DNA of 64,000 nt from Torymus aiolomorphi. Lineage: Eukaryota; Arthropoda; Insecta; Hymenoptera; Torymidae. Shown here in pieces: positions 1-64,000 of the stretch. The notes under the pieces were generated by a model. That model was not told the origin of the DNA, ran no database searches, and was given only the letters and a program-made list of their open reading frames with translations. The position numbers and the translations under genes were made by a program. The first letter of the stretch is position 1; every line of letters begins with the position of its first letter. The DNA lies in the NCBI GenBank assembly GCA_036365515.1, contig CM070874.1, forward strand, positions 174,381,797 to 174,445,796, given 5' to 3'.

Positions 1-119
1 TCACGCTTTAAAATTTTCGGGTCATAAATATCGATGTGCGTTAAATAACGTTTATCGTTTGAAAGGTTACTTATCTGTACACCTTAGTTATCTAAATAAA
101 AATTTAATCGATCTTCACA

Positions 120-601
120 ATGGACTGTCTTCAGATATTGAAGATCCTTTCACCAATCCAGTAGCATACTGTAGGTGTATTCGCAGCCGATTAAATCCCG
201 CGAGTGTGGACCAAACCAGTGGCGTTCATCGTTGACACTGACGAGTATATCAAGCCTGGTATGCATTGGGTTGCGTTCTACGTCGATAGATCTTCTAACG
301 GTCTATACTTTGATAGTTTTGGATTAACGCCTATATATCCGATCACATAAACCGCTTGCGAAAAAATTGTAAAACATTTCGTTGGAACGCAATTCAACTT
401 CAAAATGACGAATCAGATGTATGTGGTCAATATTGTATTATGTTTTTATATTATATGAGCCATGGTTAAGGTTACAAGAAGTTTCTCGATAATTTTTTTG
501 ACAACTTGGAGAAAAATTATAACGTAGTCAAATGCTATGTACGCTATAAAAATGCTGACGGAAATTTCATTGGTAACGGCGGATGCTTTGTCAAATATTA
601 A
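120..601 (+). pseudogene. Adenain-like cysteine protease relic (Maverick/Polinton type)
   Basis: A reading frame broken by at least two frameshifts keeps the hallmarks of the adenovirus-type cysteine protease encoded by Maverick/Polinton elements and related adintoviruses. The catalytic His region reads GMHWVAFYVD (His codon 264-266) and is followed by YFDSFG. In another frame the nucleophile region reads DVCGQYC (Cys codon 422-424). The frame closes with a stop near 600. In the parent element this enzyme would mature capsid proteins. Stops and frameshifts make this copy non-functional. I see no capsid, ATPase or polymerase gene nearby, so only a fragment remains. Assignment to Polinton rather than another adenain-bearing element is inferred. 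Confidence 0.6.
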
Positions 602-960
602 CAAAACTTCCGCTCTAAAATGTCTTTGTTATAATATAGTTTGTCAGCACTTTTATTATATCGATAATAATCGATTATACGAGTTTTATTAAATGGTAGT
701 TCTAATTTAACCCCTATATCTACAGATGGGTTATTGTTTATTCTTGATCGGCACACGCTTTACTTCTTAAATGATTGCACTTTTGAACTTCTCGCGTCGT
801 TTGAAGAGTTGTATTTAAAGGATCGCTCCAGAGGCTTTCGCATCAGTTGCTTTCTGCTTGTAAAGTTACGCGAATCGTCATAGCAGACCTACTACGAGCT
901 GCACATCTCTCACATCAAGTCTTTTATACATTATAAGCTTTGAATAAATCGTTTACCAAG
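602..960 (+). other. No intact gene; possible degraded coding remnant
   Basis: AT-rich stretch between the protease relic and the next frame. About 714-860 holds an open stretch beginning LLFILDRHTLYFLNDCTFEL that could be another gene of the same element, but I cannot assign it. Confidence 0.3.
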
Positions 961-1651
961 AAGATAATTGTAGGCTTGGAATACGACGAGATTGTCGACA
1001 AGTTCGACGACGGGTGCTACAAACCTGTGGTACGACTAGTGTCGAATGATTTTGAAGGTTGCGTTTTCATGCGATGATTGGGATGAATTTATAACTAGTT
1101 TCGATAATATTGATAAATATTTTCGTGAACTAGATAATTGCTTAAAGGATCCGAAAATTTACGGCAATGGTTGGACCTTGAAATTCACCACAAGTCATCA
1201 GGATGAAGCAATCGAAATTGAAGAAGACAGAAGGCATGGCGTTGGTCGAATCAAACAATTTCATCCTAGTTTAATAATTAAAAAAGTAAATTTACTGTCT
1301 TCAAGAATTTATTGTAAAGTGTGTCGATACTCGTCTGAAATATTCAAGTTGTATTGCGAGTAGTGTGAGACATGTTATCTGCGAGGTTATGGAATTCCTC
1401 ACAAATAGAAGTAGCCTCGTGCACGAATCACAAGTACAACTTTATACACCTAATATTGTTTAAGATGTTGTAAATTTAGTTGACAATGATGTAATAAACG
1501 ATATAACCACGAGCGTAGAAAACCAGTGCAAAGAGGAAAAATTAGCGTCTCTATCTAAGTCCGATATTACCGATGTATTGTATCAATTTGTATCCTTACA
1601 TATGCCAAGAATTGTTGATGTATTAAATGTTAAATTATCTGGCAATAAATA
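961..1651 (+). pseudogene. Unknown ORF accompanying the protease relic
   Basis: I do not recognise this gene. A frame starting near 961 (IIVGLEYDEIVDKFDDGCYK) shifts at about 1050-1075 into the frame read from 1046 (DDWDEFITSFDNIDKYF). That frame stops at 1361-1363 and can be picked up again to a stop at about 1649. The middle carries Cys-x2-Cys and nearby Cys pairs around 1315-1380, suggestive of a small zinc ribbon. Its position directly behind the protease relic, in the same orientation and equally decayed, suggests both came from one element. No function is claimed. Confidence 0.4.
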
Positions 1652-2472
1652 GAAAAATTTAATTGTACTTACCATGCTCTTATTTTTACCTTTACCTTTC
1701 CTTGGTCCTCTTGAACACAAGTTATTATATTTTCAAAGAGATTAAGTTTTAATCTACATTTATAAATTATAATCAATCCCATAAAAATTGTATTCTGTTT
1801 TATGCTTCTCAATTAAAAATTAAAAGTAAAATTTATTATTTATATTTTAATTATATTAAGTGGTACACGTGTGTTTGCGTAAGCAGAAATGTGCGGAACC
1901 AAATTTTGCTAACGTTAGCACTTTTAACAAGACAAGACAAGCCTTGAGCTCGGCTGACTCCTATGACTCGCGGTTTGTTTTGGGTCCTATGTATGAGTCA
2001 CGGTTGTAGGCGTTAGTCGAAATCAACACTTGTCGCACCTCACCATAGACAAGAGCTCAAAGCTGTGGCCGGTGCCCCCCTCGCACGGTTGCTCGCGAGT
2101 CCGTGAGCCATGTGGCGGGGCTAGCTCTGAATCAGAACAGCTCTTTTGCCGACGCAGTGGTGGCCAATGAGCTCTTAGTCGCTGCGCCTCCCTCGGCCGC
2201 TAAGTAAGCTTGTTGGGGGCGCACCAGCCACCAATGAGCTGTTTTCTGGTGCGACGCCACCGCTAATCACAACGATGAAGACACAACGATAGCTAACGAG
2301 CTGTTTTTAAACTGTGTCATCATCGGTCACGAGTGCGTCCTTTGTGTTGCTACACCAGCGCCACAAACTTTCCAGGGTGTGCTCCCCTGATGCGTCAGTA
2401 GTAGAGGGACCGTCGATGTAGCCGTATGGATAACTGAAACCGTATTTGAAACAGCTAATTCCTGCAAACGAC
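1652..2472. other. Gene-free stretch
   Basis: AT-rich up to about 1870, then a more GC-rich part (about 1900-2330) with repeated AATGAGCT words. Nothing with coding character is visible. Confidence 0.4.
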
Positions 2473-2597
2473 AGTCGACTTCATGAGCCAACAGCCGAAT
2501 TTCAGCAGCTAACAACCGACTTTCAGCGGTCGACAGCCGAACTTCAGCAGCCAAAGGCCGACATCCAACAGCCGACAGGCGACTTCCAGCAGCCGAC
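2473..2597 (-). repeat. 21-bp minisatellite, six units, encodes heptads on minus strand
   Basis: Six diverged tandem units of 20-21 bp with a core like AGCCGACTTTCAGCAGC start at 2473, 2493, 2514, 2535, 2556 and 2577. On the minus strand they fall in the open frame 2635..2327 as 7-residue repeats such as RLSTAES and RLLAAEI, a heptad pattern with Leu/Ala/Ile spacing. The unit length divisible by three keeps the frame open. Whether it is expressed is unknown. Confidence 0.65.
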
Positions 2598-2939
2598 TTT
2601 CCGCTAGTCATCTGCTCTTCGAGAAAAGGTTTCAAAAGCCCTTGCGCTCTTTACTCTATCAACGAGCTGTAAAAGTGGGTGTATGCTTTTATGTGTAATT
2701 CTTTGCTAATACTACACTTAATTTGATGCATCCAGACAGACAGTGACAATCTTCTGTCGCGTGAACATCTCCGTCGCAAAGTATCATGAGTGTATTGTAC
2801 AGATTCTGAAGTGCGTCATGTGTCCCTCTTGTGCCCCATACAAATGTTGTGTGCGTTTACGTTATGTAGATAGTAGTTCAATGCAGAAATTAGAGTGTAC
2901 AGTTCCACGAGTGTCGCGAAAGTGTTATCTATGATGACC

Positions 2940-3196
2940 TGCTCTTATGGGATGTCCATGAAGTTACGGGTTTTCCATTTTTTAAAAACTGAGCGCGCGT
3001 GATTATAAACTGTACATTGGGCGTTGGCCGCTCGCTGCACAGTACATAGAGGCTACACACAGCAGTTGAAAAAATCATAAAAAACCCATGAATCTGAAAA
3101 TTTGTTATGTAGGTACACTTGCCATAGTGCAGAGAGACTATACGCAAAAGTTATAAAATACTCCATGAAAATCCCATAGACATCCCCATAAGAGCA
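2940..3196. mobile_element. MITE-like element with about 22-bp TIRs
   Basis: The left end begins TGCTCTTATGGGATGTC and the right end is its near complement, closing with CATAAGAGCA at 3196. The arms diverge after about 22 bp. The 257-bp body has no coding potential. A target duplication could not be fixed, so the class is open. A related stretch (GTAGGTACA...CAGAGAG) recurs at about 3268-3300, outside the element. Confidence 0.5.
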
Positions 3197-4100
3197 TATA
3201 TTCATGAATCATGTACCATTAGCTTTCAAAATCCGATAAAATATCGAAAATCGCTATTCTAATTAATGTAGGTACATTTGCTATAATACAGAGAGTACGC
3301 GTTCACACACTCACACACAGGCATACGGCAGTGCCTGTGTGTGTTGGTGTTATTATTTTCAATTTATATTATATATACATATGCATGTGCGTGTGCGCGG
3401 TTGCGCCCGTGACTGTTACACAATTCTTGCGAACGCAGCACTATGGCCAGGCCTAACGTACTTTGACCTTGGCTGGCGCCGATGAGTTATTGTTTGGGTT
3501 ATAGTGCTGCTATAACTACTAATGACAGACGGATTTAAGTTGGTTACGTAATATATAAGAGAATCTAGCCGACCGGCAGACATACGAAGCACCGTCAAGT
3601 ACAGTTTCCTGCATCATTTAAGGCTTAGGTAGGCAACCGAGCTTCAACAATTTTTTTTTCACATTTTTGTGGCTTCTTAGACGCCAGACATATACAAATT
3701 TTTTTACAAAAAAAAAGTAATTTTTTTTTACATGTGACCAATGCAAAAAAAATAATTTCCGTGTGCGTAAAAGAAAGGGTATGATTTTTCTTGTCCCTCC
3801 TATTTTAATGGTAAATAGCAAAATTTCACATTTCCTCTAGGAATTTATAAGAATTTAAATAAATAAATAAAGTAATACAACTAACAAATATGTTAGCGAC
3901 TAGGTTGAATAAACTCAAATCATTAATTGAAGTGTGGAACGAGAACCGCGCTATCCCGTAGTTTCAAAATAACAAACATAGCACGGCGATCACATTGTAT
4001 GTAAAGGCTGTGCAGGTGCGCAGGGGAACATTTAATGCAACGTAAAAACCTCAAATCGAGAATAACATATGATCGACGTACGATATATACGTTTATAATT
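3197..4100. other. Gene-free stretch
   Basis: Contains a short hairpin at about 3311-3343 (CACACAGGCA pairing with TGCCTGTGTG), CA-rich sequence and T-rich homopolymers at about 3650-3750. No gene seen. Confidence 0.4.
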
Positions 4101-4148
4101 TTGATCTGATGAGGTTGGCGTACTAAGCCAACGAAACGTTGCCATCAA
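4101..4148 (+). ncRNA. Hammerhead-ribozyme-like motif (PLE pLTR relic)
   Basis: The core box CTGATGAG (4106-4113) is followed by a 6-bp stem II (GTTGGC/GCCAAC, 7-nt loop) and then GAAAC (4133-4137) and GTT. TTGAT (4101-4105) can pair with ATCAA (4144-4148) as stem I. One unpaired G lies between the core and stem II compared with the textbook form. Similar motifs occur at the ends of the Penelope-like copies in this window. No PLE coding sequence remains here. Confidence 0.5.
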
Positions 4149-5231
4149 GAAGTAAGATCTTTTCAATTTTTTACCTCCAAAGATCGTCCTGAACTATTTA
4201 ATAAAAACCTCAACCTTTCGCTAGACATTTTCGTTTTAGACTTTGCAATAAGTTTAAACGGTAACGTGATTTTATTATTAAGGAAATTTTAATTGCAATT
4301 TGCCATTATAGGACGCAATAAATACACATTTGCACTTTATATAATAATTGACGAGAAGACATCATGAATAGTAATTCTAGATTTTATTCAATTACGAACA
4401 AGTTAATTATAGTTTTGTAGCTCGGAAACCGCCATGTATAGCCACCTGTAAAATATCTACTAAGTTAAATATTATAACGATAGGTATATAAAACAGTAAT
4501 GTAAATCTGATAATGGTGCATAGAAATCTTGGAAAATATATCAATTATGAGTATTCTCTTATTAACAAAATTATAGATTTCTTAAGTGTGAATTCTGATA
4601 ACAAAAATCAATCAAAAAATTAAAAAATTCCAATTTATTTCTATAAATATTGCAAAAACAGGTTCTTCTTTTAAAACTTGCAAATTTGGAAATTAATATC
4701 TCTACATTGAATCATCAAAACGGCTGGAGTTAGAACACTTACGTATAGTATTACAATAAACAGATTTATAAGCATTCATAAGCCTTGAAAAATTTTAAGA
4801 AGACGAGTATACAAGTAACAGTATTCTTTACTTTTATATTTTTTGTACACTAGCAAAATTCAAACCCGCTGCAAGCGTACTATTTTGTTTTTGAGGTTAT
4901 GAATATCATTTTTCATTATGATTTCATTTCAATTAGTTTAAATACTAGAATAATCACATGAGTTTTCAAAAAAAAATTAATCTTTTCATTATATTTTGAT
5001 AAAAAAAAAAATTCAATCTCAAAAATTCAAATGTTATGGAAGTAGCAGATCTTCGCATCTATACAGACTAATCAAATCCAAGGTTTAAAGGCTTGTCAAC
5101 ATCCGACCATCATTTTTGTATATGTATAATTTTTGTTCACCGTACCAGATTTTTTTTCAAGGATAGGAAATAAGGATGCAAAAAAAAAGTCCAAGCAATA
5201 GTCATTATAAGAGTATATTATTAAAAAAATA
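4149..5231. other. AT-rich gene-free stretch
   Basis: No coding frames, clear repeats or RNA genes seen over about 1.1 kb. Confidence 0.4.
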
Positions 5232-6303
5232 TACAGGGTATTAGAAAAGTCCCGGGATCCTCAAATAACTTGGAAAATAAGGGTCCTACAGAAAAACGTC
5301 CAATATTTGTAGGATTTTTCCCTAGTTATCAGATGGTAACCTTGGATTTGACTTTGACCATAACCTTGATGGTTATTCCAAGGTCAAAGTCATTTTTTTA
5401 AGTAGGAACCCCTATTTTTGACATTGGAAATAAAAAGATCAGAGAATTTTACGTCCAGGTATGACTTTAATACTTCCAAATTTGAGCTCTTTAGGTCAAA
5501 CTAACTGTCATTTACAGAAATGCATAATAATATGAGAAGTACGAGTCGCAACAAAAAATGTCCAATACAATATTTGTAGGATTTTTCCCTAGCTATCAGA
5601 TGGCGACCTTGGATTTGACCTTGACCATGACCGTGACGGTTATTCCAAGGTCATGGTTGGTCCAGATAAAATTTTATGGCACCGTTTAATAACTAGGGGA
5701 AAATTCCAGAATTTGATTTGATGGATGCAAAATTTGTATCCATCAAATTTTATGAATGACAGCTTGACCTTTAGAGGTCGGATTTGCAAGAACTTAAAAG
5801 TCATTCGTACGTAAAATTCCATACTCTTTTTATTTCCAACGTCAAAAATAGGATTTTCCATTTTAAAAATTGACCTTGATCTTCAAATCACCTTCAATGT
5901 CATGGTCAAGGTGCAATACAAGGTCGCCATCTGATATCTAGGGAAAAATCCTAAAAATATCGTATTGGACATTTTTTGTCGCGACTCGTACTTCTCTTAT
6001 TATTATGCCTTTCTGTAAATGACAGTTAGTTTGACCTGCAGAGGTCAAATTTGGAAGTATTTAAGTCATAACTGGACGTAAAATTCTCTGCTCTTTTTAT
6101 TTCCAATGTCAAAAATAAGGGTTCCTATTTAAAAAAATTACTTTAACCTTGGAATAACCGTCAAGGTCATGGTCAAGGTCAAATCCAAGGTCACCATCTG
6201 ATAGTTAGGGAAAAATCCTACAAATATTGTATTGGACGCTTTTCTGTGGTACCCTTATTATCCAAGTTATTTGAGGGTCCCGGGATTTTTCTAAGATCCT
6301 GTA
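5232..6303. mobile_element. Fold-back (long inverted repeat) element
   Basis: A 1.07 kb palindrome. The left arm from TACAGGGTATTAGAAAAGTC (5232) is mirrored by the right arm ending near 6303. Pairing continues to about 5660 and 5870, leaving roughly 200 bp at the centre. Each arm contains a duplicated module (start of TCCAATA, then GATTTTTCCCTAG, CAGATGG and CCTTGGATTTGAC) at about 5308 and 5558. No coding sequence, so it would need enzymes from elsewhere. The TSD is unclear because the flanks are AT-rich. Confidence 0.65.
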
Positions 6304-6330
6304 TATATGATAAATACATATATACATATA

Positions 6331-7071
6331 CTAGTGGGGCTCCGCCTCCCTGCTCGCTCCGCTCGCCAACCCCCGATCAATTCAATAGGAAATTAAGAAA
6401 ATTGTTGTGATTTTTATATATAAAATTATCGAATAAGGATTAATTTAATGGCTGATTACTTTTGTTGAGAGAACAAGTCTATAAATATATTTTCTATGAC
6501 AATTATAGTTAATGTTTTCATAAAGTTCATGGCAAACGTCATTTGTAATCCATTTATCAAGAATAAAAAACGGATTAATTATACCTTCTCCAATATCTAA
6601 TAAAAATGCCGGAAAATCCTTATTTTCTGAACGAATATTTACTTTCAAATTAGAAATATTAAATAATGGCCAACGGTATGAACTTTTGACAATTTCTTCT
6701 ATAATAGTATTTCTAAATCAACTTTTAACTACACTGGTAACATTTGTTGAAAATCTTCACCTAAAACAATTAACTTTCCTCCAAAAGGTTCATCCCAAGT
6801 GACATCTAAAGTGTTATCAATAATTTCTAACGCTTATTTGGAATCATTGAAGCTTCGTCCCAAATTATAATGTCTGCTTCTCTCAATTTTTTTTATCAGA
6901 ATCTAATTTTGTAAATGCACTTTTAATATACTTAAATCTAAAGGTAATCTAAATGTACGATGAGTGGTCATACCCTTTGATAATAAAATAGGAGGTATTC
7001 CTGTCCAAGCCATAGATAAAAACTTTTTTTTAATAAAATAAAATAATATATAAAATTTTTTTATAAAAATG
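6331..7071 (-). mobile_element. Helitron fragment: 3' terminus plus Pif1-helicase debris
   Basis: Read on the minus strand, decayed helicase motifs of the Helitron Rep-helicase are visible. They include a segment reading IWDEASMIPN (about 6840-6865), a stretch around PLDLSILKVHLQN (about 6905-6945) and a C-terminal frame 6648..6445 containing FLLDIGEG and NDVCHELYENI. The minus strand then runs into a GC-rich end finishing ...CCCCACTAG at 6331, followed by T. CTAG before T fits the CTRR terminus and A/T insertion preference of Helitrons. Several stops and frameshifts make it inactive. The 5' side is cut by a Copia LTR at 7072. Confidence 0.6.
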
Positions 7072-7356
7072 TGTTGGAGGTGTGGATGTTTAAATAAAGA
7101 AGGCTAGCTAATGACTATGATAATCGGCGCTTGCCTGCGCCATGCGCGAGATGCTACATGCTGGGCGTCCGAGACTAGAGAGAGGGTATAGCGCGTCGCT
7201 CGCTGCTGTTCGAGCTACCTTCTTACTCACAGACACACTAGGGAGGGGAGACTTACATGTGTGCATACGTGTGTCGCGCGCGCTGTCTGTATTGTAATGG
7301 AACTTGAACTCGCTGAGGTTCCTTTCGCACAATGTATATGTATCACATTCCCAACA
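7072..7356 (-). repeat. Copia 3' LTR (truncated copy)
   Basis: On the minus strand the segment begins TGTTGGGAATG and ends CACACCTCCAACA, the TG...CA pattern of an LTR (285 bp). It follows the RNase H ORF and a purine tract (TAGGAGGCG, 7357-7367). The ends resemble the intact Copia LTR at 54971 (TGTTGAAAA...CACCTCAACA), so the two families are related but diverged. Confidence 0.7.
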
Positions 7357-7394
7357 CGCCTCCTACATATATATTGTGCACTTACATTAATATC

Positions 7395-7925
7395 TTATAT
7401 TAGTTTTAGCGCATTTCTATTTTTAATAAATTTATCCTTACATAGACTCTTAGTGAATGTGTCTGCTATGTTTTTTTCAGTTTCTATCTTTACGATATCG
7501 ATAATACCCTTCTCGTAATTCTCATTTACATAATGACATTGTACTTCAATGTGCTTAGAATTTTTTGTTAAGTTACCGAATTTACCTATAGCTACTGCGC
7601 CTGAGTTATCCTCGTATATTTTAACAGAATTTTCAAATGTCGTATTAAAGGCGTCTTTTAAGAGATTAATTACAAATAATATTTCTGTTGTCGCTTCAGA
7701 CAATGCAATGTATTCAGCAAATGTTGAATTTTTAGTCACAGTTTTTTGTTTCTGTGCTTTCCAATAGATTATATTTCCAAACATTCTAATAACAAATCCG
7801 GTGGTTGACTTTCTGTCAATGTTATCTCCTGCGAAGTCTGAGTCGACCATACAATCAAGTTTATCCTGATTTGAACTGCAACAATAAGTCAATTTTAAAT
7901 GTTTCGTTTTGTATAAGTATTTCAA
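7395..7925 (-). pseudogene. Copia pol C-terminus (RNase H), truncated
   Basis: A 176-residue frame matches the RNase H end of Copia polyproteins: DSDFAGDNIDRKSTTGFV, KTVTKNSTFAEYIALSEA, IYEDNSGAVAI and the closing NIADTFTKSLCKDKF. The same block in the complete Copia at 59000-59510 is clearly homologous but diverged. Everything upstream of RNase H is missing, so this is a 5'-truncated copy with only its 3' LTR. The frame itself has no stop, which suggests a fairly recent truncation. Confidence 0.85.
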
Positions 7926-8325
7926 TATCCAATATGGCGGTTGAAATTTCGGAAAAAGCTTAGATTTTGCTCAGATTTATATTATTTTAAAGTTGGAAGG
8001 TTCTTTGATTATTAACAAAAGCCTTGCCCTGGAGGAATCACGTTTTTGATCAAGGTATACTATTTATATTCTTCTAAAAATTTTTCTAACAGGAAAAGTT
8101 GTTATGTAGGGCTATTATCGAAGGATTCCCCTTTAAATAAAAATCCAACGCGTCCATCAATAGTACCTTTAGGGTCACGTGGCGCGGAAAAAACTGTTTT
8201 TTCGTTTCAACTATAATTTAGTTGCTTTCCAATATTAAATTTTACATAATATTTTCTTTTTTAATATTACAAATTTTTTATGTGAATGTCCTACTATGAG
8301 AATGTCCTATTTTATTACATTGGTC
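7926..8325. other. Gene-free stretch
   Basis: AT-rich, no coding frames or recognisable repeats between the Copia fragment and the G-rich block. Confidence 0.4.
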
Positions 8326-8563
8326 AGGGGACATTGAGGGGGGGGGCTAGGATGAGGGTGAGGAAAGGACGAGGGGGCGTTGAGGAGGGGTGGGGGGGCG
8401 CTGAGGAGAGAGGGGGCTACCACAATAAGAAGTCACTAAATAGCGTAAAAAATGACTGAATTTTACGTTATTTTGAGGAGGGGCTGAGGGGGATACTGAG
8501 GGGGGAGGGTTAAGGGGGCGCTGAGGAGGAGGTGAGGAAACGCTGATGGGAGGTGAGGGTGGC
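8326..8563 (+). repeat. G-rich, strand-asymmetric low-complexity block
   Basis: About 240 bp in which the plus strand is dominated by G runs of three to nine within a loose GAGGGGGCGCTGAGGAG motif. It is interrupted once by an AT-rich patch (about 8421-8474). Several windows contain four or more G-runs close together, which could form G-quadruplexes. It lies just upstream of the LINE fragment. Confidence 0.6.
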
Positions 8564-8599
8564 TACATGGTAACATTCATTTATATATATATAAGAGGA

Positions 8600-9387
8600 T
8601 TTGCATAACACAGAGTTTATTTTAAAAGTAAATCAATATTTGCAACTTAAGAGAAACGTTAAAAACCATTTGATAATAGGTGATTTTAATATAAATATAA
8701 TGTTATAAAACAATATTAGTCAGAATTTTCTATACAATTTTCTTGAAAATGGCTATTACCCTGGTTTTACTGATACGACTAGACCATTTAATGTAACTAC
8801 TGATAGTGGGACATGCATAGACAATATTTTTATAAAAACTACCTCAAACAATGCTAAAACTTTCAAATTAATGACACTAACTACTGATAACTATCCGCTA
8901 TTTATAGATATAAAAAACCCACTAGTGAATACAGATATGGAAAAAAAGAAAACTAATTATTCATTAAATTACAAAAAAATAGCTATTATAGCAAGTTAGA
9001 ACTGTTGGACTAAGTACACACAAATTGAGGATCCAAACGAAGCAATAAACCTATTTATAGATGGAATAACACAATGTCAAGAAAAATCAAAAAGAAACCC
9101 GGTTAAAGACAATAATGTACCTAGAAAGGAATGGATTACAATTGCTTTACTAAAATCTTGTAAAAAAAGGACAAATTATATAAACAACTTAAAAAAGATC
9201 CAATGAATGAAAGCTTACAAAGTGAATATAAAAACTATGTTAAATGTCTAAACAATGTTATAAAAAATGCCAAAATTAAATACGATAAGGATCTTATAGA
9301 GAAAAACTCAGGTAATCCAAGACAACTATGGAAAATTATATATTCCAAACTGGGGAACTTTGTAGTCCCAATGCCTAATGTAATATT
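8600..9387 (+). pseudogene. LINE A copy 1: endonuclease/linker fragment
   Basis: Broken frames encode the apurinic-type endonuclease of a Jockey/CR1-group LINE. The motif IIGDFNINI lies near 8660-8690 and SGTCIDNIFIK near 8805-8840. They are followed by the linker preceding reverse transcriptase (EYKNYVKCLNNVIKNAKIKYD, 9203-9394 frame). The homologous linker is in LINE A copy 2 at 61626..61297. The fragment stops where PLE1 begins at 9388, and the reverse transcriptase part is absent. The LINE C-terminus and tail resume at 12845. Confidence 0.75.
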
Positions 9388-9486
9388 CTTGTAGTTGATA
9401 ACGTTCGTAGTATATGATTTAATGAAATTTACGGACACCAGACGAACTTTTGTAACAGCATTTATTTAACAATTGCCAACTACAAA

Positions 9487-12180
9487 ATGCCAAAAAGTTC
9501 CATCCACTTTACGAAAGACAATCAGTATGCCGCTCCACATCCTTCCGGCCAATCTTCACCGACAATGTCCGAACCGGATAGCTTCTTTATTGATGACAAT
9601 AACCGTCACAATTTTGCTACAGTCATGAAAAATATCAGATGTTATTACAATGTGGATATAAAAAACAGAGTCGTAAAGTTATCGAAGATGCATAAGAAAC
9701 TGACTAAGGTTGAATGCAATGTAAGATTTTTGACGCAATGCAGAAAAAGTGACATAATTCCACGACACATCACCGGCCTCTGTAAGTGTTTAAATTCCTT
9801 ATCCTTTCACAGCAAGCATATAAAATCCAAATTAACTCGTTTCTCTAAGCTTTCGGAAAAAAAGATCTTAAAGCTTGAAATCGCCGACTCATACGTACAT
9901 ATTAAAATTCTCAAAAAACAGATTGATGATGACATTTCTTCTCTAAAACTACACACCACGGAAAATTTCGTTAATAAATTGCTACAGTATTTAAATAATA
10001 CATTAACCTTCCTATATAGTAAACACACAAAAATACTTAATAAGAAATTTAAAAATTTGCTGTCGGTTGATGATAATGTAACTGTAAATCTCAAACACAA
10101 CAATAACACTTCTATTAATAACAACAATGATATACACGTTTACAAAAATAATGATACTAAATTGGCAGAAACAAAAAATAAATGGGTTGTGAATTTGACA
10201 AATGTAACCATTCCAGATTATGCTATTAATATTTTGAACTTAGGAGAAAAATTTAACTTCACTTTGGTCCCTAATAGACGCTCACTTTGAATTTCGAATA
10301 TTTGAAATGCATAGAAAGTGGAATACGGAACATAGATAACAACCAGGAAATTAGAGATGACCTTTTGTCTGCTTTTGATAGCTATATTATAAACAATAGA
10401 ACATGTCACAAACATCGATAGATCTATAAATAGAAATTTGAAAAAAACGAAGTAATTTATTAAACAGAATCCAGACATAATGGTTACAAAAGCAGACAAA
10501 GGGAATGTCACAGTTATCTTGAATAAAGCAGATTACATTACGAAGGTAGAAAATGCATTGGCGGACATTGAATATTATGAAAATCTTAAGAAATCGCCAC
10601 TCAGCAAACTACAAAATAATATAAATACGTTAGTGAAAGATTGGGAGAGGAAAGGTGTCTTTGATACAGATCCGCGTTTCGCAACAATTTCAAAATCCAA
10701 TATTAGTGACACAAACTTGGCCAGAGCTTACGCGCTAGTAAAAATTCATAAAAAGGATAATCCCATTCGTATCATTGTTTCAGCTATAGGCAGCACAACC
10801 TATGCACTAGATAAAAGCTTGTCTATGTTGTTTTCAAAATATTTCCCTCGCCCAAAACCTACTATCAAAAATAGTAACGAGTTTGAAGAAATCATAGATA
10901 CAATAGATATGAGTACAGATTATGAATTTGTTTCCTTTGATGTTGTGTCACTGTTTACAAACATCCCTAAAAACTTAATAGTTGCCGCTTTGATAAAAAA
11001 ATGGAAATATCTAAAAAATAAAATCAACCTCTCAAGATCAGAATTTATAGATGGCATTAAAATACTCTTAGATTCCACTTATTTCCAATTTAATGACAAA
11101 TTTTACAAACAGATTCTTGGTGCACCCATGGGTTTTTGCACAAGTCCATGGTTTGCGGACATTGTCCTTGAACTATTGGAAAATTCGTGCCTTAATAAAC
11201 ATGAAAGAGAATACACACTTTATAAAAGATATGTGGATGATTGCATTCTCATCACAAAAAAAGATCGTACTTTAGATATATTCAACACTTTCAATAGTTA
11301 TAACAACCATTTAAAGTTCACGATAGAGCACGAAACGCATGGTAGCATAAACTTTCTAGATATTACTCTCACTAGAACAGATCATAATAAAATAATTTCT
11401 AATTGGTATAGAAAAAGCACAGCTTCTGGACGTTACATAAACTTCCATTCTCATCATCCAATTTCACAAAAGATAGCCATAATTTATAATTTAGTCGACA
11501 AATCTATAAAACTTTCACATCCACAGTTCCATGAAAACAATTTAAAAATAACCAGGCATTTCCTATTGCGTAATGATTATCCGTTACACTTTATACAAAA
11601 ATACATTGGCATTAGACTTCTACAGATTCAAAACAATAACAATAACACAACGACCGTTACAAATAACATTCTAAATAATGTACACACAAAAAAGAAAATT
11701 ATCCTCCCCTTTATAAAAAATCTCACGCCGAAAATCAATCGCATTCTATATTCGCACAATCTCATTCCGATTAATAAAAGAATAAGTAAATTTAGCCACA
11801 TAATTAAATTAGGAAAAGATCACCTACAACCACCTGATACTAAGGGCATCGTGTATAAGATCAGTTGCAAAGATTGCTCTGCCACTTACGTAGGGATGAG
11901 TAAGAGGAAATTAAAAAAACGTACATATGAACACCAAAGAGCAGTAAAATTAAAATCAGAGAATTCTACCTTGGCTACACACACGCAACAGACTGGAAAT
12001 TCTATTAATTTCGAAAACATTGAAATTCAAGATAGAGAAGAAAATTTATTTAAACGTTCATTTTCAGAAATGATAAATATTCACTATCACAGCAACACGA
12101 TTAACCATATAGAAGACACACAATTTTTAAAAATGTCGTACAAAAAAACCATAGACAAGATTAAAAAAATAACGAAATAA
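9487..12180 (+). pseudogene. PLE reverse transcriptase + GIY-YIG endonuclease (frameshifted)
   Basis: The N-terminal frame 9487-10290 (267 aa, Lys/Asn-rich) is separated from the main frame 10480-12180 (566 aa) by frameshifts and stops in about 10285-10480. The main frame holds Penelope-type RT motifs: KIHKKDNPIR, SFDVVSLFTNIP, GAPMGFCTSP, and the catalytic YVDD intact in LYKRYVDDCIL (about 11220-11250). The C-terminus has the GIY-YIG nuclease, reading VYKISCKDCSATYVGMSKRK near 11850-11910. RT copies the element RNA and the nuclease is thought to nick the target. The conserved catalytic motifs mean the copy decayed only mildly. Confidence 0.88.
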
Positions 12181-12473
12181 TTAATAATCAAAAAAATTTT
12201 CTAATGGATTTTTATGCTTATTGTGTTCCCCCTCAATGTAGTATTATTCCATTCCTATCGCTAAGTCTCTATGAGGAGCGCACGTTACAGAGTAGGTGTT
12301 CGCTGCGCTAGTAACACACAGCGAGGTAGCGGACACCTTTGTGCCACTTCCAAAGAATATGTTTGCTGGATACTTGGCAGGCTCTTACAGCTTACGCACA
12401 GCATTTTTCCCTCTCCCGTTCTCCCTCCCCTCTCCCATGTTCTATCATTTTTTATATAATTTGCGACTAGCAG

Positions 12474-12508
12474 TATAAATAGGGGTGTTACAAACCTTTT
12501 TCTTCAGT
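12474..12508 (+). promoter_or_regulatory. PLE1 TATA box and initiator
   Basis: TATAAAT at 12474-12480 lies about 32 bp upstream of an arthropod-type initiator TCAGT (12504-12508). Penelope-like elements carry their promoter in a pseudo-LTR that can precede the ORF of a tandem partner, and this location fits. Equivalent TATA boxes occur in PLE2 and PLE3. Confidence 0.5.
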
Positions 12509-12717
12509 GCTTGTACATGTAACGTTCAAAATGAGTTTACTTTATAGTATGCACGATTTATTCGACTCTAATAACAATAAAGTTATTGTATTTCGCATAA
12601 GACTAACATAATGTGACGCATAATATTTAAGGTAATAATTTATATTGTAACAATATTGTAATTTTGCATTAAGTTTGTAAATTTGGAAAATAAATATATT
12701 TATTGTGCTTTCGTATA

Positions 12718-12757
12718 GCCCTGAAGAGGGAAGTAATAAAACCTCCGAAACGTTGGC
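12718..12757 (+). ncRNA. Hammerhead-ribozyme-like motif of PLE1
   Basis: CTGAAGAG (12721-12728), a short stem II (GGA/TCC), GAAAC (12747-12751), GTT as cleavage triplet, and stem I GCC/GGC. Stem III has only the AC/GU pairs and no loop, as reported for PLE hammerheads, which would favour cleavage in dimeric transcripts. Confidence 0.5.
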
Positions 12758-12844
12758 AATTGTTAAATAAATTCTGTTACAAAAGTTCGTCTGGTGTCCG
12801 TAAATTTCATTAAATCATATACTACGAACGTTATCAACTACAAG

Positions 12845-13032
12845 AAAACAAAAAAAAAAGAAATAAAGCTATATTATTACCGAAAATTGACAAAAGAGTA
12901 AGTGAAAAAAACAATCATGTAACTGCAATAAAGACTTTCAATCTACTACCAAACGAGCTCAAAACTCTAGAAACAGACAAAAGACCCACGATGTACAAAA
13001 TAAAAGAATGGATTGTGAAAAATATTTATTGA
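12845..13032 (+). pseudogene. LINE A copy 1: ORF2 C-terminus
   Basis: An open stretch encodes the conserved end of the LINE A polyprotein (AILLPKIDKRV, then AIKTFNLLPNELKTLE) and stops at 13030-13032. The same block is present in LINE A copy 2 on the minus strand at about 54960-54820. It is the continuation of the fragment ending at 9387, with PLE1 in between. Confidence 0.75.
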
Positions 13033-13067
13033 AAACGAGTTGAATATTCCTTGAAAACGATTGGATA

Positions 13068-15057
13068 AGGTAAAAGTACCCATTATGAAACATCGCTCAA
13101 ATCGTGACCCCTTTATGGAACAGTTTGAAATATAGTAAAATAAAGTCTATTAATGATACAGATAAACAATATCAAAATTTTATCTGAATAGTGAAGGTTT
13201 ATTATGTAATATGCAAAGAGATTCACATTTCTACATGATAATTATAATTTTAAAAAAATATATGACTGCGTGTATTCTGAGATCGACTCAAATCTGTGGC
13301 TGTTGAAGTCAATGGTGCTGGTTTTATACGTTTTATTTTTTAACTGTAACTATGCACTCCAACACTTTTCAAATACCAATCTTTTTATAATATGCAGTTT
13401 TTTACTCATAGATTAAAGTTTTTCAGTAGTTTTTCTGCAACAGTAAAGATTTTCAATAAATATTTTAATGTTTCATAATTGCCGCATACAAACGAGCGTA
13501 GTCCGAGTTTATGGAACAGCCAAAGGTGGCGTTCCAAGTTCGGGACCTCTGTCTCTAAGCATGTTCCCTTTATGGAGCGCGTTTTCACTCAACAGTTTTA
13601 AAGTTATTTATTATTTAACATTATCTTGAGACGTGCGTGAACAATCATTTGAGTTTCCTGCATCATTTTACTAATAAGTAAGTATATATTTGTTTGTGAA
13701 ATTCTGATTGTGAAACACAAATAACAAACCTAACCTATAAATTTGATAAAACATCAGTTTGTAAGTTACATTCCTTTAGAAATTTGTTTTTTATTTTTTA
13801 CAGATTTTATGAAACTCAAGAAAAATGACAGTGAAGAAAGAAAATAAAGGCACAACATAAGACAAATAAAATGAGACTACGGAAGATATTAAAGAGATGT
13901 TAAAAAAGAATGCTTAGCACAACAAAGTTATTCGCAAGAAAGTTCAACCAGATAAAAGGAAACTAAAAATCAAAAGGAGACTTTATTCTGCATTACAATT
14001 GCAAAAAAGCTTTCAATGTAGTTAATGCTGCACTGCAAATTGCAGCTAAATTGAATGTCCCAGCCACATCTCTCCACAGAGTTGTAAAGATCCACAAGAA
14101 TCACCTTCAAGACCTGGCTCATCTAAAGTTTTATCACCTCATATAGAAAAGTAGTATAGAACTAAGCAACAGTTTAAATAAGGATAATTGCATACTAAAT
14201 AAAGAATGGTTACTCGATAACTGTGAGGATTTTACAACAGAAAATTTGATTGAGAAACTAAGTCAATGGGGTTCGTACAATCTAATTGAAAATTATTCAT
14301 GTAACTATATTAACATTTTTCTTATTTTAATCATGTTGAATTTTTTTAGGAGTTTTTCTCCATCTGCAATATAGTATACAATGATCAAACACAAGAATCT
14401 ATCAGTCGAACAGTCAATAATGAGATTTGTCAAGAAAGTGTAATAACTTCTGAAAAAATAAATCTTCACTCGAGTAATCCTGAAAGTAACTTAAAAAATA
14501 ATACGATGGACGAAGAGACTATGCTCGAAATGAAAATAGTGTAGCAAATAATAAATCCAAATAAAAAAATAAATTAATTGTAATTCCAGATATTTAAAAA
14601 TAAGTATTAATTATTCTAAGTTGTATGCAATTATTGTGTTAATTTGATACATTTAAAATTGTATTTTGTATTCATGTTTTTTAATAAAAAAATTATAAAA
14701 AATTTAAAATCATCATTTGTATATCATAAGCCACTTATTGTAAGTAAAATAGTACGTAAGTTATTAAATTAAAACTGATTTCTATCCTGTTCCAAAATGG
14801 GGACATCGATTATGGAACGGGGGGACAATCTGTAAAAATGTCGTTCCGTAATACGTACTTGGTGTCGGTTTGGTTTTTTAATTGTAATAATTACAATTCG
14901 TATTCAATTTCTTTCTTTTAAGGTCTCATTTTAATCTTTGATCTTTAGCTCATCGATTGATATCCAAAAATTGTAAATATTACTCCTTTATAATAGTTGT
15001 AATCTCAATCCAAACTCTAAACTATCAAAAACTGTTCCATAAAGGGTACTTTTACCT
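13068..15057 (+). mobile_element. Pogo/Tc1-group-like DNA transposon, internally decayed
   Basis: Terminal inverted repeats AGGTAAAAGTACCC (13068) and its complement (ending 15057) are flanked by TA on both sides. TATGGAAC / GTTCCATAA words recur near both ends (about 13110-13125, 14812, 15032), possible transposase-binding repeats. The 1990-bp body has only scraps of coding sequence. A helix-turn-helix-like stretch (AALQIAAKLNVPATSLHR, about 14028-14082) resembles pogo/psq DNA-binding domains, but no DDE domain remains. It inserted just after the LINE A stop codon. Confidence 0.7.
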
Positions 15058-15059
15058 TA

Positions 15060-15335
15060 CTATAATTTCGTTATAGTAATTCAAGTCGAAAATTTAGATA
15101 ATTGCATATAGCATATATATATATATATATTACTGTTTTTAGAAAGTCTATTATAATGTTAAGAAGTATTTCATAGTTTTAAGAATTAGTATTAGTTTTA
15201 GTTTTAAGTATATCTATATCTATACTCCGGATCTACAAACAGAAAATTTATTTTTCTCTGCAGGGTTACAACAATGTACTTCTGTAATGTACTCTGGATA
15301 AATAAATAAATAGATAAATAAATAAATAAATAAAA
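15060..15335 (+). mobile_element. LINE A copy 1: 3' UTR and (TAAA)n tail
   Basis: AT-rich 3' UTR with a (TA)n run near 15112-15132, ending TGTAATGTACTCTGGATAAA followed by TAAA repeats to 15335. The same terminal sequence and repeat tail appear in complement at 54571-54625 for copy 2, which fixes the 3' end of this LINE family. Confidence 0.75.
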
Positions 15336-16757
15336 TTCGAGTATTTTGCACGTACTTATAGTTAAATAATAATAATTATATAATTATACAATTACTTTTT
15401 ATTAAAAGTAAAATATAGGTATATTTTTACAAATTGTTAAAAAAAATTCGACCAAATATACAAACGGGCTTACAGTTTGTTCCTTATCACAATTACTTTT
15501 GTTTAAGGATTATAGGTTGAACAGTAATGAAAATCTTCAAAAAAATGTTTTAAGCACAGTGATTTCTGACACCATGAACATTTTATAATAGCAGTATTTT
15601 TACATCCTGGTACCTCACAATGAGCTTGGGATCCACCAAAGCTAAAGTACACCGGATTTACAAATTCATTTGGTTTATTATCGATAAGCCGCTTTTATAC
15701 CAGGAGTATTTAAACAGATTTACGTATCAAGGAGAAGATAACTGATTGTGCACCAGAGATTCTAATTTAATTACATTATTTCGTACGTGCAAACATATAT
15801 CTTTATCCAACAAAATTACACTATCGGAAAAGTGTCTTACAAAATGTTTCCATGTATGAAAGTCAAACACATCCAGTGGTTGTATTTTTCCAGTTGTACC
15901 TTTAAGAATTTTGAAAAGTTTAATGTTTTTATCTTCAGGTTTTTCACTTTCTACTGCTTCTGTGCAATGTTAGCTTCAAGAATCTAAAAATAACAAACTG
16001 TTTTTTCAACATTAAGAAAAAACACATCCCTTAACCATTTTCGGAAATGATCTGAAAATAAATTATAAGCAAATAAATTTCGCAGATCATTACAGTAAAC
16101 TATTGCTATATGGGTTACATCACTAATATTGATAACGATTTATTACATGAAATCAAATTAACAAGGATAAATAATAATAAAATTTATTAATAATTTACCA
16201 AAACTTTTTTATAACTTTCGGAGTTTACGTTAAAATACCTTATTTGGAAAATAATTTACTAATAATAATTGTAAATCTTTTTTAATATGAGTCTATTGAA
16301 ATTACAAGTTGACAAGTAAAATGATTAAAATAGATATAAGCTACAATTTTACGAATACAAGTACACTTTATTTAACTTCATTCACCTCATGCCATTTTGC
16401 CAGATTTAGAAGCCATCAAATATATGTTATCTGGTCGAAATAAATGTTGTTGAGTTATCGGTCCGAATTCATCTTTAGTCTCGTTTAAAACTATAAATAA
16501 TGGAGAGAGCAATTTTCCAGCAGCATTAATTGTAGGTAATATTTTATAACTATATGTTGTCGATGAAACAGATTGCACAACACATTCGACAGTCTTTGTT
16601 TAATTCTAATTGAAATCCACTTTGATCAGCGTTGTAGGTATTTTCAGTTCAAAATTCTGAAATCAGTGGTTTGATGTCTACTAAAAATTTACTAGCTTCT
16701 TATAGTAATATATATGGAACCTGTGAGGGCCAATACGTAGAAAAAAAATAAAGAATA

Positions 16758-18051
16758 CGAGGGTCATTTGACAAGTACCTAGCCTCACCGCCAGATGGTG
16801 CCACTATCGCACCAGAAATACACTACAGTGCAGTATCTTCCTGTAAACGGTTACAGACGAAATTTCAGCCGGATCGGAGTTGTAGTTTATTTTTGAGAGC
16901 GTGTGAAAGCAAATGTGTCCGTTGATTTTTGAAAAAATGGAGAACGAACAATATCGGTCGGTGATTCGATTCTTGTTTTTGGAAGGGAAATCGCGCAGTG
17001 AAATTAAAGAACGCTTGGATGCAGTGTATGGGGATGCTTCTCCTTCGATGGCGACCGTTAAATTTTGGTATAACGAGTTTCAACGTGGTCGTACGTCGGT
17101 TTTTGATGATCCACGCCCAGGTGCTCCGAAAACAGCCACTACGGAGGAGAACGTGACAAAAATACACGATATCGTTTTGTCAGACCGCCGATTAAAGGTG
17201 CACGAGATAGCTGCGAAAGTAGGCATCTCAGAAGAACGCGTGTGGCATATCCTACATGAGATTTTAGGCATGAGAAAGCTGTCAGCAAGGTGGGTGCCGC
17301 GTTTGCTGACTGCAGACAACAAGCGCATCCATGTGACCAGTTCAGAGCAGTGTTTGGAGCTGTTTAATCGCAATCCAAAAGAGTTTTTGCGTCGTTACGT
17401 GACCGTCGACGAAACATGGATTCACTACTACACTCCAGAGACCAAGGAGCAGTCAAAACAGTGGACCTTACCCGGTGAACCTGCTCCGAAGAAGGCGAAT
17501 ACGGTCCCGTCGGCCGGAAAGGTGATGGCCACTGTTTTCTGGGATTCTCAAGGTGTGATTTTTATTGACTATCTGGAGAAGGGCAAAACGGTCACAGGAC
17601 AGTACTACGCCAAACTATTGAGCCGATTTGACGCCGTGTTAGAAGAAAAACGGCCCCATTTGTCTAAAACGAAAGTGCTTTTCCACCACGATAATGCACC
17701 GGCTCACACTTCTGCACTTGCCACGGCTAAATTGGTCGAATTACGCTACGAACTGCTGCCCCATCCACCGTATTCTCCAGATTTGGCTCCGTGCGACTTT
17801 TTTTTGTTTCCGAACTTAAAAAATTCGCTCGCCGGGAAGAGATTCCACTCCAATAACGAAATAATCGCCGCCACGGAGGCCTATTTTGCAAACCAAGAGA
17901 AAACATTTTTTTCAACGGGGTTAAAAAAATTGGAACACCGCTGGACCAAGTGTATTCAACTAAAAGGAGACTACATTGAAAAAAAAATTTGATTTTTTGT
18001 AAAATTTTGGTGTTTTCATTTGTAGGCTAGGTACTTATCAAATGACCCTCG
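16758..18051 (+). mobile_element. Complete mariner element
   Basis: 1294 bp with TIRs CGAGGGTCATTTGACAAGTA (16758) and near-complement (ending 18051, one mismatch in the first 20). It is flanked by TA at 16756-16757 and 18052-18053. It encodes one uninterrupted transposase, so it is potentially autonomous. It sits inside the mini-PLE. Confidence 0.93.
16937..17992 (+). CDS. Mariner transposase, DD34D, apparently intact
   Basis: Cut-and-paste transposase of 351 residues from the MENEQYRSVIRFLF start. An upstream in-frame ATG at 16913 would add eight residues, but the usual mariner start begins MEx. The N-terminal half has the paired helix-turn-helix region (GKSRSEIKERLDAVYG; LKVHEIAAKVGISEERVWHI). 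The catalytic triad is present: VTVDETWIHYYTPE (first Asp), FHHDNAPAH (second Asp) and PYSPDLAPCDFFLFP (third Asp, spacing of the DD34D class), with the WVPRLL linker. Length and lack of stops match functional mariners, and the sequence is closest in feel to the irritans group. It acts in the nucleus on its own TIRs. Confidence 0.95.
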   Translation: MENEQYRSVIRFLFLEGKSRSEIKERLDAVYGDASPSMATVKFWYNEFQRGRTSVFDDPRPGAPKTATTEENVTKIHDIVLSDRRLKVHEIAAKVGISEERVWHILHEILGMRKLSARWVPRLLTADNKRIHVTSSEQCLELFNRNPKEFLRRYVTVDETWIHYYTPETKEQSKQWTLPGEPAPKKANTVPSAGKVMATVFWDSQGVIFIDYLEKGKTVTGQYYAKLLSRFDAVLEEKRPHLSKTKVLFHHDNAPAHTSALATAKLVELRYELLPHPPYSPDLAPCDFFLFPNLKNSLAGKRFHSNNEIIAATEAYFANQEKTFFSTGLKKLEHRWTKCIQLKGDYIEKKI

Positions 18052-18133
18052 TAAATAAGAATGAAAAAAAATAATGAATAAATAATAATAAAAAAGATGA
18101 ATAAAGTCATCTTTTATTAGCATAGATTTTTTG

Positions 18134-18179
18134 TTGTGCCTGAAGAGGTCAGTAATCAAGCTGACGAAACGTCGCACAA
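18134..18179 (+). ncRNA. Hammerhead-ribozyme-like motif in mini-PLE
   Basis: The best-formed example in the window. Stem I TTGTGC/GCACAA (6 bp), CTGAAGAG (18140-18147), stem II GTCAG/CTGAC (5 bp, 8-nt loop), GAAAC (18166-18170) and cleavage triplet GTC (18171-18173). Stem III is the loopless AC/GU seen in PLE hammerheads. An extra G separates the core from stem II. Confidence 0.6.
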
Positions 18180-18778
18180 GCTACAATTGTGTTTTTTTTT
18201 CTATGTATTGGCCCTCACAGGATCCCATATATATTACTATATTTCACATTAGCAATGGAGGGTGCCTCTATCAACTTTAATTACTAGCTTCTTGATTTAT
18301 AGTTTCCTTGTCTTCAACAGTTTTTTTTTTTTTTTTGTAAATTTGTTAATTTTTCTATTAACAATTCTGTGAGCTTTCTTAAATTTTTGCAGCCAGTTGT
18401 TAGATGCTCTAAATCTAACATCATTAAATTCCAAATTTTTTTAGCTTCTAAAGCCTACCTACATATATCAATATCGTGAATCATATGACCAGCTTGGATA
18501 GGTTCTTTGAGATTTCTTAGAACAAATTCAGAAATTTTATATAATTTATCTTTCTAAGTTCCACCTTTGTTGATTTGGCTCGCCCATCGAAGCAGTTGTC
18601 GTTCTGAATTAACTAATTTAAATCGATGTTTAACACTTTCCATACTACGATTTTTATTAGGTTTACTTTATCTCCAATATTCAAATCCTTGTTTTTGTTT
18701 TATTCAGGATGTTAATGGCCTAGTTTCCACCAATCTGAGGTGTTGAAGGTTGTTAAATAAAACACCAGTTTTTATTCC

Positions 18779-18820
18779 TCGACGTTTCGGAGATTTATTT
18801 CATGTCCCTCTTCAGGAGTA
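18779..18820 (-). ncRNA. Hammerhead-like motif, inverted left pLTR of PLE2
   Basis: Reverse complement of the motif at 20469-20509 with one mismatch in stem II (ATCTCC opposite GGACAT). CTGAAGAG and GAAAC-GTC are preserved. Confidence 0.5.
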
Positions 18821-19152
18821 TCTTAGTATTACAAAATTAAAAAATTAAAAAAATTTTTTTATATAACAATTATTTTAACTTCAGGCTAAACAATAACAGT
18901 AGGAACTTACATTTATCTAGAGTCAAAACTTATTTTTGGGAGAACAATCCGCTCGTCAATAGCGTTATAACGAAAGAGTTTGGCTTTACATAGTGAGACT
19001 GCATTAATATGTGTGTATATGTATGTACATTACTCGACCGCTCTGACAATGTAAGTATGAGACAGGTGGGTCGAAACATCACTGTATAACGTTATAGCTT
19101 ATGTGGAGATAACAACAACAGAACCAAAAATTAGTCTATAAAATTTTCTGCG

Positions 19153-20196
19153 ATGGGTAATCCCATAAGCCCGATTCTATCAGATATTGTTATGGAAGAT
19201 TTGGAAATCGAATGTATAAATAAATTGAAATCAAAACCGATATTCTATTTTCGATATGTTGACAATATTATATTGTGTATACATAAAGATTGTATAGATG
19301 AAACGTTAAATATCTTTAACTCTTATGACGATAACTTACAGTTTACAGTTGAACGACCGCAAGAAAATAACATAAGCTTTTTAGATGTACAATTTATCGT
19401 CGATAATAACAGACACATTATTACAAATTGGTATAGAAAACCGACCTTTTCGGGAAGATATTTTAATTTTCACTCGCACCAACCGTTGAGCAATAAAATT
19501 GCAATTATTCACTGCTTAGTAGACCGTGCTGTTAAATTGTCACATGAATCTTTTCATAACAAAAATATTTCGTTTATTAAAAAATTACTATTACAAAATA
19601 ATTATCCCAAAAAACTCATTGATACTTATGTAAAACGGATGATAAATACGATAAAGTTTACTAATACTACATCAAAAAATTCCAAATTTGAAAATAAATT
19701 AAGTATATGTTTACCGTTTGTTAAAGAACTGGAATATTTTGTAAAAAGTTTTTTCAAGAAAATCAACACTAATGTAACCTACAGTATGGTCAATAAATTG
19801 AATAATATTATCAGGTTAGGAAAAGATAAAAATGAAAAGATGAATAATAATAATGTTGTATATAAAATAAGTTGTTCTAATTGTAATGCATCTTATGTGG
19901 GACAGACGTGTAGAAGATTAGACATAAGAATTAAAGAACACAAAAAGAGATATACTGACGGAGATAACAAGTCGTCGCTGTTTTTACATAAAAATGAGAA
20001 TGACCACATATTTGATTTTAATAATATTAAAATTCTAGATACGAAACATAACACACAAAAAAGATTATTTTCTGAAGCCGTTCACATACACAGTCAGAGA
20101 AATTTTATGAATAAACAGTTCGAAATTAATATTTTGCCTAAAGAGTACAAAAGTCTGATTTGCGAATGCGAATTGTTATCTTCACATAAGCTATAA
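19153..20196 (+). pseudogene. PLE2 RT C-terminal half + GIY-YIG endonuclease, 5'-truncated
   Basis: A 347-residue open frame starts inside the RT palm at MGNPISPILSDIVME. The active-site box reads YVDN rather than YVDD, so one catalytic Asp is lost. The thumb region (NWYRKPTFSGRYFNFHSH) and the GIY-YIG domain (VYKISCSNCNASYVGQTCRR, about 19855-19920) follow, with a stop at 20194-20196. The N-terminal half of the protein was never integrated, typical of 5'-truncated PLE copies. The frame is otherwise clean, suggesting a younger insertion than its host transposon. Confidence 0.85.
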
Positions 20197-20295
20197 CGTT
20201 ATACAGCGATTTTACGCCCCACCTGTCTCATACTTACATTGTCAGAGCGGTCGAGCAATGTACATACATATACACACATATTAATGCAGTCTCAC

Positions 20296-20304
20296 TATAT
20301 AAAG
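20296..20304 (+). promoter_or_regulatory. PLE2 TATA box
   Basis: TATATAAAG in the right pLTR. About 30 bp downstream is ATTGACGAGCGGA, closely matched by ATTGACCAGCGGA at the same distance from the TATAAAAAG box of PLE3 (28425-28433). Conservation of the TATA-to-motif spacing between two diverged copies supports a core promoter. Confidence 0.5.
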
Positions 20305-20468
20305 CCGAACTCTTTCGTTATAACGCTATTGACGAGCGGATTGTTCTCCCGAAAATAAGTTTTGACTCTAGATAAATGTAAGTTCCTACTATTATTGTTT
20401 AGCCTGAAGTTAAAATAATTGTTATAAAAAAAATTTTTTTAATTTTTTAATTTTGTAATAGTAAGATA

Positions 20469-20509
20469 CTCCTGAAGAGGGACATGAAATAAATGTCCGA
20501 AACGTCGAG
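20469..20509 (+). ncRNA. Hammerhead-ribozyme-like motif of PLE2
   Basis: CTGAAGAG (20472-20479), stem II GGACAT/ATGTCC (6 bp), GAAAC (20499-20503), triplet GTC, and stem I CTC/GAG. It lies about 170 bp downstream of the TATA box. Confidence 0.55.
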
Positions 20510-20888
20510 GAATAAAAACTGGTGTTTTATTTAACAACCTTCAACATCTCAGATTGGTAGAAACTAGGCCATTAGCATCCTGAATAAATCAAATAGTATA
20601 TTGAGTCTACCAGTAGCGGCAAAGAAGTGCTAAAAAGCTTTTTTTTTTGTAATCGAAGCTCAACTCTTCATCATCGTATGAACAAACATCATAATCTTTT
20701 TCTTCTTTGAAAACTGTGTCATCTTCAATTGCTTGTTCTTCATAATTTTTAAATTGCTCTTGAGAATTTAATGTTTCTTCTTCTATTGATTCAATCGCAT
20801 TAACATTATTCATACTATCGTATAAAATTTTTTCAAATTTTTTCGAGAATGGTTCCAATAATAAATATATGACGTTGATAGGATTCAC

Positions 20889-21659
20889 CTTCAGTTTTCC
20901 AATTATTTAATTTTTATAAAATATAATAAATTTTACTGTAGAATAAACTAATTTTCTTAACAAATCGCGGGCTCTCGATAACATGTACCTCGCAGCAGAA
21001 TTGACAAAAATATACTGACTAACTATCTGTTTTTATGCAGTCGCGGATTCCAGACGCCCTCGCGTTACTTTTGCACGGATGTTATTCTCCACGAAATTCG
21101 CTAGTTTTATCCATGATTCCAAGATGGGCTTACAAATTACCGCTTATTCATAAATATATAAATAGAAATGAGTAAAATATTTACTTAAGAAGAAGTATTA
21201 ATTAAGAAGCAGAAATGAAATATAATATGACATGCCTAAATGCGCAAATATGAATATCCTAAAATTATAAGCAAATTATAATTATCAAGCAGTAATTTCT
21301 AAAAAGATTAAAATATACCATAAAAATAATTTTAATCTAGGCTCAGTTTTTAAAAGCTTTTCTGCATACAAATATTTATGTAGTAAAAATGAAAATATAG
21401 TCATGTAATTATTTGTTCGCCTATTTATCTAATGTTGTTATATTTAGAACGCTGCAATAACAAAATTGTCAAAATCACTATAAGTGATTTTTATTCCCTA
21501 AATAGAAAATTGGGCGTATAAACAAATTATTCTAAAATAAATAAAATATTCATGATTAATTATGCTGAATATACAAATCATACAATCAATATCACATCAT
21601 ACAATCATCGTCAATTATTTTGAATATACACATCATACACCTTAAAATATTTATTTAAA
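20889..21659. other. AT-rich gene-free stretch
   Basis: No ORF, RNA gene or clear repeat. Probably the 5' UTR side of TIR element 3. Confidence 0.35.
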
Positions 21660-22547
21660 TGATACGAAGTACTACGCACCAAAGGGGTTCTTTACTCTGA
21701 TAACGCTTTTATTTGCATAAACACGTCAACTTTAATTTTAAATTTTATTGTAATATTAAAAAAAAATTTAACAATAATTATTTAATTTTATTGCAAATAT
21801 TATATACAAAAATAATTTAAAAAGAATAAAGTTTTTCCGAAATAAAATATAAGGGTTGCTACCCCACGGGATGAAACAATCACTGCTAATTTCGCACTTC
21901 AAAGAGAAATATTTTCCATTTTGTTTCATTTCAAATTTTAATCTGAACTCGGGATATCTAGAGAAAACCGTTTTTGGAGGTGAATTTTAGGGGTGCATTT
22001 CACCCCTTTAAGAGAAAATTGGGCCCATAGAAAAAAATTAGCCCAAATAAAAATAAATTATGCATTACATGAGATAAAATATTTATTTTAACGGTTTGAA
22101 AGTATTTCGCGCCTAAGGGGTTGTTTACCCCCGGTAACGCTTGAATTTGCAAAAACCCTGAAATACGTCAACTTTAATTTTTTATTTTAAGCCCAAAAAT
22201 GATTTTTATAATAATCAATTAATTTTATTGCAAATATTATATTCAAAAATAGTTTAAAAAATAAGGTTTCTCTGAAATAAAAAGTAAGGGTTGCCACCCC
22301 CGGGGACCAAACTATACTTGCTAGTTTCGCCTTTCAAAGATAAGAATTTTCCATTTTGTTTCATTTCAAAACATTAATTGGAACTTTAAGAAAAATCCGT
22401 TTTCGGAGGTAAACTTTAAGGGCGGTTTTCACCCCTTTAATAAGGGATTGGGCCGATAAAAAAATACATGTCTCTTATTTTTCAATCTTTTACAACATAT
22501 TAAACATTCAGGAAAATCGGAGGCGGATACCTCGGGTAGTTCCCTTG
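21660..22547 (-). repeat. Right end of TIR element 3, with a ~430-bp tandem duplication
   Basis: Two direct copies of a subterminal block, about 21660-22090 and 22090-22520, share TACTACGCACC/TTTCGCGCCTAAGGGGTT, CGTCAACTTTAATTTT, TTCCATTTTGTTTCATTTC and TTTCACCCCTTTAA. The end reads GGGTAGTTCCCTTG at 22547 followed by TAA. This matches the CAAGG terminus and TWA flank of the two other TIR elements at 32379 and 46915. The opposite end was not found. Confidence 0.55.
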
Positions 22548-22567
22548 TAAGGTCATTTATAGCACTG

Positions 22568-22595
22568 TGTGACCTAAGCCCGCACTTAGGTCACG
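22568..22595. repeat. Perfect 10-bp hairpin
   Basis: GTGACCTAAG and CTTAGGTCAC separated by a few bases, with GTGACCTAAG repeated again at about 22602. CACTGTG/CACAGTG bracket the cluster. Could be a cruciform or repeat fragment; no function claimed. Confidence 0.4.
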
Positions 22596-22729
22596 CCTAT
22601 CCGTGACCTAAGTAGTACTTTTTGCACAGTGTTTATCGCACTCGATACGCTCGTGTGCTAGCCTTACAGTGCAAAAAAGGATTACTTAGAACACGTATAG
22701 GCGTAACAGCGGACTTAGGGCAGGCAGTG

Positions 22730-23480
22730 CTATAATAGTATATTGCGTGCCAAGGGCGTAAAGTGGGTCTCTTTAGTGGCTTGAAAAATCCACTCAGCCC
22801 TTGGTGCACACCATATTTTTTGTCCGCAAGTATAGATTTTTGCGTCTTTTTCAAAATATCGATAATTTTCTGAAACAACCTTAAAAACTCCATTCAAAAA
22901 CGACAGCGGGCGCTTTTCGATTTTTTACCGCCCGCTACTGCAAGCAGTGGGCGCTTTTCGATTTTTACTACCTGTTACGGTGAACAGCGGGCGCTTTTCA
23001 GTTTTTACCGCCCGCTGGTCGATAAGCGATCGCTTTCGGCTCTATTAATAGGTTCAAAAAACGCGAAAATCGTGTTTGCGGTACAAAATAGTATATTGTG
23101 TGCCAAGGGCGTAAAGTGGGTCTTTTTAGACCGAGTGTGGGATTGCAGTACGAGGCGAAGGTGAGCTAGCACGAGCCGAAGGCGAGTGCGATTGCGAACC
23201 GAAGACGGGTACTGCAATCACACGAGGCCAAAAAACCCACTTATACCTTGGTGCAGACCATATTTTTGGTAACGCAATTATGGATTTTCGCTTTTTTTGT
23301 TCTAATGTACTAAAATCGACAGCGGGCGATTTTCGATTTTTACCGTCCGCTACGGCGAGCAGCGGGCGCTTTTCAGTTTTTACCGCCCGCTGGTTGGCAA
23401 GCGGTCACTTTCGGCTCTATTAATAGGTTCAAAAAACGCGAAAATCGTGCTTGCAGTACAAAAAATTCTATGACACTTGT
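22730..23480. repeat. Duplicated GC-rich module with hairpin satellite units
   Basis: Two direct copies (from about 22735 and 23089) share TATTGYGTGCCAAGGGCGTAA at the start and CAAAAAACGCGAAAATCGTG at the end. Each contains short arrays of a 39-42-bp unit that is itself a hairpin (AGCGGGCG...CGCCCGCT): three units at 22904-23016 and two at 23321-23391. The second copy includes a palindrome around AAAGTGGGT...ACCCACTT with CGAGCCGAAGGCGAG in the middle. A related block is at about 49180-49300. Confidence 0.55.
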
Positions 23481-23919
23481 GACTTAAGTAGCACTCTGCA
23501 CGGCTTGAAGTTAGGGCCCTCGCTACGCTCGGGTAAAAAAAAAGTTCTACTTAGGTCACACGTTTCGTAATGTATTATATTATTGGGACTCTATTCCGTT
23601 TAAGAGATATAACTAGATTATGCTGCTGAAGCCACCACTCCAGTGTCTCCTGTGGAGGACTCGCACGCTGCAAAGGACCACGACTCATCGACTTCTAGCA
23701 TTGCGGAGCACGCAGCGTATTGCACCTGCACACGGCGAGTAAGTGGCGATGCTTTTCTCTGCTCACGCATGGTGCTTGGCTAACGTTGTGAAGCACAACA
23801 CCAAACGGCCCCGCGTTGCTTCGCGCGTTGCCCGATCAGATGCCGGGTATGTGCCACTCGCTGTACATCACGGAAGGCAGGCAGAAAATCCAGCGGATGG
23901 TCCTTATCTGCGACTGTTG
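23481..23919. other. Gene-free stretch
   Basis: GC-richer part at about 23630-23930 has an open plus frame of 62 codons at 23743 without recognisable domains. I would not call it a gene. Confidence 0.35.
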
Positions 23920-24350
23920 ATCAGGTTCTAACCTGTTTGATATTCATAGTTATCATTATGATTTGAATTTTGCCTTTTATGTAAACTTATAATATTTATA
24001 AGTTACTTGAGTTAAATAAGAATTAAAATGTAATAGTTCAGGCGCTATCCTGTTCGATACTCATAGTTCTAACTATAACAGATTGCTATTTATGTAACCT
24101 TATAACATTAATAAGTTATTTGAGTTAAATAGTAATTAAAATGCAATTGTTCAGGAGCTATCTTGTTCGATACTCATAGTTATTACTATGACATATTGCT
24201 ACTTATGTAACCTTATAATATTTATAAGTTATTTGGATTGAATAGTAATTACAATGTAATTGTTCAGGCGCTATCCTATTCGATACTCATAGGTGTTACT
24301 GTGCCCTATCACTGTCTACCGTTCTAATATTCATTAGTTATTTGAGTTGA
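23920..24350 (+). repeat. 113-bp satellite, about four units
   Basis: Units start near 23921, 24037, 24150 and 24263, each opening with TTCAGGCGCTATCCTGTTCG-like sequence and containing CTTATAATATTTATAAGTTA, a palindrome. The period is 113 bp (117 for the first). The last unit is diverged. Confidence 0.7.
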
Positions 24351-24495
24351 AATACTTACTCTCAAAGAATGTGACATCACTTTCACGTGAGTAAAAAGGA
24401 TAGAAGATCGCCACCTGGTAACCCTGGAGGAACCATGTGCGCGACTGAAATAAGGGAGCGAGGATAGAGTTCGCCTAGCGAGAACACGAATGGAG

Positions 24496-24666
24496 ATGCG
24501 ATCCTATCACTTTGTGCCCAAGGACAGAGAGTACGCCAATCCGCGCTACAGGAACCACGAAAACGACGGGGCCAGGGGAGCGCGAGGAGAAGACAGCCGC
24601 TGTAGGCATTGGCCCTACTGCCTGTTTGAGCCGGATAACCGTACAACGAGAGTCCGCGAAGGCTAG
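24496..24666 (+). other. Small ORF of uncertain status
   Basis: An ATG-initiated 56-codon frame (MRSYHFVPKDREYANPRYRN at the N-terminus; CRHWPYCLFEPDN near the C-terminus) with Arg/Asn-rich composition and two close cysteines. Not recognised. It could be a scrap of a retroelement gag or chance. Region 24370-25000 otherwise shows no gene. Confidence 0.2.
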
Positions 24667-25008
24667 CCAGCCAGGTAGGCTTTCAGACAGTTATTATCTC
24701 TGATAGTGAATGCGCATTGAAGCAAATTGTATTTTCTCTCTCTCCCAGATATCGGTACGATTGCATATTTTAGTTAGCCAAGTGCGAACGGCTAGCCTCG
24801 TTCACGAATACTGCGTTCGACCTGAGCGACATTTTCTTTGTTTACATCTGTAGTATTGTCTGGCGAATAAACGCCAGTTTTATTGCTTCCTCCTAGAGGA
24901 AGCTTTGTGATAGTAATTTTTTGAGTTGTTATAAATAAAAACATGTTATAATTGATATTCGAGGTGTTAGGAACCAAAATACATGATTTTTTAAAAATGT
25001 CTGTATGG

Positions 25009-25010
<2 letters not shown>

Positions 25011-25068
<58 letters not shown>
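25011..25068. repeat. (GT)29 microsatellite
   Basis: 58 bp of uninterrupted GT. It generates artefactual VCVCVC / THTHTH frames on both strands. Confidence 0.97.
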
Positions 25069-25069
<1 letters not shown>

Positions 25070-25071
<2 letters not shown>

Positions 25072-25900
25072 CCTGGATCTCAGCTTCTACTCGATCGATT
25101 TTAATCGGACAGGTCACATTCTTTTTGTTTTTTTTGTGTGATGGCGGGTCAAAAATCCGTTTTTTAATTGGGCCGATTCGTTTTTGTTTTATTTCGAATT
25201 TTCGATTTTCTCAAAATTGTTTTTGGCTTTTTTTCAGTGATAGAATCGAGATGTTTAAATCTGATGAGTAGCATTCGAAAGAGCGAAAAAAAACCTATAA
25301 TTTACAAAAAAAAAATTTCTCTAGCTATCCCGGTTCTCTTGTTATTGACAAAAACGTGTTTTTTTTTAAAAAGCTTATAACTCCGAAACTAAACGATCAA
25401 TTTTTTTGAGAAAAATCACGATAATGCAGAATATAAATAGCTATAAGCTCTAAAAATTTGAATCCATTCTTTTGGTTAGGTTTTGAGAAAAAAATTGAAA
25501 AATGAAAAAAACGAGTTTTCTATGTCCAACGATTACGGAAGTAAAATTGACTTAACCGCTTTAAAATTCCTTGTAGAGGTAGATTTTGTATAGTTCTCGG
25601 TCGAGTTCTTTGGGCAAAATGATTGGTCTAGAAATTTCAGATATTTGACGTTAAAGTTTTTTTAACCTTTTTTTCAAATCGTAATTTCTCCAGAACGGCT
25701 CTATGTATCTGGATTGGATGGGTAGCATTCGAAAGAGAATTAAAATATCTATATTTGAAAAAAAAAATTATGTCTAGCTATCACAGTTCTTTTGTTATGA
25801 ACAAAAACAGAAACGTCTTTTTTTTTCAAAAAAGCTTATAACTCCTTAATCCTATCTCCTATCTTCAAAAAATGATGGATTAGTTATGATATCAATTTAT
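25070..25900. repeat. About 457-bp tandem repeat, two diverged copies
   Basis: Copies share GATGRGTAGCATTCGAAAGAG (25262 and 25719), TCTAGCTATC, CGGTTCT/CAGTTCT...TTGTTAT and AAAGCTTATAACTCC at matching offsets. AT-rich and non-coding. It lies directly after the GT microsatellite. Confidence 0.55.
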
Positions 25901-26725
25901 TAGTGGTTTGGTTGGTGGGTGTAATGGGTTACTAGGTCACAAAAACAAAAGTGGTGTAGTTTCGATAAAATCACAGCGCTCACCGCGCGCTTCGAGAATA
26001 CTAGAGATGTTATATATGTATATATGTATATATTATGTTAAATCTGGAACGTTCTTGCCGGTTGATATAAATAAATAAATGAATGAATAAATTTGAAAAT
26101 TAATACTTTTTAATCTTCAAAATAAATTAAATTATAATTATGGCATAATTTGTTGCAAAAATTATAAATTTTGTTATTAAAAATTAATTAAAGGAATCAC
26201 AAAATTAAGTTTGAAGAAGCAACGGGCCAATGAATTGGCAGCGGTTTTACTCGATCTGTGTTCCCTTGTCGATTTCCCGAGCTGTAGTATTCCATTCCTC
26301 GAACTTTCATTGCTAAAGAATGGATTTGACGTGAGTTTGCGTCCGTTTGCAGGTGCAAGGAAGCAGCGAGCAGAAGGTGGCTGCCTACGAGTACGAGACA
26401 ACCAAGCAGAAATTCGGTTACTTTTGCTTAAGGTAAGAGTAATATCGGCGAGGGTCAGACCTGTTATATGGCGCCAAACTTTCAACGTTAGTTAACTAAT
26501 TACACATAAGGTTACTAACCGAACCCACAGTGAAATAGCGACACGGGAGTATAAAGGAATAGCGGGGAGAAAAAACCCCGCGCGCGCAGCAAAACACATC
26601 GGTATTCGGTAGGTTGAGCACGCGAGAAGTGAAGCCGACGAGCGGATCGAACAAGAGTGCGTCGGAGAGTCGTAATACAGCAAAATATTACTGACATTTA
26701 TCGACACTGAAATGATTGTACATCC
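25901..26725. other. Gene-free stretch with a short TAAA tail and LTR-like debris
   Basis: ATAAATAAATAAATGAATGA at about 26066-26088 looks like a retroelement 3' tail of a family other than LINE A. The GC-rich part 26570-26725 shares ACACATCGGTATTCGG with the solo LTR segment at 46598. TGGCGCC at 26470-26476 resembles the start of a primer-binding site, but no LTR boundary could be fixed. Confidence 0.3.
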
Positions 26726-26780
26726 TGTAACGCGTACAACAGTCGCCATTCGAACCTGCCGCGCGAAGGCAGTGAGCGCG
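26726..26780 (+). repeat. Solo LTR (Gypsy B family), segment 1 of 4
   Basis: Begins TGTAACGCG like the intact LTRs at 34656 and 39555, and is preceded by ATCC (26722-26725). ATCC also follows the far end of the same LTR at 51173-51176, so this is a solo LTR with a 4-bp target duplication. It is now split over 24.4 kb by nested insertions. The first interruption, after GCGCG at 26780, is the errantivirus-like provirus. Confidence 0.75.
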
Positions 26781-27103
26781 AGCTAAATGAGGGAGTACGG
26801 TGAACAACCAAAAGGAGGTGACACACTCACAGGTACACTTAACAATAAGTAAGTAAATCAATTGAACTAAAGACGTTTATTGAATACTCTAAATGAAATT
26901 ACGTCGTTACAGTATGAACGCCCGACAGTGACTGACAATCGCCGGTGCGAGAGCAGAGTAAGAAAGTATATTCTATTGTCATCTTCATTGTCTTCTTATC
27001 TTGCCCTTTGTCTTTGCAGCTTCACAGTGCGTCCGGTATGCAGCGATAACGTAGCCGTGGCTGGTCGATGTATTCATGCGCCGAGACGTTGAATCATATA
27101 ACT
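26781..27103 (-). repeat. Errantivirus 3' LTR
   Basis: 323 bp, near-copy of 45801-46121. The first 10 bp overlap the env stop region. Confidence 0.8.
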
Positions 27104-27309
27104 CCTCCACGGCCAAGTTCAAAGATGTCCTCGTCTTTGGGTTTTTCGGTAGGTAGTTGATTCTTATTTTGACGCTTGTATATTAAATAAATTGATGTAA
27201 TTACTAAAAACAGTAATACAAGTATAATCGAGCTTGTAGACATAAAGAATTCAACTCCGAATTGATTAAAAGTTGGTATAGTCATTGTGGGCAAAGTCAA
27301 AGCTTTCAA
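27094..27309 (-). pseudogene. Env C-terminal fragment (errantivirus-like)
   Basis: A 71-codon frame has one strong transmembrane helix (IILVLLFLVITSIYLIY) followed by a short basic/acidic cytoplasmic tail. This is the layout of the membrane anchor at the C-terminus of insect errantivirus envelope proteins. The stop lies 10 bp inside the 3' LTR, and the last codons (GRGGV) coincide with a purine-rich tract suited to be the polypurine tract. The ectodomain and fusion machinery are absent, so it is a non-functional stub. Identity rests on position and topology, not on a full domain match. Confidence 0.6.
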
Positions 27310-27510
27310 GGCTTACAATTCAGCTGATGGTCTTTGATAATCAATGAATCAGAAAATAAAAGTCAAATAACAAATGTTGTTTGGAAAGAAATATTAAATT
27401 AATTATATGTTATTGGCCATATTTTCTTTTATTATATTATAATATTAAACATTTTTAATAGTAAGTTATTAACACATTTAATATAATTACCAATGACTTA
27501 GTAAAATACC

Positions 27511-27846
27511 AGATGGCCAATCAAGGAGATTCAAGACCTAGTTCATTAACATGGGATCCAACACAAAAAATATATGTCGAAGTCAAAAGTATATAGCATG
27601 CAAGATAATTGGATGAAATAAGCAATCAGCTACATGATCATATTAATGAAGAAGATGAATATGAAAATGATTTGATTAATTAAATCAATGAATACAATAA
27701 TGATACCACACAGGGACAAATACCATTGATTCGGAATCCAGAACAAAATACATATAATGAAGTAGAAAATTTAAAATATGCCGTTGAACTTGACAGGTTA
27801 AACGAAATGGCGAAACACTATCAAAAAGAAGAAAATAAAGTAAAAC
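27511..27846 (+). pseudogene. Unrecognised decayed ORF (possibly gag-like)
   Basis: A plus-strand stretch opening MANQGDSRPSSLTWDPTQ has at least three in-frame stops and a charged, Asn/Glu-rich composition (YNEVENLKYAVELDRLNEMA). It runs directly into the PLE3 coding fragment. It may be the degraded N-terminal part of a retroelement protein, but I do not recognise the family. Confidence 0.3.
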
Positions 27847-28680
27847 ATGCGATGCCACGTACGTTGGCCAAACATCACGCAGTCTAATTACAAGAGTGAA
27901 AGAACACGAAGCCGACTGCCGTCATATAAGAAAAGAAGCAGCAATTTTTAATCATGTTAGTAATAATAATTGTAATAAATTTTGAAAATGTAAAAATTCT
28001 AGACAATGAAAGTAATTTAAGTAAAAGATTATTATCTGAAATGCTACATATCACAGCACAAAAAAATAGTATGAACGTCCATACTGACACAATTAACTTA
28101 AAAAGTGAATACAGATCCTTTACATATAATGAAAAATTTCTTAGATTACAATAATACACATTCAAATAAAACACAAAGATGTGAGCGTTCGCCCTAGCAA
28201 CGCACTTAACTACCAGTTCTCCCTTCCACAAAACTATACTCTGTAAATACACAGATGATACCGACACATGTTCCATTTATATTAACTCTCACTACCACGA
28301 TTCCAATTTTCGCCATATAACACACAACAGTTTACATCTCCGATTACTTGACTGGCAGCAAGTATAATTTTTGTGTGTGTTGTTGAACTTATATTATAGA
28401 CACTTATACATGCACAAATTGGACTATAAAAAGACCGAAAATGTCAATTGAATCATTGACCAGCGGAATATTCTTCCGTACAAGATACACATCGACAACA
28501 TGTTTCTTGTAAGTTATTTTGTAAAAACAACCTGTAATAATCTGTTAAAAACTGTGATATGTAATAACTTTGTATATTTTTTAGTATATTCTTAGGCCCT
28601 GAAGAGCGACATAATAAATGTCCAAAACGTTGGTAAACACTTGTTTTATTTAAACAACCTTGGTAGGATGGCGATCAGCT
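27847..28680 (+). mobile_element. Penelope-like element PLE3, 3' fragment
   Basis: The GIY-YIG domain starts at about 27850 (CDATYVGQTSRSLITRVKEH). One frameshift lies near 27985 before the C-terminal frame 27954-28154 (ENVKILDNESNLSKRLLSEM), which stops at 28152-28154. The 3' region has TATAAAAAG at 28425-28433 and a decayed hammerhead-like motif at about 28597-28632. RT is missing entirely. Sequence similarity to PLE2 is visible in both the protein and the promoter region. Confidence 0.75.
28597..28632 (+). ncRNA. Decayed hammerhead-like motif of PLE3
   Basis: CTGAAGAG is kept (28599-28606). Stem II is CGACAT/ATGTCC with one mismatch, and the invariant GAAAC has become AAAAC, so it should be inactive. 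Confidence 0.45.
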
Positions 28681-29670
28681 GCTCATAACGAAACATTAAT
28701 CAAAACTACCATCTGCTTCAATAATCAAATTAATAAATATTGATTGTTTGAGAATTCCATAAGTTTAAATGAGTAACATGCTGTGGGTGATGAAATAAGT
28801 TGAGTCGAACACAATTTATATATAAACTTCATGTTATATTTTTCACAGTCATATTTGGCCTTAATAATTACATTAAATTACACTGGGTATAACAAGAATA
28901 TGAAAGGAAGCGTGTCGTAGTGCGCATCTTAAGAGCCATGGCCCCGGCGTGACATCCCGGGCTATCGAACTGGTCCCTCGGTTCCTTCGTTGCTCTCCGT
29001 CGTTACGGATGATTAGCTATGCGGCTCAATCACGACTGCTCCCCCGAGCTTTTCTGTTTCCTCTTGGTAGCGTCGTCATCTCTGTCTCTCTCTCCTACTA
29101 TCGCTCTCCTTCTCTCTCTCCCTCCCTCGCTTTCTCCCTCTCTCTCTCTCTCGAGCGCTGCCTGTCGGGTAAGTGACATCGTCCATCATCTGCTCCCCAT
29201 TATTTAGGATTTTTTTTATAGTATTTTTCACTCCTCGGAGTATTTTGCTGTTGGAAAAGTAGCTCCACCGGTTCTCAAGCTATTCCGCCTAAGGACTCAT
29301 ACTCGGCATGGTGTTCTATGAACCAGGTGCTACTTTTCCATAGATAGGATGGTCACTCTAACCTCAAAAGTCAACGTCGGACACCGGCGGGAGAAGTCAA
29401 CGGGAGAGTGTTACGGCTGCTGCAGGCCGCGTATGCACCACCTGCACTCGCTACCGGCGCGTCGCTGCATCGCTCAGCTGCGCCAGCAACCATCAGCACC
29501 ATACTGCAACCATCTCCCTCTTCACATCAGTTAACATCGGAGTGACTTCTCCAAATCAACGGTCGCAGTTCGAACTCGGTGTTTACATCGATAGCCGACA
29601 GAGAGCTGCTACTCGTTCACCAGCAGAGGCGACCTTGGCGCCGTGTTTTCAATTGAAACATACCGAACGA
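28681..29670 (+). other. 5' region of LINE B and unassigned flank
   Basis: AT-rich to about 28860, then GC-richer with a pyrimidine-rich (CT)n block at 29080-29150. Probably the 5' UTR of LINE B, but its exact start is not visible. Frames at 29349 and 29542 lack recognisable domains. Confidence 0.4.
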
Positions 29671-31154
29671 CAGGTGCGCCGTGTGTGGGGAAAAATCTAC
29701 GCCTCCACTAGCACTGTGCCCAATTTGTCAACGGCCGTGCCACTCGAAGTGCTCTGGAAGGCACAAAGGAGCGGCGTGCGACTTGTGCCGCAAAAATGCA
29801 CCCACGCCATATAAAAAGCCGGCCGTCACCACCACCACCAGCAAGCAGCATAAGACGCAAGCCATCAAGCTAAACAGCACGCAGATGAGCGCACGTCTCT
29901 CTACTATGTCGTCGCAGCGCTGTACGCCAACTCCACCACCGCATATCTTTCGACTCATCAACGCCGGCGGGAAAGTGTCCCCCGCAGAGCAATAATACCA
30001 GCGCGTATACGTCTTTACTCGGCGCTAGTATCGAGTCTGTCGGACTGGTAGTCGGGGTGCAGGAATCTAGCACAGCCGAAAGCACTGTATCGAAGGTTGC
30101 CGGTGTGCAGGGACGCGATCCGGCGCTGAATACCAGTGCTCGACCGGTTGGAGTGACACAGGCGCCATCTCCAGCACAAGAACAGATGATATCAAATGAA
30201 GACCGTTCAAAACCAAATAAACCAGCGTATCATCCCCCGATGAGGGATGTCAATCTAGAGGGTGCTAAAAATGTAATGATCCCGGTGAGCACACTGGATC
30301 TTTTCTTCCAGCGTTTTGATATGCTCGAGAAGCAGCTCGATGATCTGACGTCCCTTGAGAATCAGAACCTCGCGTCGTACAGCACAGTCACTGCGTTTTC
30401 AGAAACTGACAAATTAAATAATAACAAGGAGCTGGCTATGCGGGTGTCTATTGTTGAGGGACTAATTAGGGATCAAAATACATTGCTAGGGAATTTAAAT
30501 GCGAAATGTGAGCTGCTTCTCGAGGAAAACTCAACCCTCAAGTTGAAACTAGACGCATTTGACAGGATGCTAAGCAGAACCGAGGGACTCCAGTGTGCTC
30601 ATATGGATGGTATCAGGGACGTGGGTATAGATAACTCGTTTATCTGTAATGTTGGTGGCTCCACCTTAACCGTCAATAACCAAATAACTTCTCCATCCTC
30701 TCGCCCATGCGACGGGGTTTCTGTCGCATGACAGAAGATAATTCTTAATGGAATATTCAAGAAAGATAATGATGTAACGGAAGAAATTAGAAACGAAATT
30801 GTCTTCGCGGTTTTCAGTACTGTGCTCCCGTCCCTGACTAAGGAAAATATTCTCGGAGTCCGTGATCTGCGGCTCCGACGCATGTTCGAGGAGGCTGAAG
30901 AGACGAGGGAGAGCCTGGCTTCGCGCTCAGGCGCTCCGCGCTCTTGTGTAGTGAGCCTCGGAAGCGCGGACCTTGTCAGAGAGGTGATGAAAGCGAGGCG
31001 TAAGCTCTCCAACAATTACTTAACATCGTCGGACATCAAGTCCGAGCTGCTTGGACAAGTTTCTGCCGCCTGCATGCCAAGTTCTAGGATGATGACCCAA
31101 GAAAATTTTTTGTTTTTTAAGAATGTGAGGCGTGATATGGTTTTTAAACATTAA
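29671..31154 (+). pseudogene. LINE B ORF1 (PHD-like finger, coiled coil), frameshifted
   Basis: A Cys-rich finger (CAVCGEK, CPICQRPCHSKC, CDLC at about 29671-29790) resembles the PHD-type fingers in ORF1 of CR1-group LINEs. After a Thr/Pro-rich linker and a frame change, 30057-30731 holds a coiled-coil region (FQRFDMLEKQLDDL and LNAKCELLLEENSTLKLKL). A third frame (30822-31154) contains VVSLGSADLVREVMKARRKL, resembling the RNA-binding C-terminal part of such ORF1 proteins. ORF1 proteins bind and chaperone LINE RNA. At least two frameshifts and the change at 30731 inactivate it. Confidence 0.65.
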
Positions 31155-32378
31155 TTCCATCAGGCCGCGATTAAGTAATCTTCGCATGTATCTGGCAGAG
31201 AATCCTTCCTACCACCTTTTTGGTACAGCGGAGTCATGGCTGGGCCCGGTTGTCGAGGACAGCCTCATTCAGATAAAGGGCTACACGGTAATTAGGTAGG
31301 ATCGCAATATAAATGAGGGCGGGGTCGCCCTGTATGTGCGTGATGACTTTAACATCACGATATTGACATCATCCAGTACCCTTGGATGGGGAAGGCCGGA
31401 GATTCCCGAGTATTTATTTTGTCGCGTACAGAAGGGTGTTTCTCCCCCCGTTTTGGTTGGTGTCATTTATAGACCTCCACATATTGCTATGCAGAAAAAC
31501 ACCGATCTTTTGGATGATTTGCGCGATCTTTCCAGCGAGTATAGCCACAAATTCATCATGAGGGATCTGAATGCTGAACTGTCGTCGACAACTGATGCCG
31601 ATGCATATACTATTAGGAATTTGGCTAAAGAGTTGTCTCTGCAAATTGTGCAGCGTGGACAAACCCACCACAAAACTCCAACATCTCACATATGGATTGA
31701 TTTGATCCTTGTAAATGATAACGATGAGTTGCTGGGTCACGAGAATCAGTGCTTGCCCAGTTTCGGCAAACATGCCATCATAGATGCTACCATCTCATAC
31801 TACGTGCTAGCCCCAGTAAAAGATTCTTTCTCTTAGAGGGATTACAAGAACATATGTCCTGCCACTCTGAATTCACTGCTCGCACGCTGCGACTGGGTCA
31901 GCATGAGTTCAATTGAATCTGATCTGGAGGAGGCTTTAGATAATTTAAACTCGAACTTGAACATAGCTGTCGATCAATTAGCACCTTTAAAAACTGTGAA
32001 GCCCAAAAAAAATATGCTTCTTGGCTTGGTCCTGAGCTGAGGCAGCTTATTGACAAACGTAATGCAACTCACAGGCGCTACAAGCGTTACTTCAGCTCAG
32101 TAACGAGGTCCACTAGCGCATTGATCAAGAGCGTAACTCTTTCTTTCATAAACATCTCTCAGATGCCCTTAATGCTAACAAGGATATATGGTAGGAAATG
32201 CGCAAGCTCGGCCTCCTACCAAAGCGAAAAGACGAAGACTTGCACGGCCTTACACCGGGGGAGTTGAACGCTCATTTTGCCGGGATATCCGTGTCCCTCC
32301 ATGAAAACATAGAAGATGCAATGGACACCATACTATCTGTAAATGAGGAGGGTTTCTCTTTTAAACCAGTTGTTCTAA
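31155..32378 (+). pseudogene. LINE B ORF2, endonuclease half
   Basis: The apurinic-type endonuclease is readable in frames around 31155-31836: GTAESWLG, VALYVRDDFN, VGVIYRPPH, RDLNAE at the catalytic Asn/Asp box, and HIWIDLILVND. A stop follows at 31834, then the linker (RQLIDKRNATHRRYKRYF; EMRKLGLLPKRK) up to FKPVVL at 32375. The reading frame is cut there by TIR element 1 at a TAA site and resumes at 41147 in RT. The catalytic box begins RDLN where GDxN is usual. Confidence 0.75.
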
Positions 32379-32859
32379 CAAGGAAAGGGCCCCAGATGTA
32401 CCTCACCGATTTCCTTCAAATTTTGATATGTTGTAGTACATACAAAAATATTTGACACGTGTTATTTTTACGTGCCCATACGCTCATTTAAGGGGTGAAA
32501 ACCACCCTTAAAATTCACCCCCAAAAACAGTTTTTTTTTTTATATCTCCGGAACGAATTGTAATTTTTTGATGAAACAAAGTGGATATGATTCGCAATTG
32601 AAAAACGAATATTTGTGCAATATTTCGACCTAGAAGGGTAGCCTCCCTTATTTTTTATAAAAGAAAACCCTAAAATCTTGACAATGTTTTCGCTCAAAAA
32701 ATTACAAAATTGATTGAATCCTAAAAAAAAATAATTGTGTTATAAACAAATTAAAAAAATAAAGTTGAAGTGCCCCTTGTTTTACGGAAAATGCTTTTTA
32801 CACGGATATTAAATTATTTCAATATTAAATATGTATATGGGTAACTTCACGTCAACTGT

Positions 32860-33618
32860 GACAGGTCGAAATTTTAAAATGGCTAAAAATGGGGTTTTCT
32901 AGTTCTAAATTAGCTCCAAAATACAACCCTAGTGTTTAAGAGCGAAATATTCAATGGTTAAAAAGTTAGAATCAATTGAAAGTTTGAAAATTTTGATTTT
33001 TTTTCAAAAAACAGCAATTTTCATGATTTTTTTACTAAAAATCTTGAAACTTTTTGTAGAGCACATTAAATGGGAAAAAGTTTACAAATTGTAAGTAGAA
33101 TTGCTCAGAATTTTTCCAGATTGATGTCAATTATATTGTTAATTTACACGTAAGAAAATACCATACAAAATATGCTTAAGGCGGTTGTGACATGATTAAT
33201 ATCCCTCGACAGAGGCTAAAAATTTTATACAAAATGTTACTTTTAAAATGAGACCTTGATGAAAGTGGAATACAAACTCAGAAATAAGTAACAGACAATT
33301 GAAACTGTATACATGTATATATATGTATATATATGTATATATATACCGTTGACATCAATCTGGAAAAATTCTGAGCAATTCTACTTACAATTTGTAAACT
33401 TTTTCCTATTTAATGTGCTATACAAAAAGTTTCAAGATTTTTAGTAAAAAAATCATGAAAATTGCTGTTTTTTGAAAAAAATCAAAATTTTCAAATTTTC
33501 AATTGATTCTAACTTTTTAACCATTGAGTATTTCGCTCTTAAACACTAGGGTTGTATTTTGGAACTAATTTAGAACTAGAAAACCCCATTTTAAGCCATT
33601 TTAAAATTTCGACCTGTC
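32860..33618. mobile_element. Fold-back element inside TIR element 1
   Basis: Near-perfect inverted arms of about 275 bp: GACAGGTCGAAATTTTAAAA from 32860, complement ending 33618. A central part of about 210 bp contains (TATATG)n-like repeats near 33315-33345. No coding capacity. It replaces or interrupts the 5' part of the transposase gene. Confidence 0.75.
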
Positions 33619-33625
33619 GATCGAT

Positions 33626-34083
33626 GTTAAAATAATTCCAAAAGGAACAACCAGTAAAATTCAACCATTAGACGTATTTGGTTTTAGGATTTGCAAAAAT
33701 TACGTAAGACACTTTTCCGACAGTGTAATATTGATGAATGAAGATTTAGAACCGCATTTAAGAAATAACGTAATAAAACTTCAATCATTGGTTCATAATC
33801 AGTTATCATCCCCTCGATATGTGAACCTATTCAAATATACGTGGCATAAAAGTGGCGATGTTGATGCAGAGCCGAGTAAATTTGATAATCCAGTAAAGTT
33901 TGGCTTTGGAAATAACTGTAATGCTCGTTGCGAAGTTGCAGAATGTTCTAATCCAGCAATCGTAAGATGCTCTTGGTGCAAAAATTTAAATGTTCGAACC
34001 ACTTTTTTGATGATTATCACTATTTTCATGATTATAAAGAATAGTATTAACAATAAATACCAAAAAATAGTAAACAATATTTA
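33626..34083 (+). pseudogene. DDE transposase C-terminus (TIR element 1)
   Basis: The frame reads IIPKGTTSKIQPLDVFGFRI, then NNVIKLQSLVHNQLSSPRY, then a Cys/His-rich tail (CEVAECSNPAIVRCSWCK). A frameshift near 33990 drops the last HFF...H part into another frame. The N-terminal DNA-binding and first catalytic Asp regions are missing, replaced by the fold-back element. The same C-terminal architecture is seen at 48600-49030 and 15505-15700. Confidence 0.75.
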
Positions 34084-34651
34084 ATGTTATTAATAACTAT
34101 TGTTGTTAGTTTATATTTAAATAAATATAAAACACAAACTGTTTATTTTATGAATATTTTAGAAGTTTAATCTGTAAAAGATTTTTTTTATTCAAAATAC
34201 ATGAATAGGATCTTGCACTATCATTACAAATATGAGAATTTTTGTTCGCGTTTAACTTTTTTTCAGCTGTAAAAAACTAGAGTGAATAAAATATGTCGTT
34301 ATACTGGTAAATACAGGGATACTACTTTTCAAATTGAATGAATTAAATCAATTGTATCCGGTACATTAGTACATTTCCATATTTATTCACTTTTAATTTT
34401 CTTTCAAGATCCAAATTTTTGAATTTTGAATATGGGTAACTAATGAAGTATATAAGCGTTCAATATTTCTATTTGTATACTTAATTTGCCAAAAAAATAA
34501 GTTTTAGAATTAAGTAATCACAGTTGCACGAAAAAACTATTTTTTAGTTGATCGAAAATCAAATATTTTAATAAGGAGTTGTTTACCCCCTGAAGGGGGT
34601 AACTTTTTTTTAAGCGAATTAATTTATTAAATTATGATTAGTTTTGTGTAC
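34084..34651. other. Non-coding remainder of TIR element 1
   Basis: AT-rich, no genes seen. Ends at the Gypsy B target duplication. Confidence 0.4.
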
Positions 34652-34655
34652 CTAG

Positions 34656-35728
34656 TGTAACGCGTGTCTAGCCGCGATTCTAATCTACCGCGCGAAGGTA
34701 GTGAGCGCGCGCGCGCAACTCCTGCGCAGCCGAATCGAGGCGCGCCGCGCGTAGCGAATCGGTCTCGCGACGCGTAAAATGCCCGTCATCCGTCGCGAAG
34801 CTGCTAACCTGTTCCCGCGAGAAAAGGGAGCCATCTTCGTGTCTGCCGTCGCGCAAGTAGGATCTCCTCCGTGTCTTCGTGAGTTTACTTGTCTGCGCCG
34901 TCCTATCGTTTTGTGAGACCCCGCGAGTGTAGTGGAGGCGCCGCAAATAGTGGAGGCGCACACAAGAGAGACAGAGAGAGAGCGATACCGCGTAGCGTGT
35001 GCCACGAGCAGAACGAGCCTGCGAGCGAGGAGCCGGCAGCCAGCCCGCCTGCCGACCCAATACAGCGAGAGAGAGAGAGAGAGCGCAACTGCTGTGCGAA
35101 CGACAGGGAGCGAGAGGGAGAGTCGAGTGCACCAGCTGCTCCTTCCTAACGTAAGTTTTCTACTCTCCTCTTGCGGGTTCATTGTAAAGGCTCGCACGGA
35201 AATCGCCCCGTGCAAGCCTTCTGTGCCGTGTACGTGGGGGTGTGTGTCAGCCCGCCGTACTTTAACACCGCGCACGAAATTAGCAGCTTCGCCGCGCGCC
35301 GTGTAGTTCGCGCGTTTGAATATTATCGGTCGCGCGCGAACTAACTCTTTGTTCTAATCAGCACGTGCGTTGTGCTTGTAGAGATTAGTGATTGTAAATA
35401 TATTGTGATATCTAGTTACTCGTCGCGTTGTTCATTACAACCTGTCCTTCTCCCGGATACCGCCGCCTCCGCGGGAAAACGACTCCGCCAGTTGTTTTCA
35501 TATCTGAGCATAGCGGCCGCGCGCTTTACTCTTCGAGCGCGCGCTTTTCACTCAGCGATCCAATTAGTTGGAAAGCGAAGTTCGTGTGCGATCTTCGCGT
35601 TGTTTTCGAGATTCCAGGAGCAGATCCCCGGGCAAGTCATTTTAGTCTGTCACCCGCGGCACCGTGTTCTAGGGCATCGCTGGCCTGTGGCTTGTTGGGA
35701 TTTTCCCCCCACTAGCCATCCCGTTACA
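34656..35728 (+). repeat. Gypsy B 5' LTR
   Basis: 1073 bp, TG...CA, GC-rich with a (GA)n tract near 35065-35080. Confidence 0.92.
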
Positions 35729-35730
35729 AC

Positions 35731-35806
35731 TGGCGCCCAACGTGGGGCTCGAACCCACGACCCTGAGATTAAGAGTCTCATGCTCTACCGACTGAGCTAG
35801 CCGGGC
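35731..35806 (-). tRNA. Full-length tRNA-Lys(CUU) copy including CCA; reverse-transcription fossil, not a gene
   Basis: The minus strand folds as a complete tRNA: acceptor GCCCGGC/GTTGGGC, D arm GCTC..GAGC, anticodon stem TGAGA/TCTCA with loop CTCTTAA (anticodon CUU, Lys), T arm GTGGG/CCCAC with TTCGAGC, discriminator G and CCA. CCA is added after transcription and not encoded in eukaryotic tRNA genes, so this was copied from a mature primer tRNA. It starts 2 bp after the LTR, exactly where the primer-binding site (TGGCGCCCAACG) lies, and ends at pol. A tRNA finder will probably report it as a gene. Confidence 0.93.
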
Positions 35807-36877
35807 AAAGGGTTATTTCAATTTACAAGAATGCCCTATGGTCTTTCGTATGCCGGAGCGTCCTTCCAGAGGCTGATTGACAAAGTCATCGGCCCCGAAC
35901 TCGAACCTTTTGCTTACTCGTATATCGATGACATAATAGTAGTCACAGAAGCATTCGAGGAGCATAAAGAAGTTCTAAAAAGAGTTCTAGATAGGATAAA
36001 GGACGCGGGCCTCACAATAAATCGCGAGAAGAGTGTCTTCTGTCGCGATGAGGTCCAATATCTCGGGGTCATAGTAAATAGGGATGGTTTTAAACCAGAC
36101 CCCGAGAAAATAAAGCCCATTATGGAATATCCGGTGCCGAAAAACCTCCGTCAGCTGAGACGCTTCCTAGGAATGGCCTCGTGGTATAGAAAGTTTTTAT
36201 CAAACTTCGCCACAATTGCTGAACCACTGACCGAACTAACGAAAAAGGATCGGAAATACGAGTGGTCAACGGCACAAGAAGAGGCCTTCCAAAAACTAAA
36301 AGCGCTAGTTGCTTCTGCACCGATTCTCCACAGACCGGTATCTAACGCACAGTTCGTGGTGCAAACTGATGCGAGCGATACAGGACTTGGAGCGGTGCTA
36401 TACCAGATAATAGACGGCGACGAAAGAGTCCTAGAGTTCGCTAGTCGAACTCTGAGCGCGGCCGAGAAGAATTATAGTGTGACGGAACGAGAGTGTCTAG
36501 TAATTCTCTGGGCAATCAAAAAGTTCCGTCCGTATATAGAGGCCTATGACTTCAAGGTCATCACGGATCATAGCAGCTTGAAGTGGCTCCGTGATCTCCG
36601 AAACCCATCAGGCAGGTTAGCAAGATGGGCTTTGGAACTACAAAACCACAGTTTCACAGTCGAACACCGAAAGGGCTCTTTGAACAATGTCCCAGATGCC
36701 CTTTCGCGGATGTTCGAGGAAGAGGAGCCAGCGGTCGCCGCGTTAGAGCTCGAACGCGATACAAACGACCAATGGTACCTCGAAATTGTGAAAGAGGTTC
36801 AACAGCGGCCGCGAGACTTCCCCACGTTCAAGCTGGCGGGGGGAGACTGTACAAGTACGAACCTGATGAAGTCATAG
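35801..36877 (+). pseudogene. Gypsy B pol: RT (C-terminal part) and RNase H
   Basis: The frame picks up at codons for PGKG inside the RT palm, the first six bases being shared with the tRNA end, and runs to 36877. RT motifs: FTRMPYGLSYAGASFQRL and the active site YIDDIIV (YxDD intact), then QYLGVIVNRDGF. RNase H: QTDASDTGLGAVLYQ, ERECLVILWAIKKFRPY, ITDHSSLKWL. The upstream fingers/palm with the first catalytic Asp are missing. A frameshift near 36840 moves the integrase N-terminus to the frame read from 36625. Confidence 0.9.
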
Positions 36878-38303
36878 ACGAGTCTCTCGGCGACGATGAT
36901 GCATGGAAGTTAGCAGTCCCTCACGAAAAGCGACGCGAAGTACTGAGAGAATCCCATGACTTTCCAACTGCTGGGCACTTGGGCCGCGAGAAAACGCTAG
37001 AAAGAGTAAAGCGGAAGTATTATTGGCCACACATGTCTCGTGATGTAGCCAGATACGTGAGCCAGTGCCAAATTTGCCAGCAGTGCAAAGTCGAACAGCG
37101 CGCTCCAACAGGATTCATGGGACGCCGAATTACAGAGCGTCCATGGCAAATCGTGGCCAGCGACATTATGGGGCCCCTCCCAAAATCACGCACGGCCACG
37201 AATACATTCTCATATTCCAGGACTTGTTCACATGCTGGATTGAAGTAATTCCGATAAAAATGGCAGATGGTAAATCGGTAATTAAGGGACTCAACGAGCG
37301 AGTATGTCTGCGATTCGGAGTCCCGGAGGTGTTTCTCTCAGACAATGGTACTGAATTTAAAAATGCACCATTAGAGGCATTCTTAAAGGAGAGAAACGTG
37401 CATCACACGTTTACACCTCCGTATCACCCTCAGGCCAATCCTGTCGAGCGTGTGAATCGAACGGTGAAGACAATGATTATGTCTCACGCACAGGAAAATC
37501 ACCGGTCCTGGGATGAGAAACTGAATGAGCTGGCGTTCGCGTACAATACTGCCGAACACAGCTCCACAAAGATAAGTCCTGCCATGCTCATTTACGGCCG
37601 ACAACCTGACCCACCGAAGACACTAAGGCGGGAGGAAGACAGGTTAGCCGAAGAGCAAGGGCAGCAAGAGGCGATAAACAATTGGGTGGTACGTATGGAC
37701 AAGCTCCGCGAATTGCACGTTCGGGCGGCGGCCGACGCGCAAGCGGAGCAGGCGAGACAAGCCAAATATTATGACGCTCATCGTCGACCTCCAGAATTCT
37801 GTCTAGGCGATCGTGTATGGAGAGAGAATAAGGTACTATCCTCAGCAGCTGAGGGGATTTCTGCCAAATTAGCCCCGAAGTACGCGGGGCCCTACACGAT
37901 TGTGAATATTCTAGGCGAAAACACCTATGAGATCCAAGGTGAGGATGGTCGAACGATACGTCCCGTCCATGCGCAGCAACTTAAGAGATACGTCTCAGCA
38001 GAAGTAGCCCAGGCGCTACCAGCGAGGGACTCTTCAGCCGAACGGAACACGTCAGAGGGACACAGAGTTAGCCGGGGGAATGTACAGCCCCGGGCGACGG
38101 CTAAGAGGCGCGGTCCACCTCGTAAGACCGCGCTATTAGTTAGGCCAGGAAAGCGTGCGAGCGATGGCCGGCCTATGCGTGTGGCCGGTCCAACAGAACC
38201 CAAGCGAGGCCCAGGGAGGCCAAAGGGTTCGAAGAAGAAGCCCGTACCGGCTGATGCCGGACTAATTAGTCCTCGTAGAACCCGAGCGTATAAAAAGCAA
38301 TAA
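36840..38303 (+). pseudogene. Gypsy B integrase with AT-hook-like tail (one frameshift)
   Basis: The zinc-binding HHCC region (H..HLGREKTLERVKRKYYWPHM..CQICQQC) is in the frame ending at 37248. A second frameshift near 37185-37200 joins it to the 37065-38303 frame with the catalytic core. There the second Asp is in FLSDNGTEFKN and the Glu in HPQANPVERVNRTVK. Next come the GPY-type stretch (APKYAGPYTIVNI) and a basic tail. That tail has GPGRPKGSKKKP, matching the AT-hook core GRP flanked by basic residues. The first core Asp lies at SDIMGPLPK, beside the frame change. Intact otherwise, with a stop at 38301-38303. Confidence 0.88.
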
Positions 38304-38497
38304 TTGTGCCGTCCAACTTGTGTCGTACGTACTAACCTGTGTTCGTCTTAATTTTCCAGTCCTCAATCTCACTCCTCCCCGGGATCGATTTACCTGTTTC
38401 AGGACATGCAAGGCCTGACTCCCGAAATAGCGGAGACGGCGAAGAAGGTGATCGCTGGATTAATCCAGTGCAATCCTGACCCGCCGTCATCGATTTT

Positions 38498-39362
38498 TTG
38501 GAGCAGGTCGTGGAGGGCATCGACGCTGTGACACTGGCACCCCAGCCAGTGGAAGAGCCCTCCACCGTCATGATCGAGGAGATAGAGGCGCCGAAGCCAA
38601 GAAAGGGACCTTCGGAGCCGACCTGGGCAGAGGCCGGTCCCAGTCCGCTTCGGCGACCTCGTCCCCCGAAGGAGCAGCAGGAAAGCCGGGAAGAACGGCT
38701 TTCGCAAGAGGCGTCGGTCCGAGCCTCAGAGATGGCGCCGGAAGGAAACGCCGGCACGGCTCGGGCCGACGAAGAAAGTAAAGAGAGTTCTCTGACCCAG
38801 GCCCCCAAGTGGGCACCGAGTGATGAAGTCGGTGCGGCCTGGGTCCCAGTGGAGAAGGCCCTCGAGGAAGCGCGGCGCCTCAGCAAGTCCTCGCGCGCTG
38901 CGGAGGACGCTGCCCTGGCCGCACTGGAGGTCTTTCTCCAGTGCCACGATAATGCCGGCGAGCGGCAAGCCGGCAAATGGGTCGGAATGGCCCAAGGCCG
39001 GCGCGAAGAGCTCGCGGCCGCCGCAGAGGCCAGGGCCGCTAGGCTGCGCCGCACAGCCTTCCAAAAGGCGGAGGAGGCTCGCCTGGCTCGTGCGCAGGAG
39101 CGCATGGAAGAGGCCAGGCGAGCCAGGGAAAAGGCGGAGGAGACGGCGCGCCGGGTCAAGGAAGAGGCCCAGCGCCATCTCCAAAAAGAAGAAGAGCGCC
39201 TTAGGAGGGCGCTCGAAGAAGAGCGAGCGGCCCGGGATGCGCTCGACAGTAACGCGATCCCCCGGTGCTTCATGTGTGGCGAGCTTGGGGGTGAAAAAGT
39301 CTAAACATTGCCCCAACCAAGCTCGTCATAAGGGGCGCCGATCGTATTCCCGGGCCAGTTGA
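38498..39362 (+). pseudogene. Gypsy B ORF3: coiled coil with degenerate zinc knuckle
   Basis: An open frame of 268 codons in the position where env would be. The N-terminal half is acidic and Pro-rich. Residues about 120-255 are a long Ala/Glu/Arg coiled coil (RREELAAAAEARAARLRR; EEARRAREKAEETARRVKEE). The end is CFMCGELGG, then a stop at 39302, while the neighbouring frame continues KHCPNQARHKGRR to 39362. Together these look like a CCHC knuckle broken by a frameshift. Coiled coil plus knuckle suggest a Gag-like nucleic-acid-binding protein rather than an envelope, since no signal peptide or membrane segment is present. Confidence 0.6.
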
Positions 39363-39544
39363 AGAGGGGAGAGGCCCTGAAGTTTTTTTTATATTTTTTA
39401 ATAAAAATTAAAAAGAAAAACCTGTGACTCCGATTCTTCAATATTCCTTTTCGAACCTCCTTCTCCTAATCATTACTATCATATTAGTAGGTACGACGAC
39501 GGCCATGATTAGCAGAGCTGCTCACGGTCCCCTAAGCAGCGTCT

Positions 39545-39554
39545 GGCGGGGGGG
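39545..39554 (+). promoter_or_regulatory. Gypsy B polypurine tract
   Basis: GGCGGGGGGG directly abuts the 3' LTR, the place where plus-strand DNA synthesis is primed. Confidence 0.65.
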
Positions 39555-39962
39555 TGTAACGCGTGTCTAGCCGCGATTCTAATCTACCGCGCGAAGGTAG
39601 TGAGCGCGCGCGCGCAACTCCTGTGCAGCCGAATCGAGGCGCGCCGCGCGTAGCGAATCGGTCTCGCGACGCGTAAAATGCCCGTCATCCGTCGCAAAGC
39701 TGCTAACCTGTTCCCGCGAGAAAAGGGAGCCATTTTCGTGTCTGCCGTCGCGCAAGTAGGATCTCCTCCGTGTCTTCGTGAGTTTACTTGTCTGCGCCGC
39801 CCTATCGTTTTGTGAGACCCCGCAAGTGTAGTGGAGGCGCCGCAAATAGTGGAGGCGCACACAAGAGAGACAGAGAGAGAGAGCGATACCGCGTAGCGTG
39901 TACCACGAGCAGAACGAGCCTGCGAGCGAGGAGCCGGCAGCCAGCCCGCCTGCCGACCCAAT

Positions 39963-40010
<48 letters not shown>

Positions 40011-40651
40011 ACTGCTGTGCGAACGACAGGGAGCGAGAGAGAGAGTCGAGTGCACCGGCTGCTCCTTCCTAACGTAAGTTTTCTACTCTCCTCTTGCGGG
40101 TTCATTGTAAAGGCTCGCACGGAAATCGCCCCGTGCAAGCCTTCTGTGCCGTGTACGTGGGGGTGTGTGTCAGCCCGCCGTACTTTAACACCGCGGGCGA
40201 AATTAGCAGCTTCGCCGCGCGCCGTGTAGTTCGCGCGTTTGAATATTAACGGTCGCGCGCGAACTAACTCTTTGTTCTAATCAGCACGTGCGTTGTGCTT
40301 GTAGAGATTAGTGATTGTAAATATATTGTGATATCTAGTTACTCGTCGCGTTGTTCATTACAACCTGTCCTTCTCGCGGATACCGCCGCCTCCGCGGGAA
40401 AACGACTCCGCCGGTCGTTTTCATATCTGAGCATAGCGGCCGCGCGCTTTACTCTTCGAGCGCGCGCTTTTCACTCAGCGATCCAATTAGTTGGAAAGCG
40501 AAGTTCGTGTGCGATCTTCGCGTTGTTTTCGGGATTCCAGGAGCAGATCTCCGGGCAAGTCATTTTAGTCTGACACCCGCGGCACCGTGTTCTAGGGCAT
40601 CGCTGGCCTGTGGCTTGTTGGCATTTTCCCCCCACTAGCCATCCCGTTACA
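39555..40651 (+). repeat. Gypsy B 3' LTR
   Basis: 1097 bp. Longer than the 5' LTR mainly through a longer (GA)n tract at about 39967-40005. Confidence 0.92.
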
Positions 40652-40681
40652 CTAGTATAAATAAGAAACAAATTTATTTAT

Positions 40682-41143
40682 GTATACCTATTTAATATTG
40701 AAATAGCATAATATCCGTTTTAGGGGTAGTTGTAAAAAGCATTTTTCGTAACACACCGGGACACGTCAACTTTATTTTTTTAATTTGTTTATAATACAAT
40801 TTTTTTTTTTTAAGATTCAATCAATTTTGTAATTTTTTGAGCGAAGACATTGTCATAATTTTAGGGTTTTCTTTTATAAAAAATAAGGAATGCTACCCTT
40901 CTAGGTAGAAATGTTGCACAAATATTCGTTTTTCAATTGCAAATCATATCCACTTTGTTTCATCAAAAAATTCCAATTCGTTCCGGAGATACCGTTTTTG
41001 GGGGTGAACTTTAAGGGTGGTTTTCACCCCTTAAATGAGCGTATGGGCACATAAAAAAAACACGTGTTAAATATTTTTGGATGTACAACAACATATCAAA
41101 ATTTGAAGAAAATCGGTGAGCTACACCTGGGGCCCTTTCCTTG
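40682..41143. repeat. Right terminal inverted repeat of TIR element 1
   Basis: About 460 bp complementary to 32379-32840, sharing GGGTGAAAACCACCCTTAAA, CGAATATTTGTGCAA and TTCTTCAAATTTTGATATG in inverted form. Confidence 0.85.
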
Positions 41144-41146
41144 TAA

Positions 41147-42400
41147 GTGATGTAGTCATTGCAATCTCTCACTTCTCGCAGGCAAGAGGGTAGACGGGGT
41201 TCCCCAAAAGGTGATCGTAAAAGCTCTGCCGGTCATAGGCGAGTACTTGTTAAAAATCTTCAACTCCTTTTTCGCACAGGGAGTCTTTCCGGGCACTTGG
41301 AAGCGGGCACAGGTAATCGCGCTCAAGAAAAATGCAACCTCGTCTACGCCTTCGGATTTTCGTCCGATAGCGCTGCTTTGCTTCCTCTCCAAGGTGCTTG
41401 AAAAGATTGCCCACGACCAAATCACGGAGTACCTTAATAACAATAGCTTGCTCGACCTTTTCCAGGCCGGATTCCGTAAACATCATAGCACTCAGACGGT
41501 ACTTCTTAAGCTGACTGATGACATACGCATTGGCATTGATAACAGAAAACTGACGCTACTGTTACTCTTTGACTTCAGCAAGGCCTTTGATACCATTTCA
41601 CCGACAAAACTTCTGCGCAAACTCCGCAGGCTGGGATTCTCCAGGTCGGCTTTCCTGTGGATTAAAACATACTTACAAGGTCGTACCCAGATGGTTATTT
41701 CCAATAAAAGCGGAAATTCGGATTGGCTAGAAACTAATCTGGGAGTTCCGCAGGGTTCCGTCCTGGGTCCTCTGCTGTTTTCTCTCTACGTAGATGACTT
41801 ACGAGACAGACTCGACGATCATACTATCAAACATATATTTTACGCAGATGACCTCCAAATTTATCTACATACCACCAAGGACAAAATCTTGGAGGGTATA
41901 GCTCAGCTATCTGATGCAGCACGAATGGTGGCTGAATGGACTGAGAGCTCTGGGCTGCATCTCAATGCTGGCAAGACCAAAGCATTCCTATTTGGCTCGA
42001 GGACAGGTGTGAATTGGTCTGCCTTTTGGGGCGCTTGTTTCGTTCGGTAGCGAAGTCGTGAGTCTCGGTGTTACTCATGATAGCAAATTAACATGGAAAC
42101 TGCACATTCAACAACTTGCAAAGAAAGTCAACAAAGCCCTACATAGTTTGCGGTTTATTAGGGCATGTACCACCGAGACCCTCCGCAAAAGATTAGTTGA
42201 GTCATTAGTGCAACCGCACCTAGACTACTGTACGGTGGTATACATGGACGCATCCAATGATCAGCGTGAGAAAGTGCACCGATTAAGCAATGCATGTGTG
42301 AAGTATATCACTGGGACTAGGAAGGATGAGCACATAGCCCCCGACTGAAAACGCCTGGGCTGGCTCCGTACGGACTCACGCAGATGTTCTTATTCAATGA
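41147..42400 (+). pseudogene. LINE B ORF2, reverse transcriptase half
   Basis: RT motifs run in order: FPGTWKRAQVIALKK, DFRPIALLCFLSKVLEKI, LLLLFDFSKAFDTI (first Asp), LGVPQGSVLGPLLFSLYVDD and the catalytic FYADDLQIY (about 41848-41874). A frameshift near 42025-42055 moves to the C-terminal frame (SLGVTHDSKLTW; LDYCTVVYMDASNDQREKVH; KYITGTRKDEH), with a stop at 42346-42348. The 3' end is truncated near 42400, where a different element begins. The single early stop near 41195 and one frameshift show it decayed only moderately. Confidence 0.88.
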
Positions 42401-42404
42401 TACG

Positions 42405-44427
42405 TGCAAGCTTCACTGTTCTTATATGTTTGCCCATGACAGTTTTTGCAATAATCAGAGCATCGTAAGCCGTGTTTAACACAACCACACGTTTTGTTTG
42501 CATTGTCCTACATATTTGCAACTAATATTTTTTTAAATGTATCGGGTACCGAAGGACCTTCAACATACGTGGGCACAAGTGTATCTTCATGGATTTTCTA
42601 CGCCTAATCTACCGGGTTGAACAAATTTCCCATCCACATCTGGACTTGATAGTAAACTCTATTTAAGTGAAGTTTTGCTGCAAATTCTGTTGGTGGTAAT
42701 GTCGCTAAATAAAATGTTTTTGTTTCGAGCATTTTTAAAAAATATTATATCGCAAATCAGTTAGTCATTTCATTTTTACTTTTACCACTGCACAACGCCG
42801 GCATAACCTCTTGGCTGGCTGTTGCGATTTGTGTTTTTGTAGCAATAGGTGAATAGAAATCTGTGACGATTTCTCTTAGTTTTAATCTTTATCAAGAATT
42901 TTTACGATTTTTCCTTTTCGCTGCTTGTACAAAGCCGGTGGTGTCACCACCAGAAAATGCATGAATGAATGCTATTAAATTATTTAAAATATTATTCCGG
43001 AAAGAATTGGAAGAAAAGACTTTTTTGTCACTTTAATCTTTTGCAGGTTTTAAAAAGTAAAAAAGATTATTCGTCGGTGCTCTTTGTACAAATATTATTA
43101 AAACATCGATGTCTTCGGCGACAATTGCGGAAGGTTTTCCTGGCTCGCTCACTTCCACTGCAGTTTCAACGATCAGAAAATCAGCATCTTCGAGAGTTTG
43201 GTTGTAAATCCAGCTTTCTCCAATTTTTCTCTTAAAAATTGTATTAATCTATTTTTGTTTTTATCATTAGATAATAATTTTTCTTGAGAAACTGTCGATG
43301 TCATGGAAACGTCAAAAAGAATTTCTCTAAATTGCTGTCGTGTTTATCGCCGTTGACGTTGTGCATTTGTTGTACTTTTCCATGAGTATTTTGCATCATT
43401 TTTTTGCCAATTTCTAACGCAATTTTAATCGTTTTGTCACTTTTCCACCCTGAATCAATCGACATGATTTCATCACTATGTGTAAAAATAGTTCATACGA
43501 CGATAAAAATTTTAAAACTTTATTTAAATCGTCTGTATCTCTAGATAATCGAGAAGCTTTGGAATCAACGTGTTGTTCTGATGTTGTAAAAGTAATATTG
43601 CAAAATGTATGTAATGATTCTGTAAAATCGATAAGAACAGGCATTGTTAAAACCCATTTCGTTAGTGTACTATCACTTATTCTCCTTTCATGAGTTAATC
43701 CCCCACTGGTTTTCATGCATCGCATAAGTATCTGTTCTATAGCCATATCAGACCAAACTCCTGACCAGAATTTATCTGAACGCCTAATAGTAAAATAACT
43801 ATTTTTAACGGATTTATCATATTCCAATACACCCATTTTTTTTCTAATTCATACATGTCTTAAAGATATAAATGAGCAGATTTAGCATATAGATAATAGC
43901 CACTAGCATGGAAAAATGGAATCATCTTTCTTATGATCTGTAGGGGAAGCTCCCAAGTTCCAGATCATTCAGATTCAATATATTGCTTCAATACGGTAAT
44001 CATATTAAAATATTGTAACCACAGCTGCGCAGTAGGTCCATTATTTGCAATGTTTTTAATATGATTTTGAAATTTGTTAACAATAGATCAAAATTCTTCG
44101 CTTTTAACATTAATTAATTTTTTCATCATCGATATATTGCAGAAGATTATGCACAACTTCATTTTCGTTTTCACTAAAATTAAATGAAGAGAGAATTATT
44201 TGTCCCAATGCTAAATGCGCTAAAGTATAATCTCTTACTGCTCTAGTATAAGCGTGACCACCTAAAATTTTTTCAACTGAATTTTCAGCAAATATTTCGC
44301 AAAAGAGCTCCTTTAATCCACTACCATTCATAATAAATCCTATAGCACCTATAAAAGACATTGCAAGATGAAATCCACCAACTCTGACAATTACCGTTGA
44401 TAATTCATCTTTACAACGCTTAAGGAT
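42405..44427 (-). pseudogene. TE-associated protein with CXC-type cysteine cluster, decayed
   Basis: The minus-strand frame enters at about 44427 (ELSTVIVRVGGFHLAMSFIG; GSGLKELFCEIFAENSVEKI). It passes a frameshifted part (44100-43840; GPTAQLWLQYFNMI), then 43836..43414 (GVWSDMAIEQILMRCMKTSGGL; TTSEQHVDSKASRLSRD). It ends near 42405 with HAFSGGDTTGF, LPPTEFAAKLHLNRVYYQVQ and a Cys cluster CGCVKHGLRCSDYCKNC. I know this layout from highly repeated, unnamed arthropod proteins, and the CXC-like cluster suggests DNA binding. The TE class is not clear to me. It inserted into, or recombined with, the errantivirus gag. Confidence 0.55.
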
Positions 44428-44643
44428 TTCTTGCTCCTGCTGGTTATGCAATTCTTCAGCGACGAAATTTGGTGGTCCAGTGCTTTTAAAAAAGTTATTT
44501 CCTCTCAGCGTAAAAGCGTTGTTTGGTGGAGTAAAATTATTATTTGGTCTGGCTGAGTTATTATTTTGCGCAGTAGGTACGTTATTTGATCTATTTGAAT
44601 TATTATTATTCGGCCGGTTTGTATTTCTAGTGCTTATCGACAT
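44110..44643 (-). other. Chimeric ORF: errantivirus Gag tail fused in frame to CXC-type protein
   Basis: One uninterrupted 177-residue frame. Residues 1 to about 72 are the Asn-rich Gag C-terminus (STGPPNFVAEELHNQ, also found in the second errantivirus copy at 53270-53310). From about ILKRCKDELSTVIVRVGGFH onward it is the CXC-type protein. The junction lies near 44427. It arose by insertion or deletion and need not be functional, but it is open across the join. Confidence 0.6.
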
Positions 44644-45526
44644 GGGTGTCGGTCGATAATTTTGTTTTGATTATTTTGTCTAAAAGCATTGATTCCGAAG
44701 TTCGTTGGGGCAGCAACGGGCTGTGGTTGGTAAAAAGATGTATTATCATTCCTCGAAGTTACAGGCGAGTTATTAAATGGATTAACTCTAGTAGGGGCGA
44801 AAGAATTTGTATTTTTTGATGTTTCTGGTGCGCCAAATGGATTAATTTTTCTTGAATTTTTAGTCGTGCCAAGAATGTTTGATTTCGGTTTACTATCGCG
44901 TTGCCTAACAAAGTCGAGAAAAGCTGACTGTTATTCATGATTGTCGTATTGTCTGCATTTTACTAAACACGCCTCTATATCATTTAATTCAAAGTGGATT
45001 AAATATACACGATACGGACGTAGAATTCAGTTTACAAACGTATTTTTAACTACTTTATCGTAAAATGTGTTTTTCAAATTAATTGTATTCTGATCTTCAT
45101 TATGTAGCAGTATGTGTTCTTTTATTTTGTTTAATCTGTATTTAACCTCATCAGCGTATTTTTCGTACGTTTGATTATGTGACTGATGGCATGTACTTAA
45201 TCTATTAAATAATAAATCTTCCGAACTGGGGTTACTGTACCGATTTATTAAAAGAGTCTTACACACGGCCCACGTAGTCAGATTATTAGTAACTATTAAA
45301 TCTAATGCCTTTCCTCGAATTTTAGATTGATAAGAGCGAATAACGCTTCGTTTATCGCGGCGTCGTTCGACGCTAGATTCACGGCAAATTTGTCGCACGT
45401 TTGCCTCGTGCCTCCTTCGTACACGGGGATGGCTTCGCGCCATATCGTTAATCTGAGTTTAAATTGATCCATTGGGATTGGAGATTGATTTACTTGTTGA
45501 TTTGCTTGTTGCTGATTATTTGTCAT
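44428..45526 (-). pseudogene. Errantivirus-like gag, frameshifted
   Basis: Starts MTNNQQQANQQVNQSPIPMD at 45526 and continues MDQFKLRLTIWREAIPVYEGG. After a frameshift near 45300-45330 it reads GKALDLIVTNNLTTWAVCKTL and SNPSSEDLLFNRLSTCHQSHNQTYEKYADEVKYRLNKIKEHI to 45027. A broken part follows, then an Asn/Pro-rich tail. The same capsid-like gene occurs at 52322-53340 on the plus strand. Gag forms the particle in which reverse transcription occurs. Several frameshifts leave it inactive. Confidence 0.7.
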
Positions 45527-45800
45527 TTTGCTTTTTGTTTAATTATTTTTACGCGATCAATCGTATTTATAAGGATAAGATTAGGTGGGAAGTAGGGAAT
45601 TCCAAAGACCTACTATTTTTGTTTATGCTTCGATGATTCCAGGTAAGTCACTGCCTACAGGTGGGCTTCAGCGTCGATGTAGGTGTGGATCTGCGACGAC
45701 GGGGTTGAAACACCGGCTGCTTTTTCCGTGATGATTTTCGTCCAGTAGTTGGGAGAAGAATCTGTTTAGTAACCTCGCAGAGTCTTGTCCGCGCAACGCC
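45527..45800 (-). promoter_or_regulatory. Errantivirus leader and primer-binding region
   Basis: On the minus strand the LTR end TTAACT is followed at once by GGCGTTGCGCGGAC, corresponding to GGCGCTGCGGACACG after the LTR of the second copy (52057). This is the expected location of the primer-binding site. The primer tRNA could not be identified with confidence. Confidence 0.5.
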
Positions 45801-46121
45801 AGTTAAGTGAGAGAGTACGGTGGACGACCAAAAGGAGGTGACATACACAGGTACACTTAACAATAAGTAAGTAAATCAATTGAACTAAAGACGTTTATTA
45901 AATACTATAAATGAAATTACGTCGTTACAGTATGAACCCCCGACAGTGACTGGCAATCGCCGATGCGAGAGCAGAGTAAGAAAGTATATTCTATTGTCAT
46001 CTCCATTGTCTTCTTATCTTGCCCTTTGTCTTTGCAGCTTCACAGTGCATCCGGTAGGCAGCGATAACGTAGCCGTAGCTGATCGATGCATCCATACGCC
46101 GAGACGTTGAGTCATATAACT
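45801..46121 (-). repeat. Errantivirus 5' LTR
   Basis: 321 bp, AGTTATATGA...CACTTAACT on the minus strand, near-copy of 26781-27103. Confidence 0.82.
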
Positions 46122-46253
46122 CGAGCGCGCGCAACTCCGGTGCAGCCGAAACGAGGCCTGAGTGCCAGCGCTCTTACGCTCCGCGCGTATCAAATCCGTC
46201 TCGGAACACTTAATATGCCCGTCATCCGTAGCGAAGCTGCTTAATACTTTCTG
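46122..46253 (+). repeat. Solo LTR (Gypsy B family), segment 2 of 4
   Basis: Continues the LTR at GAGCGCGCGCAACTC and runs to GAAGCTGCT, matching about 34700-34808 of the intact LTR. Confidence 0.7.
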
Positions 46254-46597
46254 CAGCATCCTTCTTATTAAGTTGAATCCACGCCGTAAGAGTTGTGCCT
46301 ACATTTTTAGTATTAATTTCATCTTCACAACCTTCTCTAAAGAACACTTTTTGTTCATTTTCGATATGAACAGCTAATCTATAAATTGTATGCGATAATT
46401 CACTCATTTATATTCATACAAGCGATGCATAGCTTATAGAGGACATACATATCTAGTTGTTAATATATTGTTTTATTTCATCATATGCAAGTTCTACATT
46501 ATCTATATCATTAGTATCTACATTGTCACCACCTGCAATTTTACTATGAATTTTCATTTCAATCAAAGCACAATCAAGACCTTTATAGCAATAGACA
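46254..46597 (-). pseudogene. Helitron Rep/helitron-like domain fragment
   Basis: On the minus strand, CYKGLDCALIEMKI and AYDEIKQYINN (about 46597-46453) precede MSELSHTIYRLAVHIENEQK and VFFREG (46407-46330) and TTLTAWIQLNKKD. This is the order of the Helitron region joining the Rep domain to the helicase, where YKG...DEIKxYxDARY and HxIxRLxVHLxxxQxVxF are conserved. Stops separate the pieces. It lies inside the solo LTR. Confidence 0.65.
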
Positions 46598-46911
46598 CAT
46601 CGGTATTCGGCAGAGGAGAAAGAGAGAGAGATAGGGGGGGAGGAAGAGGCAGCAACTACTGTGCGAGCGACAGAGAGCGAGAGAGAGAGTCGACTGCACC
46701 GGCTGCTCCTTCCAAACGTAAGTTTTCTGCTCTCTTCTCGGGTGTTTATTGTAAAGGCTTGCACGGAAATCGCCCTGTGCAAGCTTTCTGTGCCGTGTAC
46801 GTGCGGGTGCGTGACAGCCCGCCGTACTTAACACCGCGCGCGAGAACAGCAGCTTCGCCGTGCACCGTAACGTTCACGCGTTTGAATCGTAACCGGCGCG
46901 TGCGAACTAAC
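46598..46911 (+). repeat. Solo LTR (Gypsy B family), segment 3 of 4
   Basis: Matches the intact LTR from its GA-rich part to GCGAACTAAC, including CGTAAGTTTTC and GCACGGAAATCGCC. Confidence 0.75.
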
Positions 46912-47984
46912 TTACAAGGGGAGGCAGGTGTGAATCACCGATTACCATGAAACTTTGCTGGTGAATATCGTGTCAAAAAATACACGACGTGCTTTTTATT
47001 TTTGCCAACTCGCTGGATTAGGGGGGTTAAAACCATCTCCGAATTAATAAAACTAGGTATTTTCGGCATTAAAAACGCATCAGTTTCAGATAGAAAATAA
47101 TAATAAATAATTATTATGATTATATGACTCGAAAGAGAAACAAAAAATATTCGTCACGAGTTTCTGATTATATTTCCTTCTAGTCTATATAGCGAGTAAA
47201 AACCGCCCTTACAAATACAAATATTCGGTGTCCAATTTCAATTTATTAACGCTATTCTCTCGCTAAAATCACATTTAAAAAAATGTTTTTAATAATTAGA
47301 CAAGCTTATCAAGTGGTGCCTCCCGCTTTGACCCTGGGGTCCAATTTGAAGGTCATTTCAAGGTCAACTTCGATTTTTTTTTTAATAGGAACCAATATTT
47401 TATTTACCTGACATAGACTGAAATTTTCTACGTTTAAATACGTCATTACGACCTTGGTCAAGGAAGTCCCAGAGGTTATTTCAAGGTCATAACAACGGGG
47501 GGCTGAGGAGGTCTTTTATGACAACAAAGTGGGGCTACACAATTAGGTCGTGAATACAGTTTACGGTACATGCTGCACGGAGTGAAGTCGATTATTTCCT
47601 CGAGTGATTAGTGTCTTATAGGCATCTGCGGGAATAATCACCAACTATACTTTCTTGTTGCATAAAGTATTAGTATTCGTGCTATAAGTATGACATTTCA
47701 AAAAAATCATTATTCACGGGCTAATGTTGATTTTTCTATTGATACATCATACGACTGTGATATACTATTTGTAAGCAGCTGACGCTGGAACCGAGTTATA
47801 ATTGATTTCGATTTCTGTTTATCCAAGTGTACACTAAAAATATTCGATACGTCCTGTTTTTATTCTTGCCATTTAAAAATAATTCTTAAAATCAACTGTA
47901 AAATATTTTTACTTTCCGAATTGCGGAATTATACTTTAGATAAATTTCAAGAAGCAATTGCCTTTAAAATAGCTGTCCACGATA

Positions 47985-49030
47985 TACACTTATAGAGATG
48001 GGCTCTACAAAAAAAAATGAGTTGAAAATGCCATGGTTTAAAGCATCTCGTTGGTGGGTATAGCAGTTTAAGTGTAAACACAATATTGTTTACAGAAAAA
48101 TAACTAAATTTGTTACTCATTCGGATGTGGATAACATGACAGATTTACAGTAACAATGCGAGAATTTTAGAAATGATGTTAGTGGATTAATTTCCCAATA
48201 CGGTGCACAAAAGGTTTTTAATTAAAATCAAAGTGGATTTAATTTGGAGATGCACAGTGGTAGAACACTGTGTTATGAAGGCGCAAAAGAAGTAGAATGT
48301 GTTGCTCAATCGCTTTCCTCTATAACACATAGTTACACAATACAAACGACTGTATCTGCGGAAGGAAAGTTACTATCACCTTTATTTATAGTTTAAAGGA
48401 AAAAAGTGGGATATTTGGACCACGTGTTATTGAAAATTTATTTGTACCAACAAATGTACGCGTTGAAGCATCAACCTCTGGAAGCATCAAACTTGGATAC
48501 AAGAAATATTTTACCACAGAGCGGAGACTCTCCAGTTCTATTGTTGGATTCATGGAGCGGACAACGTGAAAAAAACAGTAAAGGAGGTTATACCACCACA
48601 TGTTAACCTAAAGTTGAAAATAATACCGAAAGGCACAACAGGCATGATTCAGCCTTCAGATGTGTACGGTTTCCGTTTCTGGAAGAACTTTGTTAGAAAG
48701 TTATCAGATATAGTAATTTTACTCAATTACAATGTTAATTTGCATAAACGAAATAATATTATAAGAATACAATCTCTAACGCACAATCAGTTTTCTTCGC
48801 CAAGATTTCAGGACGTATTTAGATATGGATGGTAAAAAAGTGGCTATGCTGTGACTAAACCTATAAACTTCAAAAGTCCAGTTGAATATTGTTTTAATAC
48901 CGAACAAGAACCGATTTGTGACATATGTGGAGAAACAACAATAATAAGATGTGCATGGTTTAAAAAACTATTATGTTTTAAGCATTTCTTCATATATTTC
49001 CATTATTGTACAAAATATGTACCCTGAATT
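47985..49030 (+). pseudogene. DDE transposase of TIR element 2, multiply stopped
   Basis: Readable pieces in order: a C-terminal DNA-binding remnant (ITKFVTHSDV), the region around the first catalytic residue (NQSGFNLEMHSGRTL, where relatives have DQSGF, so the Asp is probably lost), then VAQSLSSITHSYTIQTTVSA and LLSPLFIV. Next come a frame containing LLLDSWSGQ (second acidic site) and IIPKGTTGMIQPSDVYGFRF, then NNIIRIQSLTHNQFSSPRF and a Cys/His tail (CDICGETTIIRCAW; CFKHFF). Stops and frameshifts occur throughout. Confidence 0.72.
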
Positions 49031-49179
49031 TATTATTCGTGTGAATAACCATATTCTTAATTTAATTTTTAGTACAGTATGCGTAAAATGCGATTTTACG
49101 CATTGTTTTTGGTGCGTAAAAAATTTTACGCACCCGGATGTGCAAATCACTATTTAAAATCTATTAAAAAATGTATTAA

Positions 49180-49640
49180 AAATAGTATATTATGCACCAA
49201 GGGAATAAAATGGGCTGTGTGCTCCCTGTGTGAGAGTTGTCGCCTGAGCGAAGCGAGGGTGACAAACGCGCAGGTTCGCACAACCCATTATATTCACGAG
49301 TGCAATATACGACTTTTTAACACAACTATCATAACATTCGTACTCGTTTCCCGCCGATAAGGAAAAAAAGGCTGCATATTGATTCCCTAACCTCACTCTC
49401 GTTTCCAGCGCAACGCACTGTTTGTACCCGAGCCGAAGGCGAGGGCACATGTGCATGGCGGTGGGGACTAGAGTGGGGGTAGGGAATGAACGTAGCACTT
49501 TTTTCCCACTTCGGCGGGAATAAAGTACGAACTTTATGATGGGGTGTGTTAAAAATAATGTTCGACACTTGTGCGTAAGAATTTCTCGACTTCATGTGAT
49601 CGCACCACACTCGGTGTGTAAAACCCTATTTTACGTACTA
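49180..49640. repeat. GC-rich repeat related to the 22.7-23.5 kb module
   Basis: Starts ATGCACCAAGGGAATAAAAT like the module at 22735/23089. Contains GAGCGAAGCGAGGGTGAC and GAGCCGAAGGCGAGGG and ends with ACACTCGGTGTGTAAAACCC. Non-coding. It lies within TIR element 2. Confidence 0.45.
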
Positions 49641-50790
49641 GTATCGAAAAATACTGTAACAGTATAGATATAGATAGTTATGTAAACATGGTATATTTTT
49701 CTTGTGTAACGAATTTATTTATAAATATAATAAAGTATGGATAAAATTTTGAACTGCCATGTCTTTGATTTTTGATAATTTTAGGATTTAATTTATAACT
49801 ACTTATAATCTTGCTACAAAACCTACGGAATAAAGCATGTTATTTTAACTGCGAAGGATCAATAATTATTCATATCATACAAGTAGTAAAAAATTACAAT
49901 TTACGAAAAAATTTTGCTGGATCTATACTTTATATCTGATTTAAAATTTCGTGTCAACACAAATAATTTTCTAGATTTCACTTATTAAAAAAACTATTGG
50001 TATTAAATAGTAGATGTATGCAATGGTAATATTGTAGTCAAGATCGAGTATCATTATGATGAAGGTTAAATCTCCGCATGATCCAAAATCGATGGCGTGG
50101 ACGTTGCGAACTTCAGATAACCTTGAGATGTTAGGTAAAATGAGGCCCTTTGCCACGATTTTTAACTCCTGCAATCTCCGCTAACGTAAATTTTTCTTAA
50201 ACACCATATTGTCACAATTTAGTGTTGAAAACTATCAGTGATTTTGAAATGAGCCCTGGGGTCTGCTTGATAAGAATATAAAACATACAAGTCTCCATTT
50301 CCGCTAAAAAATAAGTTTTTATTAAAAAAATCGAAGTTGACCTTAAAATGACCTTCAAATTGGACCCCAAGGTCAAAGCGGAAGGCACCACTTGATGACC
50401 TTGTCTATTTATTAAAAACATTTGTTTAAATGTGATTCTAACGAGAGAATAGCGTTAATAAATTAAAATTGGGCACTGAATATTTGTAAGGGCGGTTTTT
50501 ACTCGCTATATAAACTCGAAGGAAAACAAATCAGAAACACGTTTCGAATATTTTTTGTTTCTCTTTCGAGTCATATAATCATAATAATTATTTATTACTA
50601 TTTTCTATCTGAAACTGATGCGTTTTTAATGCCGAAAATACCTATTTTTATCAATTCGGGGGTGGTTTTAATCCCCTAAACCAGCAAGTTGGCAAAAATA
50701 AAAAAACACGTCGAGTATTTTTTGATACTATATTCACCAGCAAATTTTTATGGTAATCGGTGATTCACACCAACCTGCCTCCTCTTGTTA

Positions 50791-51172
50791 GTGTAATTGA
50801 CAGCACTTGGGTGGTGCATGTAATGCTTTAGTTTAATATGCTGTGATATCTAGTTACTCGTCGCGTTGTTTTTTATACAACCCAACCCATCCTTCTCCCG
50901 GATAACGCCGCTTCCGCGGGAAAACGACTCCGCCGGTCGTTTTCATATCTGAGTGTAGCGGCCGGGTGATTTACTCTTCGAGCGCGCGTTTTTCACTCAG
51001 CAATCCAATAAGTTGGAAAGCGAAGACCGTGTGCGATCTTCCCGTTGTTTTCGGGATTTCAGGAGCAGATTCCCGAGCAAGTAATTTTAGTCTGACACGC
51101 GCGGCACCGTGTTCTAGGGCGTCGCTGGCCTGTGGCTTTTTGGGATTTTTCCCCAGAAGCCACCTCGTTCCA
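50791..51172 (+). repeat. Solo LTR (Gypsy B family), segment 4 of 4
   Basis: From GTGTAATTGACAGCAC through TGATATCTAGTTACTCGTCG to the LTR end CTCGTTCCA at 51172, followed by ATCC. About 10% diverged from the intact LTRs by eye, so it is much older than Gypsy B itself. Confidence 0.75.
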
Positions 51173-51176
51173 ATCC

Positions 51177-51844
51177 GAATACATGTTATAGGTCAAGCGA
51201 ACGTACGAATGAATATATGAATTACTATATTTATAATTGATGAATATTTATTGCGACTGTGAATATTATTTCCCGGATAACAGAAAAACTCAGTAGTATC
51301 AGCAAATAGAATTTAAAGACTAAATAAATAATAGACACGAAATTAAATTATTAACTTATTAGATAATAAATTCAAGAAACTAAATAATTAACATTAGAGA
51401 ACAAAAAATTCATATGAAAAAACCTTAATTGGAAAATTAAGTTTGCTGATACACGATAAATAAATCCCCGGCTGCTCGGTAGTTTATCCGTAACAAATAA
51501 CGCATGCGATGGTGAGGCTAGCGCATCTCGTGCAATGCATGCCGCATGCGAGTTTAGTTGATTGAAAAGGAAGGAGAACGGGGTATTGAAATAATAATTC
51601 TCGGCACGTAAGGGAATATAACACTATGTTCATTGAACGAATAAGGTAAAAAAGGAGGATACTGCGATATGCGGTCAGCAGGAGCGCAAGGTGGTCCGAG
51701 TCGCCGTGGGTTAGAGAAAAAGAGAGAGATGAATCGAGCCGGTACTTACACAATTGGCGTGATCGCTGTCGCCGGCCTGTAATGTAACATCCCTTGCGCT
51801 GACCGTCCACGAGCGGCTGCTAGCCATGCCAGCTTGCAGTTTCA
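51177..51844. other. Gene-free stretch
   Basis: AT-rich then mixed composition. No convincing gene or repeat boundary. Confidence 0.35.
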
Positions 51845-52056
51845 AGTTATCAATAGATAAGGGGAAGAAAGAAGTTGGCGGCAGTCATAATTTAGTCACG
51901 TTCAGTCTCTGTCGGATTCTCGAGTTGTAACGACGTGCTATAATACAGAACAGTCTTTTCTACTAATTGTGTGTGTGTGTGTGTGTGTGTGAATTCGTCT
52001 TGCTATTTTATTCCCTGAGAATCGAAATTTACCTACATTCACCCTTACACTTAACT
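51845..52056 (+). repeat. Candidate LTR of errantivirus copy 2
   Basis: Begins AGTTATC and ends CACTTAACT, the family's terminal pattern, and is followed by GGCGCTGCGGACACG. It contains (GT)n at 51967-51991. The left boundary is uncertain. Confidence 0.45.
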
Positions 52057-52321
52057 GGCGCTGCGGACACGACTAACTTCAGATCATTCTCCAACTACGG
52101 GACGAGAATCATCACCAAGGAGGCAGCCGGCGATTTTTCTCCACTGTCGCAGTATCTACACGTCAACATCGAGACCCATCGACTTAGCACTGACTCACCG
52201 AGAAATCATCGAAGATATTTCATCTGTAAGTCTTTGGAATTTCCTTTATCCCTTTAACCTTTCAACCTTACATACGATTGACCTTAAACGTATCGCGAAA
52301 GAATAGATAGAATAAATTATA

Positions 52322-53340
52322 ATGGCAAATCCAAATTAAGATCAGGCTCCTCAGATCACAGTAGAGCAATTTAAGCTGCGATTATCTATCTGGCGCAAAG
52401 CTGTTCCTGCGTACGAAGGCGGTACTAGATTTTTATCGCATTTTATTCAACAATGTCACAAATTTGTCCAAATGTTATATACAGCAGATTCAATGCACTC
52501 GTCAATGAATCTCTGTACGCACTTATAAAGTGAAATTTCGCAACGAAGCATTAGATTTAATAGTAGTAAATAACCCGGAAAGCTGGGCCGAATGTAAAAG
52601 AGTTTTAATCAACAGTGATGCGAGTTCAGAAGAACTATTATCTAATAAACTCAGTGTATGTTACCGAAAAGCGAATCAATCGTTTGAAAATTATGCAGAC
52701 GAAATAAACTTACGATTAAATAGATTAAAGGAACACATTCAGTTAAATAATGAAGACAGACAGTTAATATGAAAATTTCATTTTATGAAAACGCCGCTAA
52801 AAAAACTTTTATTAACGGAATAAAGGAACCCTACCATTCATTCTTAACACACCTTGAATTAAACGATATTGAAGATTGTTTAAATAAATGTAGGAGACAC
52901 GATAATCATGAACAGCAAGCTAATTTCCTTTCGTATATGAGGCAACGCGAAAGTAAAACAAAAACGAATTTATTTAATGCGCCGAGTACCTCAAAAACTG
53001 CAATTTCGTCTCAACCGCGACCCACCATAGCACAAACCCCATTTAGGCCTGCATTAATTTTGGAAACAACAATCTTGGAAACAACAATTTTGGCAACAGC
53101 TTTAGGCAAAATAATAACAATAATAATCAAGCAATACGTCAAAATTACCACCCGACGCCGATGTCAATAAATACAAGAAATACCAACAGACCAGGTGGTA
53201 ACCAAATTAATAGACCAAATAATTTGCAAAATAACTTTTCTGCGTCTAGAACAAACAATTTCTTCAGAAGTACGGGACCTGCAAACTTTGTCGCAGAAGA
53301 GCTTCATCACCAAGAAGATCACCAAAAAACTTATAAAACA
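52322..53340 (+). pseudogene. Errantivirus-like gag, copy 2
   Basis: The ATG at 52322 is followed by a stop at codon six. The capsid-like region is readable across frames: VEQFKLRLSIWRKAVPAYEGG, then 52530-52772 (EALDLIVVNNPESWAECKRV; QSFENYADEINLRLNRLKEHI), then 52769-53170 (NAAKKTFINGIKEPYHSFLT; LNKCRRHDNHEQQANFLSYM). An Asn-rich tail ends in STGPANFVAEELHHQ. It is homologous to the minus-strand gag at 45526..44428. After the tail the sequence jumps directly into reverse transcriptase, so protease and the RT N-terminus are deleted. Confidence 0.72.
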
Positions 53341-54570
53341 CACAAAACTTATTTTTGACGAACTCAGAGAACATGGATTAAAAATACAATTAGATAAGAG
53401 CGAGTTCTTGAGGAAGAAAGTGCCATTCTTAGGGCACATTATTACCCCCGAAGGAATAAAATACCCCCTGCCAAAAACGCAAATGGAATTAAGAACATAT
53501 TTAGGACTTACCGGATTTTACAGCAAATTTATAAAATATTATGCAAAAATATCCAAACCTCTCTCCGACACACTCAAGAAAAAAGGCAAGGTAGATTATA
53601 AAAATGAAAAACTTATTAAAGCTTTCAATAAACTTAAGGAACTCATTACTAACGCACCTGTATTAAGATATCCAGATTTTGATAAAGTATTGCACGTAAC
53701 TTCTGATGCTTTAAACACCGCTATTGGGGCAGTTTTATCCCCAAGAACAACATCCAATATCCAACTTATCGAGGACTCTAAATTCTGCAGAACAGAGCTA
53801 ACACTAGATTAATTCGTTGGAGACTGAAATTAGAAGAGTATAATTATGAAATTAAATACAAGAAAGGGTATGAGAATAAAGTAGCTGACGCTTTAAGCAG
53901 AATAGAGATAAACAATCAACAAGAAGGAGAGGATTCTCTTTCTACGGTCCCACAAGCGTCCGATATCACCCCCCTCAACAACCAAGAGCTGACTCAAACG
54001 TCGGAGGACGAAGAAGACGTAACGATTCACACAGCCGAACAAAACCCAGTATTCTCACTACCTGTGTCAGATAAAAATATACACGCATTTAACTACAGTA
54101 TAATAGTCAAAAAGGGAAACGATTACCAAGTAACAACAAAGGATAAATTAAAAATTCAATTTATGATAAAAATAAACTAAAACGATGCAGAAGCGCACTT
54201 ACTTAAATTTTTCAACGAAAATGTAAAACCGAATAAATAGTATGGAATTTATTTTGAAATCGAAGAACTAGAAATAATTGCTTATAGAATATTGAAAGAA
54301 CATTTTAACGAAAAATTAAAATTAGTCAAAAAAACCGTAACCAACCGAACTGATTTCTTAAAGGTGTTAGAAAGATACCATAATAAGACTCACAATGGAA
54401 TCACAGAAATGGTAGCGCATTTCAAAAGGAAATTATACACGCCCAATATGGAGAGGATGATTCAAAATTACATCAACCAATGCGAAACTTGCTTAGAGCA
54501 CAAATACGAGAGAAGGTCTTATATCACAGAGACGTATGGGCCTATAATAGCGAATAGGCCCCTTCAATAC
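53320..54570 (+). pseudogene. Errantivirus-like pol, internally deleted
   Basis: The RT C-terminal part (FDELREHGLKIQLDKSEFL; PFLGHIITPEGIKYP; LGLTGFYSKFIKYYAKI) and the start of RNase H (HVTSDALNTAIGAVLS) occupy 53320-53812. A deletion joins this to the RNase H end (EYNYEIKYKKGYENKVADAL, about 53835-53900) and a linker. The integrase zinc-binding region follows at 54292-54560 (HNKTHNGITEMVAHFKRKLY; CETCLEHKYERR). The catalytic core is cut off by LINE A copy 2 at 54571. The YxDD site is not present. Confidence 0.78.
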
Positions 54571-54970
54571 TTTATTTATTTATTTATTTATTTATTTATT
54601 AACCAGAGTACAATTACACGAAGATTACATCGAGATATACAAAGCATAACTGAAGAATCTAACATCCTAAAGTTACGTGTTCTTTAGGCCTGGTTTAGCT
54701 AAAACTAAGCTTAACATTAACTTACAATCTACTTACAAACTAAAAGTTTAACAATATTTCTGTTAAAAATTATAATAAACGATATATTTTTTTCATAACA
54801 AGAATTTACAGATAATTAACGTATATACTGTCGTTATTCTTTTTTTTTTTCTCTCTTTTTCATTGAACCATTTGATAATTCTAGTCTTATACATTTATTA
54901 CTAAAATTAAGTGCTTTTAATTCATTAGGTAATTCACTAAATACTTTCAGAGCAACAATTGCATTATTCT

Positions 54971-55288
54971 TGTTGAAAATAGTATACATCTATATTGTAC
55001 GCATGAATATATATACAATAGGTATGTGTGAACGCGCGACTGTATCGAGAGCGCGCAATGTAAACATGTACCTCTCCCCTTCCTAGTGTGTGCGTGAGCA
55101 AGCATCTAAATCGAGGAGCAGCGAACGATACGCTGCTCACACTCTCTCTACTGCCGCACGCTGAGCGGAAAGCACCTTGCGCGAGTCGCTATGAAGCGCT
55201 CGGATTACTTTTATACTGAAACTGAATAAACCAGTCATTCTTTATATATAAAAGTGTCTCTCCTTATTAATGTTACCACACCTCAACA
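54971..55288 (+). repeat. Copia 5' LTR
   Basis: 318 bp with TATATAAAAG near its 3' side (about 55242-55251). Confidence 0.95.
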
Positions 55289-55299
55289 TGGTAGCAGAG
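55289..55299 (+). promoter_or_regulatory. Copia primer-binding site
   Basis: TGGTAGCAGAG, complementary to the 3' end of initiator tRNA-Met (…CTCTGCTACCA), immediately after the LTR. Confidence 0.65.
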
Positions 55300-55413
55300 G
55301 TCCGTGGTTTTGCCTGATTGGTAAGTAAAAAATTCTCTTATCTTCTACGTCGACTCTCGAGTCGCGTAGAGATAATAAAAGTGCCGCATATGTGAACACC
55401 GTGAGAAACATAT

Positions 55414-56382
55414 ATGAAAGAAGAATCAAAGTTAACAGTTGAGCAAGAAGACGATTCGCAGCACGAAGGAAAGCTCGAATCACTTGAAGAAGATACGACC
55501 ACAGAGGTTAAGCAAGAAGTAAATTCCGAACACGAAGGAACGTTCGAGAACGAAAACAAAATGGAGAGAAAAGATATCATGATACCGGTGTTTGATGGAG
55601 AAGACTACAGTATGTGGAAGAAAAGAATTACGATGTACTTGAAGATGAAAAAGTGTGACACAGTAATAACCAGAGCAAGAGTTGCGGCAGACAAAGATGA
55701 CTGGGAAGAAAATGACTTGAAGGCCATCAATTTGATTTACAGTGCCATTTCCAACAAACAATTGGAGTTTGTGTGTGAAGAAGATACGGCGTATAAAATA
55801 ATAAAGAAACTGGACGATATGTACCTAAAGGAGTCTACAGCACTACAGATTGTGTGCAGGAATAAATTGGAAAAATTGAGACTAGAAAAGTACAGTGATA
55901 CAGCAACATTTTTCAGTGAATTTGAAAAATCAGTGAATGAGTTAAAAAGCGCAGGTGCAAAAATAAGTGAAAAAGAAAAATTGAATTACATGTTGAACAC
56001 GTTGCCGAGCCAATACAGTTACATTGGCGATTTAATAGACACGTTAAAAGAAGAGGATCAAACAGCATCGTATGTGAAAAATAAAATACAGATAGCTGAA
56101 ATGAAAAATAATAGCGAGCATAGCGAACAAAGGTCAAATGTATTCGCTGCAAAAAAGACCAGAAAGGAAGCTGCTTCAAGTGTGGCAGAACAGGGCATTT
56201 CGCACGAGAATGTCAAAATGGAGGACAAGCAGGACAAAGCGGCACAACATGGCGAGGCTCAACACGTGGCCGCGGCCGAGGCAAGGCAGGAAGAGGCAAC
56301 TACGGCAGGGGGCGCGGAAACTTCCGCCAGCAAGGAGCCAGCACGAGCGAGCAGAGCGGCGAAGGTACGAGTGCGTGGATAG
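55414..56382 (+). CDS. Copia Gag (capsid part) with alternative-frame tail
   Basis: 322-residue frame. Residues 50 onward are the Copia-type capsid (MERKDIMIPVFDGEDYSMWK; LDDMYLKESTALQIVCRNKL; LNYMLNTLPSQYSYI). An acidic 49-residue extension precedes this, and the internal ATG at 55561 is an alternative start. Up to codon 248 (56157) it follows the family. Beyond that this frame runs through an Ala/Glu-rich tail to a stop at 56380-56382, while the zinc knuckle lies in the -1 frame. Gag alone would therefore lack nucleocapsid unless the ribosome shifts or the frame was lost by a single-base change. Confidence 0.85.
   Translation: MKEESKLTVEQEDDSQHEGKLESLEEDTTTEVKQEVNSEHEGTFENENKMERKDIMIPVFDGEDYSMWKKRITMYLKMKKCDTVITRARVAADKDDWEENDLKAINLIYSAISNKQLEFVCEEDTAYKIIKKLDDMYLKESTALQIVCRNKLEKLRLEKYSDTATFFSEFEKSVNELKSAGAKISEKEKLNYMLNTLPSQYSYIGDLIDTLKEEDQTASYVKNKIQIAEMKNNSEHSEQRSNVFAAKKTRKEAASSVAEQGISHENVKMEDKQDKAAQHGEAQHVAAAEARQEEATTAGGAETSASKEPARASRAAKVRVRG
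56151..56157 (+). promoter_or_regulatory. Possible -1 ribosomal frameshift site A_AAA_AAG
   Basis: In the Gag frame the codons are GCA AAA AAG, so A AAA AAG is a canonical -1 slippery heptamer. Slipping there enters exactly the frame with the CCHC knuckle and pol. A small hairpin (GAAG/CTTC) lies about 12 bp downstream. The alternative is a one-base indel in the A run. Confidence 0.45.
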
Positions 56383-59300
56383 CTACGGCGCATGCGGCGC
56401 AGAGTAAACATAGTCAAGGTAGGCTAGATAATGATATACAGTGGTTGCTGGACAGCGGCTGTACAAATCACATAATAAATAACGTTGAGTATTTTGATAA
56501 ATTTATTGACCTTAAAGAACCGGTAAATATCTACTTAGGGGATAATCGATATATAAAAGCAACGAAAATTGGAAACGTAGTTAGCTATTTTAACGCGTTT
56601 GGTAAAAAGAATGAAGTGAATATGAGTAATGTTTTTTATGCCGAAAAAATGAATATGAATTTAATAAGTTTTGGAAAATTAACAGATAACAATACGATTA
56701 TATCGAAAGGAGATGTAGCAAAGATAATAGATACAAATAATAAATTGATAGCAGTAGCGTACAAAGAAAATCAAACTTATAGAATAAGTAGTACCTTGAA
56801 ACATAGAGAAAATTTTGTAAACACAGTCGAATGTAACAATAGAAATATGACTCTGAAGGAGAAATGGCATAGAATGCTAGGACACATAAATTTTAAGTAT
56901 TTAGGTACAATATGTAAACAGCAGTTGCTATCGGGAATTCCAGAAACACTTGAAACGGAATTTATGAAATGTAAAACGTGTATAGAGAATAAGATGAATA
57001 ATCTACCGTTTAAAAATAATAGAATAAGGGCAAGTAAAATTTTAGAAATTGTCCATACCGATGTATGCGGCCCTTTCAAAACGACCGGATTCAAAGGAGA
57101 AAAATACTTTGTTTCGTTTATAGACGATTATAGCAAAATTGCCAAAGTTTATTGCATAAAATCTAAAGATGAAGTAATTAACTGTCTAGTCCAATTTGTT
57201 AACGAAAGTGAAAATTTAACGGGAAAACGAGTAAAAATATTAAGATGTGATAACGGGAAAGAATATTTGAATAGTTGCATTTATAAATTCGCCAAAGAAA
57301 AAGGTATAATTTTGAACAATTGCCCGGCATATGTACACGAGTTAAACGGAACCGCAGAACGGTTTAATAGAACGATAATGGGTATGGCGCGATGTTTACT
57401 AACAGAAGCACAAGTACACAAAAGATATTGGCCTGAAATAATATGTGCGGCAACATATTTGAAAAATCGAACGTTGACTAACACGATAGAGAGGAAAACT
57501 CCGTACGAAATATTTTTTAATAGACGGCCGGATGTCAGACATTTACGTCTTTACGGGAGTAGGGTTTTTGTAAGGAAACCGGAACAAAAGAGAATTTCTA
57601 AATGGGATAGAAAGGCAGATATGGGAATTTTATTAGGATATAGTGAGGTAGGCTATAGAGTCCTATTAAATAATAAAATCATAGTTGCAAGACACGTAGA
57701 TATTGTTGAGCAAAACGTAAAATGTATAGGGCTTGATGAGGTAGAGTCAAAATATCAATCTCCTTCTACTTCGACTCTCGAGTCACTTAGAGGAGATCAA
57801 AATGATGGGGATGACGATTTAAGCGATGATAATGTTTTTGAAAGCGCGGTTGAGAATAATGAACAGGAACAAAAAGTAACAAATAAGGAAAATATAGAAC
57901 TATTAAAAGTCCCACGTAAATCTACACGTGATAGAAAAAGCCCAATAAGATATCCAGAAAATATTTCGAATAATATTTATGTTAATTACTGCAGGGTAGA
58001 TACTCCATATACATTTGAGGAGGCGATGTGTAGTAATGATAGTGAGAGCTGGATAAAAGCTATGGATAAAGAAATAAAAAGTTTAAATGAAAATAAAACA
58101 TGGGAACTAGTTGAAAGGATACCAAATGAAAAGGTAATAGATGTAAAATGGGTTTATAGTAAGAAATCTGATGATACGTATAAAGCGAGATTAGTCGTAA
58201 GAGGATTTCAACAGACAAATGTTATTGACGACATATACGCTCCAGTTGCTAAAATGCAAACTTTAAAATTTTTGTTTTCCTTTTGTTGCCAGAATGGCCT
58301 AATTATAGAACAGATGGATGTAGTCACAGCATTTTTAAATGGTGAAGTAAGCTCGGAGATATATGTCGGTCAACCGAAAGGTTATAGCGATGGAACAAAC
58401 AGGGTTTGTAAATTACGTAAAGCATTGTACGGACTACGAGAAAGTCCAAGGGCATGGTATGAATGTTTGGATGAATATTTGACAAAGATAAAATTTAAAA
58501 GGAGTAACGTAGATTATTGTTTATATACTCAAGGTGAAGGTATAGATCAAATTTACTTATTAATATATGTCGATGACTTGTTAATTTGTAGTAAGAGTAA
58601 AAAGAAAATTAAGAATTTAAAAAGAGTCTTATCAGGAAAATTTAAGATGAAAGACCTAGGAGAAATTAAAGAATACCTTGGTATTAATGTAGAGTATGAT
58701 TATCGAAATTGTGATATGAAATTAAGTCAGACTAAGTATATAGAGTCATTAGCGAATAAATATCAATTGCAGAATAGTAAATTATATAGCACTCCTATGG
58801 AGACGAATTTAAAAATTGAAAAGGCTGAAATAAGCGAGTCAGATATTAAATATAGAAATTTGATAGGTGCATTATTATATATAAGCTCAAGTACAAGGCC
58901 CGATATAAGTTATAGTGTTAATTATTTGAGTAGATATCAAAATAGTTATAACGAGACTCATTGGAAATATGCGTTACGAATATTGAAATACTTGTATTTA
59001 ACTAAAGATTTAAAGATGATCTATAAAAGAAATGTAAATTGCGAAACTATAGATTGTTATGTAGACGCAGATTGGGCTGGTGATAATGTTGACAGAAAAT
59101 CCACATCTGGATATGTTATTAAAGCATTTGGAAATGTAATTGATTGGAAATCGCGAAAACAAAGAACGGTAACAAAGGCTTCAACTTATGCAGAATATGT
59201 AGCCTTATCTGAGGCAGTTAGTGAAGTAAAGTTTATAATAGAGTTAATGAAAAACTTTAATGTGAAATTGATTGATCCTGTAAAGATATTTGAGGATAAC

Positions 59301-59510
59301 ACAGGCGCGATAAATATAGCGAATTATGGAAACTTTACTAAGAACTCGAAGCACATAGAAATACATTATCACTATGTTCATGAAAGCGTGAAACAAAAAG
59401 AAATTGTAATAATGAAAATCGACTCGAATGATAATGTTGCGGATATCTTTACAAAAGCGTTATGTAAAGATAAGTTTGAAAAGTTCAGAAAATTATTGAA
59501 CATAATGTAA
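56157..59510 (+). CDS. Copia Pol: NC knuckle, protease, integrase, RT, RNase H
   Basis: Open from the frame-change site to the stop at 59508-59510 (about 1,117 codons). Order: zinc knuckle CFKCGRTGHFAREC (56178-56219); Arg/Gly-rich linker; aspartic protease LLDSGCTNHI (56436-56465); GAG-pre-integrase (KEKWHRMLGHINFKYL and CKTC); integrase with VHTDVCGPF, RCDNGKEYLN and LNGTAERFNRT (D,D,E); RT with QMDVVTAFLNGEV and the active site YVDDLLIC; RNase H with YVDADWAGDNVDRKSTSGYV and NVADIFTKALCKDKF. All catalytic residues I can check are present, so the copy may be competent apart from the frame question. Confidence 0.92.
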   Translation, partial: DQKGSCFKCGRTGHFARECQNGGQAGQSGTTWRGSTRGRGRGKAGRGNYGRGRGNFRQQGASTSEQSGEGTSAWIATAHAAQSKHSQGRLDNDIQWLLDSGCTNHIINNVEYFDKFIDLKEPVNIYLGDNRYIKATKIGNVVSYFNAFGKKNEVNMSNVFYAEKMNMNLISFGKLTDNNTIISKGDVAKIIDTNNKLIAVAYKENQTYRISSTLKHRENFVNTVECNNRNMTLKEKWHRMLGHINFKYLGTICKQQLLSGIPETLETEFMKCKTCIENKMNNLPFKNNRIRASKILEIVHTDVCGPFKTTGFKGEKYFVSFIDDYSKIAKVYCIKSKDEVINCLVQFVNESENLTGKRVKILRCDNGKEYLNSCIYKFAKEKGIILNNCPAYVHELNGTAERFNRTIMGMARCLLTEAQVHKRYWPEIICAATYLKNRTLTNTIERKTPYEIFFNRRPDVRHLRLYGSRVFVRKPEQKRISKWDRKADMGILLGYSEVGYRVLLNNKIIVARHVDIVEQNVKCIGLDEVESKYQSPSTSTLESLRGDQNDGDDDLSDDNVFESAVENNEQEQKVTNKENIELLKVPRKSTRDRKSPIRYPENISNNIYVNYCRVDTPYTFEEAMCSNDSESWIKAMDKEIKSLNENKTWELVERIPNEKVIDVKWVYSKKSDDTYKARLVVRGFQQTNVIDDIYAPVAKMQTLKFLFSFCCQNGLIIEQMDVVTAFLNGEVSSEIYVGQPKGYSDGTNRVCKLRKALYGLRESPRAWYECLDEYLTKIKFKRSNVDYCLYTQGEGIDQIYLLIYVDDLLICSKSKKKIKNLKRVLSGKFKMKDLGEIKEYLGINVEYDYRNCDMKLSQTKYIESLANKYQLQNSKLYSTPMETNLKIEKAEISESDIKYRNLIGALLYISSSTRPDISYSVNYLSRYQNSYNETHWKYALRILKYLYLTKDLKMIYKRNVNCETIDCYVDADWAGDNVDRKSTSGYVIKAFGNVIDWKSRKQRTVTKASTYAEYVALSEAVSEVKFIIELMKNFNVKLIDPVKIFEDNTGAINIANYGNFTKNSKHIEIHYHYVHESVKQKEIVIMKIDSNDNVADIFTKALCKDKFEKFRKLLNIM

Positions 59511-59547
59511 TAAATTAAAAGGTGTACAATATATATGTAAGGAGGCG

Positions 59548-59865
59548 TGTTGAAAATAGTATACATCTATATTGTACGCATGAATATATATACAATAGGT
59601 ATGTATGAACGCGCGACTGTATCGAGAGCGCGCAATGTAAACATGTACCTCTCCCCTTCCTAGTGTGTGCGTGAGCAAGCATCTAAGTCGAGGAGCAGCG
59701 AACGATACGCTGCTCACACTCTCTCTACTGCCGCACGCTGAGCGGAAAGCACCTTGCGCGAGTCGCTATGAAGCGCTCGGATTACTTTTATACTGAAACT
59801 GAATAAACCAGTCATTCTTTATATATAAAAGTGTCTCTCCTTATTAATGTTACCACACCTCAACA
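59548..59865 (+). repeat. Copia 3' LTR
   Basis: 318 bp. Differs from the 5' LTR at GTATGTATG (G to A) and CTAAGTCG (A to G). Confidence 0.95.
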
Positions 59866-59870
59866 ATTCT

Positions 59871-61965
59871 TGAAATTTACAGACTTATTTATTTCAAGTA
59901 TACTAAGGCTTTTATGTCTGGTAGTACTTGTTGAGTCTATAAACTTCTTTTTTAAATAATTGTAATGATACATAAGTGAATCTATTTTAAAATTATCTTT
60001 TATTCGTAAAGGTTGAAAAGTAGAATGTATTGCTTTATTAATTACTTTGACGATTCTATTTTATAATGATTCAAGTTCCTTGAGTATTTTAACATAAGCA
60101 TCTCCCCATGCAATTATACCATAGTTAGCTACACTGTTAAAAAATGCATAATATAAAGTGATTAAGTGTTTAGTTTCGAGAATTGATCTTAATTTATTAA
60201 TTACAAAAATAAATATCTCGTCCTTTTAACAATATACGCTATATGCTTATCCCATTTCACATTACTATCTATTGTTATACCCAAATATTTGGTGTAGTAT
60301 ACTCTTTCAATTTCCTTATTGCCTATAAAAATTTTTAAGTTATTAGGCACACTATTACTATAAATTCCAAGCGCCATGAAAAATGTTTTTTTTTCACATT
60401 CAACGATAGTTCATTTAAAGCTATCTAAGTACTGATGTTTCTTAGTAACTTGTTCGTTTTAGACTGTCTGCTCCCATGTAGGTCCCATACTTACTATTAC
60501 TGTATCATCTGCATAAGAAATAATATTTCCTATGGGCACAATTGTTAATAAATCATTAATATAGATTGAAAATAGCAGCGGTCCTAAGATTGTCCCTTGT
60601 GGAACTCCTGTTTTCACGGGTAGTGCATCACCAATTACATGGTCTTTGATTTTTAACTACTTGTGTTCTGTCCTTAAGGTATTCTTTGAGTAGATTTAAT
60701 GCTATTCCCCGTACTTCATAATTTTCTAATTTTGCTAATAGGATATTATGATTAACTGTGTCAAAAGCTTTAGCTAAGTCCAAGAAAATTGCAATAGTAG
60801 GTATACTGTTGTTCAAACTGTTGTAAATAATATTTGTAATAAGGGCTAGCGCGTCCTTAGTACCTTTCTTTTTTTGAAAACCGAATTGATTATCTAATAA
60901 TATTTTAGTTTTGTTTAGGAAGCTCAGCAAACGAGAATGTATTATTTTTCTAGTAATTTGGCAATATTAGATATTAACGATATTGGTCTATAGTTAGTTG
61001 CAAGATGTTTGTCACCTGATTTGAAAATAAGTACTACTTCTGCTATTTTTAATTGTTTAGGCCATATGGACTTTTCAATGCATAAGTTAAAGATATGTTC
61101 AAGTGGGATTATTATATGCTTACTTATGTTTTTTAGAACTTCTGTATTTATTCCATCTACTCCTCCCGCCGTTTCTTTCATTTCAGTGATATGCTTAAGT
61201 ATTTCAATACGGTTTGTAGGATCTAGAAATATAGTAGATCTATTTGCTTCAGGTAGTTTATACTTCTTTTTGGGTTTTTTTTATTTCTTTTGCCAATTAA
61301 GAACTAATACTACTAAAGAATTTATTAAAAGTGTTCGCAATACAATATGTTTGATAAATATTATTTTGATTTTCAGTTAAATATTCTATCTTCTTATCAT
61401 TTTTATTCTTTGATTTATTAATTTTTCTTTTAACTAAATCCCACATCTTCTTGTTGTTATTACTAACTTCTTCAAATTCTTTTTTTTTTTCAAAATTGTA
61501 TTTCGCTGCTGTTATAACTTTGTTAAGCCATTTTTCATAGTTTTTGTATTGTTGTTTAAGATTTTCATTATCCATACTATTTTTCCATTTTAGATAAAGT
61601 TTTTCTTTTGTTAAGGTAGATTTCATAATGGCTTTGGTTATCCATTTGCTTCTTGGAGTGTTCTTCTTAGTTTTCTTGAATACTGTTGCATCTCTTATGC
61701 TGCCTTTATATTGCTGATTAAAAGTTCCAGCGCAATGTTCGGATCAGTAAGGTCTAGTATGATATTCCAATTCAATTTGTTAGCTTCATAACTTAACTTA
61801 TTATAATTAACAAAACTGTAAAACTTTTTAGTCTTCTTTCCCTTTTATAGTTTTTATTGAGATCATCAGTGGATAGTGATCCATTATTCTAGGAATAAAC
61901 TTATAGGAATTTATATTCTCTAGTTCAGTTTTTAAGAACATATTGTCAATACATGTTCCCACGTT
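59871..61965 (-). pseudogene. LINE A copy 2 ORF2 (endonuclease end, RT), frameshifted
   Basis: Minus-strand pieces: endonuclease end with GTCIDNMFLK and DHYPLMISIK (about 61960-61850), linker EKLYLKWKNSMDNENLKQQY, then GGVDGINTEVLKNI and [17 protein letters not shown] (61181-60942). Further on are [16 protein letters not shown] (first catalytic Asp, 60930-60628 frame), [20 protein letters not shown] and the active site ISYADDTVI near 60515. Reverse transcriptase performs target-primed copying of the LINE RNA. Frameshifts at about 61290, 60935 and 60640 break the frame, but all catalytic motifs persist. Confidence 0.82.
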
Positions 61966-62147
61966 TGAAGACGTCACCGGTGGCTCTACTGATCTTTATT
62001 GACTCTGTGTCTCTCTGGCGTGACTAACTCTTGCGACGGTCAGTGCGGAACTGAGCGGCAGCGTCGGCGGCGCTTGCTCGCAGCATGGCTGCTTTTTCTA
62101 TCTCTCTGACACTACATAGTGCCGCCACCTGTCGGTGGGGGCCTACA
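61966..62147 (-). repeat. Gypsy C 3' LTR
   Basis: On the minus strand TGTAGGCCCCC...GACGTCTTCA (182 bp), containing CAATAAAG. It is preceded by the purine tract CGGGGGGAG (about 62150-62160). The LINE A sequence resumes right after it. The partner LTR is outside the window. Confidence 0.65.
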
Positions 62148-62539
62148 GTACTCCCCCCGAAAGGAGATAAATGAGTAACATTTTTAGGAGTGCTTACAAG
62201 AGTAAAGATTGGCGGGTGAGAGAGATTGCAAAAGAGAGAATGAATACTAATTACCGAATTGAGAGTATATAAGTCACGGCACAGAGAGTTATAACATTTT
62301 TTTACACTAGGTAACGAGATTACATGCTTTTAGAAAAATGAGCGCAGCTTAAGATCTAGAATCACAGAATGATGATTGCACAAGTGTTTTGTTGTAATAG
62401 GAACAATACAGATCTTTTTATTTCGACTCCGTAAGACTAGCGTAGTCTTTGATAGCGTAACGTCGCAAAAATGGTACGGTAGTTTTGAGAAATAGCGTAC
62501 GCGAGTCGCTCGTGATTTACTTAAGCTAAAATTGCGTAT
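62148..62539 (-). other. Gypsy C 3' untranslated region
   Basis: Non-coding region between the pol stop and the 3' LTR, ending in the polypurine tract. Confidence 0.5.
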
Positions 62540-64000
62540 TTACAACGGGTCGCGTGGCCCGATAGATTGAGATAGCATGAACTTAGCTACTGCACCCCCT
62601 TCGCAAAATGAGCAGTCTTGACTGCGGAAATGAGTCTGCTTAGTTTTTTCTGCTTCGTTTGAGAACGAATTTAACGCGTTTCGGTTTGGGTGGGGAAGGT
62701 TGAGTAGAAGGGACGGGTTGGGGTGAATGATCATCGGCGGGAGGGGTGAGAGGTATGGGTGACCTAACTGGCGTTGGTGGCTGCGAAGGCTTGAGAATGC
62801 CAGTAGGTTTTGGAGTATCATGTATGGGAGTTGGAGCGGGAGGAGTGTTCGGTTCAGGAACGTCGTACTTCGCGTTGTCGGGTCCTCTTGCAGCAAGAAA
62901 GCGGGCTTTAGACGTTCAATGCTTACCGTCTTGGTGTTGCCGTTGACGTCGATATTGAAGGTATAGTTTTCTATGTTTCGAGAGATCACCTTGTGTGGGC
63001 CAGTGTATGGTCGTGCTAAAGCCGGTCTGATAGGCTTTTCCTGCAACCAGACATGCGAGTAAGTGTCTAAGCTTTGGTGTAGGAATGGCTTAATTGCTGT
63101 CTTGTGGCTGACTGGAACAGGTCTTAGTTTTTGCATGAAATCTCTGAATTCGTTGTAGAATGTTTGAACGTCGGGCTCTTCGTTGGTGAAGGGCGAGAAA
63201 TCGCCTGGAATTCTCATTGGTTTGCCAAAGACCAAGTCCGCTGGGCTAGCGTCTGTGTCCAGGCGGATGCGTGTGCGAAGATCAAACATCACTGTGGGAA
63301 GTAGACGAGCCCAATCTTGGTTGTTACCGTGGCCCATGAGAGCCATTTTGATATCTCGATGGAGGCCTTCTACCGTGCCGTTGCAAGCAGGGTGGTAGAC
63401 TGAGGTTCTAAGTCTGTTGATGCCCAAAATAGATAAGAGTTCTGTAAATAATCTGGATTCGAATCGGTAGTGATCGTCGTTGGTGCGCTGTAGCGGCAGA
63501 TCTAGTTATTGTGAAATGCACGAGCTACTGTAGGAGCTGTGGTGTCTGAAATGGGGCACGCCTCAGGCCACCTCGAGTAGCGATCGAGGATGGTGAGGAC
63601 GTGGGTAAAACCTTGGCTGTTGGCAAACGGTCCAATGAGGTCCAGGTGTATATGGTCGAATCTCGCATCCGGAGTGACGAAGTGCTTGGGCAGGAATTTG
63701 TTGTGCCTTGTGACCTTGGATTATTGACAAGCAGCGCACGTTTTGCACCAAGCAGCGATGCCGCGGCTCATGTACGGCCAGACGTATTGCTGGTGAATGA
63801 GACGAATTGAGACTTTTGCTCCAGGATGTGAAAGTGAGTGGAAGCTATCGAAAACTATTCTGCGCAATTTTCCCGGCACATAGGGCCGTATGGAGTCTTG
63901 ATAGAAGTTGCAGTAGAAATGTGTGTGATCAGGACCCCACGTAAGCCTGCGGAGCTTGAGAGGGTGATCTGGGGTATTTAAGATATCGTTGAGCTGTTCA
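62540..64000 (-). pseudogene. Gypsy C pol: integrase, broken, runs off the window
   Basis: On the minus strand the integrase zinc domain (HSLSHPGAKVSIRLIHQQY; CKTCAAC, followed by an in-frame stop near 63720), the core start HLDLIGPFANSQGF (first Asp), TTDSN (second Asp) and, after a frameshift near 63480-63430, VYHPACNGTVEGLHRDIK (Glu) are readable. The C-terminus (QEKPIRPALARPYTGPHKVI; NIDVNGNTKTVSIERLKPAF) is followed by a Pro-rich tail to the stop at 62540. The frame beyond about 62880 looks shifted. Protease and RT lie beyond 64000. Confidence 0.85.

What the first reader, a model, noticed from the sequence alone, without database searches (positions are those of the whole stretch)
35729..35830. 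Fossil of whole-tRNA read-through: LTR, complete antisense tRNA-Lys with CCA, then mid-RT, joined at shared CCGGGC
Seen: 2 bp after the 5' LTR lies the complement of an entire 76-nt tRNA-Lys(CUU), CCA included. It is followed directly by RT codons for PGKG. The last six bases of the tRNA copy (CCGGGC, 35801-35806) are also the in-frame codons CCG GGC (Pro-Gly) expected at that RT position. Known: plus-strand strong-stop DNA normally copies only about 18 nt of the primer, stopping at a modified base (m1A58). Inference: the whole primer was copied, and the 3' end CCGGGC re-primed by microhomology on the pol minus strand instead of the primer-binding site, deleting leader, gag, protease and the RT N-terminus. 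This explains the deletion and the tRNA in one step.
Basis: partly seen in the sequence, partly recalled or inferred. Interest (0 to 1): 0.87.

Follow-up and report, generated by a model that had tools for sequence, protein, structure and literature searches.

The report
Whole primer tRNA fossilised in retrotransposon
A broken jumping gene carries a complete DNA copy of the cell's tRNA that primed its copying, and eleven other places in the same genome show a similar accident, often with a changed letter exactly where such tRNAs are usually chemically marked.

Summary
The window holds an integrated Ty3/gypsy-type element (LTRs 34656-35728, 39555-40651; TSD CTAG). Two bases after the 5' LTR lies a perfect 76-nt antisense tRNA-Lys(CUU) with CCA, joined to mid-RT. 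This is not the family's normal form: 19 of 19 readable other copies have a short PBS. It is not unique: 12 whole or near-whole tRNA copies, window included, follow the ends of four or five LTR families, with varied junctions. L001 has the same RT junction on another backbone (AU p=0.00028), so the mistake probably happened twice. The claim that intact RT reads CCGGGC is wrong: 28 of 28 read CCAGGC; the shared stretch is GCC[G/A]GGC, GGC exact. Best reading: the primer was copied whole, often misread at m1A58, and its end joined to internal cDNA through short homology. Main gap: no free tRNA-Lys(CUU) gene was seen, so a G58 isodecoder is not excluded.

The parts
34652..34655 (.). 5' target-site duplication CTAG
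34656..35728 (+). 5' LTR, TGTAAC...GTTACA, 1073 bp
   Evidence: 18 of 1073 substitutions and two indels against the 3' LTR
35729..35730 (+). AC spacer between LTR and primer copy
   Evidence: same spacer in other family members
35731..35806 (-). complete tRNA-Lys(CUU) copy, 76 nt with CCA
   Evidence: ARAGORN; Rfam
35749..35749 (-). position 58 of the tRNA copy (m1A58 site); reads A here, G or T in 7 of 12 long copies
35800..35806 (+). junction heptamer GCCGGGC; 28 of 28 other RT copies read GCCAGGC
   Evidence: best 3'-anchored site in L031's 5' part if G.T wobble counts, not if only exact matches count
35807..36874 (+). C-terminal part of RT, then RNase H
   Evidence: Pfam RVT_1, RT_RNaseH, RT_RNaseH_2
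36595..37245 (+). open stretch with integrase zinc-binding domain
   Evidence: Pfam Integrase_H2C2
37044..38300 (+). open stretch with integrase core and C-terminal domain
   Evidence: Pfam rve, Integrase_p58_C
39545..39554 (+). polypurine tract GGCGGGGGGG
39555..40651 (+). 3' LTR, 1097 bp
40652..40655 (.). 3' target-site duplication CTAG

Best explanation
The element was made in one faulty round of reverse transcription. Plus-strand strong-stop DNA did not stop at m1A58 of the primer tRNA-Lys(CUU) but copied the whole tRNA. Its 3' end (...GCCGGGC) then annealed not to the primer-binding site but to GCCAGGC in the RT gene (7 nt, one G.T wobble, GGC exact at the end) and was extended. This deleted leader, gag region and the RT N-terminus. 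The product was integrated normally. Similar accidents happened repeatedly in this genome, to several LTR families, with different joining sites, and probably twice at this same RT site. Shown: anatomy, TSDs, short PBS in other copies, 12 long tRNA copies, varied junctions, excess of changes at position 58. Inferred: the order of events, m1A58 bypass as cause of the position-58 changes, and annealing as the joining step.
For: Perfect 76-nt copy with CCA at the LTR. Of 20 other copies read (out of 38 that one search listed), 0 hold the tRNA 5' half and 19 of 19 readable ones have TGGCGCC(A)CAACGTTTT.... L001: same junction, own insertion site; no variant shared only by it and the window in 60 variable RT columns; AU test rejects them as a clade, p=0.00028. 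L026: whole tRNA joined to the leader before gag, TSD ATTT. Genome-wide, the 76-mer at <=3 mismatches gives 6 places and the 36-mer of the tRNA 5' half at <=2 gives 8 (window not listed); each, with flanks, follows an LTR end (for L096 an LTR-like end seen once). L098, L118, L126 are further near-whole copies. ARAGORN finds a tRNA-Lys(CTT) in 9 of 9 such loci given to it. Position 58 is changed in 7 of 12, positions 8-76 otherwise in 14 of 816; binomial P 3e-10. With wobble counted, the RT site is the best 3'-anchored match in L031's 4.3 kb. Literature passages: m1A58 makes the strong stop, unmodified tRNA is copied to its 5' end (PMC13191261); m1A followed by G is misread with low C signal (PMC4787781), as seen here (G and T, no C).
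Against: Only 3 nt are exactly identical at this junction and 2 nt at L026's. Counting exact matches alone, 11 sites in L031's 5' part end in longer ones (4-5 nt) and 65 in 3; in L043 an 11-nt match with four wobbles is longer; the 3' half holds two exact 6-nt sites. The window copy itself reads A58, so its own read-through need not have met m1A. L001 ties with L043 as nearest LTR to the window's, which common descent would also give. No free tRNA-Lys(CUU) gene was seen, so G58 could come from an isodecoder; L026 and L097 share a second change (C40G), which hints at one. L139, the only T58, is decayed around that site. The 12 copies may not all be independent events.
Confidence: 0.77

Rival explanations
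1. Two cDNA ends were joined rather than one strand re-primed: a minus strand broken in RT, and a plus strand ending in a whole tRNA copy, annealed by their 3' ends or were joined by end-joining before integration.
For: Exact junction homology is only 2-3 nt. Other loci are inverted or head-to-head: L097 with two LTR ends facing one tRNA, L060 and L080 (short PBS copies) running into antisense gag or pol, L126 into a second tRNA. Simple re-priming does not give these.
Against: Two junctions at the same RT heptamer on different backbones argue for pairing rather than random breaks.
Confidence: 0.3
2. One ancestral tRNA-bearing deletion derivative gave rise to both window and L001 by retrotransposition with recombination onto another backbone.
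For: Identical junction; L001 ties with L043 as nearest LTR to both window LTRs; retroviral-type recombination is frequent (general knowledge).
Against: No variant shared only by the two in RT, and no LTR base common to their four LTRs that is rare (<=8 rows) in the set; L001 carries its subfamily's variant 33 bp after the junction; clade rejected, p=0.00028; base 58 differs.
Confidence: 0.25
3. The position-58 changes come from a host tRNA-Lys(CUU) isodecoder with G58, not from reading through m1A58.
For: No host gene could be compared; two copies share C40G with G58.
Against: A58 is nearly universal in elongator tRNAs (recalled). One long copy, though a decayed one, reads T58 (L139), and shorter over-extensions also show plus-strand A, C and G there, which one isodecoder does not explain.
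Confidence: 0.15
4. A tRNA gene or tRNA pseudogene inserted beside the LTR, or the assembly is wrong.
For: A tRNA-like stretch at a junction is a usual suspect.
Against: The CCA end abuts the LTR end in the 12 long copies; TSDs of the three elements checked differ (CTAG, ATAT, ATTT). Eukaryotic tRNA genes do not encode CCA (general knowledge). No read data were available.
Confidence: 0.03

Closest known systems
Over-extended plus-strand strong-stop DNA in HIV-1 when tRNA-Lys3 lacks m1A58 (review PMC13191261, passages seen)
   Same: Plus strand copies the primer past position 58, with unmodified tRNA to its 5' end; stops at 55 and 54 also known.
   Different: There an in vitro and cell-culture product, described as not usable for transfer when it runs to the tRNA 5' end; here such products were joined elsewhere and integrated.
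Large deletions by strand-transfer errors in retroviral vectors (Pulsinelli and Temin 1991; seen only as title in the reference list of PMC9278108; content recalled)
   Same: Errors in strand transfer that give large deletions.
   Different: Vectors in one round of replication; whether whole-tRNA copies or a position-58 signature occur there I could not check. Paper not held.
tRNA-Gly copies beside HIV-1 and MMLV DNA (Gurgo and Franchini 2025, PMC12220202: abstract, section 14 and part 1 of 2 of the discussion read; Colicelli and Goff as told there)
   Same: Reverse-transcribed mature tRNA with CCA next to viral DNA, linked to deletions.
   Different: Outside the provirus or between LTRs of a circle, 4-5 nt missing at the tRNA 5' end, non-cognate primer; here the cognate primer, inside the element, integrated, and recurrent.
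Helenus TRIM elements (Kojima 2024, PMC10886601, abstract and outline read)
   Same: tRNA-like sequence in an LTR retrotransposon.
   Different: There the tRNA-like part lies within the LTR, proposed as a promoter; here it is antisense at the PBS and is a copying product.

Membership tests
Ty3/gypsy LTR retrotransposon | RT-RNase H followed by integrase | tested here: met
   Pfam RVT_1, RT_RNaseH, then Integrase_H2C2, rve
Ty3/gypsy LTR retrotransposon | LTR pair, TSD, PBS position, PPT | tested here: met
Ty3/gypsy LTR retrotransposon | gag upstream of pol in non-deleted members | tested here: inconclusive
   A start codon follows the leader in 20 of 20 5' parts read; the protein was not tested by domain search
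Osvaldo-like group (tRNA-Lys primer, recalled) | tRNA-Lys PBS | tested here: met
   PBS matches tRNA-Lys(CUU) over 12-13 nt in 4 of 19 copies, interrupted by an extra A in 15 of 19
Osvaldo-like group (tRNA-Lys primer, recalled) | position in an RT tree | not tested
   no tree with named clades was made
Whole-primer read-through product | tRNA complement starts at CCA and reaches the mature 5' end | tested here: met
   the last 2-3 nt are shared with the target, so the very end is not provable
Whole-primer read-through product | absent from non-chimeric members | tested here: met
   0 of 20
Whole-primer read-through product | identity to the host's primer tRNA gene | tested here: inconclusive
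   no free gene found at <=2-3 mismatches

The most novel reading that the evidence does not exclude
This genome keeps a fossil record of an RNA modification. Across four or five LTR families, reverse transcriptases copied the primer tRNA-Lys(CUU) through m1A58 in vivo, leaving G or T at that one position, and the whole-tRNA ends were rescued by short-homology joins, twice at the same RT heptamer. The weak, interrupted PBS of the main family may make this second strand transfer especially error-prone.
Probability: 0.55. Interest if true: 0.82.

Novelty: new variant of a known kind. Interest (0 to 1): 0.72.

Why it matters
Plus-strand read-through of the primer is described from HIV-1 experiments as a product that cannot go on to transfer. 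Here it is found integrated and recurrent in a natural genome. If the position-58 pattern holds, integrated elements record which primer tRNAs were methylated and how retrotransposon RTs misread m1A in living germ cells. That makes the role of m1A58 as the strong-stop signal testable in genome sequences of many animals, and it gives a concrete route for the birth of deleted, non-autonomous elements.

Tried and rejected
A scan of viral contigs (IMG/VR) confirmed no relative. The protein search gave relatives (ants, Trichogramma and others by name) but no DNA. The idea that the whole tRNA is a normal long PBS was raised by L026 and rejected when 20 other copies were read. The idea that L001 is a duplicate of the window locus was rejected by its different flanks and TSD. 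A six-base perfect microhomology was rejected. Of the 225 places that one search counted, 100 were listed; I fetched 79 of these with small flanks (39) and held or fetched 4 more otherwise (L001, L026, L094, L097); 17 listed and 125 unlisted places were not seen. Of the 39, two are long tRNA copies (L058, L062, fetched again as L098, L097); of the 40, two (L118, L126); the rest end their tRNA match at about 18-26 nt or carry other families' leaders. LTR pairs were checked only for window, L001 and L026; other 'families' rest on the last 15-25 bases. Literature searches; I saw no report of integrated whole-primer fossils or of a position-58 signature in those listings, which does not prove there is none.

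Full report
What is there. The window lies at C2:174381797-174445796 of a 1.08-Gb assembly, probably an insect, since many named protein relatives are from insects such as ants and Trichogramma wasps. At 34656-40651 is an LTR retrotransposon: LTRs of 1073 and 1097 bp, ends TGTAAC...GTTACA, TSD CTAG, a PPT GGCGGGGGGG, and RT (C-terminal part)-RNase H-integrase domains. Its LTRs differ at 18 of 1073 aligned sites, so it is not young; its reading frames are broken.

The tRNA. 35731-35806 is the reverse complement of a 76-nt tRNA-Lys(CUU) with CCA. With 1.7% LTR divergence, no decay in 76 nt is unremarkable (my estimate: about 0.6 changes expected since insertion).

Is it normal for the family? 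One search listed 38 other RT-bearing places without the tRNA beside L001 and L026. The 5' parts of 20 were fetched. In 19 the LTR end and PBS could be read, and all 19 have TGGCGCC(A)CAACGTTTTGGG..., a PBS matching the tRNA for 12-13 nt in 4 and interrupted by an extra A in 15. In one (L037) no PBS was found in the stretch. None of the 20 contains the tRNA 5' half. About 0.9 kb of leader and a start codon follow.

The junction. 28 of 28 other RT copies, and that of the L026 element, read GTG CCA GGC AAA GGG (12 of the 28 were also printed with context; all), not CCGGGC. The tRNA copy therefore supplies the G, and the target supplies AAAGGG; GGC may come from either. Counting G.T wobble, the heptamer pairs over 7 nt, and in L031 it is the best 3'-anchored match between LTR and RT. 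This ranking depends on wobble: by exact identity 11 sites in L031 have 4-5 nt and 65 have 3; in L043 an 11-nt match with four wobbles is longer; the internal region downstream holds two exact 6-nt matches. So pairing can explain the site but does not single it out.

A second event at the same place. L001 on C1 has LTR, whole tRNA and the same RT junction, in its own insertion site (flank differs; TSD ATAT, though within an AT repeat). It shares no variant only with the window in 60 variable columns of 27 RT rows (four of the 29 loci tried gave no match of 1200 bp and were dropped; L054 and the window were added). It carries its subfamily's variant already 33 bp after the junction. Holding the two together costs 25.9 log-likelihood units (AU p=0.00028). 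Their LTRs (last 600 bp) are of one class; no rare base is common to all four, but L001 ties with L043 as the nearest LTR to the window's. Independent events are the simplest reading; recombination within 33 bp is the alternative.

Other events. L026 on C2: whole tRNA joined to the leader just before gag (normal GAAGCGC|ACAGCC; here CCGGGC|ACAGCC; 2 nt exact), TSD ATTT. A 76-letter search of the whole genome with up to 3 mismatches gave 6 places, and the 36-letter 5' half with up to 2 gave 8 (the window itself is not listed by this tool). All of these, once read with flanks, directly follow an LTR end, in L096 an LTR-like end seen only there. With near-whole copies L098, L118 and L126 this makes 12 long copies, window included. 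ARAGORN finds a tRNA-Lys(CTT) in 9 of 9 of the fetched loci given to it. By the last 15-25 nt of the LTR they fall into four or five families: A (window, L001, L026, L098, L140, one side of L097), B (L095, other side of L097), C (L094, L118, L139), D (L096), E (L126). Junctions vary: RT, leader, gag-like (L140, judged by eye), LTR end region (L095, L118), a second PBS (L098), a facing LTR (L097), a second tRNA-like 3' half (L126); for L094, L096 and L139 the joined sequence was not identified.

Position 58. In tRNA sense, base 58 is A in 5 copies (window, L094, L096, L118, L126), G in 6 (L001, L026, L095, L097, L098, L140) and T in 1 (L139, which is decayed nearby). All other positions from 8 to 76 together show 14 changes in 816 (positions 1-7 left out because junction sequence mixes in there). 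A first count on 10 copies gave P 2.8e-8, that on 12 gave 3e-10. Position 58 is m1A in retroviral primer tRNAs and is the plus-strand strong stop (PMC13191261 passages); this was not shown for this host. m1A with a 3' G, as here, is misread with little C (PMC4787781 passages). Shorter over-extensions in the PBS sets show plus-strand C, A, G or T there, but some of these are leader lineages that may have been inherited.

What weakens this. An isodecoder with G58 is therefore not excluded, and the C40G shared by L026 and L097 may point to one. The binomial P assumes independent copies.

How it works, shown and inferred. Shown: short PBS in non-chimeric copies, whole or near-whole primer copies only in aberrant ones, internal junctions, normal integration for the three elements checked. 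Inferred: plus-strand synthesis through the tRNA, bypass of m1A58, and annealing of the exposed tRNA-copy end to internal cDNA. The inverted and head-to-head loci suggest that joining of two cDNA ends also takes place. The interrupted PBS of family A may favour failure of the regular transfer; this was not tested.

Novelty. Parts of this are known: over-extension in HIV-1, deletions by transfer errors in vectors (title seen, content recalled), tRNA-Gly copies beside proviruses (PMC12220202). I saw no report of integrated whole-primer fossils or a position-58 signature in searches, which cover only open-licence papers. I class it as a new variant of a known kind.

Noticed in passing
window 38480-39301: ORF after integrase with a long charged, coiled-coil-like stretch and a CCHC-like knuckle at its end (by eye); no Pfam match and only one relative in the protein search (P0121, 65%).
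   Followed up: partly
window 46122-51173: A related LTR (about 85%) split by an insertion of about 3.9 kb whose ends are inverted repeats (46910-47402 and 50305-50792, 89%); no PBS follows it.
   Followed up: no
window 32375-32837 and 40683-41147: Inverted repeats (88%) on both sides of the element, and a hairpin-like pair at 32860-33130/33349-33618 (97%).
   Followed up: no
G000: No free tRNA-Lys(CUU) gene was found in the assembly at <=2-3 mismatches; the matches found are LTR-linked.
   Followed up: partly
L126 (C2:23873854-23874007): LTR end, near-whole tRNA-Lys, then the 3' half of another tRNA in sense with CCA (tRNA-Glu by recall), then what looks like an LTR end in reverse: two primed cDNA ends joined head to head.
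   Followed up: partly
L063, L070, L076, L069, L073, L083: Family A copies with the PBS over-extended to about tRNA position 55 before the normal leader; plus-strand base at 58 is A in three and C in three.
   Followed up: partly
P0065: A gypsy-type RT filed under a Rickettsia endosymbiont assembly; probably host DNA in that assembly.
   Followed up: no
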